DNA from: Terriglobia bacterium
GTDB taxonomy: Bacteria; Acidobacteriota; Terriglobia; Terriglobales; Acidobacteriaceae
Assembly: GCA_020072815.1 (NCBI GenBank)
Contig: JAIQGE010000002.1
Span: 62,001 to 126,000, forward strand
DNA: 64,000 nt
Direction: 5' to 3'
Shown here piece after piece: positions 1 to 64,000 of this stretch (its first letter is position 1; every line of letters begins with the position of its first letter). The notes under the pieces are model-generated. The model searched no databases. It saw only the letters and a list, made by a program, of their open reading frames with translations, and was not told where the DNA came from. The position numbers and the translations under genes were made by a program.

Positions 1-173
1 CGGAACAGCCGCTCGCGGACGTCTCCGGCCAGATTGAAAAGCTGCTGGTGGACCAGAACATCAATGAAATGCTGAACACCTGGCTGCAGACCCTGCGCTC
101 CCAGGCCCGCATAGAAAAAATGGTGGCCGCCATCTCCGCCGCGTCGGGAGAAGCCAGCGGAGTCAATCAGTGA
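1..173 (+). CDS. C-terminus of a SurA/PpiC-type peptidyl-prolyl isomerase (partial)
   Basis: The open frame starts before the window and stops with TGA at 171-173. The visible 56 residues end in a pattern (KLLVDQNINEMLNTWLQTLR) typical of the last helix of periplasmic parvulin-type chaperones of the SurA/PrsA group. There a long helix with a W-L-x-x-L-R core follows the isomerase domain. The stop overlaps the GTG start of the tamB-like gene (GTGA), so the two are probably translationally coupled. Both would act on outer-membrane protein biogenesis, which supports the call. The catalytic domain lies outside the window, so the family is inferred from the tail and the neighbour. Confidence 0.6.
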   Translation, partial: EQPLADVSGQIEKLLVDQNINEMLNTWLQTLRSQARIEKMVAAISAASGEASGVNQ

Positions 174-3100
174 CTGCGCCTGCGGCCGCGCTCCCCGTCA
201 AGCCCCGGCGCTCGCGCCTGCGCAAGGCCGTCCTGGTGCTCTTTCTCGCGGGCGTGGTCGCGCTCGTGTTTTACTTGAACAGCGCCGGGTTTCGCGAGTC
301 GGTCCGCGCCCGCGTGGTGGCCGAACTCGAGCAAATCACCGGCGGCAAAGTCGAAATTCAGTCCTTCACCTGGAAGCTTTCCGCGCTGCGCTTTGTCGCC
401 GGCAACTTGACCATCCACGGGAAAGAGCCGCCGGGCGAAGCCCCGTACCTTCATGCTGACCTGGTCACCGTGGAAGTGAGAATTGTTTCTTTTCTTTCCC
501 GCAAAGTGTCCTTGAGCAAAGTGGTGGTTGACCATCCGGTGGTCCACCTCATTGTTTATCCTGACGGCTCCACCAACCAGCCGGCGCACAAGATTGCCAG
601 TCTTTCCACGCCAACGCAGCAGCTCTTTGACCTTGAAATTCAGCATATGGAGATCAGCAACGGCACGCTGGTCTTGAATGAAGAACAGATTCCGTTCGCT
701 ATGGACGGCGACCGTGTTTCCCTGGGTATGAGTTATTCCGCCAAGGACAAGGGTTATGACGCGCGGCTGGCTATGTCGCTGCGCGCGGTGCGCTACCGTA
801 ATTCTTCGCCGCAAAGCGGTGACCTGGAACTTGGCCTGCTCCTGCGTCCCACGGAAACGGAGATCAAGTCCCTCAAGCTTTCGTACGCCGCGGGCAAGCT
901 GCAGGCGACCGGCGCCCTGCGCAGCTACAACAACCCGGACGTGCGCCTGCAATACACCGCCACGGTGGAACTGGTGGATGCCGCCAGGCAAGCTCACATT
1001 TCTGAAGTGCGCGCCGGCAAGGCCAACCTCAAAGGCGTGTTCCTCTACCAGAACGGACGTTACTCCACCCAAGGCGACCTCACGGTCCGCGGGCTGGAAT
1101 GGCATGACGCGGAATGGCGCGTCGCCGGAGTGGACGCGGAGTCGCCGTTTACTCTGACGCAGGACAAGCTTGCTCTTCCGCGCCTCGCTCTGCGCGCCTT
1201 CGGCGGGAGCATAAAGGCGGACGTACAGGTCAGCAACTGGAACAATCCGGCAGGGAACAAGAAACTTCCGCCGCAGAAGGGCGCCGCCACGGTTGAGCTG
1301 TCAGGGTTGCAAGTCAGCCAGGTCGCTGCCGCCGTGTCCACCCCGCACTTGCCGCTCGACCAGATGTCGCTTGCTGGAGGTATATCAGGACAACTCAAAG
1401 GATCGTGGTCCGGCGCCGTTCGAAACGCTCTGGTGGAGATCAAGCTGGGCGTTGCGCCGCCGCCTGACGCCGCGCCGGAACAAGTTCCGGTGACCGCGCA
1501 GTTCGCCGCCACCTACCATGGCGACGCGCGCACCCTGGACGTTGCCACCTTGAACTTCTCCACCCGTGCGCTGCACTTGACCGCCTCTGGGCAGTTGGGA
1601 TCGGAATCGGCGCAAGCGAAGCTCATCGCTACCTCCACGGACCTCCATGAACTCAAGCCCGCGCTGGCGGCGATGAGTCCGGGCACGCGCATTCCGCTGT
1701 TGCTGGAAGGGCACGCCTCCTTCAACGGAACGGTCTCCGGAAAGCTGGATGCCCTGGCTATGCGCGGACGCCTGGAGCTGGAGAACTTTGATTCGGAGCT
1801 GGCGCCGCTGCGGCTTTCCGCCGTCCCCGGTGAAAGCCGTTTGCGCCGCGTTCATTGGGATTCCCTGACAGCCGACGCCGTGTACTCGCCTTCCATCATC
1901 AGCATGCAACATGGCGTGCTGCGCCGTGGCAAAGCCAAAATTGATTTTTCCGGTTCCGCGGTTTTGCACGCCGGTGTGCTCGATGAAAAAACCAGCCACG
2001 TGGATGTTGCATTCCGCGTGCAGGAAGCGGGTCTGGAAGACATTCAGACGCTGGCCGGGCTGAACTATCCCGTGGCCGGTCTGGTGGCAGCGGAGGTGCG
2101 CGCGTCCGGCACCACGGTCAACTTGCGCGGCAGCGGAAACGTGCAGATCAGCAAGATGACGGTCTTCGGCGAGCCCTTCAAAAGTTTTCGCAGCCAGGTA
2201 CAGATCGCCGGAATGGAGCTCCAGCTTGCCAACGTTGCTCTGGCCCACAACGGCGCGCAGGTCACCGGAGAGTTGGCTTACAACTTTGATTCGCGCGCTT
2301 TCCGCTTTGACCTGAAGGGCGACAACATTGATCTGGCCACGCTGCAGCGTTTTGAACTCCCCCGCTTCGCCGTGGAAGGCATAGCTTCATTTCACGCCAC
2401 CGGTTCCGGAACGGAAGAAGCGCCGGTCATCGCCGGTCAGGTTGATTTGCGCGATCTCAAGGTGAACCACGAGACCGTGGGCAGCATGAGCATCACGGCG
2501 GAAACCAAGGGCGCCGATATGCTGTTGCGCGGCCGCTCCAAGTTTGAGAACGCCACTCTTGCCGTGGATGGCAGCGTGCAGCTCCGCAATGATTTTCCCG
2601 GCCAGATGACCCTGGAGTTCGCCCGCCTGGATTTTGATCCACTGATCAGCGCTTACGTGCAAGGCCCGCTCACCGGACACTCCTCGGCCGCCGGGACCAT
2701 CAGCCTGCGCGGTCCCTTGCGCCGCCCGCGCGACCTGGTGGTGACCGGCAACATCACCCAGCTCGCCGCCAGTTGGGAAAACGTCAAGTTGCAGAATGAT
2801 GGTCCTATCCGTTTTTCCATGGAAAATGAAGTGGTCCGCGTAGACCAGTTCCACCTGGTGGGCGACGATACGGACATCACCATGACCGGGGCCGGCCACA
2901 TTTCCGGCGACCAGTCACTCGACCTGCGAACCCGCGGCCGCTTTGACATGAAGCTGCTGCAGGGTTTCAACTCTGACATTCTGGCCAACGGCCCCGCGGC
3001 CTTCACCGTGGACATCCGCGGCAGCGTGGCGCATCCCTTGCTCAGCGGCCGGCTTGAGCTCAAAGACGCCGGCGTCTCTCTGGCCGACCTGCCCAACGGC

Positions 3101-4219
3101 CTCAGCCACATCAACGGCACCATGGTCTTTGCCCAGGACGGCGCCCACATTGAGAAGCTGACCGCGCGCTCCGGCGGCGGGGACCTGGACGTAAGCGGTT
3201 TCCTGGCGTATCGTAACGGCCTGTTCTTTGATCTCACCGCCACCAGCACGGACGTGCGCCTGCGCTATCCTCCGGGCGTGAGCGCTTCCGCCAACGCGCA
3301 GTTGCGCTACACCGGTTCCGCCCGAAGCTCGCAGCTCTCCGGTGACGTGGTGGTCACCCGCTTCGGCATGAACCCGCATTTTGATTTTGCCCTGTATCTG
3401 GCGCAGAGCAAGAAGACGCCGGTGCTGGCCACGCTGAATCCGTTCCTCGACAACCTGCGCCTGGACGTGCACATCACGTCCACCCCGGAACTGCGTGTGG
3501 AAACCTCGCTGGCCAAGCTCTCCGGCGATCTTGATCTTCGCCTGCGCGGCACCGCCACCCGCCCCGCGCTGCTCGGCCGGGTGAACATCGCGGAAGGCGA
3601 CGTGTTTTTCAACGGCACCAAGTACCGGCTGGAGAGCGGCGACATTATCTTCTCCAACCCCCTGACCATTGAGCCCATCGTCAATATTGATATGTCGGCC
3701 CGCGTCCAGGACTACGACATCACCATTGGGTTGCATGGGTCGGTGGCCAGCGGCAAGAACCTGAGCATGTCTTACCGCTCAGACCCTCCGCTCTCCAACG
3801 CCGACATCATTTCTCTGCTGGCATTCGGCCGGACGCGCGGCCAGGATGTGTACAACGCTTCCCAGCCCGGCGGGGTGGCCCCGCAGGGCGGCAGCGATAC
3901 CGCAACGGCATCGAACGCCATTCTGGGCCAGGCCCTCAATTCCCAGTTCAGTGACCGCGTGCAGCGGCTTTTTGGCGCCAGCCGGGTCAAGATTGATCCC
4001 CAGTTCATTGGCACCGGCAACAACCCCAGCGCGCGCGTGACCATTGAGCAGACCATCAACAACAACGTGACGCTCACCTACGTCACCAGCCTCACGCAGT
4101 CGGCGGAAACCGTGATCCAGGTGGAGTATGCTGTGGACAAGAACATCTCCATCGTCGCGGTGCGGGACCAGAACGGAATCCTGGGGTTTGACGTTCACAT
4201 TCGCCGCCGCGCCAAGTAA
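170..4219 (+). CDS. tamB: TamB/DUF490-family translocation and assembly protein
   Basis: This 1349-aa protein has a basic N-terminus and one signal anchor (about residues 18-40, VLVLFLAGVVALVFYL). A very long beta-rich body of short repeating strands follows, with many G-x-L-x-G-x-A turns as in AsmA/TamB proteins. The C-terminal 300 residues carry the DUF490 signature: a 'NPLTIEPIVNIDMSARVQDY' segment and then 'LSNADIISLLAFGR'. TamB proteins span the periplasm and are linked with outer-membrane protein assembly or phospholipid transport together with an Omp85 partner. The length is normal for the family. The GTG start overlaps the upstream isomerase stop. No Omp85 gene is visible here, so it may lie further upstream. 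Confidence 0.9.
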   Translation: MTAPAAALPVKPRRSRLRKAVLVLFLAGVVALVFYLNSAGFRESVRARVVAELEQITGGKVEIQSFTWKLSALRFVAGNLTIHGKEPPGEAPYLHADLVTVEVRIVSFLSRKVSLSKVVVDHPVVHLIVYPDGSTNQPAHKIASLSTPTQQLFDLEIQHMEISNGTLVLNEEQIPFAMDGDRVSLGMSYSAKDKGYDARLAMSLRAVRYRNSSPQSGDLELGLLLRPTETEIKSLKLSYAAGKLQATGALRSYNNPDVRLQYTATVELVDAARQAHISEVRAGKANLKGVFLYQNGRYSTQGDLTVRGLEWHDAEWRVAGVDAESPFTLTQDKLALPRLALRAFGGSIKADVQVSNWNNPAGNKKLPPQKGAATVELSGLQVSQVAAAVSTPHLPLDQMSLAGGISGQLKGSWSGAVRNALVEIKLGVAPPPDAAPEQVPVTAQFAATYHGDARTLDVATLNFSTRALHLTASGQLGSESAQAKLIATSTDLHELKPALAAMSPGTRIPLLLEGHASFNGTVSGKLDALAMRGRLELENFDSELAPLRLSAVPGESRLRRVHWDSLTADAVYSPSIISMQHGVLRRGKAKIDFSGSAVLHAGVLDEKTSHVDVAFRVQEAGLEDIQTLAGLNYPVAGLVAAEVRASGTTVNLRGSGNVQISKMTVFGEPFKSFRSQVQIAGMELQLANVALAHNGAQVTGELAYNFDSRAFRFDLKGDNIDLATLQRFELPRFAVEGIASFHATGSGTEEAPVIAGQVDLRDLKVNHETVGSMSITAETKGADMLLRGRSKFENATLAVDGSVQLRNDFPGQMTLEFARLDFDPLISAYVQGPLTGHSSAAGTISLRGPLRRPRDLVVTGNITQLAASWENVKLQNDGPIRFSMENEVVRVDQFHLVGDDTDITMTGAGHISGDQSLDLRTRGRFDMKLLQGFNSDILANGPAAFTVDIRGSVAHPLLSGRLELKDAGVSLADLPNGLSHINGTMVFAQDGAHIEKLTARSGGGDLDVSGFLAYRNGLFFDLTATSTDVRLRYPPGVSASANAQLRYTGSARSSQLSGDVVVTRFGMNPHFDFALYLAQSKKTPVLATLNPFLDNLRLDVHITSTPELRVETSLAKLSGDLDLRLRGTATRPALLGRVNIAEGDVFFNGTKYRLESGDIIFSNPLTIEPIVNIDMSARVQDYDITIGLHGSVASGKNLSMSYRSDPPLSNADIISLLAFGRTRGQDVYNASQPGGVAPQGGSDTATASNAILGQALNSQFSDRVQRLFGASRVKIDPQFIGTGNNPSARVTIEQTINNNVTLTYVTSLTQSAETVIQVEYAVDKNISIVAVRDQNGILGFDVHIRRRAK

Positions 4220-4242
4220 CACTTGCCCCGTAGTTAGTAACT

Positions 4243-4914
4243 ATGACGACCGGAAACTCTCACGAACCCTTTACCGCCGAGCGCTTGTCCATGGTGGAAA
4301 GCCACCTGCGCCAGCGCGGCATCCACGATGAGCGCGTCCTGCAGGCCATGAGCAAGGTGCCGCGGCATGAATTCGTCGGGCAGCAGCGGCAGTACGAAGC
4401 CTACGCGGACCACCCCGTCCTGATCGGCGAAGACCAGACCACCTCGCAGCCGTACATCATCGCCGCCATGCTGCAGGCGGCGGAGATCAAGCCCACGGAC
4501 CGCGTATTGGAAATCGGCGCCGGCTCCGGCTACCAGACCGCGTTGCTGGCGGAACTCGCCGCCCAAGTTTTTGCCGTGGAGCGTTACGCCACTCTGGCTG
4601 ACGAAGCGCGGACCGTGCTGGCGCGCCTGGGCTACGGCAACATCACCATCGTCACCGGTGACGGCTCGCTGGGCCACTTTGCTGCCGCGCCCTATGACGT
4701 GATCGTCGTCTCCTGCGCCGCGCCGCGGGTCCCTCCGGCGTTGATTGCACAGCTTGCGCCGCAAGGCAGGATGGTGATTCCCGTCGGCGACCCTGACCAG
4801 CAAGTCCTGCAACTCGTCCGCAAACTCCCTGACGGCACAACCGCAACGCGTGTGCTGGAAAGCTGCCGCTTCGTGCCACTGATTGGGGAGCAAGGGTTTA
4901 GGGGAATCGGGTGA
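4243..4914 (+). CDS. pcm: Protein-L-isoaspartate O-methyltransferase
   Basis: A cytosolic, SAM-dependent enzyme of 223 aa that methylates L-isoaspartyl residues in damaged proteins and so starts their repair. The family motif GEDQTTSQP is at residues 62-70 and the SAM-binding loop VLEIGAGSGYQTA at 88-100. A second SAM motif (VFAVERYATLADEA) and the 'DVIVVSCAAPRVP' strand follow in the expected order. The length matches bacterial PCMTs (205-225 aa). The gene lies 23 nt after tamB. No strong ribosome site precedes the ATG, and a later in-frame ATG (codon 17) is possible but would remove part of a conserved helix. Confidence 0.93.
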   Translation: MTTGNSHEPFTAERLSMVESHLRQRGIHDERVLQAMSKVPRHEFVGQQRQYEAYADHPVLIGEDQTTSQPYIIAAMLQAAEIKPTDRVLEIGAGSGYQTALLAELAAQVFAVERYATLADEARTVLARLGYGNITIVTGDGSLGHFAAAPYDVIVVSCAAPRVPPALIAQLAPQGRMVIPVGDPDQQVLQLVRKLPDGTTATRVLESCRFVPLIGEQGFRGIG

Positions 4915-4953
4915 TCGGGGCCCGATTTCCCCACAGTTCCGCTAAACTACTCC

Positions 4954-5823
4954 GTGGCCCTTTTCTCCAACATCAAGATCACGCTGGAAATGATCAAGTG
5001 GGAGCATTCCATCTTTGCTCTCCCGTTTGCTCTGTGCGGGGCGATGCTGGCCGCCGGAGGATGGCCCAGCGCGCCGCAACTGGGATGGATCATCCTCTGC
5101 ATGGTGTCCGCGCGTTCGGCGGCCATGGCCTTCAACCGCCTGGCCGACGCGCAGATTGACGCCGCCAATCCCCGCACCGCCACGCGCGCCATTCCCGCCG
5201 GCGTGCTCTCCGCGAAGTTTGTCGGCGTATTTGTGCTGGCTTCATGCGCCATTTTTGTGGTGAGCGCGGCGCAACTGAACCGCCTGACCCTGTATCTGGC
5301 GCCGGTAGCACTCGCAGTCATACTTCTTTATTCCTACACCAAGCGGTTCACGCGATGGTCGCACCTGGTGCTGGGCTTTGCCCTGGGGATGGCCCCGGCC
5401 GCCGCCTGGATCGCGGTGCGCGGCTCGCTCGACCCCCGCATCCTGGTGCTCACCGCCGCTGTCACCTTCTGGGTGGGCGGCTTTGACGTGCTTTACGCTT
5501 GCCAGGACATTGATTTTGACCGCGCCAACGCGCTCAACTCCATCCCCCAGGCTTTTGGCGTGCCGCGCGCTTTGCTGCTGGCCCGCGTGTTGCACGCAGT
5601 CATGCTCGGGCTGCTGGCGTCGCTGGTGGTGCTGTTCGGCCTGGGAAAAATCGCGCTCGTCGGCGTGGCCGCCGTGGCTATCCTGCTTCTTTACGAGCAC
5701 TCGCTGGTTTCGTCGCACGACCTCAGCAAGCTCAATGCCGCGTTCTTCACCATGAACGGCGTGATCGCCGTGGTGTTCTTCGTCTTTGTTGCCGCCGATT
5801 TGCTGATTCGCAACGCGCACTGA
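4954..5823 (+). CDS. UbiA-family polyprenyltransferase (4-hydroxybenzoate/MqnP-like)
   Basis: An integral membrane aromatic prenyltransferase of 289 aa with about eight hydrophobic segments. The first Asp-rich motif is NRLADAQIDAANPRT, the form seen in the 4-hydroxybenzoate polyprenyltransferase-like group rather than classical NDxxDxxxD. The second is YACQDIDFDRANAL. These bind the Mg2+-diphosphate of the prenyl donor. In organisms using the futalosine route this subgroup includes MqnP of menaquinone synthesis, whereas in proteobacteria it includes UbiA. The sequence alone does not decide which applies here. The start is GTG, 39 nt after pcm. No quinone-pathway neighbours are visible. Confidence 0.85.
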   Translation: MALFSNIKITLEMIKWEHSIFALPFALCGAMLAAGGWPSAPQLGWIILCMVSARSAAMAFNRLADAQIDAANPRTATRAIPAGVLSAKFVGVFVLASCAIFVVSAAQLNRLTLYLAPVALAVILLYSYTKRFTRWSHLVLGFALGMAPAAAWIAVRGSLDPRILVLTAAVTFWVGGFDVLYACQDIDFDRANALNSIPQAFGVPRALLLARVLHAVMLGLLASLVVLFGLGKIALVGVAAVAILLLYEHSLVSSHDLSKLNAAFFTMNGVIAVVFFVFVAADLLIRNAH

Positions 5824-5953
5824 CCATCGGCTGCAACTGCTTCCACCCGTCTTCGCGTGCCAAAACCTGCTGCAAGTTTTCCTTCCTTCAGCATTCTTGT
5901 CAGTGGGTGCCCTCTCATTCACTCCTGGCGCGGTGAGGTATAGTATTTTCCAT

Positions 5954-6472
5954 ATGAGAATCAGACACTTGGCAATTTTCGCGCTGGCCGCCGTGGCCGC
6001 GCTGGCTCAAGCCCAGACGCCTTCCACCAAGGCCGATAAGTCGAATGACGAGAAAAGTCAGCTTTGGTTCGCACAGACGGCTGCGGTGATCGCCATCAAC
6101 ACCCAGCACGTTGATCTCAACGGATACGCCGTCGCCTACATTGACCAGACCATCTGGACGCCCCTGCTCAAAGACAAAGATGCCGGACCGTTCCTGAAGC
6201 TGAAGGAGGCAAAGCCCGGGCGTAAGCTGGTGATTTTGATCTCGAATCCCGACAAGGCCGTGGTCGGCGTGTTCTTCGACGATGCCACGCCCGCGGGCAT
6301 GGCGGTGCTCAAGCCAGGGGAGAAACTCGCAGCCGATTCCCTGAAAGAGATTCCGAAAGACGCGCTCAAAGAGACCGGCCAAAAGCTTCGCTTCGAAAAT
6401 GCGGAGCTCGCCAGCGACGACGGCGACCCCATCCCCGCATTCAGTATTTCTGTAGAAAAGACACCGAACTGA
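5954..6472 (+). CDS. Hypothetical secreted protein
   Basis: The 172-aa product begins with a clear Sec signal peptide (MRIRHLAIFALAAVAALAQA, cleavage after about residue 20). The rest is soluble, with a central strand-rich stretch (RKLVILISNPDKAVVGVFFD) and an acidic C-terminus. I do not recognise a family. I chose the ATG at 5954 because the upstream in-frame codons would add 19 residues before the signal peptide. The gene starts a run of three exported proteins; the next start is only 7 nt after this stop, so co-transcription is likely. Confidence 0.75.
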   Translation: MRIRHLAIFALAAVAALAQAQTPSTKADKSNDEKSQLWFAQTAAVIAINTQHVDLNGYAVAYIDQTIWTPLLKDKDAGPFLKLKEAKPGRKLVILISNPDKAVVGVFFDDATPAGMAVLKPGEKLAADSLKEIPKDALKETGQKLRFENAELASDDGDPIPAFSISVEKTPN

Positions 6473-6479
6473 GCGCCCC

Positions 6480-8177
6480 ATGAACACGCTGCTGCGCATC
6501 CACAACCGGCCCTGGTCATCTGGCAGATGCCGGGCCGCTTTGCAGAGATTTCCTTTCGTCTCCGTGGCCGCTCTCCTCTTGTGCGGTTTGCCGTGCGTCG
6601 CGCAGCAGCCGCCGGCGGGCGGACAGAACTTGACCAGTCTGGAAGGCGTAGTCGTCAACGCGCTCACAGGCAAGCCAGTCCCGCGCGCGCTGGTGCGGAT
6701 GTTCGGCGGCGTCCGGCGGGCCGTGCTCACCGGCGATCAGGGAGAATTTGAGTTTGAGGGCGTCCCCGTGGGCCATACGTCGCTCCTGGTGCAAAAACCC
6801 GGGTACTCCCAGGAAGGGACCAGCAATTTCAACTCGGCGGCAACATTTGAAGTCACCGCTGGTTCCGGCAAAGCCGTCATCAAGCTGGTTCCCGAGTGCG
6901 TGATCGCCGGACAAGTCAGCGCCGCCGATGGAGAACCGTTGGAGGGCGCCCAGCTCACGGTCCTGCATTCTGAAGTCATCGCCGGCATGCGCCGCCTGCT
7001 GCCTGCCGGCCAGGTCCACGCCACCGATGAAGACGGCAACTTCCGCGTTGCCGGCCTGGTCCCCGGCAAGTATTACGTGGCGGTCCGCGCCGCGAACGCC
7101 GCCCGCAGGATCCTGGGAGCACAGTCCGGCAAGCGCAAGCAAGCTTACCCGCCGGTACTTTATTACCCATCTGCTCTGGATCTGGAAGCCGCTGCTCTGC
7201 TCGATCTCACCGCGGCGCAGCACATGGACATCCGGCTTTCTCTCAAGCTCGAGCCCGCGTACAAGATTTCCGGCGTCATTTCCGGTATCGGCGACTGGAA
7301 GCAGGTAAACAATCCCTGGCTCACTGACCGGTCGGGCCAGATTCTGGCCTCAGCGGAGCAATTTGACCGCGCCACCGGCGTTTTTGAATTCCAGGCGGTC
7401 CCCGCCGGTAACTACCTTCTGCGTATTGGGGCGGTGCGTGAGAACGGCCAGTTCAACTGGACGCAACGCCCCATCTCCGTGGACGCCGACGTCACCGGCC
7501 TGAAACTGGCCTTGGGCGCCGCCACCGCGATCCCGGTAATGGTGCGCACGGAATTCTCATCCAAGGAATCTTTGGCGCGCTGTACAACTTTGTCCAGCGG
7601 CGAGTGCGATGCAACTCCGGTCCACGTGACCCTGTACTCGGCTGACTCCCCCTTTGCCGGTGGGGGCTATGCCAGCGACAACGTCCCCGGCAATCCCTTG
7701 AGCCGGCAGATTGCCAACGTCTCACCCGGCAGGTACATGGTCCAGGTCCATTCCTTGGTGGGCGGATACGTGCAATCGGTGCGCAGCGGCGGCGCCAACC
7801 TGTTGCGCGAAGACCTGGTGGTGCCGACGGAAGGCAGCGTTCCTCCCATTGAGATCACGTTGCGCGATGACGGCGGCACGGTGAAGGTCCACGTAAATTC
7901 TGATCAGGCTTCCGCCAAAGCCTGGGCGCTGGTGGTGTCAGAATCCGCGCCCCGCCTGAGCCCTGTCCTTCTCAACGTGGGGCCCGGCGTTGACCGCGAG
8001 TACGGCGGGCTGGCTCCCGGAGACTACAAGGTATTTGCTTTTGATTCCACTGACGGCCTGGAGTACACCAATCCCAGCGTCCTGTCGCGATACAGCTCCA
8101 AGGCCTCGCGGGTATCCATCATGCCCAAAGCCACGTCGAGCGTGAGTGCGGATTTGATCCACAAGGACGAGGAGTAG
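6480..8177 (+). CDS. Secreted protein with carboxypeptidase-regulatory-like domains
   Basis: This 565-aa exported protein has a basic N-terminus, a hydrophobic signal segment (about residues 24-41, FVSVAALLLCGLPCVA) and several Ig-like carboxypeptidase-regulatory-like (CarboxypepD_reg/Cna-B-like) modules. The first runs from about residue 55 (SLEGVVVNALTGKPVPRALV) and a second from about 140 (VIAGQVSAADGEPLEGAQL). Each shows the usual 'D..G.F...GVP.G.Y' turn. Such multi-module secreted proteins are abundant in Acidobacteriota and are taken to be surface or adhesion proteins without enzymatic activity. The gene is followed after 6 nt by a paralogue of almost the same length, which points to tandem duplication. 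Confidence 0.8.
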   Translation: MNTLLRIHNRPWSSGRCRAALQRFPFVSVAALLLCGLPCVAQQPPAGGQNLTSLEGVVVNALTGKPVPRALVRMFGGVRRAVLTGDQGEFEFEGVPVGHTSLLVQKPGYSQEGTSNFNSAATFEVTAGSGKAVIKLVPECVIAGQVSAADGEPLEGAQLTVLHSEVIAGMRRLLPAGQVHATDEDGNFRVAGLVPGKYYVAVRAANAARRILGAQSGKRKQAYPPVLYYPSALDLEAAALLDLTAAQHMDIRLSLKLEPAYKISGVISGIGDWKQVNNPWLTDRSGQILASAEQFDRATGVFEFQAVPAGNYLLRIGAVRENGQFNWTQRPISVDADVTGLKLALGAATAIPVMVRTEFSSKESLARCTTLSSGECDATPVHVTLYSADSPFAGGGYASDNVPGNPLSRQIANVSPGRYMVQVHSLVGGYVQSVRSGGANLLREDLVVPTEGSVPPIEITLRDDGGTVKVHVNSDQASAKAWALVVSESAPRLSPVLLNVGPGVDREYGGLAPGDYKVFAFDSTDGLEYTNPSVLSRYSSKASRVSIMPKATSSVSADLIHKDEE

Positions 8178-8183
8178 CCCGGA

Positions 8184-9899
8184 ATGATCGCGCGCATGGC
8201 ATGCTGCTTCGGCTTTTTCTTCGCAGCGATGGCCGCCGTCGCCCAGCCGGCCGCCAAGCCGCCGGCCGCGCCCGCTGGAGCTTTCCAGATCAGCGGAACA
8301 TTGGTGGATTCCACCAACGACCAACCGCTGGCCCACGCGCGCGTAGCCATTGCCCCGGTCAGCGACCGCAGCGCATTTACCGCGATTGTCACCAGCGATG
8401 ATGGCCGATTCGTTTTCCGCCGGCTGGCGGCGGGCAAATACACGCTCACCGCGCAGCGGCCCGGTTACCTAACGCAGTCTTTCAACCAGCATGATCAGTT
8501 TTCTTCGTCCATCGCTGTGGGCGCCGGCTTGGATTCCGGCGATCTGGTTTTTCGTCTGGCGCCGGAAGCCGCCATCTCCGGCGTGATTACTGACGAAGTT
8601 GGCGATCCGGTGCGCCAGGCGCAGGTCCTGCTGTTTCAGGCCGGGATCGCCGGCGGAGCGGACGGCGTCCGCCTGCGCAGCCGCACCGTGACTGACGATG
8701 AAGGCGCGTATCGCTTTGGCCATCTCATGCCCGGCAAGTATCTGGTGGCCGTCTCCGCCAAGCCGTGGTACGCGCAACCCGCGGTTTCTCCGGACGCCGG
8801 CGGCCATCAGGTATTTCAGCCCCAGGGCGGCGCGGTGACCAGCCACTCCCGGGAGGGTTCCGCCCCGCTCCCAGTGGACGAAAAAACCGCCGCGTTAGAT
8901 GTCGCCTACCCCATCACGTTTTATCCCGGCGCCGCGGATCCGGCGGCAGGAGCGCAGATTCCACTGGCACTGGGAGAGAAAGCCATCGCCAACGTCACTC
9001 TGCAGCCGGTTCCTGCGGCGCATTTTCGCGTTTGGAGGGATGAGAAGGCAGGCCAGCAACGCTATCCTTCCTTGGAAGTCCGGCTGTTTGACACCACCGT
9101 TTCCCTGCAAAGCGAGATCCAGGCCGAATCTGCCGGCTACGTTTTCATCAGTGGCGTCGCGCCCGGACATTACAGTCTGAAGATCAACGACTACTCGAGC
9201 GGCAGCATGCAAAACATCTCCACGCGCGAGGTTGACGTAAGCGCCAGCGGCGATGTGGAAACGCCGCAGGCTGCATCGCGGGCGCAGGTGACGGTGTCCG
9301 TGCAGTTGGAAGCGGGCGCGAGGCTTGCGCCGCAGAGCGCAATCCGGCTCTATAACAAGAACACTTCAGAAGCTTTTGTGGAGCGCGCCAACAGCAAAGG
9401 CGAATTTGAATTCAAGAGCGGAGTTCCGCCGGGGACTTATGAATTGTCCATCACCAACTCGACCGGACTGTTTGTGAAAAGCGTCTCTTCGTCCGGAGCC
9501 AAACCCATTGGCCGGACCGTGGAAATCAAGGGCTCCAGTCCGCTCACGCTCGCGCTGGTGGTGGGGCTGGGCCAGGCGCAGATCAAGGGCGTGGCGCTGC
9601 GCGACGACAAGCCGCTGTCCGGCGCCATGGTCCTGCTGGTCCCCGCTGACCCCGCGCACAACCAGGTGCTCTTCCGCCGCGACCAGAGCGACAGTGACGG
9701 CACGTTCACCCTGGCTGAGGTGGTGCCCGGCAAATACACTTTGCTGGCCCTCGAAAACGGCTGGGACCTGGAATGGACCAAGCCTGCCGTGCTCAAGCCG
9801 TTTCTGCCACAAGGTGAATCCATCACCGTTCTGCCGAACGGCAAGCAGGAATTCAAGCTCAAGGTGCAGCAGGTTCCAACAGCTGGCGCACAGCCGTGA
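8184..9899 (+). CDS. Secreted protein with carboxypeptidase-regulatory-like domains (paralogue)
   Basis: A 571-aa protein with a short signal peptide (CCFGFFFAAMAAVAQPA) and the same architecture as its upstream neighbour. A regulatory-like module starts at residue about 33 (FQISGTLVDSTNDQPLAHAR), another at about 130 (ISGVITDEVGDPVRQAQV), and a last one near residue 470 (IKGVALRDDKPLSGAMV). A 'YPITFYPGAADPAAGAQI' segment corresponds to 'YPPVLYYPSALDLEAA' in the neighbour, so the two are paralogues. No catalytic motif is visible. A surface or binding role is inferred. Paired hairpins followed by a T-run lie after the stop. Confidence 0.8.
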   Translation: MIARMACCFGFFFAAMAAVAQPAAKPPAAPAGAFQISGTLVDSTNDQPLAHARVAIAPVSDRSAFTAIVTSDDGRFVFRRLAAGKYTLTAQRPGYLTQSFNQHDQFSSSIAVGAGLDSGDLVFRLAPEAAISGVITDEVGDPVRQAQVLLFQAGIAGGADGVRLRSRTVTDDEGAYRFGHLMPGKYLVAVSAKPWYAQPAVSPDAGGHQVFQPQGGAVTSHSREGSAPLPVDEKTAALDVAYPITFYPGAADPAAGAQIPLALGEKAIANVTLQPVPAAHFRVWRDEKAGQQRYPSLEVRLFDTTVSLQSEIQAESAGYVFISGVAPGHYSLKINDYSSGSMQNISTREVDVSASGDVETPQAASRAQVTVSVQLEAGARLAPQSAIRLYNKNTSEAFVERANSKGEFEFKSGVPPGTYELSITNSTGLFVKSVSSSGAKPIGRTVEIKGSSPLTLALVVGLGQAQIKGVALRDDKPLSGAMVLLVPADPAHNQVLFRRDQSDSDGTFTLAEVVPGKYTLLALENGWDLEWTKPAVLKPFLPQGESITVLPNGKQEFKLKVQQVPTAGAQP

Positions 9900-9908
9900 C
9901 CTCGCCGA

Positions 9909-9966
9909 ATGAACTCTACCGCTGATCCGCGCTTATCAGAGTTCATCAGCGGCAAGGGTTTTTCTC
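9909..9966 (+). promoter_or_regulatory. Attenuator-like pair of competing hairpins
   Basis: Two perfect stems compete here. ATGAACTCT (9909-9917) pairs with AGAGTTCAT (9938-9946). CCGCTGAT (9919-9926) pairs with ATCAGCGG (9945-9952). They cross and share 9945-9946, so both cannot form together except as a pseudoknot. The second is followed by CAAGGG and a run of five T. It may only be the terminator of the preceding gene, but the layout is that of a terminator and antiterminator before the hydantoinase B gene. Confidence 0.45.
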
Positions 9967-9984
9967 GGGTACACTTGTCTTCCC

Positions 9985-11595
<1,611 letters not shown>

Positions 11596-11716
11596 GTTGC
11601 GGCGAGTAGATCATGGATGCTGGTGGTGTATTCCAGCGGCAAACTACGGTGATGCTACAGTTTGAACCTGCGCGGCAGGATAGTGGCGCCCGCTGAGATG
11701 ATCTCTGGAGGCAAGA

Positions 11717-12157
11717 ATGAAAGCATCTATGTTTTATCGAATCTCTTCTGTTCTTCTGCTGCTATTTGCCGCCGGACATACGTATGGGTTTCGCCAGAAT
11801 ATTCCGGAATGGAGAGCGGACGCGGTTCTCGGTTTAATGCGTTCCGTCCACTTTGACGCGCAAGGGTTTACCCGGACGTATTGGGACTTCTTCAGCGCCT
11901 TCGGGCTTTTGTTCTCCGTGTTTCTGTTGTTTGCGGCGGTATTAGCATGGCTGCTAGGCGGACTTCCGGCAGAGACTTTGGCGCGCGTGCGGAGCATTGC
12001 GTGGGCGCTGGCCATTTGCTTTGTGGCCGTCACAGCTTTGAGCTGGCGATACGCCTTTACTACCCCTATCGTTTTCTCAGCCCTGATTACGGTGTGCTTG
12101 ATTGCGGCGGCATGGCTTTCAGCGAAGCAGGTTTACGTGCCTCCGTTGCGATCATAA
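11717..12157 (+). CDS. Small multi-pass membrane protein, function unknown
   Basis: A 146-aa protein with four hydrophobic segments: near residues 5-20, 58-80 (FFSAFGLLFSVFLLFAAVLA), 93-110 and 116-136. A conserved-looking periplasmic loop (GFRQNIPEWRADAVLG) links the first two. A good ribosome site (GGAGG, 6 nt before the ATG) fixes the start. I recognise only a general resemblance to short four-helix membrane proteins of unknown role. It stands alone between hyuB and the response regulator. Confidence 0.75.
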   Translation: MKASMFYRISSVLLLLFAAGHTYGFRQNIPEWRADAVLGLMRSVHFDAQGFTRTYWDFFSAFGLLFSVFLLFAAVLAWLLGGLPAETLARVRSIAWALAICFVAVTALSWRYAFTTPIVFSALITVCLIAAAWLSAKQVYVPPLRS

Positions 12158-12190
12158 GGTGAGAGGATTCACACTGCACCTCTGCCAAAA

Positions 12191-12216
12191 CTACCCGAAG
12201 ATTGAATTTCGGGTAG
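12191..12216. other. Perfect 9-bp hairpin between genes
   Basis: CTACCCGAA (12191-12199) and TTCGGGTAG (12208-12216) form a perfect 9-bp stem with an 8-nt loop. No T-run follows, so it is a weak terminator candidate. It could instead be a leader structure of the response regulator that starts 62 nt downstream. Confidence 0.5.
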
Positions 12217-12277
12217 CAACTCCGGTAGAGTTACTTGCCTCCCCCGAATAGGTCCAAGATTGGTCCCGAGTATCGCT

Positions 12278-13348
12278 ATGAGTGCAAGCCGCGTTCTGAT
12301 CGTTGATGGCGAAGAATCCCTGGCAAAGCTGATTGCGAACACGCTGGCTGAGGCCGGCCATGAGGTCACGCGAGTTGCATCCGGCGCAGAAGCGTTGGCT
12401 GTGCTCGGCTCCAGCGGCGAGTATGATTTGATGCTCAGCGAGCTGGCCATGCCGGGTATGGATGGCGTGGCGCTCCTGCAACACTGTAAAGAACGCTACC
12501 CTGACATGCCGGTGATCCTCTGCGCCGGCACCAATGACGCTTCCGTGGCACTGGACGCCATTCGCCGCGGGGCCTACGACTACCTGCTCAGGCCTTTCGA
12601 AGATGAACAACTCCTGGCGATTACCGGACGGGCGCTGGAATACCGCCGGCTCAAGCTGGACAATCGCGTCTACCAGTCGAATCTGGAATCGCTGGTTGCG
12701 GCGCGCACCCAGCAACTCCACGACGCCATGATTGACCTGGAGCGCTCCTATGACACGACGATTGAAATCGCCGCTGACTTGCAAGGTCTCAAGGACTCAG
12801 CTACCGGCGTCCATGCCCGCCGCGTGACGGCGTTCACCATTGCTCTGGGCCGCGCGCTGGGGCTGGACGGAGAAAAAATCCGCGTGGTAGCGCGCGCCGC
12901 CATCCTACATGACATCGGCATGATCGCCGTGCCGGACGCCATCATCCGCAAGCCCGGCCCGCTCTCTCCGGAAGAGGACCGGATTCAGCGCGAGCATTGC
13001 TTCCGCGGCTACCAAGTGCTCAAAAAGATCCCGTTTCTCACTGAGGCCGCCGAACTGGTTTACGCCCATGAGGAGCGCTATGACGGGACGGGCTTCCCCC
13101 GCGGCTTGAAAGGTGAGGCCATCCCCCAGGGCGCACGGATTTTCTCCGTGGCCCACGCCTTTGACGCCATCCTCACGGAGCGCCCTTACCGCGCGGCAAA
13201 GGGCCTGGCTGAAGCGCGCGTGGAAATCGCCCAACTGGCCGGCAAACAGTTTGATCCGGCAGTGGTCCGCGTTTTCCTGGACATGCCGGACAAGGTCTGG
13301 ATGGAATTGCGCTCGGAAGTGGACAAGCAGGCTGTGCCTTCTTCCTGA
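12278..13348 (+). CDS. Degenerate receiver plus HD-GYP-type domain protein
   Basis: A 356-aa protein with an N-terminal receiver fold (residues 4-120), a short coiled linker and a C-terminal HD-GYP-like domain (about 165-345). The receiver's key residues are altered. The phospho-Asp position is Glu55 in LSELAMPGMDG, the second acidic residue is Gly (VDGEE), the Thr position is Ala and the Lys is Arg (LLRPFED). The HD domain keeps LHDIG but has Met for Lys after it, HE for the second HH pair, GFP for GYP and His for Asp in SVAHAFDAI. HD-GYP proteins hydrolyse cyclic di-GMP; this one may have altered or lost activity. I chose the ATG at 12278 because the receiver begins there. Confidence 0.85.
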   Translation: MSASRVLIVDGEESLAKLIANTLAEAGHEVTRVASGAEALAVLGSSGEYDLMLSELAMPGMDGVALLQHCKERYPDMPVILCAGTNDASVALDAIRRGAYDYLLRPFEDEQLLAITGRALEYRRLKLDNRVYQSNLESLVAARTQQLHDAMIDLERSYDTTIEIAADLQGLKDSATGVHARRVTAFTIALGRALGLDGEKIRVVARAAILHDIGMIAVPDAIIRKPGPLSPEEDRIQREHCFRGYQVLKKIPFLTEAAELVYAHEERYDGTGFPRGLKGEAIPQGARIFSVAHAFDAILTERPYRAAKGLAEARVEIAQLAGKQFDPAVVRVFLDMPDKVWMELRSEVDKQAVPSS

Positions 13349-13458
13349 CTTCGCGCAGCGAAGCCCGGCGGTCTCCGAGATCGCGCATTGACTCCTCCCG
13401 CGAACGCCTGCTAAACTCAATGAATTCATAGCACTTATCCCACCAAGAAGGTTTCCAC

Positions 13459-14190
13459 GTGCAAGGTTATACCCGCCGTCAATTGAAGACTGATAAGTTC
13501 GCTGAGACCGCGCAGGGCGCCGCCACCTGGGCCGCTGGGCACCAAAGTTCTGTCATCTGGGCCATCGGGCTGGTCGTGGTCGTGGCCCTGGCGTTCGCCG
13601 GATTCATGACCTGGCAGGGCCGCCAGACTGAACAGGGCAACTTGGCGCTGGCCGCCGCGCTGCGGACTTATGGCGCGCCTCTGCGGCCGGCAGGAGCAGC
13701 CGCAGTTGCCGGGGAAAAAAGCTATGCCACCGCGGCCGAGCGGGCCAAAGCTTCGCAAAAGGAATTGAAAGCCGTCGCTGACAAATTTACCTATACCGGC
13801 CCGGGCCGCATGGCCCGTTATCTGGGCGGCGTGGCCGCCATGCAGGCGGGCGACAACGCCACCGCCGAGCAGGAACTGAAGGCCGCCGCCGACCTGCGCG
13901 ACAAGGAAATCGCCGCGCTGGCCAAGCTCTCTCTGGCATCGCTCTACCGGTCAACCAACCGCGCGGCCGATGCTTCCAAGGTTTACAAAGACCTGGCGGA
14001 CCATCCTACGGACACGGTCCCCAAGACGCGCGCCCAACTGGAGCTGGCGGAAATGTATGAGACTTCCGCTCCCGACCAGGCGGCCGCCATTTACCAGCAG
14101 ATACAGAAGGACAACCCCAAGAGCGTCGCGGCGCAGATCGCCGGTTCCAAGCTGAACGCCGGCAAGCAGCCGGGCGCCATGAACTTCTAA
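13459..14190 (+). CDS. YfgM-like membrane-anchored tetratricopeptide protein
   Basis: A 243-aa protein with one membrane anchor at residues 31-52 (VIWAIGLVVVVALAFAGF) after a 30-residue cytoplasmic tail. A periplasmic helical-repeat domain follows. Repeats such as AEQELKAAADLRDKEIAALA and 'LELAEMYETSAPDQAAAIY' give the TPR pattern. The arrangement matches the TPR_21/YfgM group, ancillary factors of the Sec translocon, but low-complexity TPR sequence makes exact assignment risky. The start is GTG at 13459, with an AGAAGG site (13445-13450) upstream. It stands between the receiver gene and the YtxH gene on the same strand. Confidence 0.78.
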   Translation: MQGYTRRQLKTDKFAETAQGAATWAAGHQSSVIWAIGLVVVVALAFAGFMTWQGRQTEQGNLALAAALRTYGAPLRPAGAAAVAGEKSYATAAERAKASQKELKAVADKFTYTGPGRMARYLGGVAAMQAGDNATAEQELKAAADLRDKEIAALAKLSLASLYRSTNRAADASKVYKDLADHPTDTVPKTRAQLELAEMYETSAPDQAAAIYQQIQKDNPKSVAAQIAGSKLNAGKQPGAMNF

Positions 14191-14355
14191 CAACGCTCTG
14201 GACTTTGCGCCAGGGTGGCATAAAAGAGTAGGCTCTCTTTGTCCGCTTTTTCCTGAAGCGGCGAGTTTTCCGGCATTCTATTGCGACCGAGCGGCCGCGT
14301 ATTCTTCCACCGAATTTCCGGACTTTCCTGGCCGAAGTCCATCGAGGAGCTCCCC

Positions 14356-14580
14356 ATGAAATCTTTTCTTGCAGGTTTAGGTATTGGCATTGGAATCGGA
14401 TTGCTTTTTGCCCCGTTGAGCGGCGAAGAGACCCGTGAGAGCCTGGCGGACCGCGCCGGCGACCTCGCCGGTTCCACCCGTGATCTGGTGGTGGAAGGAC
14501 GCAAGCGCGTCCGCAACGCGGCCACCGCCCTGCGTACCCCAGCCGAAGCCACGGGCACGGAAGGTTTGGGGAATTCGTAA
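14356..14580 (+). CDS. YtxH-domain small protein
   Basis: A 74-aa protein whose N-terminus is a Gly-rich membrane segment (FLAGLGIGIGIGLLFAP), immediately followed by the YtxH signature LLFAPLSGEETRESL. The rest is a charged helix. Such proteins occur widely as general-stress or envelope-associated small proteins; their biochemical role is not established. The ATG at 14356 is preceded by GAGGAG at good distance, so I rejected an in-frame start 25 codons upstream. Confidence 0.8.
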   Translation: MKSFLAGLGIGIGIGLLFAPLSGEETRESLADRAGDLAGSTRDLVVEGRKRVRNAATALRTPAEATGTEGLGNS

Positions 14581-14641
14581 GCAACAGCGCCGGGGAATCC
14601 CGCTGGCGAACCTTGCGGAGATCACAACGAATCGCAGCGTA

Positions 14642-14664
14642 GAGACGTGGCACGGCCACGTCTC
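14642..14664. repeat. Palindromic repeat, GAGACGTGGC copy
   Basis: A perfect 10-bp inverted repeat, GAGACGTGGC / GCCACGTCTC, with loop ACG, preceded by CGTA. The same element with T for C and A for G in the stem lies at 56224-56246. It could serve as the terminator of the YtxH gene, but the shared sequence marks it as a dispersed palindromic family. Confidence 0.75.
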
Positions 14665-14775
14665 TTAATACCTATGCGCTCGAGCCATCCTTGACACTCC
14701 ATCCGCCCGGCCTTTATCCTTAACACTGTCCCCAGCGTAACCTCTGCTAGGCATTCAAGATTCTGGAGTAGCCCT

Positions 14776-15327
14776 ATGTTTATAAAAATAAAGGATCTTG
14801 AACTCCGGAAATTGGAATTTGACGAAAGCTTCCCTCCCGGCGCGATTGATTTTGGTGAGGACATCGTCCAAAAAGTCCCGCTGCAAGCGGCAGGACGGGC
14901 GGAGTTGATTCGCGAGCACCGCGGCGGCAAGAACGTGGTGGAGGACATCCGGATCGTCGCCAAGATTGCCACGGGCATCGAGGTGTATTGCGCACGTTGC
15001 CTGGAGCCGGTGAGTAATTCTGTCGCCGAGTTGTTCGATCTGATCTACCGTCCGTTGGGCATTGACGCCAAGGGCGAAGAGGCTTCCATCAGCTCGGCGG
15101 AGACGGAAATCGGGTACTATCAAGGTGAGGGCCTGCTGCTGGAAGACGTCCTGAAAGAGCAGGTTCTACTGGCCCTGCCGGTGAAGCAAGTCTGCAAGCC
15201 CGGCTGCAAGGGGCTTTGCCCGCAATGCGGGACGAACCTGAACCAGAGCAAGTGCGATTGCGTGGTCGCGGTGGCTGAGCCGCGCTGGGCCGCTCTGGAA
15301 GATATCCGCAAGAAGCTGGAGCGGTAA
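14776..15327 (+). CDS. yceD: YceD/DUF177 protein, linked to L32 and 23S rRNA accumulation
   Basis: A 183-aa protein with the DUF177 core (ATGIEVYCARCLEPVS, Cys72 and Cys75) and a C-terminal Cys-rich segment (Cys140, 144, 148, 151, 160, 162) that probably binds zinc. DUF177 proteins are nearly always encoded directly before rpmF, as here (58 nt), and are needed for normal 23S rRNA accumulation in studied bacteria and plastids. The ATG has a GGAG 9 nt upstream. This gene opens the yceD-rpmF-plsX-fabD cluster. Confidence 0.9.
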   Translation: MFIKIKDLELRKLEFDESFPPGAIDFGEDIVQKVPLQAAGRAELIREHRGGKNVVEDIRIVAKIATGIEVYCARCLEPVSNSVAELFDLIYRPLGIDAKGEEASISSAETEIGYYQGEGLLLEDVLKEQVLLALPVKQVCKPGCKGLCPQCGTNLNQSKCDCVVAVAEPRWAALEDIRKKLER

Positions 15328-15385
15328 GACAAGAATTTTTGCGCAGCGGCCGCGGGTCGCGCGCCATGAAAGGTAACTGGATACA

Positions 15386-15571
15386 ATGGCAAATCCTAAA
15401 CGGCGGCACTCGCAAACGCGCACCTCGACGCGCCGCGCTCACGATCATCTGACGGCGGTGACGGTTTCCGAATGCCCCAACTGTCACGAACGCAAGCTGC
15501 CCCATCGCGTATGTCCTAAGTGTGGATATTACAAGGGCCGCGAAGTAGTGGAAGTCAAGGAAACCAAGTAA
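15386..15571 (+). CDS. rpmF: 50S ribosomal protein L32
   Basis: At 61 aa it is a full-length L32. It begins with the basic [20 protein letters not shown] block and carries the zinc-binding pairs C30-x2-C33 and C43-x2-C46, so it is the Zn-containing (C+) form. It binds 23S rRNA near the peptidyl-transferase region. The position between yceD and plsX is the classic bacterial arrangement linking ribosome and phospholipid synthesis. Confidence 0.97.
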
Positions 15572-15584
15572 AATCGCACATTCA

Positions 15585-16628
15585 GTGGAAACGCTCATAG
15601 CTGTTGACGCCATGGGGTCTGACCGGGCCCCCAAGCCTGAAGTGGAAGGCTCTTTGCTGGCTGTGCAGCACTATCCCGGAGTGAGGGTGCTGCTGGTCGG
15701 GCCGGAAGCGCAGCTCAAACGCGAGCTGGCTGGACATCCCTCTGCCGCGCACTCGGCCATTGAAGTGGTCAACGCCACCCAGGTCATCACCATGCACGAT
15801 AAGCCGGTGCAGGCGGTGCGGACCAAGAAAGATTCCAGCATCCACGTGGGCCTGCGCCTGGTGCGCGACAAAAAAGTCGTGGGCTTCGTCACCGCCGGCA
15901 ACACCGGCGCCGCCATGACCGCCGCCAAGATGGTGCTGGGCGCGCTGCCCGGCGTGGACCGCCCGGCGCTGGCCAGCGTTTTCCCCACATCCATGGGCAA
16001 GCCTTCCATCCTGATTGATGTGGGCGCCAACGTGGATTCCAAGCCCCAGAACCTGGCCCAGTTCGCCATCATGGGCGAAATCTATTTTCGCGCCATCTTC
16101 GGCGCCGCCAAGCCCACTGTGGGTCTGCTCTCCGTGGGTGAAGAAGAAACCAAGGGCAACGACCTTACCCGCCATGCCCACGCGCTGCTCAAGGAGCTGC
16201 CGCTGAATTTTATCGGCAACGTGGAAGGCCGCGATCTCTACAACGGCCGCGTGGACGTGATCGTCTGCGACGGCTTTGCCGGCAACGTGGCCCTGAAGAT
16301 TTCAGAAGGCCTGGTGGATGCCGTCCGCTACCTGCTGAAAGAGTCTTTGAATTCGACCATCACTTCACAGGTGGGCGCGTTGCTGGCGCGCAAAGCGTTC
16401 ACCAACTTCGGACGCCGCCTGGACTATTCCGAATTTGGCGGCGCGCCGCTGCTGGGGATCAAAGGCGTGGCCATTGTCGGCCACGGCGCGTCCAACGCCA
16501 ACGCCATCAAGAACGCCGTCCGCGTGGCCAAACAGTTTCACGAGTCCGGCATCAACCAGCGCATCGAGCAGGAAATCACCGCCGCCCGCGTGGAAGCCGC
16601 GGCCGCCCGCCTGGAAGAAAACGCATGA
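15585..16628 (+). CDS. plsX: Phosphate acyltransferase PlsX
   Basis: A 347-aa enzyme that converts acyl-ACP to acyl-phosphate, the first step of glycerophospholipid synthesis with PlsY. Family blocks are [15 protein letters not shown] at the N-terminus, [14 protein letters not shown], then [18 protein letters not shown] and '[16 protein letters not shown]'. The C-terminal '[19 protein letters not shown]' is typical too. The start is GTG, 13 nt after the rpmF stop, and the end overlaps fabD by 4 nt (ATGA). It probably associates with the membrane face. Confidence 0.97.
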
Positions 16629-17578
16629 GTCTGCCCAACGTCGCTTTCCTCTTTCCTGGACAAGGTTCACAAGCCGCGGGGATGGGGAAGGAACTCGCCG
16701 CTCTGTATCCCGTCGCGCAAAAAACTTTTCAAGAAGCCGATGCCGCCCTGGGATTCAGCCTGTCGCAACTGTGCTTTGAAGGCCCTGACGACCGGCTGCG
16801 CATGACCGAGATCACCCAGCCGGCCATCTTGACGGTGAGCGTGGCCGCGGCGCGGGTCCTGGCCGAAAAGGGAATTACCCCGCAATTTGTCGCCGGGCAC
16901 AGCCTGGGCGAATACTCCGCCCACGTAGTTGCCGGGACGCTGGATTTCGCTGACGCCGTGCGCACCGTGCGCAATCGCGGCAAGTACATGCAGGAAGCTG
17001 TCCCCGCGGGCAAGGGGGCGATGGCGGCCATCCTGGCCATGCCCATTGACCAGCTCCAGCAAGTCTGCGTGGACGCCGCGCAAGGCGAAGTGGTGCAGCC
17101 GGCCAACGTGAACTCGCCCGACCAGATCGTGATCTCCGGCGCAGTCGCGGCCGTGGCCCGTGCCGCCGAACTGGCCAAAGATCGCGGCGCCAAACGGGCC
17201 ATCATGCTGGAGGTAAGCGCGCCTTTCCATTGCGCGCTCATGCAGCCCGCGCAGGACCGCCTGGCCAAAGACCTGCACGCGCTCAAGTTTGCCGATCCAA
17301 AGGTCGCCGTGGTCAGCAACATTGACGCCGAACCCAAGACTTCAGGCGACGCCTCGCGCGACGCTCTCATCCGCCAGGTCACCGGGACTGTCCAGTGGGT
17401 GGGCTGTGTGCAGAAGCTGATCGCCCTGGGCGCGAAGACGTTTGTCGAAGTCGGGCCCGGCAAGGTCCTCACCGGGCTGATGCGGTCCATTGACCGCGCG
17501 CAAACGGCGATGAACGTGGGCGACGAAGCATCACTCGCCAAAGCGATAAATTTCTTCGCTTCTCCTGCACAACAGTAG
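16625..17578 (+). CDS. fabD: Malonyl-CoA:ACP transacylase
   Basis: A 317-aa cytosolic enzyme that loads malonate onto ACP for fatty-acid chain extension. The N-terminal [14 protein letters not shown] motif, the nucleophile Ser93 in [10 protein letters not shown] and His202 in SAPFHCALM form the active site. The C-terminal [10 protein letters not shown] strand is present. The ATGA overlap with plsX indicates coupled translation. In many bacteria fabH lies between plsX and fabD; it is missing here. Confidence 0.97.
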
Positions 17579-17609
17579 TACATTGGGCTGAAGCCGAGAG
17601 TTTGTTCCC

Positions 17610-18224
17610 ATGAACCATCTTGCCCGCCTGCTGGTACTCCTAGCTGTATCTTCCCTTGCTGCTCAATCGCTGAAGAATGAAGACCTTGGTATTTCAATTA
17701 CCAACAAGCCCCAGTTGTTTGTTGCCGAGATTCTTGACGTCAAAAAGATGGATTTGGCGAACAGGAAAGCTGTATTTCTCAATCGCGGAAGAGTCATGGA
17801 AAGAGTGAAACTCAGTCATGGCGGCGGCACGAGGATATACCGCTTCGACGATGGATTCTCTGAGAACACCGAAGTGAAGCTTGGCTGGCAGATGCCACTT
17901 GCTCGAGAACTCTGGCTGGCGTATTACGAATGGGGATGGTATATGGCAAGTTCGGCGCATTCAGGGGCAGTTCAGGTCTTTGAGCTGCGAGAGGGCAAGG
18001 TATTTATCATCCAGCAAATAGATTTTGATATGCATCATGGTGGTCATGCAGTGGGCGCATCCTTCGATCCAAAAAGGAAAATTCTGACCGTGCGGTCCGT
18101 CCCATTTGACTCGCCGAAGGGTCGCTGCTGCCCTATCTACATTAACACTGTCACCTTCCGCTGGGACGGACAGCGGTTCGTCCGCATCAGCGCCAAGCGA
18201 GCCCCAATTTCCAAACAAGACTAA
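17610..18224 (+). CDS. Hypothetical secreted protein
   Basis: A 204-aa protein with a Sec signal peptide (HLARLLVLLAVSSLAAQS). The mature part is mixed and beta-rich, with a 'LWLAYYEWGWYMASSAHSG' stretch and a late pair of Cys in KGRCCPIYIN. I recognise no family. Base composition is visibly more AT-rich than the neighbouring fabD, so a different history is possible. The gene follows fabD by 31 nt but has no functional link to it that I can see. A weak GCGGC/GCCGC hairpin with ATTTT follows the stop. Confidence 0.7.
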   Translation: MNHLARLLVLLAVSSLAAQSLKNEDLGISITNKPQLFVAEILDVKKMDLANRKAVFLNRGRVMERVKLSHGGGTRIYRFDDGFSENTEVKLGWQMPLARELWLAYYEWGWYMASSAHSGAVQVFELREGKVFIIQQIDFDMHHGGHAVGASFDPKRKILTVRSVPFDSPKGRCCPIYINTVTFRWDGQRFVRISAKRAPISKQD

Positions 18225-18298
18225 GCGGCCAAGCCGCATTTTGCTCCCGTTCAACCTTCTCCACAGAGCTGCTGTTTGTTCCTGAGATCCGGCGTCCT

Positions 18299-19111
18299 TC
18301 ACAAAGCCGTATTTCCCGCGTCCATGTTGTTAGGAGCGGACATCAAGGCCATCATATGCTGAATATCAAAGGCTTCTTTGCGGACGCGCTGATCGTAGTA
18401 AACAAGCGTTAGGGCGCTGGCGCTCACCGGGCCAAACAGGATTTCTCCGACCGCGGTGCTGATCTGGCTTAGCGCCTGTGGCGCGAACGTTGCCGCAACA
18501 TGGAATACCTTGGAACTCAGGGCGGTCACGCCCGCATCCAGCGCGAATGACATACCGGCGGCAAAGATCGTTGTGAGAAAGTAGACGACGATGACCCGGC
18601 CAACGGAATCGCTGGTCAACGATGAGCTTCGTTTCAAGGACTCATTTCCCGTGATGTTTTCAAGGACTACGGCGGGAACCGCAATTCCATACACTCCCGC
18701 CCAATAAATCCCGGGCACGATGCACAGCATGGCGCCAAAGCCAACGATTAGGCCAACCACAAAAGAGACGTACAGCACTCTGAGGGCCTTGGCCCACACG
18801 CGCGCAAAGCAGGCAACCATGCTGGTGGGCCGGTCGAGATAGACATCGGAGACGCCAAAAGTTGTGGCTGCCGTTACGATCGCGCCCGCGAACATGGAAG
18901 CAACCAGCGTGCCCACAATACCGAGCCCGGTCACGAATGTTTCCAGTTTTTGGTCGCCAGCGGCAGGAAGCGTCACGACAAGCTGCAGCAGCAGCAGGAC
19001 AAGATTCGGAACCGCGCTGATGCCGATGAACAGCAGGAAGTTCCGCCGGTAGATGTTAAACGTCTCATCGAGCAGCTTGCCTAGCGACAGCGGAAGCAGT
19101 GTATGGGTCAT
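18299..19111 (-). CDS. Integral membrane protein (GPDPase_memb-like), function unknown
   Basis: A 270-aa membrane protein. It begins with the amphipathic 'LLPLSLGKLLDETFNIYRRN' block that often opens proteins resembling the membrane domain of glycerophosphodiester phosphodiesterases. About six hydrophobic segments follow, for example FLLFIGISAVPNLVLLLLQL and 'AVVLENITGNESLKRSSSL'. The ENITGNESLKRS motif between helices is characteristic of this family. No catalytic phosphodiesterase domain is present, so transport or scaffold roles are guesses. The ATG at 19111 was chosen because the first conserved block starts there; a 50-codon upstream extension is low-complexity. Confidence 0.75.
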   Translation of the reverse strand: MTHTLLPLSLGKLLDETFNIYRRNFLLFIGISAVPNLVLLLLQLVVTLPAAGDQKLETFVTGLGIVGTLVASMFAGAIVTAATTFGVSDVYLDRPTSMVACFARVWAKALRVLYVSFVVGLIVGFGAMLCIVPGIYWAGVYGIAVPAVVLENITGNESLKRSSSLTSDSVGRVIVVYFLTTIFAAGMSFALDAGVTALSSKVFHVAATFAPQALSQISTAVGEILFGPVSASALTLVYYDQRVRKEAFDIQHMMALMSAPNNMDAGNTAL

Positions 19112-19179
19112 GATTCCTCGTTCAGAAGCCTTGCGGTAATCAAATCGCGATATTCTACCCGAAGCAGGCCGCGTGCCTT

Positions 19180-19324
19180 GCCCCTCAGGTCCGGCATCCG
19201 GTCCGCGGACATGTTGATTCTTGTTTCGTTTTGGTTCTTGAGTCCTTATAATTCCGGGCATCGTATAGGGCTTCCCCCGCCTGACGACTCACAAAGATTC
19301 CAAAGAGACCTAGGAGATCCAGAC
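19180..19324 (+). promoter_or_regulatory. Duplicated promoter/leader, copy A
   Basis: This leader of a lysine-rich mini-gene shares GCCCCTCAGGTNCGGNATNCGG, GTTTTGG, a perfect TATAAT (19247-19252) and a CACAAAGA..GAGATC leader with copy B at 19841-19984. The spacing GTTTTGG-12 nt-TATAAT is identical in both. The -35 hexamer is weak (TTTCGT, 17 nt before TATAAT). The conserved part ends at the purine-rich ribosome site, so the whole transcription start unit was duplicated. Confidence 0.65.
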
Positions 19325-19648
19325 ATGAAGACAATTGCTAAATTAGTGGCCGTTTGCCTGTTGCTGGGCTCGCTGAGCTTCGCGCAAGGTGGCGTGTCCG
19401 CGGGCAAGACCGACGACACCAAGAAGACAGCCTCCTCCAAGGGAAAAGGTAAGACCACAACCAAAGTTGCAAGCAAAGGCGGCGACAAGGACAAAGGGAA
19501 GCGCACAGCCACCGCCACCAGCAAGGGCAAAGGCAAGACGATCGAAACGAGCAAGGGCAAAGGCAAAGGCGCCAGCACAAGCAAGGGAAAAGGAAAGGGT
19601 ACGGGCACGACCAAGAAGGGTGGGGACGACAAGGGCGGCAAGAAGTAA
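19325..19648 (+). CDS. Lysine-rich secreted mini-protein A
   Basis: A 107-aa protein with a signal peptide (MKTIAKLVAVCLLLGSLSFA) followed by a low-complexity, extremely basic tail built from SKGKGKG-type repeats. It ends in KKGGDDKGGKK. No folded domain is visible. The composition resembles histone-H1-like tails, but export is predicted, so binding of extracellular or envelope polyanions (DNA, LPS, polysaccharide) is a reasonable guess only. The signal peptide, tail end and promoter are shared with the next gene, so they are recent paralogues. Confidence 0.75.
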   Translation: MKTIAKLVAVCLLLGSLSFAQGGVSAGKTDDTKKTASSKGKGKTTTKVASKGGDKDKGKRTATATSKGKGKTIETSKGKGKGASTSKGKGKGTGTTKKGGDDKGGKK

Positions 19649-19840
19649 CCGTCGCGAAGTCTCCTTGGTCGGCTACATTTTGGCGCCGAGCTTGAAGACC
19701 TTGAGGCGGGCGTCGCCCATGCTATGGCCCGCCGCGTGGCTGGAACTCATCCACATGGGTGAGCTGCGTTCGGTGCCCGTCGGCGCTCAGATCCTCCCCT
19801 CTTTCCGCGACGGTTTTTCTACCGTTCAATCCCCAAAACA

Positions 19841-19984
19841 GCCCCTCAGGTGCGGTATGCGGCCAATCATCTTATTTAGTTCAGTTTTGGCCATTAAATC
19901 TCTATAATTCCACGGCATTCGGACAGGGCCTCCCCGGCCCTTAATCACAAAGAGTCACAAGAGACCAAAGGAGATCTAGGAGAC
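19841..19984 (+). promoter_or_regulatory. Duplicated promoter/leader, copy B
   Basis: Copy B of the leader seen at 19180-19324: GCCCCTCAGGTGCGGTATGCGG, GTTTTGG (19884-19890), TATAAT (19903-19908) and AGGAGATCTAGGAGAC before the ATG. The rest of the 336-nt gap (19649-19840) shows no gene or repeat that I can support. Confidence 0.65.
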
Positions 19985-20281
19985 ATGAAGACTATTGCTA
20001 AGTTAATGGCCCTCTGCCTGTTGCTCGGCACTCTGGCATTTGCCCAGACTACTGGCGACAAGGACAAGAAGGGTGGCGAAACCAAGACTGCTGCCGCCGG
20101 AAAGAAGAAAACCACGGCCAAGAAGGGCGCGAAGAAGGCAGCCACGGCCGAGAGCGGCAAAAAAGCCACAGCTGACAGCGGCAAAAAGGCCACCAAGAAG
20201 GGCGCGAAAAAAGGCGCCACGAAGAAAGCTGCAGGAGCCGACGACAAAAAGGGTGGCGACGACAAGGGCGGCAAGAAATAA
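19985..20281 (+). CDS. Lysine-rich secreted mini-protein B
   Basis: A 98-aa paralogue of the preceding gene. It has a signal peptide (MKTIAKLMALCLLLGTLAFA), then a Lys/Ala-rich tail with repeats like SGKKATADSGKKATKKGAKK, ending DDKKGGDDKGGKK. The two proteins are alike in the signal peptide and last dozen residues, while the repeat bodies have diverged (KGKGK versus KKATKKGA). A strong purine-rich ribosome site precedes the ATG. Function unknown. Confidence 0.75.
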   Translation: MKTIAKLMALCLLLGTLAFAQTTGDKDKKGGETKTAAAGKKKTTAKKGAKKAATAESGKKATADSGKKATKKGAKKGATKKAAGADDKKGGDDKGGKK

Positions 20282-20390
20282 GCATTCCTCACTCCATCCG
20301 GGGAATCTGCCGGTTTCCTGGTTTGCTGGACCAACACCAACTCGGATCCGCGCCTGATTTTCGTCGCTTCAAGGTTCTGTGAAGCCGGGC

Positions 20391-20409
20391 GCGGAGAGAG
20401 TCTCTCCGC
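20391..20409. other. Near-perfect palindrome between convergent genes
   Basis: GCGGAGAGA / TCTCTCCGC with a single central base lies between the mini-protein gene and the end of the minus-strand 165-aa gene. It may act as a transcription block for both directions, but no T-run is seen. Confidence 0.35.
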
Positions 20410-20480
20410 CATACTGTCCGTTCACTTGCATTCACTTTCGCGCGCATCTTGCGCGGCGGGAGAAGTGCGCCTGCGTCCTC

Positions 20481-20978
20481 TTATCCTGGACCATGGCAGC
20501 GCACCTGCCAGATATCCGGCGACGTGGTGATGGTGTGCGACCTCTTTTCCACCCACAAAAGTGTCGGGGTCGTGCGGCGATTGAGCGTTACCACCAGGAT
20601 CACACCGCTGGCCGACCCAAAACCTTTGGTCGGCGGCTCCGTGGCACAGTCCACTTGATGGCTGGTTATGGTCCCAAAATCACTGGAAGGGCCCCAATCC
20701 AGAGTGAATTGCGAGAGCGTGTACTGGTTGTACTTCTCCGGATGCTGTTTCCAATCTGGATCAGCATTGTACAAACCGTAGGCCGCGTCCAGATCTTTGC
20801 GCTCGATGGCGGCAAAGAACTTGTTGGCGACGCCCCATTCCCGTATGTAACGGAACCGGCCACTGGGCCAGAACCACAAGATCAAAAATACGATCACCAG
20901 TACCACGGCGATCCCCACCAGTCGCCAGCGCCGCTGCGCTGGCCGCGGGTCATACTCTTTTGCGTCCAACAGTCCCAT
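20481..20978 (-). CDS. Single-pass membrane protein, function unknown
   Basis: A 165-aa protein with one transmembrane helix at residues 20-38 (VGIAVVLVIVFLILWFWP) after a short cytoplasmic tail. The outside domain begins 'NKFFAAIERKDLDAAYGLYN', which recalls DUF4878/NTF2-like lumenal domains. It starts 12 nt after the ABC permease gene and is probably the last gene of the efflux operon. I do not know a function. Confidence 0.7.
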   Translation of the reverse strand: MGLLDAKEYDPRPAQRRWRLVGIAVVLVIVFLILWFWPSGRFRYIREWGVANKFFAAIERKDLDAAYGLYNADPDWKQHPEKYNQYTLSQFTLDWGPSSDFGTITSHQVDCATEPPTKGFGSASGVILVVTLNRRTTPTLLWVEKRSHTITTSPDIWQVRCHGPG

Positions 20979-20989
20979 AAGAACCGCCT

Positions 20990-22117
20990 CTACAAAGTGC
21001 GTTTGAACAACAGAGTGGAGAGCGAGAACGTAACAATTGCGAACCCACTAAGATACAGCAGGTCCGGCCAGATTGCAGCCAGTCCCACGCCTTTGAGCAA
21101 CACTGCCTTGAACCCGTGCACCGAATATGAGAACGGGTCCACCCGGGCGATCCACTGCAACCATTCAGGAAAAGCCTGAATGGGATAGATGGCGCCGCTG
21201 GGGAAGTAAAGCAACGTATTCAGGATGCCGAACATGGCGCGCGGCACCAGCGGGTCGTTTACCCGGACCATCATCAAGAACATCATGGCGATGAACGCGA
21301 AGGACGTGCACGCGATCAGCAAGAGCAGCCAGAGCAGATTGGCGGGCTGAAAAGTGCCTCCCACGCCGGCAATCAGCGAGCCAATGATCGTGAGCACCAC
21401 TCCCGCGCCCATGGCTTTCATGGCGCCGGCCACGTTCAGGCCGGCCACCAACTCCATTTTGGTGATGGGCGTGACCAGATAGCCTTCGTGCACGCCGCGG
21501 GCCTTATCGTCAATGTACACAATGCCGCCGCCGATCATCACGCTCACGAACATGGCCAGCGTGATCGAACCCGGCAACAGATACTTCATGTACTCGATGT
21601 AGGGGTAGAGTTCCACCACCTGCAGCGCCACTTGCTGCACCACGCGCGGCTGGAAGTCCGGCTGGTTGAGCGCCCCAACGAGTTCCGTCATGCTCTGCTC
21701 AAAGGTGGCAGTCATGAAGTTGTCGGTGTTGTCCAGCACCAGGCCCACGCGGGGTCGCGCGTGCTCGTAAACGTCACGCGAGAACTGCGGCGGAATCACC
21801 AGCCCGGCGTTGAGGTCGCCCTTGCGCACGTCCGCGACCATCTGCTTTTCGTCGGTATAAAGGATGGTCTGGAAAGTCCGGGCATTGCTCTGCACCGCGC
21901 GCAGCGCTTCAATCACCCGGATGGCCTGCGGGCCGCGGTCCTGGTTCACAATGCCCAGCTTGGCGTCGCGAATCTTGCCGCCGAAGGCGTTGCCCAGCAC
22001 GATCAATTGCACCAGGGGAAAGACCATGGCGGCCATCATCAGGGCAGGCGAGCGGAAGAACTTGCGCAGATCGCGCTCCACAATGGCCATCATGCGTTCA
22101 GTCTGAAAGAACGCCAT
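20990..22117 (-). CDS. ABC-2 type transporter permease (YbhS/YbhR-like)
   Basis: A 375-aa permease with one N-terminal membrane segment (about 25-45), a large extracytoplasmic domain (about 50-175) and five C-terminal membrane segments. It ends in the family-typical 'PIQAFPEWLQWIARVDPFSY' loop. This is the ABC2_membrane_3 layout of YbhR/YbhS/YhhJ drug exporters. E. coli uses two permeases; only one is encoded here, so it probably forms a homodimer. It lies 3 nt after the ATPase gene in the tetR-hlyD-ATPase-permease operon. Confidence 0.9.
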   Translation of the reverse strand: MAFFQTERMMAIVERDLRKFFRSPALMMAAMVFPLVQLIVLGNAFGGKIRDAKLGIVNQDRGPQAIRVIEALRAVQSNARTFQTILYTDEKQMVADVRKGDLNAGLVIPPQFSRDVYEHARPRVGLVLDNTDNFMTATFEQSMTELVGALNQPDFQPRVVQQVALQVVELYPYIEYMKYLLPGSITLAMFVSVMIGGGIVYIDDKARGVHEGYLVTPITKMELVAGLNVAGAMKAMGAGVVLTIIGSLIAGVGGTFQPANLLWLLLLIACTSFAFIAMMFLMMVRVNDPLVPRAMFGILNTLLYFPSGAIYPIQAFPEWLQWIARVDPFSYSVHGFKAVLLKGVGLAAIWPDLLYLSGFAIVTFSLSTLLFKRTL

Positions 22118-22120
22118 GTT

Positions 22121-23119
22121 TCACTTCCCCCAGGCCACGGGCGACTGGTAGAGCGGCGCGTCAGCCAGTTGGTCGCGCAACTGGCGGCCAGTGTAGTGGA
22201 CGAACACGTCATCCAATGTGGTGGACTGCACCGTGAGTGATTTCACTTCCACCTTGGCGCGGACCGCGGTTTCCACCAGCGCGGTGGTGGTGCGCGGGCC
22301 GTCGTCGGTGAGGATGCGGTACATGCTGGCGCCTTCCGGCTGTACGGAATTGACGCCCGCCAACTGCGACAGCTCGCCCTGCCAGTCTTCAGGAGCGTTC
22401 AGGAACTGCGCTTCAATCACGCTGGAGCCGGGAATGCTGGCCTTGAGCGCGCGCAGAGAATCCAGCGCCACCAGCTTGCCGTGGTCCACAATGGCGATGC
22501 GGTCGCAGAGGCGGTCGGCTTCATCCATGTAATGCGTGGTGATCAGGACGGTCAGGTTGCGTTTCTGTTTGATGGCGCCAATCATCTCCCACACCGCCAC
22601 GCGCGACACCGGGTCCAGGCCGGTGGTGGGCTCGTCAAGAAAGAAGATGCGCGGCCGGTGCACCAGCCCGCGCGCGATCTCCAGCCGCCGCCGCATGCCT
22701 CCGGAAAGATTGCGCGCCGGCGCGTCGCGCCATTGCGTCAGGTCCACCAGTTCCAGCAGTTCATCAATGGATTGTTTCCGGACGGCCGCCGGAATCCCGT
22801 ACAGTTTGGAATAAATGCTCAGGTTTTCCCACACCGTGAGGTCGCCATCGCTGGTCATGGCCTGGGGAATCACGCCGATGGAGCGCCGCGCTTTGTCCGG
22901 GTCTTTGCTCACGTCAAATCCTTCAACAAACGCCGAGCCGCTGGTGATATCCAGCAGCGTGGTCATCATGCGGATGAGCGTGGATTTGCCCGCGCCGTTT
23001 GGTCCCAGCAGCCCAAAGATTTCGCCTTCCGCCACGTCGAAAGAGACACCGTCCACCGCCGTGAAGTTTCCGTAGCGTTTGACAATGTCCACCACGCGGA
23101 TGGCCTTCACGTCCTCCAT
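22121..23119 (-). CDS. ABC transporter ATP-binding protein (YbhF-like)
   Basis: A 332-aa ATPase with Walker A GPNGAGKST, the signature LSGGMRRRLEIARG, Walker B IFFLDEPTTGLDP and a switch His in TTHYMDEADRLC. The C-terminal extension (about residues 235-320) is the DUF4162-type domain found in drug-export ATPases. Its start codon shares one A with the hlyD stop (TGATG). It energises the neighbouring permease; the substrate is unknown, though drugs or toxic organics are likely from the family. Confidence 0.93.
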   Translation of the reverse strand: MEDVKAIRVVDIVKRYGNFTAVDGVSFDVAEGEIFGLLGPNGAGKSTLIRMMTTLLDITSGSAFVEGFDVSKDPDKARRSIGVIPQAMTSDGDLTVWENLSIYSKLYGIPAAVRKQSIDELLELVDLTQWRDAPARNLSGGMRRRLEIARGLVHRPRIFFLDEPTTGLDPVSRVAVWEMIGAIKQKRNLTVLITTHYMDEADRLCDRIAIVDHGKLVALDSLRALKASIPGSSVIEAQFLNAPEDWQGELSQLAGVNSVQPEGASMYRILTDDGPRTTTALVETAVRAKVEVKSLTVQSTTLDDVFVHYTGRQLRDQLADAPLYQSPVAWGK

Positions 23120-24183
23120 CAGGAGCCCCCGACTTTCGACTTCGGGACCAGCACTTCCGCGGTCATGCCCGGAACCAGGTTCTTCTTGCTGTTGTCCACG
23201 CTGAGCTTCAGGGCGATGGTTTTGATGTCGCGCTTGCGGCGGCTCACGTCGCGCTGCGTGGCGAAGTCGGCTTCCGGAGCCTTGTAAATCACCTTGCCGG
23301 ACACGATGTCACCGGAAGGAAGGCGCACGTTGAGCTGGTCGCCGATGGCAATGTGCACGGATTCGGTCTCGGGGACCGCCGCGCGCACCCAGGTATCGCT
23401 CAAGTCGGTGATGATCACGATGGGCTGGCCCAGCGTGACCACTTCGCCTTCACGCGCCGCGCGGATGGTGACCGTGCCGTTCACCGGCGAAACCACCTTG
23501 GTGTATCCCAGCCGGGCCTCAGCGGCTTCCAGCTGCGCCTGCGCGTTGAGCTGCTGTGCCCGGGTCGAAGCCGCCGTGCTCTGCGCTGCATTGGCCAGGA
23601 GCGTGTGTGCCCGCGCGGTCTCCAGGTCAGCCTTGGCGGCGTTCAACTGGTCCTCCACCGCGCGGACCAATGCCTGCTGGGCCTTCAACTGGGCCTGTGC
23701 GTCGTCAGCTTGCTGTTGCGGGGCCACTCCTTGTGCGGCAAGTGTCACCGATCGCTTAGTGTCACTCTCGATGCGGACCAGATCGGCTTGCGCCTGGGCC
23801 AGCGTGGCTTGCGCGGCGCGCAACCGGGCCTGGGCGTTGACTACGCCGCTGGAAGTTTCACCCGCAGTCTGGTCTTTGGTGGCGCGCGTTTGCGCTACCT
23901 GGTGGCGCAAGCTGGCCAACTGGGCCTGCGCGGCCTGGCGGTCCGCAGTCAATTCCTCCGCGTCCAGTACGGCAACGGTCTGTCCGGCTGTTACTTCCGT
24001 GCCTTCATCCACGGCCAGGCGCGCGATGCGGCCGGCCATCTTGGGACTGACCACCACCTGGTTGGCGTCCACTGTGCCGACCAGCACCAGGTCAGAAGAA
24101 TGGTCCGCGGCGAAAAAGTAGTAGATGGCCGCGGCCACCAGCAGCAGGCCGAGGACGGCGAAGAATTTGTTGCGCGCGCTCAC
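23119..24183 (-). CDS. HlyD/YbhG-type membrane fusion protein
   Basis: A 354-aa periplasmic adaptor. It has an N-terminal membrane anchor (FAVLGLLLVAAAIYYFFAA, 8-26), a first lipoyl half starting 'VDANQVVVSPKMAGRIARLA', a long Ala/Gln-rich coiled coil of about 140 residues, the second lipoyl half (KVVSPVNGTVTIRAAREGEV) and a beta-barrel domain. Such proteins connect inner-membrane ABC exporters to the outer membrane. The start is GTG, overlapping the tetR stop by 4 nt (GTGA). Confidence 0.92.
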   Translation of the reverse strand: MSARNKFFAVLGLLLVAAAIYYFFAADHSSDLVLVGTVDANQVVVSPKMAGRIARLAVDEGTEVTAGQTVAVLDAEELTADRQAAQAQLASLRHQVAQTRATKDQTAGETSSGVVNAQARLRAAQATLAQAQADLVRIESDTKRSVTLAAQGVAPQQQADDAQAQLKAQQALVRAVEDQLNAAKADLETARAHTLLANAAQSTAASTRAQQLNAQAQLEAAEARLGYTKVVSPVNGTVTIRAAREGEVVTLGQPIVIITDLSDTWVRAAVPETESVHIAIGDQLNVRLPSGDIVSGKVIYKAPEADFATQRDVSRRKRDIKTIALKLSVDNSKKNLVPGMTAEVLVPKSKVGGS

Positions 24184-24881
24184 TGCGGCTTGCCTTTCTC
24201 TTTGGCGGAGGCCGAACCCGTCGCGGGTGCGAACAGGGCGGACGAAACAAAATCCAGCACCGCGATGCGCCGCGCCGCGATCCGCTCCGGTGACGCCGGG
24301 TCGCCCGCGCGCATCACTTGCTGCGCGGGAATGCTGATGAAGTAGAACACGATGGTCCCCAAGATGGACGTGAGCGTCTGCACCGGATCAACCTTGCGGA
24401 AGTCCGCGGACTTGATGCCGTCGCGGATCAGGTCTTCCAGCTTCTGATAGATCGGTTTGCCGTAGCGTTCCAGGATGCGGCTGGCCACGGGAGAGAGCGT
24501 CCGTCCGGCGGAGCGCATGAATTCGCGCTGGACCAGCCTTGGATACACCGAGTGGCTGGCGATGTAATCGAAATGCGCTTCCACGTATTGCAGGAGCTTG
24601 GCGCGCGGCGGCAGATCGTCGCGATTCAAAATGGCCATCACCCGCTGGTGCAGCCCGCTGAAAACCTGCTCCAGCGCAGCGGCGTACAGGCCTTCCTTAT
24701 CTTTGAAGTAGTAGTAGAGCAGGGCTTTGTTCACGCCGGCGCGGCGGGCGATCTGGTCAGTGCGGGCGCCGGCGGCGCCTTCATGCGAAAACTCTTCCAG
24801 CGCGGCCTTGAGGATGGCGGCGCGCGTCTTTTCCGGTTCGCCACGCGAGCCGGACCGGCGAGATTTGGCGAGAGAAACCAT
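24180..24881 (-). CDS. TetR/AcrR-family repressor of the efflux operon (CecR-like)
   Basis: A 233-aa regulator. The N-terminal helix-turn-helix covers residues about 30-65 (ARTDQIARRAGVNKALLYYY followed by FKDKEGL). The long C-terminal ligand domain begins with a 'HQRVMAILNRDDLPPRAKLL' helix. The gene is first in an operon with hlyD, ATPase and permease genes, the order of the CecR-YbhGFSR system. A strong palindrome sits directly on its start codon, so autorepression of the whole operon is likely. Confidence 0.92.
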   Translation of the reverse strand: MVSLAKSRRSGSRGEPEKTRAAILKAALEEFSHEGAAGARTDQIARRAGVNKALLYYYFKDKEGLYAAALEQVFSGLHQRVMAILNRDDLPPRAKLLQYVEAHFDYIASHSVYPRLVQREFMRSAGRTLSPVASRILERYGKPIYQKLEDLIRDGIKSADFRKVDPVQTLTSILGTIVFYFISIPAQQVMRAGDPASPERIAARRIAVLDFVSSALFAPATGSASAKEKGKPQ

Positions 24882-24903
24882 TTAATTAACTGGTTATTTA
24901 ATT
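24880..24903. promoter_or_regulatory. Palindromic operator at the tetR start
   Basis: An imperfect palindrome centred on TG at 24891-24892 has 11-bp arms matching at 9 positions; the core is TTAAC-TG-GTTA. It touches the tetR start codon on its right-hand side. TetR-family dimers bind such sites, so it is the probable autoregulatory operator. The AT-rich sequence stands out in this GC-rich region. Confidence 0.7.
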
Positions 24904-24953
24904 ATCGGATAGTCGCCCGCTCTTGCGCAAATCGAAACTCGTGAGACCGATCT

Positions 24954-25697
24954 TTAACGGCTCGGCCACTTGATCAATTCGGCGGGATCGGCTTCCAGAA
25001 GCTGAGCTGAAATGCTGGCGAAGCTGGAGGCAGGACGGCCGGTCCGGGAGATCGCCGCGGACTCGTCAGTACCAGGCATACCGCGCAGGAAGCCATGCCA
25101 CATCACAACTTCGTATTCCCCAACGCGGCAGGAACCACGAAATAAGATTCGTCGCTGTTTCTTGTGGATGAATTCAACTGGCGCCTCGGAAAACCTAAAC
25201 TCTGGGTCTGCCTTAGTGAAGAGCTTAGACGCCTCTTGCAGTAAGTCAAACGGAGTGCGGGCCTCGAAGTTGTCGCCCAGGTGTACTGTGGTAACGGCTC
25301 CCACGGCCGCCACCAGTTCGCCATGACGCACAATCGAGAGTCCCAGCCCGGCGCAAGCGGTGCGGCTCATATGCAGATCGTCGCCTGGCTGGAGCCGGGA
25401 GGTAAAGCCACTATCAACATGGAACGATATTGCAGAAATGGTCGCGCCTTCCGGGTTTAAGGCGGTGAGAGTTAAGCGGCTTCGCATGGTCGAAGGGCAC
25501 CGCGGTCCCGGGTTTGGAGTCAGCCCGGCGTCTGTGATTCGCAAGCGAGGTGAATAGCCGACCAGTCGCCGATCTGCGAGTTCGTTGCCCTTGCGCTCTA
25601 TCGGATGGCTCAGTCGCACCATCCATTCTGACGAGCTGTCTTCCGGATGTTCAGGGACAGTAGTGACGTAAGCAAAGGTCCCGCAAGGAGGCATCAT
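24954..25697 (-). CDS. Hypothetical protein
   Basis: The product is about 247 aa, soluble, without signal peptide or membrane segment. Notable stretches are the 'HVDSGFTSRLQPGDDLHMSR' segment and 'PVEFIHKKQRRILFRGSCRV'. No domain that I recognise. An ATG pair at 25697/25694 follows an AAGGA at 10 nt; a GTG six codons upstream is the alternative. Codon use is less GC-biased than in the flanking efflux and tdh genes, which may mean recent acquisition. It ends about 70 nt from the tetR operator. Confidence 0.55.
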   Translation of the reverse strand: MMPPCGTFAYVTTVPEHPEDSSSEWMVRLSHPIERKGNELADRRLVGYSPRLRITDAGLTPNPGPRCPSTMRSRLTLTALNPEGATISAISFHVDSGFTSRLQPGDDLHMSRTACAGLGLSIVRHGELVAAVGAVTTVHLGDNFEARTPFDLLQEASKLFTKADPEFRFSEAPVEFIHKKQRRILFRGSCRVGEYEVVMWHGFLRGMPGTDESAAISRTGRPASSFASISAQLLEADPAELIKWPSR

Positions 25698-25951
25698 GTG
25701 AAACCGTTCCTTCACCGCACATCAGGCGTCGTAAGGTACTCTGAAAACAATAAACGAATTGCGGGCCGGAATTCCTGTGAAACTTTATGTTCTGGCTTGC
25801 TTGAGCGGTTTCCGACAACGGTCCTGCGCTTCACTGCGACCCTGATTGGGATGTGAATAAAGCCAATTTGCTAAAATACCTAGTTTGCCTGCCTGATCCA
25901 CGCCAACAGTGGTTCGCGCTAGCTTTTGTTCGAGCTGAACCAAGGACCCGA

Positions 25952-27010
25952 ATGTCTGACACCATGCTTGCCGTAGTGAAACCGGAGGCCGCGCCGGGAG
26001 CCGACATCCGCCAGATGCCCATCCCGCAATTTGGCCCGGACGACGTCCTGGTGAAAGTGAAAGTGGCCTCCGTCTGCGGCACGGACCTGCACATTTACAA
26101 CTGGGACCAGTGGGCGCAGAACCGCATCAAGCCGCCGCTGATTCCCGGGCACGAATTTTGCGGGCACGTGGTGGCCCGGGGCAAGAACGTGACGGCGGTG
26201 AAGGAAGGCGACTTTGTCTCCGCGGAAATGCATGTGGCCTGCGGCAAGTGCTACCAGTGCCGCACCGGCGAAGCCCACATCTGCCAGCACGTGAAGATCA
26301 TTGGCGTGGACGCCAACGGCGCCTTCGCCGAATTTGTGGTCATCCCTGAATCCAACATCTGGCAGATTGACCCCGCCGTTCCCGCCGACTACGCCAGCGT
26401 GCTTGACCCGCTGGGCAACGCCTTCCACACCGTGCTGGCCGGCGATATCGCCACCAAGACGGTGGCGGTGATTGGCTGCGGGCCGATTGGGCTGTTTGCC
26501 ATCGCCGTCTCGCGCGCCTGCGGCGCCAGCGAAGTCTTTGCACTGGAGATCAACGAGCATCGCCGCAAGCTGGCGGAGAAGATGAAGGCGGACATCGTGC
26601 TCAATCCGGCCAAAGACGACGTCTACCAGCGCGTGATGGACGTGACCGGCCACACCGGCGTGGACGTGGTGCTGGAAATGTCCGGCCACCCCGACGCCAT
26701 CCGCCTGGGCTTCAAGATCCTGCGGCTGGGCGGGCGCGTTTCGCTGCTGGGGATTCCTTCGCGCCCCATGGAACTGAATCTGTCAGAAGACATCATCTTC
26801 AAAGGCGCGCGCGTGCAGGGCATCAACGGGCGGCTGATGTACAAGACCTGGTACCAGATGAACGCCATGCTCAAGGCCCACAAGCTGGACCTGGATCCGG
26901 TAATCACCGACCGCATGGCGCTCGCCGACTTCAGCAAAGGCATGGACCGGCTGAAGAGCGGCGAAGCCAGCAAGATTTTGCTGTATCCGAATGGAGTGAG
27001 CAGCAAATAG
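25952..27010 (+). CDS. tdh: L-threonine 3-dehydrogenase
   Basis: A 352-aa zinc alcohol-dehydrogenase-family enzyme that oxidises L-threonine to 2-amino-3-ketobutyrate with NAD+. Motifs are the catalytic zinc block CGTDLHIYNWDQWAQ, then GHEFCGHVV, the structural zinc cluster CGKCYQCRTGEAHIC and the NAD loop VIGCGPIGLFAIAV. The ATG at 25952 follows an AAGGA site and is the family start; 33 upstream in-frame codons were rejected. The product is unstable and is used by Kbl, encoded next. Confidence 0.96.
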   Translation: MSDTMLAVVKPEAAPGADIRQMPIPQFGPDDVLVKVKVASVCGTDLHIYNWDQWAQNRIKPPLIPGHEFCGHVVARGKNVTAVKEGDFVSAEMHVACGKCYQCRTGEAHICQHVKIIGVDANGAFAEFVVIPESNIWQIDPAVPADYASVLDPLGNAFHTVLAGDIATKTVAVIGCGPIGLFAIAVSRACGASEVFALEINEHRRKLAEKMKADIVLNPAKDDVYQRVMDVTGHTGVDVVLEMSGHPDAIRLGFKILRLGGRVSLLGIPSRPMELNLSEDIIFKGARVQGINGRLMYKTWYQMNAMLKAHKLDLDPVITDRMALADFSKGMDRLKSGEASKILLYPNGVSSK

Positions 27011-27200
27011 CAAATAGCAGTTGGCAATTGGCTAAAGACCTTGAAACACGGAGGAAAGGAGTAAGCGGAGGAAGAGTTGAAGGTAGCAGGGATTCGAGCG
27101 ACCTCCGGTTCCTCCGTTCCTCTGTGTTTCAAAGGTGTTTGTTTGGCCGCGCGGGGATGTTTCAGGGCTGAATGCTGATTGCTGAGTGCTGACTGCTCAT
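27002..27200. repeat. Composite intergenic repeat: heptad arrays around an 18-bp inverted repeat
   Basis: The left part (27002-27035) is a 7-nt array of AGCANNN type. The right part (27167-27200) is the same array in reverse orientation. Between them an inverted repeat (CCTTGAAACACGGAGGAA at 27039-27056 against its near-complement at 27117-27135) can form a long stem. It fills the tdh-kbl spacer and overlaps the last tdh codons. Confidence 0.7.
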
Positions 27201-27219
27201 CGCAACTGATCAAGATCGA

Positions 27220-28449
27220 ATGGAGTCGAGTATGCCGACCACAACATCCTCCCGTCCACAATTGTCGTATCTCGCCGACCAGATGAACGAGCTCAAGCAG
27301 AAGGGCACGCACTTCAAGCTGCGCGTTCTGGAAGACGCGCAAGCGCCGGAGTGCACGGTGGACGGCAAGCACGTCATCAACCTGGCGTCAAACAATTATC
27401 TGGGCCTGACCACGCATCCCAAGCTGCGCGAAGCGGCGCTGGCGGCCATCAAAAAGTTCGGCGTGGGTTCGGGCGCAGTGCGGACGGTGAGCGGCACCAT
27501 GAGCATCCACATGGAACTGGAAGAGAAGATCGCTCGCTTCAAAGGCACCGAAGCCTGCGTGGTCTTTCAGTCCGGCTTTGCCGCCAACGCGGGCACGGTT
27601 TCGGCCATCCTGGGCCCTGACGATTTCATCATTTCTGACGCGCTGAATCACGCCAGCATCATTGACGGCGCGCGCCTCTCCCGCGCCAAGATCAAGGTCT
27701 TCCGCCACAAAGATGTCGCGCATGCGGAAGAGCTGCTCAAGGAAGTTGCCGGCGAACCCGGCCACAAGCTGATCATCACCGACGGCGTCTTTTCCATGGA
27801 CGGCGACATTGGCCCGCTGCCCGCGCTGTGCGACCTGGCGGACAAATACGGCGCCATCATGATGATTGATGACGCGCACTCCTCCGGCGTGCTGGGCCGC
27901 AACGGGCGCGGCACGGTGGACCACTTCGGCGTGCACGGGCGCGTGGACGTGCAGGTGGGGACGCTCTCCAAGGCCATCGGCGCGCTGGGCGGCTACGTCT
28001 GCGGATCGAAAGACCTGATTGATTTTCTTTATCACCGCGCGCGGCCGTTCTTGTTTTCCACTTCGCACCCGCCGTCAGTGGCCGCCACTTGCATCGCGGC
28101 GTTCGACGTGCTGGAGAGCGAGCCCGAGTTGATGGACAAACTTTGGGCCAACACCCGTTTCTTCAAGAAAGAACTGGGACTGCTGGGCTTCAACATCGGC
28201 GGCGGGAACACTCCGGCCAGCGAGACGCCCATCACGCCGGTCATCGTGGGCGAAGGCAAACTGGCAATGGACTTCAGCCGCGAACTGTTCAACGAAGGCG
28301 TGTTCGTTCCCGGCATTGCGTTCCCCACCGTGGCGGAAGGCAAAGCCCGCCTGCGGACCATCATGACCGCTACGCACACCAAAGACCAGCTGACCAAAGC
28401 GCTGGAGGTGCTGAAGAAGGTGGGGACGAGGATGGGGATTATCTCGTAA
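27220..28449 (+). CDS. kbl: Glycine C-acetyltransferase (2-amino-3-ketobutyrate CoA ligase)
   Basis: A 409-aa PLP enzyme of the alpha-oxoamine synthase family. It cleaves 2-amino-3-ketobutyrate with CoA to glycine and acetyl-CoA. Family blocks are INLASNNYLGLTTHP, SGAVRTVSGTMSIHMELE, the Asp-containing MMIDDAHSSGVLG and the PLP lysine in VGTLSKAIGALGGYVCG. It completes threonine degradation with tdh. The start may be ATG 27220 or ATG 27232 four codons later. The two genes are split by a 209-nt repeat-rich spacer, so independent regulation is possible. Confidence 0.96.
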   Translation: MESSMPTTTSSRPQLSYLADQMNELKQKGTHFKLRVLEDAQAPECTVDGKHVINLASNNYLGLTTHPKLREAALAAIKKFGVGSGAVRTVSGTMSIHMELEEKIARFKGTEACVVFQSGFAANAGTVSAILGPDDFIISDALNHASIIDGARLSRAKIKVFRHKDVAHAEELLKEVAGEPGHKLIITDGVFSMDGDIGPLPALCDLADKYGAIMMIDDAHSSGVLGRNGRGTVDHFGVHGRVDVQVGTLSKAIGALGGYVCGSKDLIDFLYHRARPFLFSTSHPPSVAATCIAAFDVLESEPELMDKLWANTRFFKKELGLLGFNIGGGNTPASETPITPVIVGEGKLAMDFSRELFNEGVFVPGIAFPTVAEGKARLRTIMTATHTKDQLTKALEVLKKVGTRMGIIS

Positions 28450-28460
28450 GCCTTGCTTAT

Positions 28461-28486
28461 TGTCCCTCGCTACGCTCGGGATTTCA
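28461..28486. repeat. Fragment related to the MITE-like element
   Basis: CCTCGCTACGCTCGGGATTTC here closely matches CCTCGGCTGCGCTCGGGATTTC inside the element at 36180-36484. It is a short dispersed relic in the spacer between kbl and the TonB-domain gene. Confidence 0.45.
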
Positions 28487-28501
28487 GAAAGAGATTCAAG
28501 C

Positions 28502-29578
28502 CTAACGACGGAACTCGAACGACATGCTGCTCTCCACCTCAGCCGGCTGATCGAGGATCAAGTATGGTCGGAAAGTGTAGCCTCGCATCGCGTCAAGCAC
28601 GGCCTTATGAAGCTCCTTGGGGCCATCTAGTACTTCAGCTTGGATCACGCGCCCGTCTTTCCCCACGACGAACTTTACATTGAGCTTGCCATTCGCATGC
28701 GCTGGGGGAAGCAGTCGCCCCTCGGAGATGAGGTACTCGTCCATCAGCACGTCGGAGGGTATGACAATCCGCCCACCGAGAGGGCCGGTGCTCCCTGGTG
28801 GCGGCGCGAACAGAGATTCCTCAGGATTCGCAATTGTTTCCAGCAGCTCAATATGAATTTTGGTGGAGGCCTTTCCTCCGTGCGTGACGGTAATATCGCG
28901 GGCCACCTCACGGCCCTGGAACAGAACGAAAGAGTTATAGGTAGTTTCGTCCCACCCCCGTCCGCGGGTATAACGAAGCCTAAGGGTGCCAGGGTCAAAG
29001 CAAAACTTAGGCAGGCCGTTGTCGGAGATGATCATGTCAGTCCGGCGGATGATCACGCACGGGAGCTTGTTGGCCCCGATCTGCCAATCAATTTTGTCGA
29101 GACGTGTATTGCGATGTGCGGAATTTGCACGATACAGAGGTCGTAACGCTTCGCTCTCCAATCTGTACCCAATCCAGCGCTGGTCGCCGCTGCGATAGAG
29201 CCCTGAGTCGTTGGCGACATCTGTCTGGTTTAGCTTGTCTCCGGTGTGAATTCGCTTGTATCTTTTGGCGCCAGCGTAGAATTCCTCATAGGCCCCGCTT
29301 TCCACGTTGTCACCATCGTCGTCAAATCGATCATAAGCGAGCTTGACGTGCCAGGGCGTGGCTGAAGGAACGTCCACACCGTTCGTCGTGGTCGCCAATC
29401 GCAGGATTTCAGCCGGGTCCTTTGGGACCGGTGTGACCTCAGCACTGGCCTGCGCCACTGCAGACGATTTCGCGACCGCAGGCTCAGGAGTGTTCGCACC
29501 GATTTGGCTTTGCCCTGGCGTCAGGGCCACACCGAAAAGCAAAACGGCAATCGCAATCATTCGACCCTTCTTGTGCAT
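28502..29578 (-). CDS. Secreted protein with C-terminal TonB domain
   Basis: The 358-aa protein has a signal peptide (GRMIAIAVLLFGVALTPGQS), a central domain of about 200 residues without a recognised family, and a C-terminal TonB-like domain (about 275-358). The latter has the typical 'VKFVVGKDGRVIQAEVLDGP' strand and 'AMRGYTFRPY' helix-strand. Proteins of this layout are common in Acidobacteriota and are annotated as energy transducers. This one lacks the long Pro-rich spacer of true TonB, so energy transfer is doubtful. Its ATG comes 1 nt after the pyrC stop. Confidence 0.8.
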   Translation of the reverse strand: MHKKGRMIAIAVLLFGVALTPGQSQIGANTPEPAVAKSSAVAQASAEVTPVPKDPAEILRLATTTNGVDVPSATPWHVKLAYDRFDDDGDNVESGAYEEFYAGAKRYKRIHTGDKLNQTDVANDSGLYRSGDQRWIGYRLESEALRPLYRANSAHRNTRLDKIDWQIGANKLPCVIIRRTDMIISDNGLPKFCFDPGTLRLRYTRGRGWDETTYNSFVLFQGREVARDITVTHGGKASTKIHIELLETIANPEESLFAPPPGSTGPLGGRIVIPSDVLMDEYLISEGRLLPPAHANGKLNVKFVVGKDGRVIQAEVLDGPKELHKAVLDAMRGYTFRPYLILDQPAEVESSMSFEFRR

Positions 29579-29579
29579 G

Positions 29580-30872
29580 TCAATTCGAGCGGAACTTCAC
29601 CACTCCACCCACCACCATCGCGACAACTTTCCCCTGCAACTGCCAGCCGTCGAACGGAGAGTTCTTTGACTTGGAGTGCGACGCAGCCGCGTGGTAGGTC
29701 CACTTTTTGGCGGCGTCGAAGATGGTGACATCAGCGTGGGCGCCGCGGGCCAGGGAGCCGCGCAACTGCAAACCCATGACGCGCGCGGGATTCGTCGAAA
29801 GCAACTCCACAATGCGGCGCAGCGGCAGCTTGTGCTTGACGCCCAGGATCGCGATGCACAGGCCCAGCGCCGTCTCCAGGCCGGTGATGCCGAAGGGCGC
29901 GCGGTCAAACTCCTGGTTTTTTTCGTCGAAGGAGTGCGGCGCGTGGTCGGTGGCGATGCAATCCACTGAGCCGTCGGCCAGCCCAACCAGTAGGGCCTCG
30001 CGGTCAGCGTGCGAGCGCAACGGCGGGTTCATCTTGAAGTTGGTGTTGTAGTCGCCCACGTTTTCATCCACCAGCGCAAAGTGGTGCGGAGTGACCTCGC
30101 AGGTAACGTTATGGCGGTCGCGCTTGGCGCGGCGCACGGCCTTGAGCGCGCCCGCGGTGGAAAGATGGGCGACGTGGTAATGCGCTTTGGTTTCCGCCGC
30201 CAGGCGACAATCGCGTTCCACCAGGCCGCTCTCGGCTTCGCTGGGCCAGCCACGCAGGCCCAGGCGAAAAGCTGTTGGGCCGGAGTTCATCATTGCGCCG
30301 TCCGTCATGCGCGTGTCTTCCGCGTGCTGGATCACTGGGATCCCCAGCTTCCCCGCGCCCAGAAACGCCTGGCGCATAATGGCTTCATTCAGAATTGGTT
30401 TGCCGTCATCGGTCACGGCCACGGCGCCGGCCTTGCGCAGCGCGGCAAAGTCGGTCATCTGCTGGCCCTTGCTGCCCAGCGTTGCGGCGGCGATGGGAAA
30501 GAGGTTGACGTGCGGGTTTCGCGCCGGATCGAGAATCCAGCGGGTGACGTCAGCGTTGTCATTCACCGGCGAAGTGTTCGGCATGCAGCAGACGGACGCA
30601 AACCCGCCCGCAGCGGCCGCCAGGGTTCCGCTGGCGATGGTCTCTTTGTGCGTCTGGCCGGGCTCGCGCAAGTGGACGTGAATGTCAATGAATCCGGGGC
30701 AGACGATCATGCCGCGGGCGTCAAGGTTCTCGTCGCCCTTGCCCCGCAGCTTGCCTGCCTGGGCAATCTCGGCGACGCGGCCGTCCTTGAGCAAAAGATC
30801 ATACTTGCCTTCGAGCTTCTGCGAAGGGTCAATGACTAAACCGCCACGAATTGTGAGACTCTCAGGCCTCAT
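29580..30872 (-). CDS. pyrC: Dihydroorotase
   Basis: A 430-aa zinc amidohydrolase that closes N-carbamoyl-aspartate to dihydroorotate in pyrimidine synthesis. The metal ligands appear in PGFIDIHVHLREPGQTHKE. Later come QHAEDTRMTDG, the AHLSTAGAL strand, EVTPHHFAL and the catalytic Asp of IATDHAPHSFDEKN. The length and motifs fit the long (type I) class. Gene order on this strand is pyrR-pyrB-pyrC. The 124-nt pyrB-pyrC spacer holds an inverted pair of heptad arrays. Confidence 0.96.
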   Translation of the reverse strand: MRPESLTIRGGLVIDPSQKLEGKYDLLLKDGRVAEIAQAGKLRGKGDENLDARGMIVCPGFIDIHVHLREPGQTHKETIASGTLAAAAGGFASVCCMPNTSPVNDNADVTRWILDPARNPHVNLFPIAAATLGSKGQQMTDFAALRKAGAVAVTDDGKPILNEAIMRQAFLGAGKLGIPVIQHAEDTRMTDGAMMNSGPTAFRLGLRGWPSEAESGLVERDCRLAAETKAHYHVAHLSTAGALKAVRRAKRDRHNVTCEVTPHHFALVDENVGDYNTNFKMNPPLRSHADREALLVGLADGSVDCIATDHAPHSFDEKNQEFDRAPFGITGLETALGLCIAILGVKHKLPLRRIVELLSTNPARVMGLQLRGSLARGAHADVTIFDAAKKWTYHAAASHSKSKNSPFDGWQLQGKVVAMVVGGVVKFRSN

Positions 30873-30901
30873 GAAAAACCTTTAGCCGCAGAGGGAGCAG
30901 C

Positions 30902-30995
30902 TAGCAAATGGCAATTAGCAATTGGCAAAACCAAATCTCGCGAGGTTCTGTGTGAAGCTCTGGCTAATTGCCAGTTGCTAATCGCTAGTTGCTTG
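30902..30995. repeat. Inverted pair of heptad arrays in the pyrB-pyrC spacer
   Basis: The left array (30902-30930) reads TAGCAAA TGGCAAT TAGCAAT TGGCAAA. The right array (30961-30995), read on the other strand, is AAGCAAC TAGCGAT TAGCAAC TGGCAAT TAGCCA. The 7-nt period and inverted order allow a long imperfect hairpin inside the pyr transcript. Confidence 0.75.
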
Positions 30996-30996
30996 T

Positions 30997-31902
30997 TCAC
31001 GCTACCCCCAGGCAGATGCTCAGGATCGCCATTCTCACGTACACACCGTTCTGCACTTGTTCTTCGATCACCGATTGCGGTCCGTCGGCGACTTCGCTTT
31101 GGATCTCCATCCCGCGGACCATCGGTCCGGGATGCATGACGATGGCGTCAGGCTTGGCCAGCTTCAGGCGTTCCGGCGTGAGCTGGTACTGCGCCACGTA
31201 GCGTGCGGCGTTGAGCTTCAACCCGGCGAGCCGCTCCTTTTGCATGCGCAGCATCATGACCACGTCGGCTTTGCGGACAGCTTCTTCCACGTGGCGGCTG
31301 ATCTTTATTTCGGGAGCAAGGGAGACGGCAGTCTCCGGCAGCAGCTCCGGCGGGCCACACAACACCACCTGCGCGCCAAATTTGGAGAGCAGATGCACGT
31401 TGGAACGGACCACGCGGCTGTGCTGGATATCGCCGATCATCGCCACCTTCAGGCCTTTCAATGCCTTCTTGTGGCGCAGCATGGTGTAGGCGTCCAGCAG
31501 TCCTTGCGAAGGATGCTCATGCATGCCGTCACCGGCGTTGATGATGGGAATGTGCAGGTTCCGCGCCAGCACGTTCGGCGCGCCTGACGATGGATGCCGC
31601 ACCACGATGCAATCGGCGCCCAGCGCCTGCAAGGTCTTGCCGGTGTCCACCAGCGACTCGCCTTTCTTGATGCTGGAGGACTCGGCGTTAATGACGGAAG
31701 TATGCGTGCCCAGCAGCTTGGCGGCGAATTCAAACGAAACGCGCGTGCGCGTGGAGGCTTCATAAAAAAGAAGCGCAATGCGCTTGCCCCGCAGCAGAGG
31801 CTGGGGACGGCGCGAATGCATCTTTCGCGCCAGCTTGAGAAATCTTGTGATGTCGTCCGCTGCGAGGTGTTCCAGTCCGAGAAGGGAGCAGGTGCGTGCC
31901 AT
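30997..31902 (-). CDS. pyrB: Aspartate carbamoyltransferase catalytic subunit
   Basis: A 301-aa enzyme joining carbamoyl phosphate and aspartate, the committed pyrimidine step. Family motifs are FYEASTRTRVSFEFAAKLLG, the VVRHPSSGAPN loop, 'DGMHEHPSQGLLDAYTM' and MHPGPMVRG near the C-terminus. No pyrI regulatory subunit is nearby, so regulation probably rests on PyrR. It begins 5 nt after the pyrR stop. Confidence 0.97.
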   Translation of the reverse strand: MARTCSLLGLEHLAADDITRFLKLARKMHSRRPQPLLRGKRIALLFYEASTRTRVSFEFAAKLLGTHTSVINAESSSIKKGESLVDTGKTLQALGADCIVVRHPSSGAPNVLARNLHIPIINAGDGMHEHPSQGLLDAYTMLRHKKALKGLKVAMIGDIQHSRVVRSNVHLLSKFGAQVVLCGPPELLPETAVSLAPEIKISRHVEEAVRKADVVMMLRMQKERLAGLKLNAARYVAQYQLTPERLKLAKPDAIVMHPGPMVRGMEIQSEVADGPQSVIEEQVQNGVYVRMAILSICLGVA

Positions 31903-31907
31903 GCCGG

Positions 31908-32483
31908 CTATGCCGTACGCTCCACCAGCATGACCTGTTCTTCCTTATCAATTTCGGTCAGCCGCACTTCGATGATTTCCTTATCGCTGGTTTGCACGGT
32001 GCGGCCGACAAAGGCCGCTTCAATGGGCAGCTCGCGATGGCCGCGGTCAATCAGCACGCAGAGCTGCACGCGGCGCGGACGCCCGTGGTCAAACAGCGCG
32101 TCCATGGCGGCGCGGATGGTGCGTCCGGTGTACAGCACGTCGTCCACCAGGATCACGTTCTTGCCGCCAATCTCCACGCCCAGCGGCGTCTTCTGGATCA
32201 CCGGGCTGTGTCCCACGGTGGAGAGGTCATCGCGATACAGCGTGATGTCCAGCGTCCCAATCCCCGCCGGCTTTTTTTCAATCTGCTCAATGAGCTTGCC
32301 CAGGCGCGCGGCCAGAGGCACGCCGCGCCGCTTGATGCCGATCAGCGTCAGGTCCTGGACGCCGTTGTTTTTTTCCACGATCTCATGGGCCAGGCGGACC
32401 AGGGTGCGCTCAATTTCTGAGGCGGACATAATGCGCCCTTTTTCGCGCAGGTTAGGCAGACGGGTTGAAGTTCCGGCGGTCAT
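31908..32483 (-). CDS. pyrR: PyrR bifunctional regulator / uracil phosphoribosyltransferase
   Basis: A 191-aa phosphoribosyltransferase-fold protein. The PRPP loop VILVDDVLYTGRTIRAAMDA is intact, and 'LIDRGHRELPIEAAFVG' and 'DITLYRDDLSTVG' also match the PyrR family. In Gram-positive bacteria PyrR binds a leader RNA and closes pyr transcription when UMP is high. I could not see the known PyrR-binding consensus upstream here, so the control mode is open. The ATG at 32483 was chosen because the sequence from there aligns by eye with full-length B. subtilis PyrR; the next ATG (32429) would give a shorter form. Confidence 0.94.
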   Translation of the reverse strand: MTAGTSTRLPNLREKGRIMSASEIERTLVRLAHEIVEKNNGVQDLTLIGIKRRGVPLAARLGKLIEQIEKKPAGIGTLDITLYRDDLSTVGHSPVIQKTPLGVEIGGKNVILVDDVLYTGRTIRAAMDALFDHGRPRRVQLCVLIDRGHRELPIEAAFVGRTVQTSDKEIIEVRLTEIDKEEQVMLVERTA

Positions 32484-32637
32484 GTCCACCGCATGATATC
32501 TGAAGCGGGCATGTGGCGACAAACAAGAGGCTTTTTTTCGCAAAAAGAAGGTGCTATGGCGAACAAAACACAAAAAGTGTCCGATTCAGAACAGGCGCAC
32601 GCAACGCTGCCGGCAACGTAATGTTTTTTCACTGAAG

Positions 32638-32667
32638 AAAAAGCCCCGGAACAAAAAACGCCGGGGC
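32638..32667 (-). terminator. Rho-independent terminator after the lipoprotein gene
   Basis: On the minus strand GCCCCGG, an 11-nt loop and CCGGGGC are followed by TTTTTC. It lies 37 nt after the lipoprotein stop and before pyrR, so it separates the two transcription units. Confidence 0.85.
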
Positions 32668-32704
32668 CTCAGCAAACTTGCTCGGTCTTCAAGCTGGGAA
32701 GCGC

Positions 32705-33301
32705 TTACATGGTGTCACTGTCTTCGCCGCGGGCGCGGACGTACACCAGGGCGAACTCTGATCCGTTGCCGCTGGGCTTTACCGCCATCACGCGCTGGTT
32801 GTTCTCCGTGCCGACTTTCAATTCCTGCTTGTAATGATCGCCGGAGCCGCCGCCGTCGTCGCAACTGACCGGGGCGTCACTATCATGGCGCCGGAAATTC
32901 ATGGAAATCTTGCCGGTGCAATCCAGCACCTTGCCGTAGCGCGCCATGTCTTTGCGGTAGAAATCCACGACTTTCTCCGGAGGATCACTGGACTCAAACT
33001 TCAGCACCACCACCTTCACGCCAAAAAGCGAGCTGGAGATATTTACGTTGGCGCTATCCGTCTCCTCCTTGTCCATGCCCTTCTTGAGCTGCGCGCCGGG
33101 ATAGTCCGCGAAGCCGGCGTCCTTGGCGCTCATGCTGCCCTTGTGCACTTTGATCGAGCCGAATGGCGTGCGGATATCAACGTCTTTGGTCGGTTCTCCC
33201 TGGGAAGAGTTGTCTTTGTGGGCGCTGACGGAGCAGCCTGTGACCAAGACCAGAGCAAGAAAGCCGGTGAGTGCATGTCGCAAACGAAGATCGCGCATCA
33301 T
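32705..33301 (-). CDS. Predicted lipoprotein, function unknown
   Basis: A 198-aa protein with a lipoprotein signal peptide; the lipobox LVTGC places the acylated Cys at about residue 23. The mature part has a conserved-looking start (VDIRTPFGSIKVHKG) and a region 'PPEKVVDFYRKDMARYGKVL', a pattern seen in small lipoproteins with a 'difference of pressure'-like folded core. Function unknown. The ATG follows GGAG at 6 nt; a much longer upstream open frame was rejected. A terminator follows the stop. Confidence 0.8.
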   Translation of the reverse strand: MMRDLRLRHALTGFLALVLVTGCSVSAHKDNSSQGEPTKDVDIRTPFGSIKVHKGSMSAKDAGFADYPGAQLKKGMDKEETDSANVNISSSLFGVKVVVLKFESSDPPEKVVDFYRKDMARYGKVLDCTGKISMNFRRHDSDAPVSCDDGGGSGDHYKQELKVGTENNQRVMAVKPSGNGSEFALVYVRARGEDSDTM

Positions 33302-33419
33302 TGAATTCTCCAATCCAATCTTCTTCAATCCCAAGCCGCCGCGCGCAGCTGGCTGCCCCCGGACGTCAGGGGCTTCCGAGCGGACGGGCTCCTGTTTATA
33401 CATACGCACTGGCCCCGAA

Positions 33420-33464
33420 AAAGTTCTCACAAATCTTTTTCTCACAACTCTTTTGTTCGCAAAT
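33420..33464. repeat. Three tandem 15-bp direct repeats
   Basis: Read on the minus strand, three exact-length units lie head to tail: ATTTGCGAACAAAAG, AGTTGTGAGAAAAAG and ATTTGTGAGAACTTT. They lie about 120-165 nt upstream of the lipoprotein start. A TATGTATAAAC stretch downstream could be the -10 region. Regularly spaced AT-rich sites suggest a regulator array. Confidence 0.65.
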
Positions 33465-33498
33465 CTTGGTGACCGGTCGGCGCTTTGGCCCGCCGCTC

Positions 33499-34083
33499 TT
33501 AGCCCAACGGCTGGTAGTAGCTCTCCCCGGCACAGGCGCGGCACAGAATCTTGTCTTGGCGGCGGACCTCGCGGCGAAAGTTGATGCCTTCCCCGCACTG
33601 CGAGCAGACGATGCGTTCCCCCTTGTAGCCGGGAAACTCCTCCGCCGGAAGCTCCACCCGCACCGCTTCGGCGTGGAACATCTGATCGTCCGACATTTCG
33701 CGGTAGGCCAGCATCTGCTGCTGGTTCTTGTCGGCGATTTCCGGATGCATGCTCCTGGCCAGCGCTTTCGACGACTCGCGCGCGGCCACGCGGACGGCCT
33801 TGCCGGTCTCCACGTCCACGAAGGTCGCGGCCATTTTGCCCCAGTCGCGAAACTTGAGTGCTCGCTTGCCCAGGCGGCATCCGGTCACCACCATCACCGC
33901 GTCGGTGGCGCAGCGGTCAATCTCCACAAAGGTGACGATGCGTTTGCGGTCCTTGCCCTGGGGGTCTTCCAGGCCAATCTGCCGCAGCCCGAACATGGCC
34001 AGGCGGACGCCCAGCACCTGGCCGGCGCAAAGATGGCCGTGCGCGACAGCAGCGTCTTGCAGGTATTCGTCGAGTGTTTTCAT
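33499..34083 (-). CDS. FmdE-like protein with C-terminal zinc ribbon
   Basis: A 194-aa protein. The N-terminal FmdE domain (1-130) shows 'HGHLCAGQVLGVRLAMFGL' and the Cys in 'EIDRCATDAVMVVTGCRLGK'. The C-terminus is a zinc ribbon of two CxxC pairs (VCSQCGEG and LCRACAGE). FmdE domains were first found next to molybdenum formylmethanofuran dehydrogenase, but stand-alone versions occur in many bacteria without methanogenesis. No such dehydrogenase genes lie here, so the role is unknown. Metal or pterin binding is a guess. It begins 12 nt after the upstream secreted-protein gene. Confidence 0.85.
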   Translation of the reverse strand: MKTLDEYLQDAAVAHGHLCAGQVLGVRLAMFGLRQIGLEDPQGKDRKRIVTFVEIDRCATDAVMVVTGCRLGKRALKFRDWGKMAATFVDVETGKAVRVAARESSKALARSMHPEIADKNQQQMLAYREMSDDQMFHAEAVRVELPAEEFPGYKGERIVCSQCGEGINFRREVRRQDKILCRACAGESYYQPLG

Positions 34084-34095
34084 TGCGGATCTTCT

Positions 34096-34737
34096 CTATT
34101 CCGGGCCTTCTTCGTCTCCGGCGTCCGGTTGCAACTCCGCGCTGCGCGCATGCACGGCAAAACTGGTCTTCTCCGTTCCGTTGGTAAAGGTCACGCGAGC
34201 GGGTTTTCGTTCCCAGGCTGGAGCGGCGCAGGCTTCGCCGGAAAATTCTTTCTTCAGGACCGGCTTGCGCGAACCGATTTGCGCGATCACCATGTACCGC
34301 TTGCCGCCGTCGTCGGACGCGCCACAGTACGCCGCGTAATCACGATACCAGCTAGCTTCCGAAACCTCCGTATCAAAAGCCGGAAGGTTCAACTGGACCA
34401 CGCGCCCGGTGGCGCGGTCCACGCTCAGCCATCCGCCCAGACGCCAGACCCATTGCGGTTTCTTCGCGTCGCTGGGGAGAGAATCGTTCACGCGAAACGC
34501 CCGGCGCACCACGAAGACGCGGTCGGTGACGTCATGCAGCGGCCCGGTAGCGAACTCGCGCATGCGTCCGTCCATGATCAGCGCGCGGACTTTCACCTCC
34601 CGCGGCGGCCCGGACTCTGACGCGATTTCCACCGAACGCCATGCTCCGAAAGCGACCACATGCGGGCGCGGCGCGGCCAAGGCGCTGAGCGCACAGAGGG
34701 CCGTAACCAACAATCCGCCACGGAACGCAATCGGCAT
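34096..34737 (-). CDS. Hypothetical secreted protein
   Basis: The 213-aa product has a signal peptide (GGLLVTALCALSALAAPRP) and a soluble domain with a pair of late Cys (AYCGASDD and EACAAP). I do not recognise the family. The start at 34737 follows AGGA, and a perfect TATAAT lies just upstream, inside a longer open frame, which argues against the earlier ATG at 34764. It is the first gene of a short unit with the FmdE-like gene (12 nt apart). Confidence 0.7.
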   Translation of the reverse strand: MPIAFRGGLLVTALCALSALAAPRPHVVAFGAWRSVEIASESGPPREVKVRALIMDGRMREFATGPLHDVTDRVFVVRRAFRVNDSLPSDAKKPQWVWRLGGWLSVDRATGRVVQLNLPAFDTEVSEASWYRDYAAYCGASDDGGKRYMVIAQIGSRKPVLKKEFSGEACAAPAWERKPARVTFTNGTEKTSFAVHARSAELQPDAGDEEGPE

Positions 34738-35009
34738 AGGAATCCTGCAATTATAGGGCTTCAAGATAAACTGCCTTTATTAAGGTCGGCGAATGCCGGC
34801 TCCCAGCGCCCTGGATATTCGTTAAGATTACCGCCTGAATGTGCATAGATTATTCAGCAAAATCGATGGCGAATAGCATTAATAGCAAGTCTTAAAGAAG
34901 CGGCTTTGAATTTGCCCCGAGATTGCCTACCATAGAACTAACCCCAAGATTTTCCAGCGACTGGCATCCACCACCGAACATTTTGACAGCCAGCCGTATC
35001 TAAACATCT

Positions 35010-36107
35010 GTGCATGTGAAGAATCATCACGACCAGCATCCGGAGCACGCGTTGCGCGATGCAACCCAGGACGTGGCTGCGTCTTCTCAAGTGGTGATGG
35101 CCCACCTCCCGGAACAAACGCGGCTGGAGTATATGTCGCTGAAGCCGCGCAAGCCAAAAATCCTGGTGGTGGACGACAAGCTGGACACTCTTCTCCTGCT
35201 GCAGGAACTGCTGGCCGGCAAAGACTACCAAGTCATCACCGCCGAAGAAGCCGACCAAGCCAAGGAACTGGTCCATTCGGAAAAACCGGACCTGATCCTG
35301 CTGGACGTGGTGATGCCCGGCAAATCCGGCTTGGACCTTTGCCGCGAACTGAAAGAAGATCCCATCACCCGGCTGATTCCCGTGGTGATGATCACCGGGC
35401 TTACTGACCGCGACGATCGCGTGCGCGGCATAGAAGCCGGCGCCGACGAGTTCCTCAGCAAGCCGCTGTATCCGGAAGAGCTGTTCGCGCGCGTCAAGTC
35501 CCTGCTCAAACTCAAAGAGTTTACTGACGAGCTGGAGAACGCCGAGTCCGTCCTGGTGGCGCTGGCCCTGGGCGTGGAATCGCGCGACCCCTACACCGGC
35601 AACCACTGCGAGCGCCTGGCGAAATACGCTTCCGACCTGGGAGAACACATCGGCCTGGACGCCGACAGCGTGCTGGCCCTCAAACGCGGCGGCTATCTGC
35701 ATGACCTGGGCAAAGTCGCCATCCCCGATGAGATCCTCAAGAAACACACCTGCCTGACTGCGGAAGAATGGGACATCGTGCGGCAGCATCCGGTGATCGG
35801 TGAAGCCATCTGCGCGCCGCTGCGGTCGTTCCGCAGCGTGCTGCCCATCATCCGCCATCATCATGAGCACTGGGACGGCACCGGCTACCCGGACAAACTC
35901 AAAGAATATGAAATCCCGTTGCTGGCGCGCGTGCTGCAGGTGGTGGACGTCTACGACGCTCTGCGCACCGCCCGCCCTTACAAACCGGCGCTCACCCACG
36001 AAGAAGCCGAACAGACCATGACCGAAGGCGCGGCCAGCGGCCTTTGGGACCCGGTCCTGGTACCGGAATTTTTTGCCATGCTGAGAAAGAAGGAGCAGGC
36101 AGCGTAA
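35010..36107 (+). CDS. Response regulator with HD-GYP c-di-GMP phosphodiesterase domain
   Basis: A 365-aa two-domain protein. The receiver (about 48-165) keeps VVDDK, the phospho-Asp in LILLDVVMPG, Thr in MITG and Lys in LSKPL. The HD-GYP domain (about 180-360) is canonical: LHDLGKVAIPDEIL, HHEHWDGTGYP and VVDVYDAL. It should hydrolyse cyclic di-GMP under control of an unknown kinase. The start is either GTG 35010 or ATG 35133, the latter directly before the receiver. It stands alone, unlike its degenerate relative at 12278. Confidence 0.9.
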   Translation: MHVKNHHDQHPEHALRDATQDVAASSQVVMAHLPEQTRLEYMSLKPRKPKILVVDDKLDTLLLLQELLAGKDYQVITAEEADQAKELVHSEKPDLILLDVVMPGKSGLDLCRELKEDPITRLIPVVMITGLTDRDDRVRGIEAGADEFLSKPLYPEELFARVKSLLKLKEFTDELENAESVLVALALGVESRDPYTGNHCERLAKYASDLGEHIGLDADSVLALKRGGYLHDLGKVAIPDEILKKHTCLTAEEWDIVRQHPVIGEAICAPLRSFRSVLPIIRHHHEHWDGTGYPDKLKEYEIPLLARVLQVVDVYDALRTARPYKPALTHEEAEQTMTEGAASGLWDPVLVPEFFAMLRKKEQAA

Positions 36108-36179
36108 GTCTTTGCGCGCATCTTTCATTCGGGATTCCCCGTTGTTGTTGCTGCATATTTACGACGTACCCCTAGCTTT

Positions 36180-36484
36180 GTCATCCTGAGCGAAGCGACG
36201 CTGCGCAGCGTGGCGGCGCGTAGTCGAAGGACCCCGAGAATCTGCCCCCGACCATGCCGTCCCAGGGCGTTTTCACGAAGCACTTCGTTCCAAACCTGAA
36301 GAGTAAAAAGTTCATGGTGAAAATGCTCTGAAGCTGCCTCGCGGAAGATAAGCATCCTCGAGATGCAGCAAGGCCCCTCGGCTGCGCTCGGGATTTCGGC
36401 TGGCGGCTCAGACGCCGCCAACACGCCTCAACTTCGACTTGCTCTCGACTCGCTCCGCTCGTCTCGAGCGGCCTTCAGCATGAC
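36180..36484. mobile_element. MITE-like non-coding element with terminal inverted repeats
   Basis: A 305-bp stretch bounded by GTCATCCTGA (36180-36189) and TCAGCATGAC (36475-36484), inverted with one mismatch. Inside both ends the sequences GCGAAGCGA and GTCGAAG recur in inverted order. No ORF is supported. It fills most of the 539-nt gap between the HD-GYP gene and the glycosyltransferase; the rest of the gap (36485-36646) shows only an AT-richer leader. Confidence 0.6.
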
Positions 36485-36646
36485 ATACCCGGAGGTTGCA
36501 GTTGGATTCAAACCAATTTGTGCTGAAAAATTGTGATGTCCTTGACGCGTGCCTGTCTGTGATGCGTTCTCCCCGATAAAGTTGGCGATCCCGCGAGCTT
36601 TGGTATAGTTACCTCTCTGACTCCTACTCAACCCCAATTCAGCATC

Positions 36647-37789
36647 GTGGTGCCTGCGTACAACGAAAGCGCGCGCATCGGCGCCAGTCTAAAAAAAATC
36701 GTCGAACACCTGCGCCAGCAGAGCTGGAACGCCGAGGTCATCGTGGTGGACGACGGCTCGCGCGACGACACTCTGCAAATCGTTAACCGCTTTGCCGCGG
36801 AGAACCCGGAAGTCCGCGTGGTCCAGAATCCCGGCAACCAGGGCAAAGGCTACGCCGTTCGCAACGGCATGATGAACGCGCGCGGCCAGGTGCTGCTGTT
36901 TACGGACGCCGATCTGTCGTCGCCCATCACGGAAGCGGCCAAGCTGTTTGCGGCGCTCGCAGCAGGCGCGGACGTGGCCATCGGCTCGCGCTGGCTCGAT
37001 CCTTCGCTGCAATTCCAGAGGCAATCGCTCAAGCGGCAGGCGCTGTCGCGGATGTATAACCTGTTCCTGCGTGTGGTGCTGTGGTTCCCTTATCGCGACA
37101 CGCAATGCGGCTTCAAGGCCTTCACCCGCCGCGCCGCGTACATGATCTTTCCCCTGCAGCTCGTCACCCGCTGGGGATTTGATCCGGAGATTCTCTATCT
37201 GGCCCATCGCATGAAACTCAAAGTGGCCGAAGTGCCGGTGGCCTGGGGGCACGATGAACGGTCGAAAATCCATCCTCTGCGTGACGGGATGCGCATGGGG
37301 CTGGATGCGCTGCGCGTACGCTGGTACGCGATGAGCGGCAGGTACCGGGCAGAAAGCGAGCAATCTTCTGCGCCGCCTCGCGGGCTCACCGCCGTGGGCG
37401 TCTTTCTGTTCTTCGGCGCCACCATGGCTGCGCTTGCCGGAAGTACGCTGGCCTGGCCGGGAACTCCGCTGGACAAAATGTGGAGGTTGAACCACGAAGC
37501 CTATCGCCAACTTGCGCCGCTGGGCAGATGGATCGGCGTGGGCTTCCTGCTGCTGAGCGCGGCGCTGGCCGCGGCCGGAGCAGGCTGGTTTCGTCGCAAA
37601 CTCTGGGGATACTGGCTCGCGGTCATCATTATCATCACGCAAGTGTTGGGCGATCTGTTCAACTTCTTTCGCGGCGACTACCTGCGCGGCGGAACAGGAT
37701 TCGTCATCGCCGGAGCGCTGCTGCTTTATCTCCTGCGAGCCAAGGTGAAAGCGGAGTTTGCCGCCGGCGCGAAACCCAGCGTCGGCTAA
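36647..37789 (+). CDS. Family 2 glycosyltransferase (dolichyl-phosphate-glucose synthase-like) with C-terminal membrane domain
   Basis: The visible protein is 380 aa. The GT2 domain (about 1-235) has VPAYNESARIG, VVDDGSRDDT, a DADLSSP metal site and the 'YRDTQCGFKAFTR' and 'WGFDPEILYLAHR' blocks of the ALG5/dolichyl-phosphate glucosyltransferase group. It transfers a sugar from NDP-sugar to a lipid carrier at the membrane. The C-terminal 130 residues hold four hydrophobic helices. The start is unusual: the GTG at 36647 falls inside the first beta strand, and no ATG, GTG or TTG lies upstream before a stop, so a CTG start near 36617 is possible. Confidence 0.85.
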   Translation: MVPAYNESARIGASLKKIVEHLRQQSWNAEVIVVDDGSRDDTLQIVNRFAAENPEVRVVQNPGNQGKGYAVRNGMMNARGQVLLFTDADLSSPITEAAKLFAALAAGADVAIGSRWLDPSLQFQRQSLKRQALSRMYNLFLRVVLWFPYRDTQCGFKAFTRRAAYMIFPLQLVTRWGFDPEILYLAHRMKLKVAEVPVAWGHDERSKIHPLRDGMRMGLDALRVRWYAMSGRYRAESEQSSAPPRGLTAVGVFLFFGATMAALAGSTLAWPGTPLDKMWRLNHEAYRQLAPLGRWIGVGFLLLSAALAAAGAGWFRRKLWGYWLAVIIIITQVLGDLFNFFRGDYLRGGTGFVIAGALLLYLLRAKVKAEFAAGAKPSVG

Positions 37790-37841
37790 CCATTGGCTGG
37801 TTCGCGCCAGATCCCCAAACACGTTCAGTTTGCGGCGTGCA

Positions 37842-37865
37842 TTTGTCAATTCTGGCAATTCCTTT
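37842..37865. repeat. Short nonad repeat
   Basis: Two units of TGGCAATTC type (TGTCAATTC, TGGCAATTC) adjoin the stop of the antiporter gene. They match the 9-nt array in the etf spacer at 60508-60624. Confidence 0.45.
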
Positions 37866-39023
37866 TCATTCCGGCACAAAGTAAAACGCCACGGCCACGA
37901 TCGCGTACACCGCGAGGAGCTGCGCGCCTTCAAACCAGTTGGTCTCGCCGTCGGACGCGATCATGGAGACGATCATCACCGAAAGAAAAATGCCGGCAAT
38001 TTCAAATCCGTTGAAGACCAGGCTCATGGGCTGGCCCATGGCCACGGACAAAAACACCAGGATGGGCGCCACAAACAGCGCAATCTGCGTGCTGGACCCC
38101 GTGGCCAGCGAGAGCGCCAAGTCCATCTTGTTGCGGCGCGCCATGAGGATGGCAGCGGAGTTTTCCGCGGCGTTGCCCACCAGCGCCACCACAATCACGC
38201 CGACGAACAACTCCGTCATGCCCAGCGCGTGAGTGACCGCGCCAATCTGACCGACCAGAATTTCGCTCAGCGCTGCAATCATCACCGTGGCCAGCAGCAG
38301 TGCGGTCAGGGCGCGGCCCTTGCTGATTTCCGGCTTGGCGTCCTGGACGTGACCGGCGCCGGCGCTGGCCAGCAGCGCATTGCGGTGCGTGCGAAAGACG
38401 AAAAACATGTTGGCCAGGTACAGCAGAATCAGCACGCCGCTGGTCCATAAACTCAAGCGCTCCAGCTGCGGGCTGCCGTGTTCCAGGTTGCCGTACACCG
38501 TCAGGTTGAAGACCGCGGGCATCACTAGCGCGGCCACGGCGATCATCAGCATGGTGCCGTTCATGCACGGAGCATTGCGCGAAAAGCGCTGGACTTCATG
38601 CTTGGCGCCGCCGGCCAGCAGGCTCAGTCCCAGGACCAGCAGCAGATTGCCCATGATGCTTCCGGAAAGCGACGCCTTGACCACGTTGATGTGTCCGGCG
38701 TGCAGGGCAAAGATGGCGATGATCAGCTCCGTGGCGTTGCCCATGGTGGCGCTGAGCAGCCCGCCCACCGCAGGCCCCGAATACGCAGCCAGCACAGAAG
38801 TGGATTCGCCCAGAACGCCGGCCAGCGGCGCGATGCCCAGTGCAGCGGCAATAAAGATTACCAGCGGCGGCGCGTGCATCAGATCAAGCGCGATGGCTGC
38901 GGGAACAAACAGCAGTAGCACGTTGAGCCAGGTGTACGTGGAGCGCAGCGGGGACTTGTGCCAGAACTTGGTTAGAAAACTCTCGTTTGCGGGCTTGGAG
39001 TTTGCCGGGGTTGCATTCGCCAT
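37866..39023 (-). CDS. Calcium/proton antiporter (CaxA)
   Basis: A 385-aa membrane protein with eleven predicted hydrophobic segments in two halves. It carries the two Cax repeats GNATELIIAIFAL and GNAAENSAAI, which form the cation path. It exchanges Ca2+ for H+ at the inner membrane. The family often contains an acidic loop between the halves; here that linker is short. The ATG at 39023 precedes the charged N-terminus; a long upstream frame was rejected because it has no family similarity. Confidence 0.92.
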   Translation of the reverse strand: MANATPANSKPANESFLTKFWHKSPLRSTYTWLNVLLLFVPAAIALDLMHAPPLVIFIAAALGIAPLAGVLGESTSVLAAYSGPAVGGLLSATMGNATELIIAIFALHAGHINVVKASLSGSIMGNLLLVLGLSLLAGGAKHEVQRFSRNAPCMNGTMLMIAVAALVMPAVFNLTVYGNLEHGSPQLERLSLWTSGVLILLYLANMFFVFRTHRNALLASAGAGHVQDAKPEISKGRALTALLLATVMIAALSEILVGQIGAVTHALGMTELFVGVIVVALVGNAAENSAAILMARRNKMDLALSLATGSSTQIALFVAPILVFLSVAMGQPMSLVFNGFEIAGIFLSVMIVSMIASDGETNWFEGAQLLAVYAIVAVAFYFVPE

Positions 39024-39166
39024 CCGGGAATTGTAGCGGACATTGTTGATGGCCGAACCCTGGTGTGCGATGACGATGCCTTTGTGCGGCGATGTTGACG
39101 CTGTCGAAGACGAAGTCGGCAGCGGCAGCGAAGCATTCCGCCAGTCGTCGCCCGTCGTCGCGAACC

Positions 39167-39286
39167 TTACGGACGCGCCAGCAGCGGCAGCAGGACCGCC
39201 AGCGCGGCGATCCACAGTCCAACCCACATCAGGAAGTACTTCGGTTCCGCGGTGTTGTCGGCGGGGATTGCGTCCTTCATCGTCAT
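39167..39286 (-). CDS. 39-aa single-span membrane protein
   Basis: A short gene with a strong ribosome site (AAGGAGGA, 2-9 nt before the ATG). It encodes a polar N-terminus of about 16 residues, a Trp-flanked hydrophobic helix (FLMWVGLWIAALAVLLPLLA) and a terminal Arg-Pro. The strong site and amphipathic design support a real gene. No family is known to me. It lies between caxA and hbd on the same strand, 143 nt before the antiporter start. Confidence 0.65.
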   Translation of the reverse strand: MTMKDAIPADNTAEPKYFLMWVGLWIAALAVLLPLLARP

Positions 39287-39443
39287 GTCCTCCTTGTGCG
39301 ACATGCCAGGAGAAAGAGCAAGCCTTGCGCCATAATGCAAATTGTTTATTATCAATAAGATACACGGTGGCCTGCGACGAAGCTGTGTCAAATCGCCCGC
39401 ATGGGTGCGTCAGAAGGCACACGCGTTGCCGCCTCGATATCCC

Positions 39444-40292
39444 TTAATACTTGTAAAACCCTCTTCCACTCTTCCTGCCCAGCCAGCCGGCGTCCACCAT
39501 CTTGATCAGCAGCGGGCACGGACGATACTTCGGATCGCCCAGCCCGTTTTGCAGCACGCGCATGATGTCCAGGCAAACGTCCAGTCCGATGAAGTCCGCC
39601 AGCGTGAGCGGACCCATGGGATGGGCCATGCCCAGTTTGAAGACTTCGTCCACGGCTTCCGGCGTGGCCACGCCTTCCATCACGGCGTAGATGGCTTCAT
39701 TGATCAGCGGCATCAGCACGCGATTGGATACGAAACCCGGCGCGTCGTTCACCTCCACCGGCGTCTTCTCCAGCTTCAAGGCCAGATCGCGCGTGGCGGC
39801 AAACGTTGCGTCGGACGTGGCCAGCCCGCGGATCACCTCCACCAGCTTCATCACCGGCACCGGATTGAAGAAGTGCATGCCAATCACTTTGTCGGCGCGC
39901 TTGGTCTGCGCGGCAATCTTGGTGATGGAAATAGACGACGTGTTCGACGCCAGCACCACCTCCGGCCGGCAGTACTTGTCCAGGTCGGCGAAGATTTCCT
40001 GCTTGACCTCGAACTTCTCAAACGCAGCTTCAACTACAAAGTCGCATTTGGCCAGGGCGCGGCGTTCCATCACGGCTTCAATGCGCTTCAGCGCCTGCTC
40101 GCGGTCCTGCGCGGTGATCTTGTTCTTGCTGACCTCGCGCTCCAGATTTTTGCTGATCGTTTGGATGCCGCGGTCCAGCGCCGACTGCGCGGCTTCCACC
40201 AGCACCACGTTGTATCCGGACTTGACCAGCACGTGGGCAATGCCGTTGCCCATGGTCCCCGCGCCTACAACGCCTACTGTTTTGATGTCCAT
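39444..40292 (-). CDS. hbd: 3-hydroxybutyryl-CoA dehydrogenase
   Basis: A 282-aa NAD(P)-dependent enzyme that interconverts 3-hydroxyacyl-CoA and acetoacetyl-CoA. The NAD loop is [17 protein letters not shown]. The catalytic His is in [17 protein letters not shown], with '[13 protein letters not shown]' before it. The C-terminal helical domain ends [10 protein letters not shown], typical of the short single-domain type. No thiolase or crotonase genes are close. It probably acts in butyrate or fatty-acid metabolism. Confidence 0.95.
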
Positions 40293-40476
40293 GATGGCCG
40301 TGTCTCCCTTGTATCAAAACCCGTTTTTTCCGAAACGGATGAGTTTAGCAGAAGGGCAAGGGTCCCGCCCCTTCGCAGGTTTTGTAAGGAGACGATTGTG
40401 AAGAGAAGGGCCGCCTCTAGTGCGAGGCATGTTCAGACGCATCCCAAACTTTTTTCGTCGGCCTTTCCAAAATGGA

Positions 40477-41178
40477 CTATTGAGCGGTTGAGGGAAAGAC
40501 GGGTACCTGAATGCAAAGCTCGTCAATCGTTTTCTTAACAATGTCGACGCGAGGGTCTCGTTTCCAATTCCACTCTGCCACTCCAACTGATTCGGCAATG
40601 ACTTTTCGGAGATACTGTGAGGGTAGCCCTTTTGCGTTTAGTACAGCCGTTCTTTGACAGCTTCTTCCGCGCTGCCAAACAAATGCGGCGATATATTCGT
40701 CGAACTTGTCGACCTTCTCACGAAGCAGGTTGAGCGGAAGATCTGATTGTAGATCCATTGAAGCGCGCTCAAATACACGATCGATTTGACGCTTGCGGAG
40801 CGGCAACACATGTAAGTGTCCATGCGAAGTACTGCAGAGAACGTCTCCCTCGTCCATGTTGTGTTTCCCGTGTTCGAAACAGAATAACCCGGTAACGCCA
40901 AGTCGATCTGAGGCTAGCTGCTGCACAGAAGCCAAAATGGAGAAAAGTTCCTGCATCCCGGACGATTCCAAGCTAAGCATAACGTTGCACGAATGCCATT
41001 TAGGTACGATCAGGCAGTGCCCTATTACAAGCGCGCCGACACTCGGGATCAGAGCAAGTGTTTCTGTTTCGTGAAGGATAGCATTCACTGAACCAGAAAG
41101 AAGGGGCGAAAGCCTATTAGGTGCAGTTCCTATCAGTTCGTCACATATTGAACAGGTGCCGCTCATGATGGTGGCCAT
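40477..41178 (-). CDS. HIT-family protein in the 40-44.7 kb accessory island
   Basis: A 233-aa protein. The first part has an N-terminal CSIC cluster, a domain with 'GHCLIVPKWHSCNVM', and the histidine triad SHGHLHVLPL around residue 115-125, which is the nucleotide-hydrolase active site of HIT proteins. The last 100 residues are an unassigned helical extension. HIT enzymes hydrolyse or transfer nucleotides, typically AMP esters or dinucleoside polyphosphates. Its ATG follows the membrane-protein stop with zero spacing (TAGATG), so they are coupled. Codon use is AT-richer than outside the island. Confidence 0.75.
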   Translation of the reverse strand: MATIMSGTCSICDELIGTAPNRLSPLLSGSVNAILHETETLALIPSVGALVIGHCLIVPKWHSCNVMLSLESSGMQELFSILASVQQLASDRLGVTGLFCFEHGKHNMDEGDVLCSTSHGHLHVLPLRKRQIDRVFERASMDLQSDLPLNLLREKVDKFDEYIAAFVWQRGRSCQRTAVLNAKGLPSQYLRKVIAESVGVAEWNWKRDPRVDIVKKTIDELCIQVPVFPSTAQ

Positions 41179-41796
41179 CTAATCCGACTCCTTCGTCCGA
41201 CTTGACTCGATTCTGTCCCTATCTCCTTCTAAGTCTATCTGTCTGCTTTCCTCTCTGTGCTCTCCGAACAGAGTTTGTGCAGCCAGAATCAGACGCTTCA
41301 GGAACGCTTCTGAAGCAAAGCCAACAAGGAACGAAAACGCAAGAACAAAATACGTAAAATTCGGCTCTTTCGTCGGAGCTGAATTTGAAACTACAAGAAG
41401 GCCGCCGCGAGTCGCCACCAGGCCAATCCACGCCAGTGCTGCCGAATAGACCGGCGTCGACAGCTGCCATAGCAACCTGCGCGCATCGTATTCGCCATGT
41501 CGAACAGCCCACACGACCCACCGCGAGGCCGTGACAGTGCCTCCCAGTCCCCCTCCCAACAAGGCGTAGATCTCATCGAACCAGTCGTCAGAAGGAATCG
41601 CGTGGTGTTGGAATTTCAATGCCAAGAAAATGACGGAGCCAAGGATCAAAAGGTGATACATGCTGACCACATACGGAACGCGACCGCCGTCCGGTGCTGA
41701 TCGTTTGGGCGTAGCAGCGTTTCCAGACGCCTCGGATAACTTCAGACTGGTATCTTTGGTCGAACTCGTGTCTTCGTTTTTGTGATCGTTCGCCAA
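41179..41796 (-). CDS. Four-helix membrane protein of the accessory island
   Basis: The 205-aa protein has a polar N-terminus of about 40 residues. Four hydrophobic segments follow, around 43-62, 78-98, 110-135 and 147-175 (TYFVLAFSFLVGFASEAF), then a charged, helical tail rich in Glu/Arg. No family recognised. Its stop touches the HIT start. It lies 65 nt after the dNTPase gene, so it is part of one transcript. In defence modules such membrane proteins often act as effectors, but nothing in the sequence proves that here. Confidence 0.65.
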   Translation of the reverse strand: MANDHKNEDTSSTKDTSLKLSEASGNAATPKRSAPDGGRVPYVVSMYHLLILGSVIFLALKFQHHAIPSDDWFDEIYALLGGGLGGTVTASRWVVWAVRHGEYDARRLLWQLSTPVYSAALAWIGLVATRGGLLVVSNSAPTKEPNFTYFVLAFSFLVGFASEAFLKRLILAAQTLFGEHREESRQIDLEGDRDRIESSRTKESD

Positions 41797-41861
41797 AACG
41801 TATCAGCTCCAACGGAACGGAATGTTACCGGACTTCTCACAACTAATCTAGTCGAAACATC

Positions 41862-43190
41862 CTACACATCCTCATAAAAGGAACCGCTGCCGGGCTCAAA
41901 TAGTCGCCTGTAGTAGTAATATGCGTATCGATCCGTCATTCCCGAGATGAAGTCCGCCACCAGTCTTTGTTTCGACGCTGCACCTTGCTCAATAAGCTGC
42001 TGGAAATCGAATGGCATTAATCGAAATTTCTCTTTGCCGTCCACAACGTCGCAAAACTTATCAAAAAGCGCGTCGATAATATGGTGGCCTTTCTCTTCCA
42101 GCGTCGTAACACGAGGATCACGAAAAACCAACAGGGTTGCCGCTTCTTTGAGGACCGCGATGCGAGCGTGAGCCTCCATATCGACCGAAAGTCCGAATCG
42201 ATAACGAACGGACATTTCTTTTGCGCATCGTAGAACGATCCTGCCTTTTTTCTGGAGCTTAAATTGATCAGAGGTCCACTTCTTAAGATTTACTTTGCGC
42301 AGGCGGTAATCCTTAGGCTCAATCACTTGCTCTTGTAGATCGTTCGCCAAGGCCGCTATTCTGTCGACGTCAGTAATAGCAGGAACGGAGTCAAGCGGTT
42401 TTTTCTCGCTTTGTGCAATGTTTTCCATCTTCCTTTGGACGCTTGTGGAGATTTCATCGGCTCGATTGCGCATCTCGACAGGACTCAACAGTCCCGCACG
42501 AATCGCGTCTTCAAAGTCATTGACTGAATAAGCCATCTGGTCTGCAAAATCCGCGATCTGACCTTCCAGTGGATTCCATTCCGGATGCTCAACTTCGTGC
42601 TTGATCCATTTGAAAAGCTCGATCTCGGCCGCCGAATCAGAATATGTGAACTTTGTGTCTTTATGTGGAGGCTTATTTTCGAGTCCAGGAAATGTCCTGT
42701 CATACAAGTCGGGGTACTTGGCCAGTCCGTCGATTGTCGCTCGAGTGAGGTCCAGGCCAGAATCCATATATTTCGCTTCGAGGAAAGTCACAATCCGGAT
42801 GTTTTGCGGATTGGCCCCAAACCCTCCGAAAGCTCTCATCTTGTCGTGCAAGTTATTCTCGCCAGAGTGCCCAAAAGGAGGATGCCCAATGTCGTGAGCC
42901 AGGCAGATAGCCTCAACGAGATCGGCGTCTGGCTTGAAGTCCTCCCTAGGAAGTTCGACGCACAGACCCCTTCCTAATTGAGCCACTTCAAGGGAGTGAG
43001 TTAGTCGAGTTCGGTAAAAATCTCGCTCGCCCACTCCTAAGACCTGGGTCTTGCCCTGAAGGCGCCGGAAAGCGGCGCTGTGGACTATGCGCCCCTTGTC
43101 CACCTCAAATTCTTGCCGAACCGCTAGAGAGCGGTGCATCCCGCGACGCGCCCTGTCGCCGGCATCGTACTCGTTCTTTCCAATTGCCAC
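41862..43190 (-). CDS. HD-type deoxynucleotide triphosphate triphosphohydrolase (dGTPase-like)
   Basis: A 442-aa protein. Family blocks are RLQGKTQVLG, TRLTHSLEVAQLGRGL, the HD core CLAHDIGHPPFGHSGE and a 'ADQMAYSVNDFEDA' site in the right order. Such enzymes hydrolyse dGTP or other dNTPs to nucleoside and triphosphate and can restrict phage by lowering dNTPs. The start is taken as GTG 43190, with GGAG 6 nt upstream; a TTG four codons earlier is possible. Unlike housekeeping dGTPases it sits in a small AT-richer cluster with HIT, membrane and ATP-grasp genes. Confidence 0.9.
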   Translation of the reverse strand: MAIGKNEYDAGDRARRGMHRSLAVRQEFEVDKGRIVHSAAFRRLQGKTQVLGVGERDFYRTRLTHSLEVAQLGRGLCVELPREDFKPDADLVEAICLAHDIGHPPFGHSGENNLHDKMRAFGGFGANPQNIRIVTFLEAKYMDSGLDLTRATIDGLAKYPDLYDRTFPGLENKPPHKDTKFTYSDSAAEIELFKWIKHEVEHPEWNPLEGQIADFADQMAYSVNDFEDAIRAGLLSPVEMRNRADEISTSVQRKMENIAQSEKKPLDSVPAITDVDRIAALANDLQEQVIEPKDYRLRKVNLKKWTSDQFKLQKKGRIVLRCAKEMSVRYRFGLSVDMEAHARIAVLKEAATLLVFRDPRVTTLEEKGHHIIDALFDKFCDVVDGKEKFRLMPFDFQQLIEQGAASKQRLVADFISGMTDRYAYYYYRRLFEPGSGSFYEDV

Positions 43191-43256
43191 GCCGCGCTCC
43201 AATAAATGATTATTTTAGACAGAGGCAACGGTGTAGTGTAAATTAGCCAAGGACAC
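43191..43256. promoter_or_regulatory. Divergent promoter of the accessory island
   Basis: A 66-nt AT-rich spacer separates two outward genes. Rightward: TTAGAC (43215-43220), 18 nt, TAAATT (43239-43244), then AAGGA before the ATG. Leftward: a TTACAC and TAAAAT pair with 18-nt spacing overlaps it. Shared control of both arms is likely. Confidence 0.5.
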
Positions 43257-44639
43257 ATGGAGCAGCATAATACCCAAACGGTCGCTCGACAACTCCATTT
43301 CAAGGATGCGCATCTGGATGAGCTTGCCGAGCGCGCCAATGTAGCCCAATTCATTAGCTTTGATCCGAGCCGTCGTCAACGCTACGCCAGAGTATTAGGC
43401 TTTCCACCCAACCACATTTTCTCTAGCGTGCCAGATGCTGTAAAGACCCTGCTTGAACGATCACCCGAGAAGCGAATTAACATTCGGAGTTTCCGCCCTG
43501 AAGAGCCGCAGGGCCATGAGTTTCTCTACGGCATCAAATCCAATGATGAGGCTACGGCACAAATTGAACGGCTCACAGCGTTAAATCTATGGGTGATAGC
43601 GAATGAAACCGTTGATGTTGACGATGGCGGTGTATCTGGAGTAGCACACGGCGATGTCATTGAATTCGCTCCCAGGGATACGCCGCGAGTCGTTGAGACT
43701 GAAAACGTGCTAAGTGCAGATCGACGTCTGGGCACAGGCATTATCGAGTTAGTTTACGGGTTCGAGCCCCTGCTTCCTGAAGAAGATCAACTCCGAGTCG
43801 AATTCAGTATCCACCCCATTCGAAGAGGCTATCGCCACCAACACACCATAATTTGGGAGATCCAAGACACGATACCGGTGAAATATAAGCCTGTTCTAAG
43901 GTGGCCCAACGCGTTTAGCGAATTCATTGGCGACAAGGCATTTGGGTTGCTCGTTGCGAATTGTATCGGGCTGTGTGTTCCTCGTGCCATGGTGCTCTCT
44001 CGAGTGCTTCGTCCATTCGTCTTTGGTCGAAGAACTGGTTCTGATGTCGTCTGGCTGCGGACCAGCCCAAAACTTCCTGAACCTGGCTTTTTTCCAACTG
44101 TTCGAGGATGGACTGACCCGTTCGCGTTCTTGGAACAAGTGCCCGGCAACGAACGAGTAGCATCGATAATTGCGCAAGATGAAGTTGCGGCTACCTATTC
44201 TGGCGCTGTTCTGACTCGCGCCGACGGAGATCCAATTGTCGAGGGCGTGCCCGGGTTCGGCGACGATCTAATGCTGGGCCGTAGACAACCGGAGTCCCTG
44301 CCGAACAAGGTAGTGGAATTGGTAACAGACGTACACTCGCGGCTTGCAAAACAGGTCGGAAGCATCAGAGCGGAGTGGGCCTTCGATGGCTTGGACCTAT
44401 GGATTCTGCAGCTACAGCCTGAGAAAGCTGTTTCAAAAGGTAGCATCATCTTCCCTGGCGACGTTAAGGCAGAGATGGACTTCGACGTGCGCGCAGGGCT
44501 CAGCGGACTGCGCGAATTGATCGGGCTCATGGAAGGCAAAAACGTTGGCATCCGAGTTGTCGGGCAGGTCGGAATGACTAGCCACATAGCAGATGTCCTG
44601 CGACGAAATCGAATACCCTCCCGAATCGTCCCGAGGTGA
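43257..44639 (+). CDS. PEP-synthase-like ATP-grasp protein with phosphohistidine motif
   Basis: A 460-aa protein of the accessory island. The first 200 residues resemble nothing I know. Residues about 300-410 match the end of the pyruvate/phosphate-dikinase ATP-grasp domain: SGAVLTRADGDPIVEGVPGF, DDLMLGR and IRAEWAFDGLDLWILQLQP. The C-terminus carries VGMTSHIADVLRRNRIPSR, with His443 at the place of the phosphorylated His of PEP synthase and rifampicin phosphotransferase. The protein ends right after this segment and lacks the PEP/pyruvate barrel. It could phosphorylate a small molecule or partner. A clear AAGGA ribosome site precedes the ATG. Confidence 0.7.
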   Translation: MEQHNTQTVARQLHFKDAHLDELAERANVAQFISFDPSRRQRYARVLGFPPNHIFSSVPDAVKTLLERSPEKRINIRSFRPEEPQGHEFLYGIKSNDEATAQIERLTALNLWVIANETVDVDDGGVSGVAHGDVIEFAPRDTPRVVETENVLSADRRLGTGIIELVYGFEPLLPEEDQLRVEFSIHPIRRGYRHQHTIIWEIQDTIPVKYKPVLRWPNAFSEFIGDKAFGLLVANCIGLCVPRAMVLSRVLRPFVFGRRTGSDVVWLRTSPKLPEPGFFPTVRGWTDPFAFLEQVPGNERVASIIAQDEVAATYSGAVLTRADGDPIVEGVPGFGDDLMLGRRQPESLPNKVVELVTDVHSRLAKQVGSIRAEWAFDGLDLWILQLQPEKAVSKGSIIFPGDVKAEMDFDVRAGLSGLRELIGLMEGKNVGIRVVGQVGMTSHIADVLRRNRIPSRIVPR

Positions 44640-45266
44640 GCCCTAGGAAAACTACCCTCCGCGCTGTGTTTCCGTGAACGGTTCAACTCGAGTCCTCAGC
44701 CCGCTCTTCTTGCCGCGGTGCTCCACCCCAGCTTACCGTGACAAAGAAATCTGATCTCCTGCATATTGTGTGCACTGTCCTTTTTCGCGCTGGCAAAGGC
44801 GAATAAAAGGTGGTAAAATGAAAAAGCAAGCCATTAGCACTTAGCCATTGGCCGTTAGCCAGAACGGACCGCGGCCCAGGCGGCGGGGAAAAGCTCTTTG
44901 AAATCAGAAAATCGCGTCGTCGTGGAAAAGGACGCTAACCCTGCAAGGAATCAGCAGCTTAACCGGTAAATTTACTTACTGGTAAACAGTTGGGTGACCG
45001 TTGGGTCGAATCCAATAACTCCTGTATTTGCAATACGGGGCTACCCCCAGGGGTGGGGGTGGGAGTAACGTTGCCGCTACTAGCGAGGCGATTAATGGCA
45101 GGTCGTCGTTAATCACAGGCAGGGGCGCTCGGAACGCGCCTGATCGCCGAAATCGCCGACATCGCGCGTGATCGCCGTGATCTGAAAAGCGTCAAACCCG
45201 CGCCAACTTGGGATGCGTCGCGTAAGTCTTTTAGATCTTGGGATGCCGAAGGAGGGGAGGGTGCCC
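44640..45266. other. Gene-free 627-bp region with several short hairpins
   Basis: No ORF on either strand is supported. The region contains a heptad array (44824-44861), a TTTAC/GTAAA stem near 44968-44985, a GTATT-TGC-AATAC stem near 45023-45035, and a CTACCCCC/GGGGGT hairpin near 45041-45062. It might hold a structured RNA or a decayed edge of the accessory island. No tRNA was found. Confidence 0.5.
44824..44861. repeat. Heptad repeat array
   Basis: AAGCAAGCCA TTAGCAC TTAGCCA TTGGCCG TTAGCC: four to five degenerate 7-nt units of the same AGCA-type family as at 27002, 30902 and 48178. It begins just after a TGGTAAAATG stretch. Confidence 0.55.
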
Positions 45267-46004
45267 TCATGCCCCGTCCACCGCCGTCCTCAACTCTCTT
45301 ACGCTGCTTTCGGTGACTACCAGGTGCTGGTATTCGCTGTCGGCCAGGGTGCCCATGGCGATCTTCTGGTTGCGGAACTTCATGACGCTGGTGACCGCCG
45401 TACCCAGGCCGGCGTGGACTTCGCGCACGTTGGTATAAGCAATCACCGCCTTCACGCTGGCGACGGAAAGTTCACCGCAGGCCATCACGGAGATCCGTCC
45501 GTGCGACTGCTGCACCAGTTGCGCCAGAGTGGGCATGGCGTCCACGGCGCTCTTCTTTCCGCCCGACGTGAGCACGCGGTCCACGCCTGCTTCGATCAGG
45601 TCATCGAGCGCCTGCGAAAGGTCGCAGCTCATGTCAAACGCGCGGTGGCAGGTCACGTTCAGCGGACGCGCCAGCTCCAGCAAGCGGCGCATGCGGTCTT
45701 TGTCCACGGTGCCGTCAAGATTGAGGATTCCGAAGACCACTCCGTTGGCGCCCAGTTGTTTGGCGATGAGGATGTCGCGCTGCATCACGCCGAATTCTTC
45801 TTCGCTGTAGCAGAAGTCGCCGCCGCGGGGACGAATCATGACCTGCAGCCCGATGGCGATCTTCTTGCGCACAGCGGCAATCATGCCCGCGCTGGGCGTG
45901 GTGCCGCCTTCGGGCAGGCCGGCGCAGAGTTCCACGCGGTCCGCGCCGCCGCGCTCCGCCGCCGCTGCTGACTCCGCCGAGTCAAGGCAGATCTCCAGCA
46001 GCAC
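45267..46004 (-). CDS. cutC: CutC family protein
   Basis: A 245-aa TIM-barrel protein. Family blocks are LLEICLDSAESA at the start, ADRVELCAGLPEGGTTPS, VMIRPRGGDFCYSEEE, VTCHRAFDM and 'VDRVLTSGGKKSA'. CutC was named for copper homeostasis in E. coli; its enzymatic role is not settled. The start GTG 46004 matches the usual family start exactly. A GTG at 46037, overlapping the peptidase stop, is the alternative. It follows the M13 peptidase gene by 26 nt. Confidence 0.92.
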   Translation of the reverse strand: MLLEICLDSAESAAAAERGGADRVELCAGLPEGGTTPSAGMIAAVRKKIAIGLQVMIRPRGGDFCYSEEEFGVMQRDILIAKQLGANGVVFGILNLDGTVDKDRMRRLLELARPLNVTCHRAFDMSCDLSQALDDLIEAGVDRVLTSGGKKSAVDAMPTLAQLVQQSHGRISVMACGELSVASVKAVIAYTNVREVHAGLGTAVTSVMKFRNQKIAMGTLADSEYQHLVVTESSVRELRTAVDGA

Positions 46005-46030
46005 GGAGCCTGGACGCGTTTGCGGTTGCG

Positions 46031-48130
46031 CTACCACACGCGGCAGCGGTTTTCGCGGACCATGGGCGCACCGGCCTTGCACTTGAAGGCTTCCTGGAAT
46101 TCCGGCATGTTCACCACCAGGCCGTTCACGCGGTACTTGCCCGGCGAATGCTCATTGGTGATGGCGTTGGCGCGCAGGTTTTCCGGACGCTGAATTTCGC
46201 ACGCCCACTGCGCGTAGCCGATGAAGAAGCGCTGGTCCGGGGTGAAGCCGTCGCGGGGTTCCAGGTGCTGGTCTTTGGTGGCGGACTTCCACGCCATGTA
46301 CGCCAGCACCAGTCCGCCCAGGTCGGCCACGTCTTCGCCTTCGGTGAGCTTGCTGTTGATCTTGATGTCGTCCACGATGGTGTAGGTCGCGTACTGGTCC
46401 ACGATGCACTGCGCGCGCTTCTCGAATTCCGCGCCGTCTTCCTTGGTCCACCAGTCGCGCAGGTTGCCCTTGGCGTCAAACTGGCGGCCTTCATCGTCAA
46501 AGCCGTGGGTGAGTTCGTGGCCAATGGTGCCGCCGGTGTTGCCGTAGTTGGGCGCGTCGTCCATCTTGGGATCATAGAGAGGAGGCTGCAGCACGCCGGC
46601 GGGGAAGTTGATGTCATTCATCTGCGCGTTGTAGTAGGCGTTGACGGTGGGTGGCGTCATGCCCCACTCGCCGCGGTCCAGCGGCTTGCCGATCTTGGCC
46701 AGCTGCCGCTTGGCCTCAAACATGGTGCCGCGATGCACGTTGCCGAGAAAATCATTGCGCTTCACTTCCACCGAGCTGTAGTCGCGCCACTTGTCGGGAT
46801 AGCCGATTTTGTTGACCACGCTGTGCAGTTTTTCCAGCGCCTGCTTCTTGGTCTCCGGACCCATCCAGGTGAGCTGTTTGATGTCCTCTTCCATGGCCTG
46901 CTCGATCTGTTTGGTCAAGGTCAGCGTGCTCTTCTTGGTGGCTTCGCCAAAGGCGCGGTTCACGAACTCCAGCCCCAGGGCTTCGCCCAACTGGCGGTCA
47001 GTCAGGCGCACGCAACGTTTCCAGCGCGGCTGGATCTCCTGCACGCCGCGCAGCGTGTGGGCAAAGAAGTCAAAATTCTCTTCGACAAACGCTTTGGAGA
47101 GATACGGCGCGTTCGCGCTGGCGATGTGCCAGCGAAGATAAGTCTTCAAGTCGGCCAGGCTGTTGCTTTCAATTTGCTTGGCGACCTCCTGATAGAACTT
47201 GGGCTCGGTCACGTTGAAGGTATTCACGCCGGCAAGGCCCACGGTCTTTAAGTATGTGTCCCAGTCAAAATCCGGCGTGAGCGCTTGCACGCCTTTGAGG
47301 TCCATTTTGTGGAAAAGATTGTGCGGATCGCGCTGCTCCACCCGCGTCAGCGACGCTCTGGCCAGCGCGGTTTCTATCTGCATGATGCTAGTGGCTTCTT
47401 TCTCCGCGATTTCCGGTTTGTCGCCCAGCAGTTGCAGCATCTTCGCCACGTGCGCCAGATACTTGGTGCGGATTTCGCCCGACTTGGCGTCGTCCTTGGT
47501 GTAGTAGTCGCGGTCCGGAAGGCCCAGCCCGCCCGCGGCGGCGAACGCGATCACCTGCGACGAATCGGCAAAATCCTGATCGGAGCTGAATTCGAACAGC
47601 AGGCCGCCCGTCGCTTGTGTGAGATGTGCGCGTCCCAGCAGCGCCGCCAGTTGTTTCTTGTTCTTGATGGCCGCAATCTCATCCAGCAGCGGCTTCAGCG
47701 GTTTGGCGCCCAGCTTTTCGATGGCCGCTTCGTCCATGCACGCGGCAAAGTAGTCGCCAATCTTCTGCTGCGGCGCGGTGCGTCCGCTGGTCTTCTTGGC
47801 CAGATCGTCCAGCACGCCCCACAGGAAGCGCTGGTTGTCCTGGGTCAGCTTGCCATAAACGCTCCACGCGGCCTGGTCGCCGGGGATGGGATTGTGGGTC
47901 ATCCATCCGCCGCAGGTGTACTGGTAAAAATCCACGCAAGGGTCGGCCGTCAAGTCCATGGACGGCACATCCAGGCTGGGCGTGTAAGGCAGCGTGGTGA
48001 CCGGCTTGTCCTCGGGCTTGCTCGCGGCCGGACTTGCCGCTGAAGTTTGCGCTCCAAGCTGGATGGACGCGGTGCATGCGATGGCCAGCATGATGGCGAG
48101 ACAACGTTTGCTGCGGGCAGGGCTTTTCAT
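46031..48130 (-). CDS. Secreted M13-family metallopeptidase (PepO/neprilysin-like)
   Basis: A 699-aa zinc peptidase with a signal peptide (KRCLAIMLAIACTASIQLGA). The N-terminal M13 domain begins with 'DPCVDFYQYTCGGWMTHNPI'. The catalytic domain shows NAYYNAQMNDINFPAGVLQ, the zinc motif GHELTHGFDDEGRQFD and the distal Glu in GEDVADLGGL. It ends RCRVW, as M13 enzymes do. It cleaves peptides in the periplasm or outside. The start ATG 48130 has AGAGG upstream; a codon nine places earlier is possible. Cut peptides may feed amino-acid uptake. Confidence 0.95.
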   Translation of the reverse strand: MKSPARSKRCLAIMLAIACTASIQLGAQTSAASPAASKPEDKPVTTLPYTPSLDVPSMDLTADPCVDFYQYTCGGWMTHNPIPGDQAAWSVYGKLTQDNQRFLWGVLDDLAKKTSGRTAPQQKIGDYFAACMDEAAIEKLGAKPLKPLLDEIAAIKNKKQLAALLGRAHLTQATGGLLFEFSSDQDFADSSQVIAFAAAGGLGLPDRDYYTKDDAKSGEIRTKYLAHVAKMLQLLGDKPEIAEKEATSIMQIETALARASLTRVEQRDPHNLFHKMDLKGVQALTPDFDWDTYLKTVGLAGVNTFNVTEPKFYQEVAKQIESNSLADLKTYLRWHIASANAPYLSKAFVEENFDFFAHTLRGVQEIQPRWKRCVRLTDRQLGEALGLEFVNRAFGEATKKSTLTLTKQIEQAMEEDIKQLTWMGPETKKQALEKLHSVVNKIGYPDKWRDYSSVEVKRNDFLGNVHRGTMFEAKRQLAKIGKPLDRGEWGMTPPTVNAYYNAQMNDINFPAGVLQPPLYDPKMDDAPNYGNTGGTIGHELTHGFDDEGRQFDAKGNLRDWWTKEDGAEFEKRAQCIVDQYATYTIVDDIKINSKLTEGEDVADLGGLVLAYMAWKSATKDQHLEPRDGFTPDQRFFIGYAQWACEIQRPENLRANAITNEHSPGKYRVNGLVVNMPEFQEAFKCKAGAPMVRENRCRVW

Positions 48131-48177
48131 GAAGTGCCTCTCAGTGTTCGGGAACAACTGCTGAAGTTATGAGGTTT

Positions 48178-48214
48178 TGGCTGATTGCTAATTGCTAACT
48201 GCTAGTTGCTTTTT
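48178..48214. repeat. Heptad repeat array before the M13 peptidase gene
   Basis: On the minus strand: AAGCAAC TAGCAGT TAGCAAT TAGCAAT CAGCCA. It is a clean 7-nt-period array in the leader between the zinc-binding mini-ORF and the peptidase start. Confidence 0.65.
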
Positions 48215-48271
48215 CTTTGACGCGCTAGTTTACAGGAAGCGAGCGCTGGGAGCGAATGTGAGAGGTCCCGC

Positions 48272-48367
48272 TCAACCCACTACGTCGCCACTGCACTTCT
48301 CGCCGTGCGTGGCCTTGCACGACGGGCACACGTACTCCGCGCAGTCCGCGCAGATGATGGCGTTCAC
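48272..48367 (-). CDS. 31-aa Cys-rich zinc-binding-type mini-protein
   Basis: A GTG at 48367 overlaps the stop of the MBL/rhodanese gene (GTGA). The reading frame holds 31 codons to TGA at 48272-48274. The sequence MNAIICADCAEYVCPSC is followed by KATHGEKC: Cys6, Cys9, Cys14, Cys17, His21 and Cys25, spaced like a small zinc finger. It is too short for usual gene finders. The overlap suggests translation coupled to the metallohydrolase. No homologue is known to me. Confidence 0.55.
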   Translation of the reverse strand: MNAIICADCAEYVCPSCKATHGEKCSGDVVG

Positions 48368-49761
48368 TTGCTCTCGAGTTCGGGTTCCGCAACTTCCACC
48401 GGCAATCCTGACTGCCGCCACGCGGCAAACCCGCCGGAGACGTCAAACACGTTTTCCAGGCCGGCGCGTTGCAGCAGGCTGCAGGCGATCACGCTGCGAT
48501 ATCCACTCTGGCAATGCACCGCCACCGGCAACGCAGGATCAACTTCCGGCGCCGACACTCTGAAATTGTCCAAAGGCCACCAGTTGGCTCCGGCGATGTG
48601 CCCGGCCTGCCACTCGGATTCACGCCGCACGTCCAGGACGTTGATCTGTCCATCGCCCAGCTTTTGCAGCAATTCCTCCGGACTCATCTGCTGCAACGCG
48701 GCCACGGCGAATCCCGCCTGCTTCCAGGCTTGCACTCCGCCTTCCAGGAAGCCCTGCGGATCTTCAATGCCCACGCGCGTCAGCCGCAAGCGTGCTTCCG
48801 AATATTGCTCCGGCGTATCGGCGATCAGCACCGGACGCGAGCCGGCGCCCAAAACGATTCCCGCCCACGACGCAAATTGCCCGGACAACGCGATGTTCAC
48901 CGACCCCGGCACGTGCGCGGCTGCGAATTCTTCGCTGGGGCGGACATCCAGCGCAAACGCGTCTTGCTCCATTTGCGTCTTGAGTTCGGCCGGAGCGAGC
49001 GCCTTGAGCGGCGGCAACCCGGCCAGCGACGGAGCGCCCTGCCGGTTGATCTGCGCGTCTTGCAGAAAATATTCCGGACGCGCCGGCAGGTTCGTCGTTA
49101 GCTGGCGTATGAATTCATTGCGGTCTTTGATCTGCAGCGCGTAATTGGTGAGCCGCTCGGTGCCTAGCGTGGAAAAGCGTTCCGCGCGCATGTTCTTACC
49201 GCACAGCGAACCGGCGCCGTGCGCGGGATACACCAGAACGTCGTCCGCCAGTTTCAGCAGCTTGCCGTGCAGACTGTCATAAAGCATTCCCGCGAGTTGT
49301 TGCGATGTGTAGGCTTTCGATAGGTCCGGCCGTCCAACGTCGCCCAAGAACAGTGTGTCTCCGGTCAGCACCGCCCAGGGATTGGCGGACTTTTCTTCGT
49401 CCGTGATCACCAGGCAGACGCTCTCCGGCGTGTGCCCGGGAGTCTCCATTGAGGCCACGCGCACCTTGCCCATTTTCAATTCGAAGCCGTCCCGCAAAGC
49501 CACGTTGGGAAAAGCGGCCTCGGCCCTTTCGCCGATATAGATATTGGCTCCCGTCCGCGCCGCCAACTCGGCGTGTCCGGAAACAAAATCGGCGTGCAGG
49601 TGAGTTTCAAAAATGTGGCGGATTTCCAGGCCCTGTTCGGCCGCCGCTTGCAGGTAGATGTCCACGTCGCGCTGGGGATCCACCACCGCGGCTTCGCCTT
49701 CCGACCCCAGCATGTACGAGGCGTGCGCCAGACATCCCAGATAAAACTGCTCAAAATACAT
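48364..49761 (-). CDS. MBL-fold hydrolase with two rhodanese domains (persulfide dioxygenase/CstB-like)
   Basis: A 465-aa protein. Residues 1-240 form a metallo-beta-lactamase domain with THLHADFVSGH, GHTPESVC and 'GDTLFLGDVGRPDL', the ETHE1/persulfide dioxygenase type. Two rhodanese domains follow. The first (about 260-355) keeps LDVRPSEEFAAAHVPG but lacks the catalytic Cys. The second (about 370-460) has VLDVRRESEWQAGHIAGA and the active Cys in VHCQSGYRS. Such fusions oxidise and transfer persulfide sulfur. It is followed by the mini-ORF and the M13 gene. Confidence 0.93.
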   Translation of the reverse strand: MYFEQFYLGCLAHASYMLGSEGEAAVVDPQRDVDIYLQAAAEQGLEIRHIFETHLHADFVSGHAELAARTGANIYIGERAEAAFPNVALRDGFELKMGKVRVASMETPGHTPESVCLVITDEEKSANPWAVLTGDTLFLGDVGRPDLSKAYTSQQLAGMLYDSLHGKLLKLADDVLVYPAHGAGSLCGKNMRAERFSTLGTERLTNYALQIKDRNEFIRQLTTNLPARPEYFLQDAQINRQGAPSLAGLPPLKALAPAELKTQMEQDAFALDVRPSEEFAAAHVPGSVNIALSGQFASWAGIVLGAGSRPVLIADTPEQYSEARLRLTRVGIEDPQGFLEGGVQAWKQAGFAVAALQQMSPEELLQKLGDGQINVLDVRRESEWQAGHIAGANWWPLDNFRVSAPEVDPALPVAVHCQSGYRSVIACSLLQRAGLENVFDVSGGFAAWRQSGLPVEVAEPELESK

Positions 49762-49849
49762 CGACTGTTGCCTCTTTACTTCTTCCCGGAATTTACGATC
49801 TGCTCAATCATAGCCCGAAACTTTCTCGTAAAGTCAGTCCGCGCCGCAA

Positions 49850-51172
49850 TCACGGCTGGCTCTTCTCGGCGGACCACCGCAGCGCGTACAAGATCACATA
49901 AATGTAGCAAACCAGCGGAATGATGAACGCATGGTGGATTCCAATATGGTCGGCCAGCACGCCTTGCAGTTCGGGAACAATGGCGCCCCCGACGATGGCC
50001 GCCACCAGCAAGCCGGACGCGCGTCCGGTGAGTGGTCCCAGTCCGGCGATGGCCAGCGTGAAGATGCTGGGAAACATGATGGAGTTGAACAGGCCCACTA
50101 GAATCATGCTCCACATCGCCACATGGCCTGTCGTCAGCATGGACGCGCTCACCAGCGCCGCCGCCGTGGTCGCGGCCAAAGCCAGCAGCCTGTGTGTTTT
50201 CACCCGGCGCAACACCCAGGACCCGGCAAATCTTCCCATCATGGCGCCGCCCCAGTAGTACTGCAAATGGCCGGCCGCGTCCTTCAATGGCATGTTGCCA
50301 ATATCTTTCTGGTTGAGGTAGTTGGTCATCAGGCTGCCGATGGCCACCTCGGCCCCAACATACACAAAGATGGCCACCGCTCCCAGCACCAGGTGGCGAT
50401 GGCGCCAAATGCTGCCGCTGGCGCCACCATGGGCCTCGGCGTATTCGATCACCGGAAGCTTGAACAGTCCGACAATCGCCGCCAGTACAATCAACGCCAC
50501 CGCCAGCCCAATGTATGGCGCCTTCACTGACGCTGCCTGTTGCACGCGATACGCGTGCAGTTGGTCGCCGGTCATCGCCTGCATGGCTTCCACCGCCAGC
50601 GGCGCGCCCACCGCGCCCAGGATCAGCCAGCTTCCGAACGTCGGCGCCAGCGTGGTCCCCAGGGAATTGAATGCCTGCGTCAGGTTCAGCCGGCTCGACG
50701 CCGTGCGCGACGGTCCAAGAATGGCAACGTAGGGATTCGCCGACGTTTGCAATATGGTCATCCCCGCGGCCAGCACAATCAGCGCCGTCAGGAAAAGCGG
50801 AAACGCCGGTAGCGCCGCCGCCGGTACAAACAGCAGAGCACCGCAAGCCATGGTCAACAGTCCGGTCACCATGGCCCGTTTGTAGCCAATCCATTCGACG
50901 ATCTTGCCGGACGGCATGGAGAACACAAAATACGCGGAAAAGAAAGCAAACTGCACCAGCATCACTGCCGCGTAATTCAGTTCAAAGATGTTCTTCAAAT
51001 GCGGGATCAGGATGTCATTCAGGCAAGTCAGAAAGCCCCAGGCAAAGAACAGCGTGGACACCATGGCCATCGCGCCCACGCCGGTCTTGGCCGGAGCATT
51101 CTGCGGGGCGGCGACTTCGTCGGGTTGGATGGTGTTTGCGATGGCGGTTTGCGATCCAACGGTCTCGAACAA
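49850..51172 (-). CDS. Sugar MFS transporter (FucP/GluP family)
   Basis: A 440-aa, twelve-helix proton symporter. The first helix region has FAWGFLTCLNDILIPHLK, and the third has 'SGKIVEWIGYKRAM', both typical of the fucose/glucose-galactose permeases. The 'ILQTSANPYVAILGP' block is diagnostic for this group. It should import a hexose (glucose, galactose or fucose). A TTG start gives a 35-residue cytosolic tail; an ATG 34 codons later is possible. No sugar-catabolic genes are adjacent. Confidence 0.92.
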   Translation of the reverse strand: MFETVGSQTAIANTIQPDEVAAPQNAPAKTGVGAMAMVSTLFFAWGFLTCLNDILIPHLKNIFELNYAAVMLVQFAFFSAYFVFSMPSGKIVEWIGYKRAMVTGLLTMACGALLFVPAAALPAFPLFLTALIVLAAGMTILQTSANPYVAILGPSRTASSRLNLTQAFNSLGTTLAPTFGSWLILGAVGAPLAVEAMQAMTGDQLHAYRVQQAASVKAPYIGLAVALIVLAAIVGLFKLPVIEYAEAHGGASGSIWRHRHLVLGAVAIFVYVGAEVAIGSLMTNYLNQKDIGNMPLKDAAGHLQYYWGGAMMGRFAGSWVLRRVKTHRLLALAATTAAALVSASMLTTGHVAMWSMILVGLFNSIMFPSIFTLAIAGLGPLTGRASGLLVAAIVGGAIVPELQGVLADHIGIHHAFIIPLVCYIYVILYALRWSAEKSQP

Positions 51173-51378
51173 ATGCCGTTTAAGAATAGAGTCAGCTATC
51201 CGCTTAAGTCCAATCTCCGTTCACATGTGCACAGAGTTGCAGAGGCCGCTCACGTCCAGCCACGGCTGGTACCGTGATTCGTATTGTCTCGTTCGTCTGA
51301 AAAGGCAATAATGGGCTCACTGAAATTGTGCCCCGCCCGAGCGTAGGCGGTTAGAATCGGGGGAACAAATCCAACAAG

Positions 51379-52989
51379 ATGGCTACCGCAACCACAATCC
51401 GGCCGCAGGAAGCCTCTCTTCTGATTGACATTGCTGGCCAGCGCCGCCGGGTGGAAGTTTTCCGCTTGCCCTTTACCATCGGCCGCTCGGACGACGCCGA
51501 CGCCACCATCGCCGACTTCCGCGTCTCCCGCCTGCATGCCCGCCTGCTCGGCGAAGACGGCGTGTACTTCGTCGAGGACACCGGAAGCCGCCACGGCACT
51601 TTCGTCAACGGAGCGCGCTGCGAGCGCATGCGCCTCAAGCACCTTGACGAGATCACCTTCGGCGTTCCCGGCCTGAAGATTATTTTCCAGGCGGGTCCCG
51701 CGCCGGGCAGCGCCGCCAGCATGCTGCTCACGCGCTTTGCTTCGGATACTGACGTCTCTGAGCTGGAGAAGCTCCGGCTCTTTCTCGAAGCCGCGCGCAG
51801 TCTGGGCGGCGGCCTGGTGGTGCGCGATATCCTACGCAACATGCTGGACTATGCTCTGCGCCTCACCAAAGCCGAACGCGGCTTTGTTTACCTGCGGGAA
51901 AAAGACACGGCTGCCCTGGCCTGCGGTGTGGACAGCCGGGGCAACCAGCTTACCCAGGACGCCAACGTTTCCAACTCCGTGATCCAGGACGCCCTCACCT
52001 CGGCTTCAGAATTCATTGCCGGCGACACCTCGCAGCAGAGCGCGCTTGCCGCCCGGCAGAGCATTGTGATGAACGAACTGCGCACCGTGGTGGCCATTCC
52101 GCTGCGCGCCAAGCGCGTGGCCACGGGCGCGGCCGCGGCCGAAGTTCAAGGCGTGCTCTACCTGGATAGTCACCTGGCCTCGCGCAATCTCTCCGGCGTG
52201 AGCCCGGAAGTGCTGCGTGCGCTCGCCGCAGAATGCGCCGCGGTGCTGGAGAGCGCGCGGCTCATGGAAGCCGAGCAGTCCGCCCGCCAGTATCGCCAGG
52301 AAATGGAAATTGCCGCCTCCATCCAGCGCAGCCTCAGTTCAGAGGCTGAGGTCCGCTGTGAATTCGCTCAGGTCTCCGGTCGCACTATTCCCTGCAAGGA
52401 AGTTGGCGGCGACTTTTTTGATGTCCACGTCTCGCCCGACGCCGTCACCGTCATCGTGGGCGACGTCTCCGGCAAGGGCATCTCCGCCGCGCTGCTGGCC
52501 TCGGTGATCCACGGCATGTTTTACGCGCAGATCTCCACCGGCTCCCCGTTGGTGGAAACCATGCACGCCATCAATCAATTTCTCTGTTCGCGCGTGGCCG
52601 GGCAAAAATACGCGACCCTGCTGGCCGCCCAGCTCAAGCATGACGGCCGCCTGGAGATCGTCAACTGCGGCCACGTTCCGGGACTCATCTCCGCCGCCGG
52701 TGCCGTGACCCAGGTGCAGGACGGCGACATGCCGGTGGGCTTGATGGCTGACGCTTCCTTCCACTCCATCCAGGCGCAGCTCGCGCCCGGCGCGCGGCTG
52801 GTGATCATCACCGACGGCATCAGCGAAACCGAAAACGCCGAAGGCGCGGAATTTGGCTTGGAAAAAGTGGAAGTCTTGCTGGGCGCGCAAGACCCGTTGT
52901 CGGCGATTCTAGGCGCCGTGAATACCTTCAGCGGCCACGCTGAAGCCCAGGACGATCGCACCCTGCTGGTGCTGGAACGCCTGCAGTAA
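51379..52989 (+). CDS. FHA-GAF-PP2C (SpoIIE/RsbU-type) phosphatase
   Basis: A 536-aa signalling protein. The FHA domain (about 12-105) has GRSDDADATI, SRLHARL and 'GSRHGTFVNGARC' for phosphothreonine binding. A GAF-like domain covers about 130-290. The C-terminal PP2C/SpoIIE phosphatase (about 315-536) has 'EMEIAASIQRSL', VGGDFFDVH, VIVGDVSGKGISAA and ITDGISETENAEG. It may dephosphorylate an anti-anti-sigma factor after sensing phosphoproteins. It lies near an FHA protein and a Stp-type phosphatase on the opposite strand. Confidence 0.92.
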   Translation: MATATTIRPQEASLLIDIAGQRRRVEVFRLPFTIGRSDDADATIADFRVSRLHARLLGEDGVYFVEDTGSRHGTFVNGARCERMRLKHLDEITFGVPGLKIIFQAGPAPGSAASMLLTRFASDTDVSELEKLRLFLEAARSLGGGLVVRDILRNMLDYALRLTKAERGFVYLREKDTAALACGVDSRGNQLTQDANVSNSVIQDALTSASEFIAGDTSQQSALAARQSIVMNELRTVVAIPLRAKRVATGAAAAEVQGVLYLDSHLASRNLSGVSPEVLRALAAECAAVLESARLMEAEQSARQYRQEMEIAASIQRSLSSEAEVRCEFAQVSGRTIPCKEVGGDFFDVHVSPDAVTVIVGDVSGKGISAALLASVIHGMFYAQISTGSPLVETMHAINQFLCSRVAGQKYATLLAAQLKHDGRLEIVNCGHVPGLISAAGAVTQVQDGDMPVGLMADASFHSIQAQLAPGARLVIITDGISETENAEGAEFGLEKVEVLLGAQDPLSAILGAVNTFSGHAEAQDDRTLLVLERLQ

Positions 52990-53017
52990 GCGACTACCAA
53001 CTGCGGGGAGTGACACT

Positions 53018-53151
53018 GGCTTTAGCCTCTGTAGGTATCAGGGCTTGGCTTCAGCCAAGCCGCTAGGCGTGGAGAAATAATTAGGTAGGCCCGGGCTTCA
53101 GCCCGGGATGCGCGGCAGCGCACCCCTGAAGTCTCACTCCTGGAAGCTGAA
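53018..53151. repeat. Folded repeat unit 1
   Basis: It begins GGCTTTAGCCTCTGTAGG and contains two hairpins: GGCTTGGC-TTCA-GCCAAGCC (53042-53061) and CCCGGGC-TTCA-GCCCGGG (53090-53107). It ends in TCACTCCTGGAAGCTGAAC, identical to the 3' end of the FHA gene at 53271-53289. Confidence 0.75.
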
Positions 53152-53186
53152 CAGTACTGAGAAGTTGCAAAATGATGGGGCGTCCC

Positions 53187-53289
53187 GGCTTCAGCCTCTG
53201 CAGGTATCAGGGCATGCCTTTAGGCGTGCCGACTAGAGTCAAAAACAATTTGGGCTTCAGCCCCTGAAAATCACTCCTGGAAGCTGAAC
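53187..53289. repeat. Folded repeat unit 2, running into the FHA gene end
   Basis: Same start as unit 1 with two changes (GGCTTCAGCCTCTGCAGG). Its hairpins are GGCATGCC-TTTA-GGCGTGCC (53211-53230) and GGGC-TTCA-GCCC. The stems differ in sequence from unit 1 but still pair. Its end is the stop region of the FHA gene. Units 1 and 2 fill the 281-nt gap between two convergent genes. Confidence 0.75.
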
Positions 53290-54008
53290 GCCGCTTTCAA
53301 CTTGCCTACTTCAATAACGTCGCCGGCCGCCAGGTCGCGCTGCGCGTGCAGGTCCTGGCCGTTCACCTTGAGCTTCACCTTGGTTTCCGCGGGCGCGATA
53401 AAGTATTTGTTGTCGCGACGGCTGATCAACGCCGCAGAATTCGGCGCGAACCAGCCCTTCAGGTGGATCGAAGCCATTTTCGACTTGCCAATCATCGTCA
53501 TCTTGCCCGTGAGCACGTATCTTTGCTGGTCAGTCTTGCCCTCCAGCACGCTCAGGATGCCGATGTGCTCCTTGATCGGAACGCCCGACGCCGACATCAC
53601 CGCTGGCGCCGCGTTCTTGGCCAGCAGTTCCTGCGCCTGTTTGGTGTCCAGCATCACCGTGTTGTCCAGCTTGGGCGTGGCCGGGCCCGCCTTGGCGGCA
53701 ATGGCCGCCACCGGCGCCGGACCTTCATTCTTGAACTCGATCTCGTGCTTGCCGATCTTCATCAAGTCGCAGTGCCGCAGCTTGGTTTTCTCCACGCGCG
53801 CGTTGTTCACGAACGTGCCGTTCAGCGAACCCAGGTCTTCCACCACGTAGTGGTCCTGGTTCCAGGTGATCTTGGCGTGATGCCCGGACACCGCCGGATT
53901 ATCAATCTGCACGGTGTTGTCCGGCTGGCGGCCGATGGTGGCCGTAGCTTGCGTGAGCGGTATTTCCTTCAGCGTGGATGCCCCAAATTTCAAATAGAGT
54001 TTTGCCAT
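53271..54008 (-). CDS. FHA-domain protein
   Basis: A 245-aa protein with a complete N-terminal FHA domain (about 20-95: ATIGRQPDNTVQI, SGHHAKI and GSLNGTFVNNARVE) that binds phosphothreonine peptides. A variable linker follows. A second, FHA-like strand-rich domain lies in the last 100 residues (KHEIEF earlier; MIGKSKMASIHLKGWFAP later). It overlaps the phosphatase gene by 19 nt, so the two are coupled. Function as an adaptor in Ser/Thr kinase signalling is inferred. The 3' end is duplicated in the adjacent repeat. Confidence 0.9.
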   Translation of the reverse strand: MAKLYLKFGASTLKEIPLTQATATIGRQPDNTVQIDNPAVSGHHAKITWNQDHYVVEDLGSLNGTFVNNARVEKTKLRHCDLMKIGKHEIEFKNEGPAPVAAIAAKAGPATPKLDNTVMLDTKQAQELLAKNAAPAVMSASGVPIKEHIGILSVLEGKTDQQRYVLTGKMTMIGKSKMASIHLKGWFAPNSAALISRRDNKYFIAPAETKVKLKVNGQDLHAQRDLAAGDVIEVGKLKAAFSFQE

Positions 54009-54898
54009 TGCTGGCCTCCGAAAAAGAACTTTCTAAAAAGTGATTTGAACCATGGCCGCTCCACAATCCGCAGGAGCAGGCACGTAATGTTGTCGTCGCC
54101 GCCGCGCTCTTTGGCCAACTGGACCAGCGCGTTGCAGGCTTGAGTCAATGAATCCGAGTTCTTGACGATTGCCAGAATCTCTTCGTCCTGCACGTGCCGA
54201 GTCAGCCCGTCAGACGTCATCAGGATCAGGTCGCCCGGTACGGCCACCAGTTCGTCAATGTCCGGCTGCACGTCTTCTTCCGAGCCCAGCGCGCGCAGGA
54301 TCACGTTCTGCAACTCTGACTTCTCCGCCTGTTCGCGCGTGATGTAACCCAGGCGCACTTGTTCCATCACCAGCGAGTGGTCCTGTGTCAGTTGCTGGAT
54401 GGCGCCATGGCGGATCATGTAAATGCGGCTGTCGCCCACGTGGCCAATCGCCAGCGAGTGTCCGCGCACCAGCGCCGCCACAATGGTTGAGCCCATGCCG
54501 GTGCGTCCGTTGCCGTCGCGTCCCGCGGCGTAGATGGTGCGGTTGGCCAGGTAAATGGCGCGGGCCAAAGCGCCTGCGCCGGAAGCGGCTGTGGTTATGG
54601 CTGCGGTTTTCGCGGATTGCGGCGTGAACTCCTCATCGTCTGTTTCTGGTATCGGCGTGATGGCAGCCGTCGCGCGGATGGCGGCGGTTTTCGGGCTGAC
54701 GGAAGGCGCCACTTCGCGAAAATATTTCAGCAGCACGTCCACGCCCATCTTGCTGGCGACCTCGCCCGCGGCCTGCCCGCCCATGCCGTCGCAGACCACA
54801 AAGATGCCGTAGCGCGAGTCGAACCCGAAGTTGTCTTCGTTGTTCTGACGGACGCATCCCGTATCGGTTTTGCCGGCAACTTCTACCGCAAGCGTCAT
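53990..54898 (-). CDS. PP2C-type Ser/Thr protein phosphatase (Stp1-like)
   Basis: A 302-aa phosphatase. It starts VEVAGKTDTGCVRQNNEDNF, the classic bacterial PP2C start. Metal ligands are in FVVCDGMGGQAAGE, HSLAIGHVGDSRIYM, LILMTSDGLTRHV and GGDDNITCLL. An insert of about 60 residues (about 85-140, Ala/Thr-rich) separates the first two blocks. It removes phosphate from proteins modified by Hanks-type kinases. The kinase gene is not in the window. It overlaps the FHA gene, its probable partner. Confidence 0.94.
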   Translation of the reverse strand: MTLAVEVAGKTDTGCVRQNNEDNFGFDSRYGIFVVCDGMGGQAAGEVASKMGVDVLLKYFREVAPSVSPKTAAIRATAAITPIPETDDEEFTPQSAKTAAITTAASGAGALARAIYLANRTIYAAGRDGNGRTGMGSTIVAALVRGHSLAIGHVGDSRIYMIRHGAIQQLTQDHSLVMEQVRLGYITREQAEKSELQNVILRALGSEEDVQPDIDELVAVPGDLILMTSDGLTRHVQDEEILAIVKNSDSLTQACNALVQLAKERGGDDNITCLLLRIVERPWFKSLFRKFFFGGQQWQNSI

Positions 54899-55072
54899 GC
54901 TTTCCTCGGCGCGCGCGGCTGCTACTGCGGCCGCGGCGCCCGCTGGAGTTATTATCCCGTTTTCGGCGAGTTTTAGGCGCTTATGTGCTGTTGCTGCCGT
55001 AGGTTCGCGCCGCCGGGGAGGAGGGATTTGCGGCGATTGTAGGCATACTAGTTACTGGTTTGCAATCAAAAA

Positions 55073-56062
55073 CTAGCCGCCAATGTGCACCATGCTGCGC
55101 GAAGGTTTGATAAATCCAGGCTCGCCAATATGATGGCGCGCCTCTTTCTGCTCGACCACTGAACGAACGTAATCAGTTAAATCACTGTCACTGGCGCCGC
55201 GGTGCATGCGTCCCGCCATGTCATGATCGAGAAGAGAAAACAAGCAGGTGCGCAGCTTGCCGTCCGATGTCAGACGGATGCGCGAGCAATGTCCGCAGAA
55301 GGGATGCGAAACCGGCGCAATGATCCCGATCTCGCCGCGTCCGTCGTCAAACGTGTAGCGCCGCGCTGTCTCGCTGGGCGCGTTGGGCAACTGCCGCACC
55401 GGACGAAACTCGTTCAACTTCTGCAGGACCTCGTCCATGGTGACAACAACGTTGGGCGACCACACGCGGTCTTCTTCCAGCGGCATGAATTCAATGAAGC
55501 GCACCACCACGCCTTCGTCGCGGGAGAACTTGGCGAACTCCACAATCTGGTCTTCGTTGAATCCCCGCAGCAGAACGCAATTTACTTTCACCGGCTCCAA
55601 CCCGGCTTTCTTGGCGGCGCGGATTCCCGCCAGTACATTGTCATACCCGTTGGGCACGCGCGTGATGCGCGCAAACTTCTCTCTGTCCACCGCATCCATG
55701 CTGATGGTGGCGCGGGAAAGCCCGGCTTCTTTCAGCGGCCGCACCAGGTCGGTCAGCAGGTGGCCGTTGGTGGTGATGGCGATGTCCGGCTGATGGCCAT
55801 CCAGCGTGCGCAGCCTGGCTACGTCGCGAACAAATCCCACCAGGCCGTTGCGTAGCAGAGGCTCACCGCCGGTCAAGCGGACTTTCTCAATCCCCATCCC
55901 GACTAGAATCCGCACCATGCGCAGGTAGTCATTGAAGGGAAGCTCGGAATATTGTGCGCCCTGGTTGCCGGTGCGGCAGTAAACGCAGCGGTAGTTGCAG
56001 CGGTCGGTGATGCTCACCCGCAAGTCCGTGATGTACCGCCCGTGTTTGTCCTGAAGCCGCAT
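55073..56062 (-). CDS. moaA: GTP 3',8-cyclase MoaA
   Basis: A 329-aa radical-SAM enzyme for the first step of molybdenum cofactor synthesis. The N-terminal cluster is CNYRCVYC (Cys22, 26, 29). A GGEPLLR motif follows and the second 4Fe-4S site is in 'FCGHCSRIRLTSDGKLRTC'. The chain ends in Gly-Gly, as MoaA requires. The ATG at 56062 gives the usual start. A 22-codon extension to 56128 would run into a tandem repeat, so I rejected it. No other moa genes are nearby. Confidence 0.95.
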   Translation of the reverse strand: MRLQDKHGRYITDLRVSITDRCNYRCVYCRTGNQGAQYSELPFNDYLRMVRILVGMGIEKVRLTGGEPLLRNGLVGFVRDVARLRTLDGHQPDIAITTNGHLLTDLVRPLKEAGLSRATISMDAVDREKFARITRVPNGYDNVLAGIRAAKKAGLEPVKVNCVLLRGFNEDQIVEFAKFSRDEGVVVRFIEFMPLEEDRVWSPNVVVTMDEVLQKLNEFRPVRQLPNAPSETARRYTFDDGRGEIGIIAPVSHPFCGHCSRIRLTSDGKLRTCLFSLLDHDMAGRMHRGASDSDLTDYVRSVVEQKEARHHIGEPGFIKPSRSMVHIGG

Positions 56063-56122
56063 GAGCTCGTTTCTGTTTTCCGCCGCATGACCGGCGTCGC
56101 TTACCGACCCGGCCAATGTTGC

Positions 56123-56221
56123 GACCATCTTTGCCGACGAGATGATCTTTCATCGCGATGATCTTTTGCGTCGCGACGATCTTTGGGTTGCGATGATCTT
56201 CGGGTCGCGATGCTCTTCGCG
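56123..56221. repeat. Tandem 17-18-bp repeats upstream of moaA
   Basis: Five to six degenerate units with consensus GATGATCTT(T)NNNTCGC run head to tail from 56123 to about 56221, just outside the moaA start (one partial unit at the moaA side). The regular period of 17-18 bp could bind a regulator, or be a slippage product. Confidence 0.7.
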
Positions 56222-56223
56222 TA

Positions 56224-56246
56224 GAGACGTAGCACCGCTACGTCTC
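56224..56246. repeat. Palindromic repeat, GAGACGTAGC copy
   Basis: Perfect 10-bp inverted repeat GAGACGTAGC / GCTACGTCTC with loop ACC, preceded by CGTA. It is the second copy of the element at 14642-14664; the stem change is compensated on both arms. The remainder of the gap (56247-56517) shows nothing clear. Confidence 0.8.
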
Positions 56247-56517
56247 AAACTCAAATTTTGCAAGGAATACAAAGAAAGGAAGGGAATACGCCCGCGGCGT
56301 TTTCGGTTCCTTTCCATCGCTCCCGGATCGCGCCGTTTTTGCGCCATCTGGGAGCTTGAATTCGGGAGGCCCAGCCGTTTCCAACGGGACCCTCGTCCTT
56401 GCAACGTTGCAAGAAGCCGCCACACCGGCCGGGTATGCCCTGAGGCCTGACGTGTGGTCGAAACCTTCGCGCCCATTATAGACGGGAATCCAATTTGAAG
56501 GAACTTATTAAGCGGAT

Positions 56518-57021
56518 CTACAAATACAGCACCATCAACTCATCATCAATATATTCGCCGCTGACTTTGAGCGACTTCGGCTCCGTGCCGTAACGCCGGA
56601 ACCCCAATGACTCATACACTCTACGCGCAGCCGCCTGCGTTGCCGACACCACCAGCAGGATCTGCTCCACGCCGGGAATCTGCCGCGCCCTCCGGATAAT
56701 TTCTTCGATCATCTTCTTTGCCGCGCCCTTGCCGCGCGACTCCTGGCGCACGTACACGCCCCAAATATGTCCCTTGTGTCGCAAGTGCGCATGCTGGTCG
56801 CGATAGAACCCGGCCATCCCCGCCAACCGGCCGTCTTCAAACATGCCGACAATAAAGTTCTCCGCGCCGCCGCGGCGAACTCTCTCCCGCGTTTGTTCGA
56901 TGGAGTTCCTTTCGTGGTCGGCGACGGACTCAACGAACGACCGCGGATCGGTTTCCAGCGCCAGCCGGCGCAAGTGCCACCAGGCTTCGGCGTCGTGTTC
57001 GGTCAAGATTCTGATTTCCAT
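56518..57021 (-). CDS. GNAT-family N-acetyltransferase
   Basis: A 167-aa acetyltransferase with the GNAT fold: 'MEIRILTEHDAEAWWHLRR' at the start, GMAGFYRDQHAHLRHKGHIW, the CoA-binding motif A (VYVRQESRGKGAAKKMIEE) and the C-terminal YESLGFRRYGTE. It transfers acetyl from acetyl-CoA to an amine; the substrate is unknown. The ATG at 57021 faces the Sel1 gene (start 57100), so the two share a 78-nt divergent promoter region. Confidence 0.9.
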   Translation of the reverse strand: MEIRILTEHDAEAWWHLRRLALETDPRSFVESVADHERNSIEQTRERVRRGGAENFIVGMFEDGRLAGMAGFYRDQHAHLRHKGHIWGVYVRQESRGKGAAKKMIEEIIRRARQIPGVEQILLVVSATQAAARRVYESLGFRRYGTEPKSLKVSGEYIDDELMVLYL

Positions 57022-57099
57022 TTGAGAACTATTTTACGGTGCCCCACAGTCGGTCCACTCTCACTGACTTTTCCGCGCTTTTGTGCTACAAGTGGCCCC

Positions 57100-58179
57100 A
57101 TGAGTAGGCTGCTTCCGCTCCTTATCATTGCTTTTCTGTTATCTGGGCTCGCCTTAGCGCAGGATAACGCGGCCGCGCCGGAGTTGCAGGCCATCATGGA
57201 ACGCGCGAAGGCCGGCGACGCCGCCGCCCGAGCCGAACTGGGGCGGGCCTATGAAGATGGCAAAGGCGTCCCTCAGGATGACGTCAAAGCCGCGGAATGG
57301 TTTCGCAAAGCCGCCGACCAGGGCAACGCCCAGGCACAGAATAGCCTGGGGGTAATGTACGCGCTTGGGCGCGGGGTCGCGCGTGACAAGGAGGAAGCGG
57401 TCCGCTGGTATCGCAAAGCGGCAAAGGGCGGACTTTCTGAAGGGTTCTACAACGTGGCCATCTCTTATTTCAATGGTGAGGGCGTGCCGGGAGATCTTCA
57501 GCTGGCGTACGCCTACATGATGATCGCGCAGAGCAAAGGCAACCCGCAGGCTGCCGAGGCCCTCCAGCACATGGGCGATGAACTCCACGGCCGCGTGGAT
57601 TTTTCCAAGTTCAGACTGGCCGGGATCTACGAGCAGGGGGACGAAGTGCCGCAGGACTTCGCGGCAGCGGCAACGCTGTATCGCGAACTCGCCGCCTTGG
57701 GGCCGAGGCAAGGATTCTTCGTTGCCCAGGCGGAATTTCGCCTGTGCCAGTTCTGCGTGACCGGGAGAGGAGTACCGAAGGATTTTGTCCAGGCTGCATC
57801 ACGCTGCAAGGCGGCGGCCCAGCAGGGCGTCTATGCTGCCTACGTGGTGCTCGGCCGCATGGCCGAAAAAGGCCTGGGCGAACCAGCCGACTTGAAGCAC
57901 GCAACCGATTGGTACCGCAAGGCAGCCGCGGAAAGCGTGCCTGAAGGTTTCATGGAAATGGGACGGCTCAAGCTCCAGTCCAGTTCGCATGATGACGTGA
58001 AGGAAGCATACTTCTGGTTTCAGCTTGCCCGGCTGGCCAAGCTTCCCCAGGCTGACGCGCAACTGCAAAAGGCGGCGGCCCAACTCACGGAACAGGAAAT
58101 CGCGTCTGCGGCAAAAGCGGCCGAAGAATGGCGCCGCGGTCCCAAGGCGGATCGAGGCAAGAAGATCAAGATTCATTGA
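57100..58179 (+). CDS. Secreted Sel1-repeat (TPR-like) protein
   Basis: A 359-aa protein with a signal peptide (LLPLLIIAFLLSGLALA). Sel1-like repeats follow, for example ARAELGRAYEDGKGVPQDD, AQNSLGVMYALGRGVARDK and 'AYVVLGRMAEKGLGEPADL'. Five or six repeats are visible. Sel1 proteins act as periplasmic scaffolds for protein complexes. The ATG at 57100 is directly before the signal peptide; the longer upstream frame was rejected because it crosses the divergent promoter. Confidence 0.88.
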   Translation: MSRLLPLLIIAFLLSGLALAQDNAAAPELQAIMERAKAGDAAARAELGRAYEDGKGVPQDDVKAAEWFRKAADQGNAQAQNSLGVMYALGRGVARDKEEAVRWYRKAAKGGLSEGFYNVAISYFNGEGVPGDLQLAYAYMMIAQSKGNPQAAEALQHMGDELHGRVDFSKFRLAGIYEQGDEVPQDFAAAATLYRELAALGPRQGFFVAQAEFRLCQFCVTGRGVPKDFVQAASRCKAAAQQGVYAAYVVLGRMAEKGLGEPADLKHATDWYRKAAAESVPEGFMEMGRLKLQSSSHDDVKEAYFWFQLARLAKLPQADAQLQKAAAQLTEQEIASAAKAAEEWRRGPKADRGKKIKIH

Positions 58180-58199
58180 GAAGAACGTCTCCAGCGCCG

Positions 58200-58625
58200 T
58201 CATCTCCGCAGCCATCCGTCGTATTGTCTCCAGTCACTATCGATGATCCGCCTCTGCTCCTCGGCAGGCAATTCGGCTACGCGAAAGCCTTTTTTGAAGT
58301 ACTCAGGATATTCGGCATACGCTAGGATGTCTCGATAATCGCGCGTCGCTGATTCAATATTGGACTGCAAGTCATCCACACTTCCGCTTGCCAGCTTCAA
58401 TGCTGCCAGTTGCACGCGCGAGGCTTCACGGTGGTGCTTTTCCGTTCCGTACCGGCCAAGAATGGCCATGACGGTCACGAACTGCTCTTCTTGAAACTCC
58501 CGTCGAACAATCCTCTCTACGTCATTTGGGGTGACGTTGGGCACGGGTTGAGTGCACGTCTGCTGCGACGTAACACGACCCTCAGGGACAGAAACAAGAC
58601 GTCGTAGGAGTTGCCGGAGACTCAT
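58200..58625 (-). CDS. Hypothetical protein
   Basis: The 141-aa product is soluble and helical, with a run 'EEQFVTVMAILGRYGTEKHH' and a charged C-terminus ending DWRQYDGWLRR. I recognise no domain. The ATG at 58625 seems best because the upstream codons have no ribosome site. It stands convergent to the Sel1 gene with only 20 nt between the stops, an arrangement suggesting a real transcript. Composition is somewhat AT-richer than the neighbours. Confidence 0.6.
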   Translation of the reverse strand: MSLRQLLRRLVSVPEGRVTSQQTCTQPVPNVTPNDVERIVRREFQEEQFVTVMAILGRYGTEKHHREASRVQLAALKLASGSVDDLQSNIESATRDYRDILAYAEYPEYFKKGFRVAELPAEEQRRIIDSDWRQYDGWLRR

Positions 58626-58727
58626 TTCGCTATCAATTATAGCTTTGCAGCCTTCCAACTCAGCCGAACCGGATGCGTGAGTGTTGTTAACAGGCGATTA
58701 CACTTAGAACCGCATGTTCGATCATCC

Positions 58728-60473
58728 TCACATCCCATCGTAATTCGGCCCGCCGCCGCCCTCCGGCGGCACCCAGGTGATGATCTCGTAGGGGTCGGCG
58801 ATGTCGCAGGTCTTGCAGTGCACGCAGTTCGATGGGTTCAGGTGGATGCGTTTGCCCTGGGTTGCGTCCTTCGCCGCGTTTTTCGCAGCGTCAGCGCCCG
58901 TGGCTTCTTCCATCTCGTACACGTTGGCCGGACAGAAGTTCTGGCACGGGTTGCCGAACTCCGTCACGCACTTGGTGTTGCAGATGTTGGTGTCGGCAAT
59001 TACCAGGTGCGATGGCTGGTCTTCTTCATGCTTGGTGCCGGAGTGGTAAAGATCGGTAAGTTTGTCGAACGTGAGCTTGCCGTCGCCTTTGGCTTTGCCC
59101 AGCACCTGCGCGCGGTTCCCGCCGTCTTCCGGCAATTGGTCCAGGTGCTGCATGCGCGTGTGCCCCGCGTGCGCCGGGTAAATGCGATGCAGGCCGCGTC
59201 CGCCGGTCATCTGCTGCAGCGCCGTATGCAACAGACCGGAAACCAGGCCATTCTCAAATCCCTGATGGAAGTTGCGGACCTCCCACAGCTCGTCTCTGAT
59301 CCAGCTGGCGTCCACCGCGAACTTATATTCCTGCAGCTTTTCGGCATCGAATTTGTTGGCCACTAGCGCCGAGAACGCCGTCTCGCCGGCCAGCATGCCG
59401 CTCTTGATCGCCAAGTGAATGCCCTTGAGTCGTTGCGAATTGAGGAACCCGGCGGAGTCGCCCACAATCATCCAGCCATCGCCCGCCAGCGGCGGCATGG
59501 AGAACCATCCGCCGTACGGCATGGACTTGGCGCCGTAACGGATCATCTTTCCGCCCTCCAGCAGGTGCGCGATTAGCGGATGCGTCTTCCACATTTGCAG
59601 CACACGCTGCGGATCGGTGCGCGGGTCGGCGTAATCCAGACTGGTCACGTAGCCGAGCGAAACCAGATTGTCTTTCGCCCCGTACATCCATGACCCGCCG
59701 TATTCTTTCGTCGTGAGCGGCCAGCCCAGCGTCAAGATGACTTCGCCCTGCTTGATCCGTCCCGACGGCACTTCCCACAGCTCCTTCACGCCCACGCCGT
59801 ACACCTGCGGGTTGCGGTCTTTATGTAGATCGAATTTGCCGACAAGTTGCTTGGTCAGCGACCCTCGCGTGCCTTCCGCCAGCACCGTGACTTTGGACTT
59901 CAACTCATACCCGGGCTCAAAGTTCGATTTCTTCTGCCCCGTCTTGTCCACGCCTTTGTCGTCGGTGATCACGCCGGTCACGCGATTGCCGTCATACGTC
60001 AGCTCCGATCCGGCAAAGCCTGTGAACACGGTAATCCCCGCCTGCTCCACTTTTTCTCCCAGCCACTTCATGAAGCGGTTGAGCGAGATCACGTAATTGC
60101 CGTGGTCCATCATCGGAGGAGGCATCAGCGGCGCGCGATACGATTTTTTCTCGGTCAGAAAATAGAAGCTCTCCTGGTCCACCTGCGCGTCCAGCGGAGC
60201 TTCATCGCGCCAGCCGGGAAGCAGTTCGTCCATGGAGCGCGGATCAAGCACCGCGCCGGAAAGCGAGTGCTGGCCCACTTCACGCGCTTTTTCCAGGACG
60301 TTGATGTTTTCCTTGCTGAGCGCCGCGTCGGGGTAGCGGGCGTTGTGCTTGTCAATAAGCTGCGACAGGCGCAGCGCGCAAGCCATGCCGGCCGGCCCGC
60401 CGCCCACAATGGTTACGTCCGCTTCCATCTGCGGACGCTCAATTCCCTCAAGTGGTTTGCGGAAATAGATCAT
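58728..60473 (-). CDS. Electron-transfer flavoprotein:ubiquinone oxidoreductase
   Basis: A 581-aa FAD and 4Fe-4S protein at the membrane that passes electrons from ETF to the quinone pool. The FAD loop is VTIVGGGPAGMACALRL. Later blocks are SLSGAVLDPRSMDELLPGW, VGDSAGFLNSQRLKGIHLA and the C-terminal ferredoxin-like cluster, FGNPCQNFCPANVYEM and CVHCKTCDIADPYEII. It ends GGGGPNYDGM, as family members do. It is the last gene of the etf cluster, separated from etfA by a repeat-rich spacer. Confidence 0.96.
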   Translation of the reverse strand: MIYFRKPLEGIERPQMEADVTIVGGGPAGMACALRLSQLIDKHNARYPDAALSKENINVLEKAREVGQHSLSGAVLDPRSMDELLPGWRDEAPLDAQVDQESFYFLTEKKSYRAPLMPPPMMDHGNYVISLNRFMKWLGEKVEQAGITVFTGFAGSELTYDGNRVTGVITDDKGVDKTGQKKSNFEPGYELKSKVTVLAEGTRGSLTKQLVGKFDLHKDRNPQVYGVGVKELWEVPSGRIKQGEVILTLGWPLTTKEYGGSWMYGAKDNLVSLGYVTSLDYADPRTDPQRVLQMWKTHPLIAHLLEGGKMIRYGAKSMPYGGWFSMPPLAGDGWMIVGDSAGFLNSQRLKGIHLAIKSGMLAGETAFSALVANKFDAEKLQEYKFAVDASWIRDELWEVRNFHQGFENGLVSGLLHTALQQMTGGRGLHRIYPAHAGHTRMQHLDQLPEDGGNRAQVLGKAKGDGKLTFDKLTDLYHSGTKHEEDQPSHLVIADTNICNTKCVTEFGNPCQNFCPANVYEMEEATGADAAKNAAKDATQGKRIHLNPSNCVHCKTCDIADPYEIITWVPPEGGGGPNYDGM

Positions 60474-60507
60474 GTGTTAGTGCTCAGTTTTTGCCGGGCT
60501 CGGCCGT

Positions 60508-60624
60508 GAATTGCCAGAATTGCCATGATTGCCAAAATTGTCGATTGAGAACCTGTATATCGAGGCATGAGGTGGCTTTTCCAATTTTCAATTTTGGCAA
60601 TCCTGGCAATTGTGGCAATTGCAG
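60508..60624. repeat. Inverted pair of nonad arrays between etfA and ETF-QO
   Basis: The left array (60508-60540) is GAATTGCCA GAATTGCCA TGATTGCCA AAATTG. The right array (60582-60624), read on the other strand, is CAATTGCCA CAATTGCCA GGATTGCCA AAATTGAAA. The 9-nt period is strict, and the inverted order permits a long hairpin of about 115 nt. Confidence 0.75.
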
Positions 60625-60628
60625 CAAC

Positions 60629-61624
60629 CTACCCTCCGGCTTTCGCTTTCTTGACCTCTTCGGTCAGCAGCGGAAGAATGTCAAACAAGTTGCCCACCAC
60701 GCCAAAGTCGGCGATCTCAAAGATCGGCGCTTCCGCATCCTTGTTAATGGCGATGATGGACCGCGAGCCCTTCATGCCGACGATATGCTGGATCGCGCCG
60801 CTGATACCGACGGCGAGGTAGAGCTTGGGCGCAACGGTCTGTCCGGAGCTGCCGATCTGGCGGTCCATGGGCAGCCAGCCGGAGTCGCAGATGGGGCGCG
60901 ACGCGGCAATCTCGCCGCCCAGCGCGTCCGCCAGCGCCTTGGCCAGCTCGATGTTCTTCTGCTCCTTGATCCCGCGGCCCACCGAGACGATGATCTCCGC
61001 TTGCGTCAGGTCCACCGCCTGCTTGGCTTCTTTGAACGGAGCTTCGGGCTGATTGCGGACGGCGCTGTCGGCAATCTCCACGTTCACCGTTTCCCCCGGC
61101 GCGGCGGAAGCTCCGGCTTCGGCTTTGTCGCCGCGAAACGCGCCTGCTTGAAACGTCACGAAGTGCGGCGGATCGCAGGCGAACGAAACGTCCGCCGCGA
61201 ACTTGCCCTGGAACATCTGCCGCGTGAACAGCAGCTTGTCGCCGGCTTTGTGGAAGCCGGTCGCGTCACTGATCAACGTCCTGCCGAGCGAAGTAGTCAG
61301 TTGCGGCGCAAAGTCGCGCACCTGGTAAGTGTGCGGCATCAGCACCAGGCGTGGCTGTTTCTGCTGGATGAAACCCTTGAGCGCGGCCACTGTCCCGTCC
61401 GGTTCGTATTTGGCCAGCTTGGGCGATTCCATCGCGTAGACCTTGGCCAGCTTTTTGCCGGCAAGTTCTCCGGCGATGCCGGCCACGCCGCTGCCAAAGA
61501 CCGCGGCCTCAACCGCCCAGCCGGTCTCCGCGGCAATGGCTTGCGCCGCGGCAAGCGTCTCCAGGGAGACGCGGTTTAACTTGCCTTCACGCTGCTCTGC
61601 TACTACTAGAATTGTGTCTGCCAT
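60629..61624 (-). CDS. etfA: Electron transfer flavoprotein alpha subunit
   Basis: A 331-aa FAD-binding subunit. The C-terminal FAD site is intact: '[20 protein letters not shown]', then [18 protein letters not shown] and [13 protein letters not shown]. The N-terminal half (1-180) is the pseudo-symmetric ETF fold. With EtfB it accepts electrons from acyl-CoA dehydrogenases. A small membrane-protein gene sits just upstream (3 nt), between etfB and etfA, which is unusual. Confidence 0.96.
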
Positions 61625-61627
61625 GTT

Positions 61628-61873
61628 TTAAGTTCTCTGCCGTCTCTTTTTGACAAAGCCCCAGGTCATCAAGACCAGGGCAGCGACAACGTCGGTCGCA
61701 AAAATAATTTGCATGAGTTTGCCGCCGGCGCGTATGTCCCAGGACACAAACAACAGCCAGCCCAGCGCCCCCATCAGCATCACAATGCCCACCACCAGCA
61801 GGGTGGCGCCGGTTTCATGTTCCGTTACAGGGAGGTAATTCCCGCCTTCAGGATCGTATTCAATCTTCTCCAT
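61628..61873 (-). CDS. Small two-span membrane protein inside the etf operon
   Basis: An 81-aa protein: a polar N-terminus (MEKIEYDPEGGNYLPVTEHE), two hydrophobic helices at about 23-43 (LLVVGIVMLMGALGWLLFVS) and 53-72, and a basic tail KKRRQRT. No family recognised. Its position between etfB and etfA, 23 nt after the first and 3 nt before the second, ties it to electron transfer. It might dock ETF to the membrane or to ETF-QO; this is inference. Confidence 0.75.
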   Translation of the reverse strand: MEKIEYDPEGGNYLPVTEHETGATLLVVGIVMLMGALGWLLFVSWDIRAGGKLMQIIFATDVVAALVLMTWGFVKKRRQRT

Positions 61874-61896
61874 GGCTTGTCCTCCTTCAAACTTTG

Positions 61897-62670
61897 TCAG
61901 ATTACGCGGACCTCGTTGCGCAGCTTGTCCACCAGTTTCTTGGCGATCTCGCCCGGTGATCCGTCCAGCATCTCGGTCTTTTTGGTTTTTTGCGGGACGT
62001 ACAGCTTCTCGATCTTCTGCAGGTTGTCGCCGACGGCGGCCTTCACTTCGTCCAGCGCCACTTTGCGCATGGGTTTGTTCTTGGCCTGCTTGATGCCCAG
62101 CAGCGTGGCGTAGCGCAGCTTGTTGATGCCCGACTGGATGGTCAGAACCGCCGGCAACGGCATGGTCACGTGCTGGAAAAAGCCGGCTTCCAGTTCGCGC
62201 TTCACCTTAATGCCGCCGCTCTCGTTCTTCTGGATCTCCATGATGATGGTGGCGTGCGGCCAGTTCAGCAGTTCCGCCATGACCACGCCGGTCTGGGCGA
62301 AGCCGTAATCGTCCGACTGCAGGCCGGTGAAGATCAGGTCAAATTGCTCATCTTTGATGGCCGCCACAAACGCCTTGGCGATGTTCAGCGCATCCATGCC
62401 CACGAACCCGTTGTCTTCCAAATGGATTGCCCGGTCGGCGCCCTTGGCCAGCCCTTCGCGCAGAACAGTCTGCGCGCGCGCCGGCCCGGCGGTGATCACC
62501 ACCACTTCGCCGCCGTGCTTTTCTTTCTGCCGCAGCGCTTCTTCCAGGGCATAGGCGTCGGGCTCGTTGACTTCATAGGAGACGTCGTCGCGGATCCACG
62601 TGCCGGTTTCGTTCAGCTTGAGGGGAGCGTCTTTCTGCGGGACCTGCTTCATGCAGACCAGAATCTTCAT
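61897..62670 (-). CDS. etfB: Electron transfer flavoprotein beta subunit
   Basis: A 257-aa subunit. The start MKILVCMKQVPQKDAP is diagnostic. Later are NEPDAYALEEALRQKE, GADRAIHLED, the AMP/FAD-side motif FTGLQSDDYGFAQTGVVMAE and the 'KNKPMRKVALDEVKAAVG' tail. It forms the ETF heterodimer with EtfA. The motif 'SDDYGFAQTG' corresponds to the AMP-binding loop of the non-bifurcating group, but the exact electron donor is not shown by sequence. Confidence 0.96.
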   Translation of the reverse strand: MKILVCMKQVPQKDAPLKLNETGTWIRDDVSYEVNEPDAYALEEALRQKEKHGGEVVVITAGPARAQTVLREGLAKGADRAIHLEDNGFVGMDALNIAKAFVAAIKDEQFDLIFTGLQSDDYGFAQTGVVMAELLNWPHATIIMEIQKNESGGIKVKRELEAGFFQHVTMPLPAVLTIQSGINKLRYATLLGIKQAKNKPMRKVALDEVKAAVGDNLQKIEKLYVPQKTKKTEMLDGSPGEIAKKLVDKLRNEVRVI

Positions 62671-62810
62671 AAGGTGTTGTTCCTGCGCCTCGTTGTATAA
62701 AAGCTTAGATGACGTTCACCGGCCAAGTGTTAGGGCCGGAAATGGGGAATGAAACCTGCAAGTATAAATGAGCGGAGAGGATTGTGGGTGACCGGCTACT
62801 CCGGCGCCTT

Positions 62811-63080
62811 TCAGGCTGGGTCCACGACGCAATCTGCGGTGAGGGGGATGATGAGGGCCCGCAAGCCGCCATCGTCAATGACCGCGGTGACCCGAACAGG
62901 CCCGTTTTCCCGCGCGTCCCAGTATGCGCTGATCTCAACCACGTAGAGTTTGCCGTCAGATCCTGTGACTACTTTGGTGATTGGTTCGCTGCCGATCAGG
63001 CGTCCGAGTTGCTCGTAGCCCATTTCCCAGGCAGCGGTCAACTCTTGCTCCAGAAGCGCTTCTGCAACCGCTCTGTTCAT
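62811..63080 (-). CDS. Hypothetical small protein
   Basis: An 89-aa protein with a helical N-terminus and a beta-rich C-terminus (VVTGSDGKLYVVEISAYWDA). No signal peptide and no known domain. It follows the zinc-ribbon gene after 6 nt and is probably co-transcribed. Its gene ends 140 nt before the etfB start on the same strand. Confidence 0.65.
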   Translation of the reverse strand: MNRAVAEALLEQELTAAWEMGYEQLGRLIGSEPITKVVTGSDGKLYVVEISAYWDARENGPVRVTAVIDDGGLRALIIPLTADCVVDPA

Positions 63081-63086
63081 GCTTGG

Positions 63087-63362
63087 CTACTCCAGAAACG
63101 CCACCGACTGCACCCCCGCCACGTCGAAGCGCTTGCGGCAGCGTATGTTCTTGCACATGGTCACGTCATCGCGGCGGACCATGTAAGACTGGGCTTTGGC
63201 GAACTTGGCGCGGTCGCGCTCATCGGCGCGTCCGGGAAGCTGCTTCTTTTTGGTGCGCACCAGCCATGAAAGTTCGTACTCGTTGGCCGTCCGGCAGTGC
63301 GGACAGGTCAGTGTGTGCGGCTTCTTGGCTTCTTTCTCGTCGTAAAAGTCGCGCTCGTCCAT
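63087..63362 (-). CDS. Small zinc-ribbon-like protein
   Basis: A 91-aa protein with two Cys pairs, LTCPHCRTANEYELSW and MCKNIRCRKRF, that probably hold one zinc. The middle is very basic (RTKKKQLPGRADERDRAKFA), suggesting nucleic-acid or protein binding. The start MDERDFYDEKEA at 63362 is preferred; the upstream 18 codons lack a ribosome site. Function unknown. It is the first gene of a two-gene unit. Confidence 0.7.
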   Translation of the reverse strand: MDERDFYDEKEAKKPHTLTCPHCRTANEYELSWLVRTKKKQLPGRADERDRAKFAKAQSYMVRRDDVTMCKNIRCRKRFDVAGVQSVAFLE

Positions 63363-63488
63363 TGCCCTAGTGTAAACGCTGAACGCGCTCCGCCGCACAA
63401 GGAAAACTTCGTTCATCGCTTAAGGCCGCTCCCTCGGGGTAACATGCTAGGGTTAACTCATCAGCAGGGAAATTCAGGAGGGATGGCG

Positions 63489-64000
63489 ATGGCTTTTTCC
63501 AGAAGAGATTTCATCATGACCGGGGCCGGTGCGGCATGCGCGGTGGCCACCGGCGGGGCGCAGGTTCTACAGAACAACGGCGCGCAGAACACTCCACCGC
63601 AGGACAACCCACAGGCCAAGCCGGTGGAACCAGGCAAAACCCTGCCTGCCGACCGCATGCCGGAAATCCCCGCCGACAAAATGACCGACGCGCAGAAGAA
63701 AGCCGCGGAAGAATTCGCCGCCGGACGCGGCACCCCGGTTTTTGGTCCGTTCATCCCCATGTTGCGCAGCCCGGAAGTGATGTTGCGCGCCAAGGCCATG
63801 GGCGACTACCTGCGCTACAAGAATTCTCTGCCGTCCAAGATCAGCGAGTTCGCCATCCTGATTACGGCGCGGCACTGGTCGCAGCAGTACGAGTGGGCCG
63901 TGCACTTTCCCATCGCTTTCAATGCCGGGCTCGGCTCGGAAATGCTCAAAACCATCGCCGCAGGCCGTTTCCCTAAAGGCCTGTATGAAAGCGAACAGCT
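63489..64000 (+). CDS. Tat-exported carboxymuconolactone-decarboxylase-like protein (partial)
   Basis: A CDS running off the window end; 170 residues are visible. AGGAGG 7 nt before ATG 63489 fixes the start. The N-terminus is a twin-arginine signal (FSRRDFIMTGAGAACAVATG), so the protein is exported folded. After a Pro-rich linker the body shows 'FGPFIPMLRSPEVMLRAKAM' and 'SKISEFAILITARHWSQQYE', the start of the AhpD/carboxymuconolactone-decarboxylase fold. The catalytic Cys region lies after the end. A peroxidase-like role is possible, not shown. Confidence 0.8.
   Translation, partial: MAFSRRDFIMTGAGAACAVATGGAQVLQNNGAQNTPPQDNPQAKPVEPGKTLPADRMPEIPADKMTDAQKKAAEEFAAGRGTPVFGPFIPMLRSPEVMLRAKAMGDYLRYKNSLPSKISEFAILITARHWSQQYEWAVHFPIAFNAGLGSEMLKTIAAGRFPKGLYESEQ

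Follow-up and report, generated by a model that had tools for sequence, protein, structure and literature searches.

The stretch between two convergent genes in the window (i.e., the whole 64,000-nucleotide piece of DNA analysed here) very probably consists of two RAYT-mobilised insertions of a REP-like repeat, R1, in the same orientation, together with one local duplication. One clade of RAYTs (HUH/Y1 transposases) has R1 as its cognate repeat. The case is real and, for the most part, one of an ordinary mobile repeat of the REP/RAYT kind.

Parts of the stretch between the convergent genes

The stop codons of the convergent pair lie 281 bp apart in the window, and the following features are placed in and around the DNA that separates them:

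51379–52989, + strand: convergent host gene of 536 aa (ORF; FHA plus SpoIIE-type phosphatase by eye from the translation)
53018–53031, + strand: 5′ extension of R1 unit 1, hairpin GGCTTTAGCC then TCTG (from the left-edge profile of the own genome)
53035–53128, + strand: core of R1 unit 1, with GTAT foot (53035–53038), CAGGG, hairpin 2 (53042–53061), spacer and CCCTG (53124–53128)
53085–53125, + strand: GTAG-tagged repeat nested within unit 1, with further copies in the own genome
53134–53152, − strand: non-coding 19-nt duplicate of the FHA gene's 3′ end, exact repeat TCACTCCTGGAAGCTGAAC
53187–53200, + strand: 5′ extension of R1 unit 2, hairpin GGCTTCAGCC then TCTG
53204–53266, + strand: core of R1 unit 2, with GTAT foot (53204–53207), CAGGG, hairpin 2 (53211–53230), spacer, hairpin 3 (53252–53263) and CCCTG (53262–53266)
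53271–53289, − strand: 3′ coding end of the FHA gene, from which the 19-nt duplicate derives (ORF 53271–54008)
53271–54008, − strand: FHA gene of 245 aa, a host gene outside the element (ORF; name from the first-pass annotation)

The two units run in the same orientation and match at 82% over 45 nt (53018–53062 against 53187–53231), which bears out the first-pass annotation in describing two related units with a common start. Its observation that the stems differ between the units and still pair also holds as quoted: the GGCTTGGC/GCCAAGCC stem lies at 53042–53061 in unit 1 and the GGCATGCC/GGCGTGCC stem at 53211–53230 in unit 2, the latter with one G–T pair. The closing stem of the unit 2 core is formed by CAG and CTG. 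A covariance model of R1, built from eight copies with both window units among them, matches unit 2 at 53187–53269 (E 2.3e-26) and unit 1 at 53018–53109 (E 5e-17), unit 2 and the first part of unit 1 being training rows of this model. The end of the unit 1 core at 53128 is a putative one, read by eye from the sequence; the model stops at 53109, within the nested repeat, which on the same reading occupies the place of the third hairpin. The window holds six occurrences of the motif GGCTTYAGCC, where shuffles give an expectation of 0.41, and five of the six lie within 53018–53262. The whole stretch folds modestly better than its own shuffles (z = −2.03; 4 of 200 shuffles equally good).

The nested repeat has a second copy in the same genome at G000:C2:49581–49621 (98% over 41 nt), and at G000:C16:39175–39201 (L017, L156) it again lies within an R1 copy. 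Its pattern was found three times in this genome and not once in the reversed control; the pattern was derived from these same three copies, and the count of three is therefore no independent census. With GTAG at the palindrome end and three dispersed copies, the nested repeat has the form of a REP, and GTAG-tagged palindromes appear as a known REP type in the available text of one survey (PMC3733652). Two of its three known places are inside R1, which is too few to speak of a preference.

The R1 family and its fold

The R1 core runs from a GTRN foot through CAGGG, an 8-bp hairpin, about 20 nt and a GGGC-TTYA-GCCC hairpin to a CCCTG end. Its edges were profiled on 15 copies from the window's own genome and 34 chosen copies from relatives, 32 of the latter anchored on the left. 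The left edge, anchored on CAGGG, is sharp at the foot: GT is present in 30 of the 32 copies of relatives and in 12 of the 15 own copies, and conservation just outside the foot is near background in the 32 anchored copies of relatives. On the right, conservation in relatives drops directly behind the closing CTG (34 of 34 anchored), whereas in the own copies it extends two bases further (8 of 15 anchored). Among the 32 anchored copies the foot reads GTAT in 18, GTGT in six, GTAA in four, GTAC in one, GTAG in one and something else in two. Across these 32 copies it is not the canonical REP foot GT[AG]G, and R1 is therefore called REP-like here. The own copies and some of those in G004 (L048, L061, L113) carry an extra GGCTTYAGCC-YCTG ahead of the core; this 5′ extension appears to resemble the 3′ part of a further R1 copy.

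In the genome of the window, a DNA search returned 12 matches, the window's own included. The covariance model gave at least 20 matches in that genome at E ≤ 1 (150 of 626 candidates scored) and at least 15 at E ≤ 0.01 (150 of 613 candidates scored), eight of these 15 being training rows, and at least 113 matches in G011 at E ≤ 0.01 (150 candidates scored). Within the taxonomic family, R1 is present in 20 of 21 genomes, i.e., 13 of 13 at E ≤ 0.01 and 7 of 8 further ones at E ≤ 1e-5, the family member G060 giving no match (E ≤ 1e-5; 74 candidates scored). It was found in one of eight genomes of the sister family (E ≤ 0.01; 150 candidates scored per genome) and, the own genome included, in 26 of 61 genomes of the class (E ≤ 1e-5; 74 candidates scored per genome). 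No ORF of at least 90 aa runs across 10 of the 15 own copies on a simple ORF call. R1 is, as a REP should be, a dispersed, mostly extragenic palindromic repeat of many copies, and the search for further copies that the first-pass annotation had proposed led to a family spread over the own genome and its relatives. In G005 (C16:103370–103995; L139:471–1096), three R1 copies form a tandem array with a period of 273–274 nt, non-repeat DNA included. Close inverted R1 pairs occur in several genomes of the class (G021, G035, G040, G065) and resemble REPINs or BIMEs, e.g., G021:C21:23813–23891 (+) with 23893–23975 (−), whereas the two units of the window are in direct orientation.

Among 63 distinct R1 copies, both partners have changed in 13 of the 19 stem pairs. 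Of 1103 cells, 93.7% pair, against 28.9–43.2% when the partners are slid by 1–3 columns. None of 500 shuffles matched the observed value on any of five covariation measures, in a test whose rows were chosen by the R1 model, whose alignment was fitted to it and which related copies inflate. Hairpin 2 is the best supported, being 98.8% paired with changes on both sides in five of its eight pairs; in the closing stem, the outermost pair does not form in 32 of 57 cells. The stems covary across the R1 family, and the structure is therefore conserved. Selection for structure had been proposed from the two window units: the compensating stem changes (13 of 19 pairs) sustain the structural part of this proposal, and the selection would be better understood as arising from a transposase that recognises the fold.

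Association of R1 with one RAYT clade

A search with PF01797 (Y1_Tnp) gave 66 matches in nine genomes (9 in the own genome and 57 in eight relatives), and R1 was looked for in all 65 loci containing them. A flank was counted when an R1 match of at least 18 bits lay within 600 nt and faced inward. R1 flanks 17 of the 66 Y1 matches, 12 on both sides as an inverted pair and five on one side; the other 49 have none at ≥ 18 bits, some Y1 matches being fragments of one gene or standing at contig ends, where a flank is possibly out of sight. At G007:C133, one of the 17, the downstream R1 is in the wrong orientation. The threshold drops weak R1 matches that would add a second flank to G009:C11 and G007:C303, as well as a 16.3-bit single-hairpin match at L094, 289 nt from a Y1 gene that does not belong to the clade. 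Three non-clade Y1 genes (L085, L091, L101) also have R1 at a distance of 0.7–1.4 kb, and L111 was omitted from the tabulation of R1 since it overlaps L126.

In a tree of 62 proteins, from which four pieces shorter than 95 aa were left out and for which the tree program warned of long branches, the 17 R1-flanked enzymes make up one side of one branch (support 95/96). Shuffled flank labels gave a mean of 15.3 changes, and none of 500 shuffles was as clustered. H-x-H (HUH) and YI--NP are among the invariant columns of nine aligned members of the 17, and the profile of these nine has the "TnpArep" structure 4er8 as its best solved structure (E 8.5e-15). The one clade member that was scanned passes NCBIfam NF047646 REP_Tyr_transpos with 108.7 bits against a cut-off of 80. 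HUH, Y---NP and the family score, the last from this one member, mark the R1-flanking enzymes as RAYTs.

R1 and its enzymes resemble REP/RAYT systems (TnpA-REP, the E. coli REPtron) in that an HUH/Y1 transposase with YIxxNP has on its flanks hairpin repeats of a kind scattered between genes, in the REP_Tyr_transpos membership of a clade member and in having TnpA-REP as the nearest solved structure by sequence. They differ in the foot (GTRN, mostly GTAT, in R1, but GT[AG]G in REPs), in the element, which in R1 spans about 63 nt with two hairpins inside a CAG/CTG closing stem, and in the locus L113, where the upstream R1 stops two bases short of the RAYT start codon. At the other end of that gene the last codons and the stop of the RAYT lie inside the downstream R1 copy (L113:1371–1399); repeat and coding sequence can therefore overlap, and at this locus R1 does contribute coding sequence.

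Within the window's own genome, R1 stands beside none of the nine Y1 matches, a profile of the R1-linked clade found no member, and the two RAYT-type genes both fall outside the R1-linked branch. G003 similarly has no R1 flank at its four Y1 matches despite at least 64 R1 matches (150 candidates scored). The genomes are drafts, and a repeat-flanked RAYT could therefore go missing at a contig break. The R1-clade RAYT of the window's genome may have been lost or may be missing from the assembly, and since this genome is without a clade RAYT, its R1 copies look like non-autonomous relics. Its IS200-like Y1 genes were considered as mobilisers of R1 and rejected, since there is no R1 within 600 nt of them and other inverted repeats surround several. 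Among these IS200-like loci (L020–L024), five of six searched have long inverted repeats, with longest arms of 46–99 nt, comprising several hairpins of sequences other than R1; the Y1 genes at L020–L024 are perhaps TIRYT-type elements.

In the available text of PMC3733652, longer inverted repeats (TIRs) flank the Y1 transposases of acidobacterial TIRYTs in K. versatilis, T. saanensis, A. capsulatum and G. mallensis, one K. versatilis TIR being a repeat family. As described there, the TIRs resemble R1 in flanking Y1 genes as inverted repeats, and the own IS200-like Y1 genes, with their other inverted hairpin repeats, may fit TIRYT better than R1 does. Class 3 TnpA-Y1 enzymes, in the accessible part of PMC6006769, are found in Acidobacteria with atypical high-copy structures (about 600 in Solibacter usitatus) and have a Y----Q motif and a CnGA foot, whereas the R1-linked enzymes have Y---NP, as class 2 does. 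R1 was therefore rejected as a class 3 TnpA-Y1 structure. REP–RAYT pairs, acidobacterial TIRYTs and atypical structures at Y1 enzymes are already described in what is available of these two papers (PMC3733652, PMC6006769). A literature search by words and by R1 motif letters gave no R1 sequence for Acidobacteria; two R1 letter strings occur in the accessible portion of PMC2817692, within a Haemophilus influenzae GTAG REP.

Origin of the stretch

An empty site is present in G004, where the same convergent pair is without R1 and its stop codons are 21 bp apart; in the window this distance is 281 bp. At E ≤ 1e-20, 7 of the 20 other genomes have a relative of the FHA protein, and three named database relatives, at 60–65% identity, are acidobacterial or Terriglobia MAGs, which makes a Terriglobia bacterium the probable host. 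None of 10 loci with an FHA relative in other genomes has R1 at E ≤ 0.1; three of these ten (the named MAGs) seem to be the same genomes as three of the seven, and beyond G004 the gene order around FHA relatives often differs by eye. At two other R1 insertions of the own genome, on C1 and C8, R1 is likewise absent from those presumed orthologues whose gene end could be read (six and three loci, respectively). A further fragment, L179, which is outside these counts, has a weak R1 match of 21 bits.

By analogy with E. coli TnpA-REP, a RAYT would recognise the R1 hairpins in single-stranded DNA, cut beside the GTRN foot and then move or copy R1. The GTAG-tagged repeat would have landed in unit 1 afterwards.

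R1 could instead be primarily an RNA element (a terminator, a stabiliser of mRNA 3′ ends or a small RNA) whose fold is selected between gene ends. It lies between convergent gene ends in the window, its hairpins are strong with compensating changes, and an ORF stop lies within 90 nt on the GTAT side in 16 of 37 copies and on the CTG side in 9 of 37, with ORFs called on length and GC3 by a simple rule. By eye one side had seemed likely to be favoured at gene ends, but the counts of 16 and 9 of 37 do not bear this out and show no clear preference. The presumed orthologous gene ends examined are without R1, and an RNA role does not predict the inverted pairs around RAYT genes. A promoter and terminator scan of 52900–53400 gave no promoter and no terminator-like site. 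In 52700–53600, the two Rfam matches at E ≤ 1 reach 22.2 and 19 bits against gathering thresholds of 58 and 50, so that R1 is not a known Rfam RNA there. A primary RNA role is thus very improbable.

The exact repeat TCACTCCTGGAAGCTGAAC has its two places at 53134–53152 and 53271–53289 and no third one in the window by text search; the latter is complementary to the final 19 nt of the minus-strand ORF 54008–53271, i.e., of the FHA gene. The first-pass annotation was correct in seeing 19 nt common to the repeat region and this gene end, and went on to take them as the end of the repeat unit and R1 as a repeat that can take up and carry coding sequence, here a copy of the FHA end. An exact gene-end copy does lie between units 1 and 2, and at least one relative's RAYT gene, that of L113, ends inside R1. 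However, the 19-nt copies stand outside the R1 element edges, one on each side of unit 2, and in the 120-nt flanks of 37 R1 copies (15 own and 22 of relatives) a long direct repeat was found at one copy, unit 2, the other 36 sharing 5–11 nt and 300 mispaired flanks sharing 5–14 nt. The 19-mer is absent from the other loci that were searched for it. The 1 of 37 rules out flank duplication as a trait of the R1 family and, with this absence, points to a local duplication and not to cargo. Capture of coding sequence by R1 is therefore highly improbable, and the apparent copying of the gene end reflects one local event rather than a property of the repeat. A further alternative derives the two units from tandem duplication of one unit plus gene end, not from two insertions; it concerns one step and is compatible with RAYT-mobilised insertion, so the likelihoods expressed here need not add up to certainty. 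The units share their orientation, a gene-end copy precedes each of them on the gene strand, and R1 does form the tandem array in G005. Against this, the nested GTAG repeat is in unit 1 and absent from unit 2, and the two 19-nt copies show no difference, against 18% between the units over 45 nt. One event would leave similar divergence, so this mismatch counts against a single tandem duplication of everything, which is unlikely unless conversion intervened.

Two R1 insertions, with a later arrival of unit 2 accompanied by the gene-end duplication, would fit better. A 19-nt target duplication is not expected from insertion by IS200/IS605-like enzymes, and the duplication therefore needs a separate event. 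The 19-nt copy of the FHA end may have been a local duplication at the arrival of unit 2, or may have come from later template switching.

On a wider and rather improbable view, R1 might mark a RAYT lineage widespread in the class, with a GTRN guide in place of GTAG and a two-hairpin element; by ending just before the RAYT start codon, this element might in addition regulate the enzyme that moves it, and the 19 nt would be the footprint of an undescribed insertion route. If this is true, the 19-nt duplication would be a footprint of repair synthesis or template switching, which the available text of PMC3733652 and PMC6006769 does not describe for RAYTs. In a phylum that is otherwise treated through few genomes, as far as the accessible parts of the same papers go (PMC3733652, PMC6006769), R1 provides an abundant acidobacterial repeat tied to one transposase clade by sequence, edges and phylogeny, and this pairing of repeat and enzyme is directly testable.
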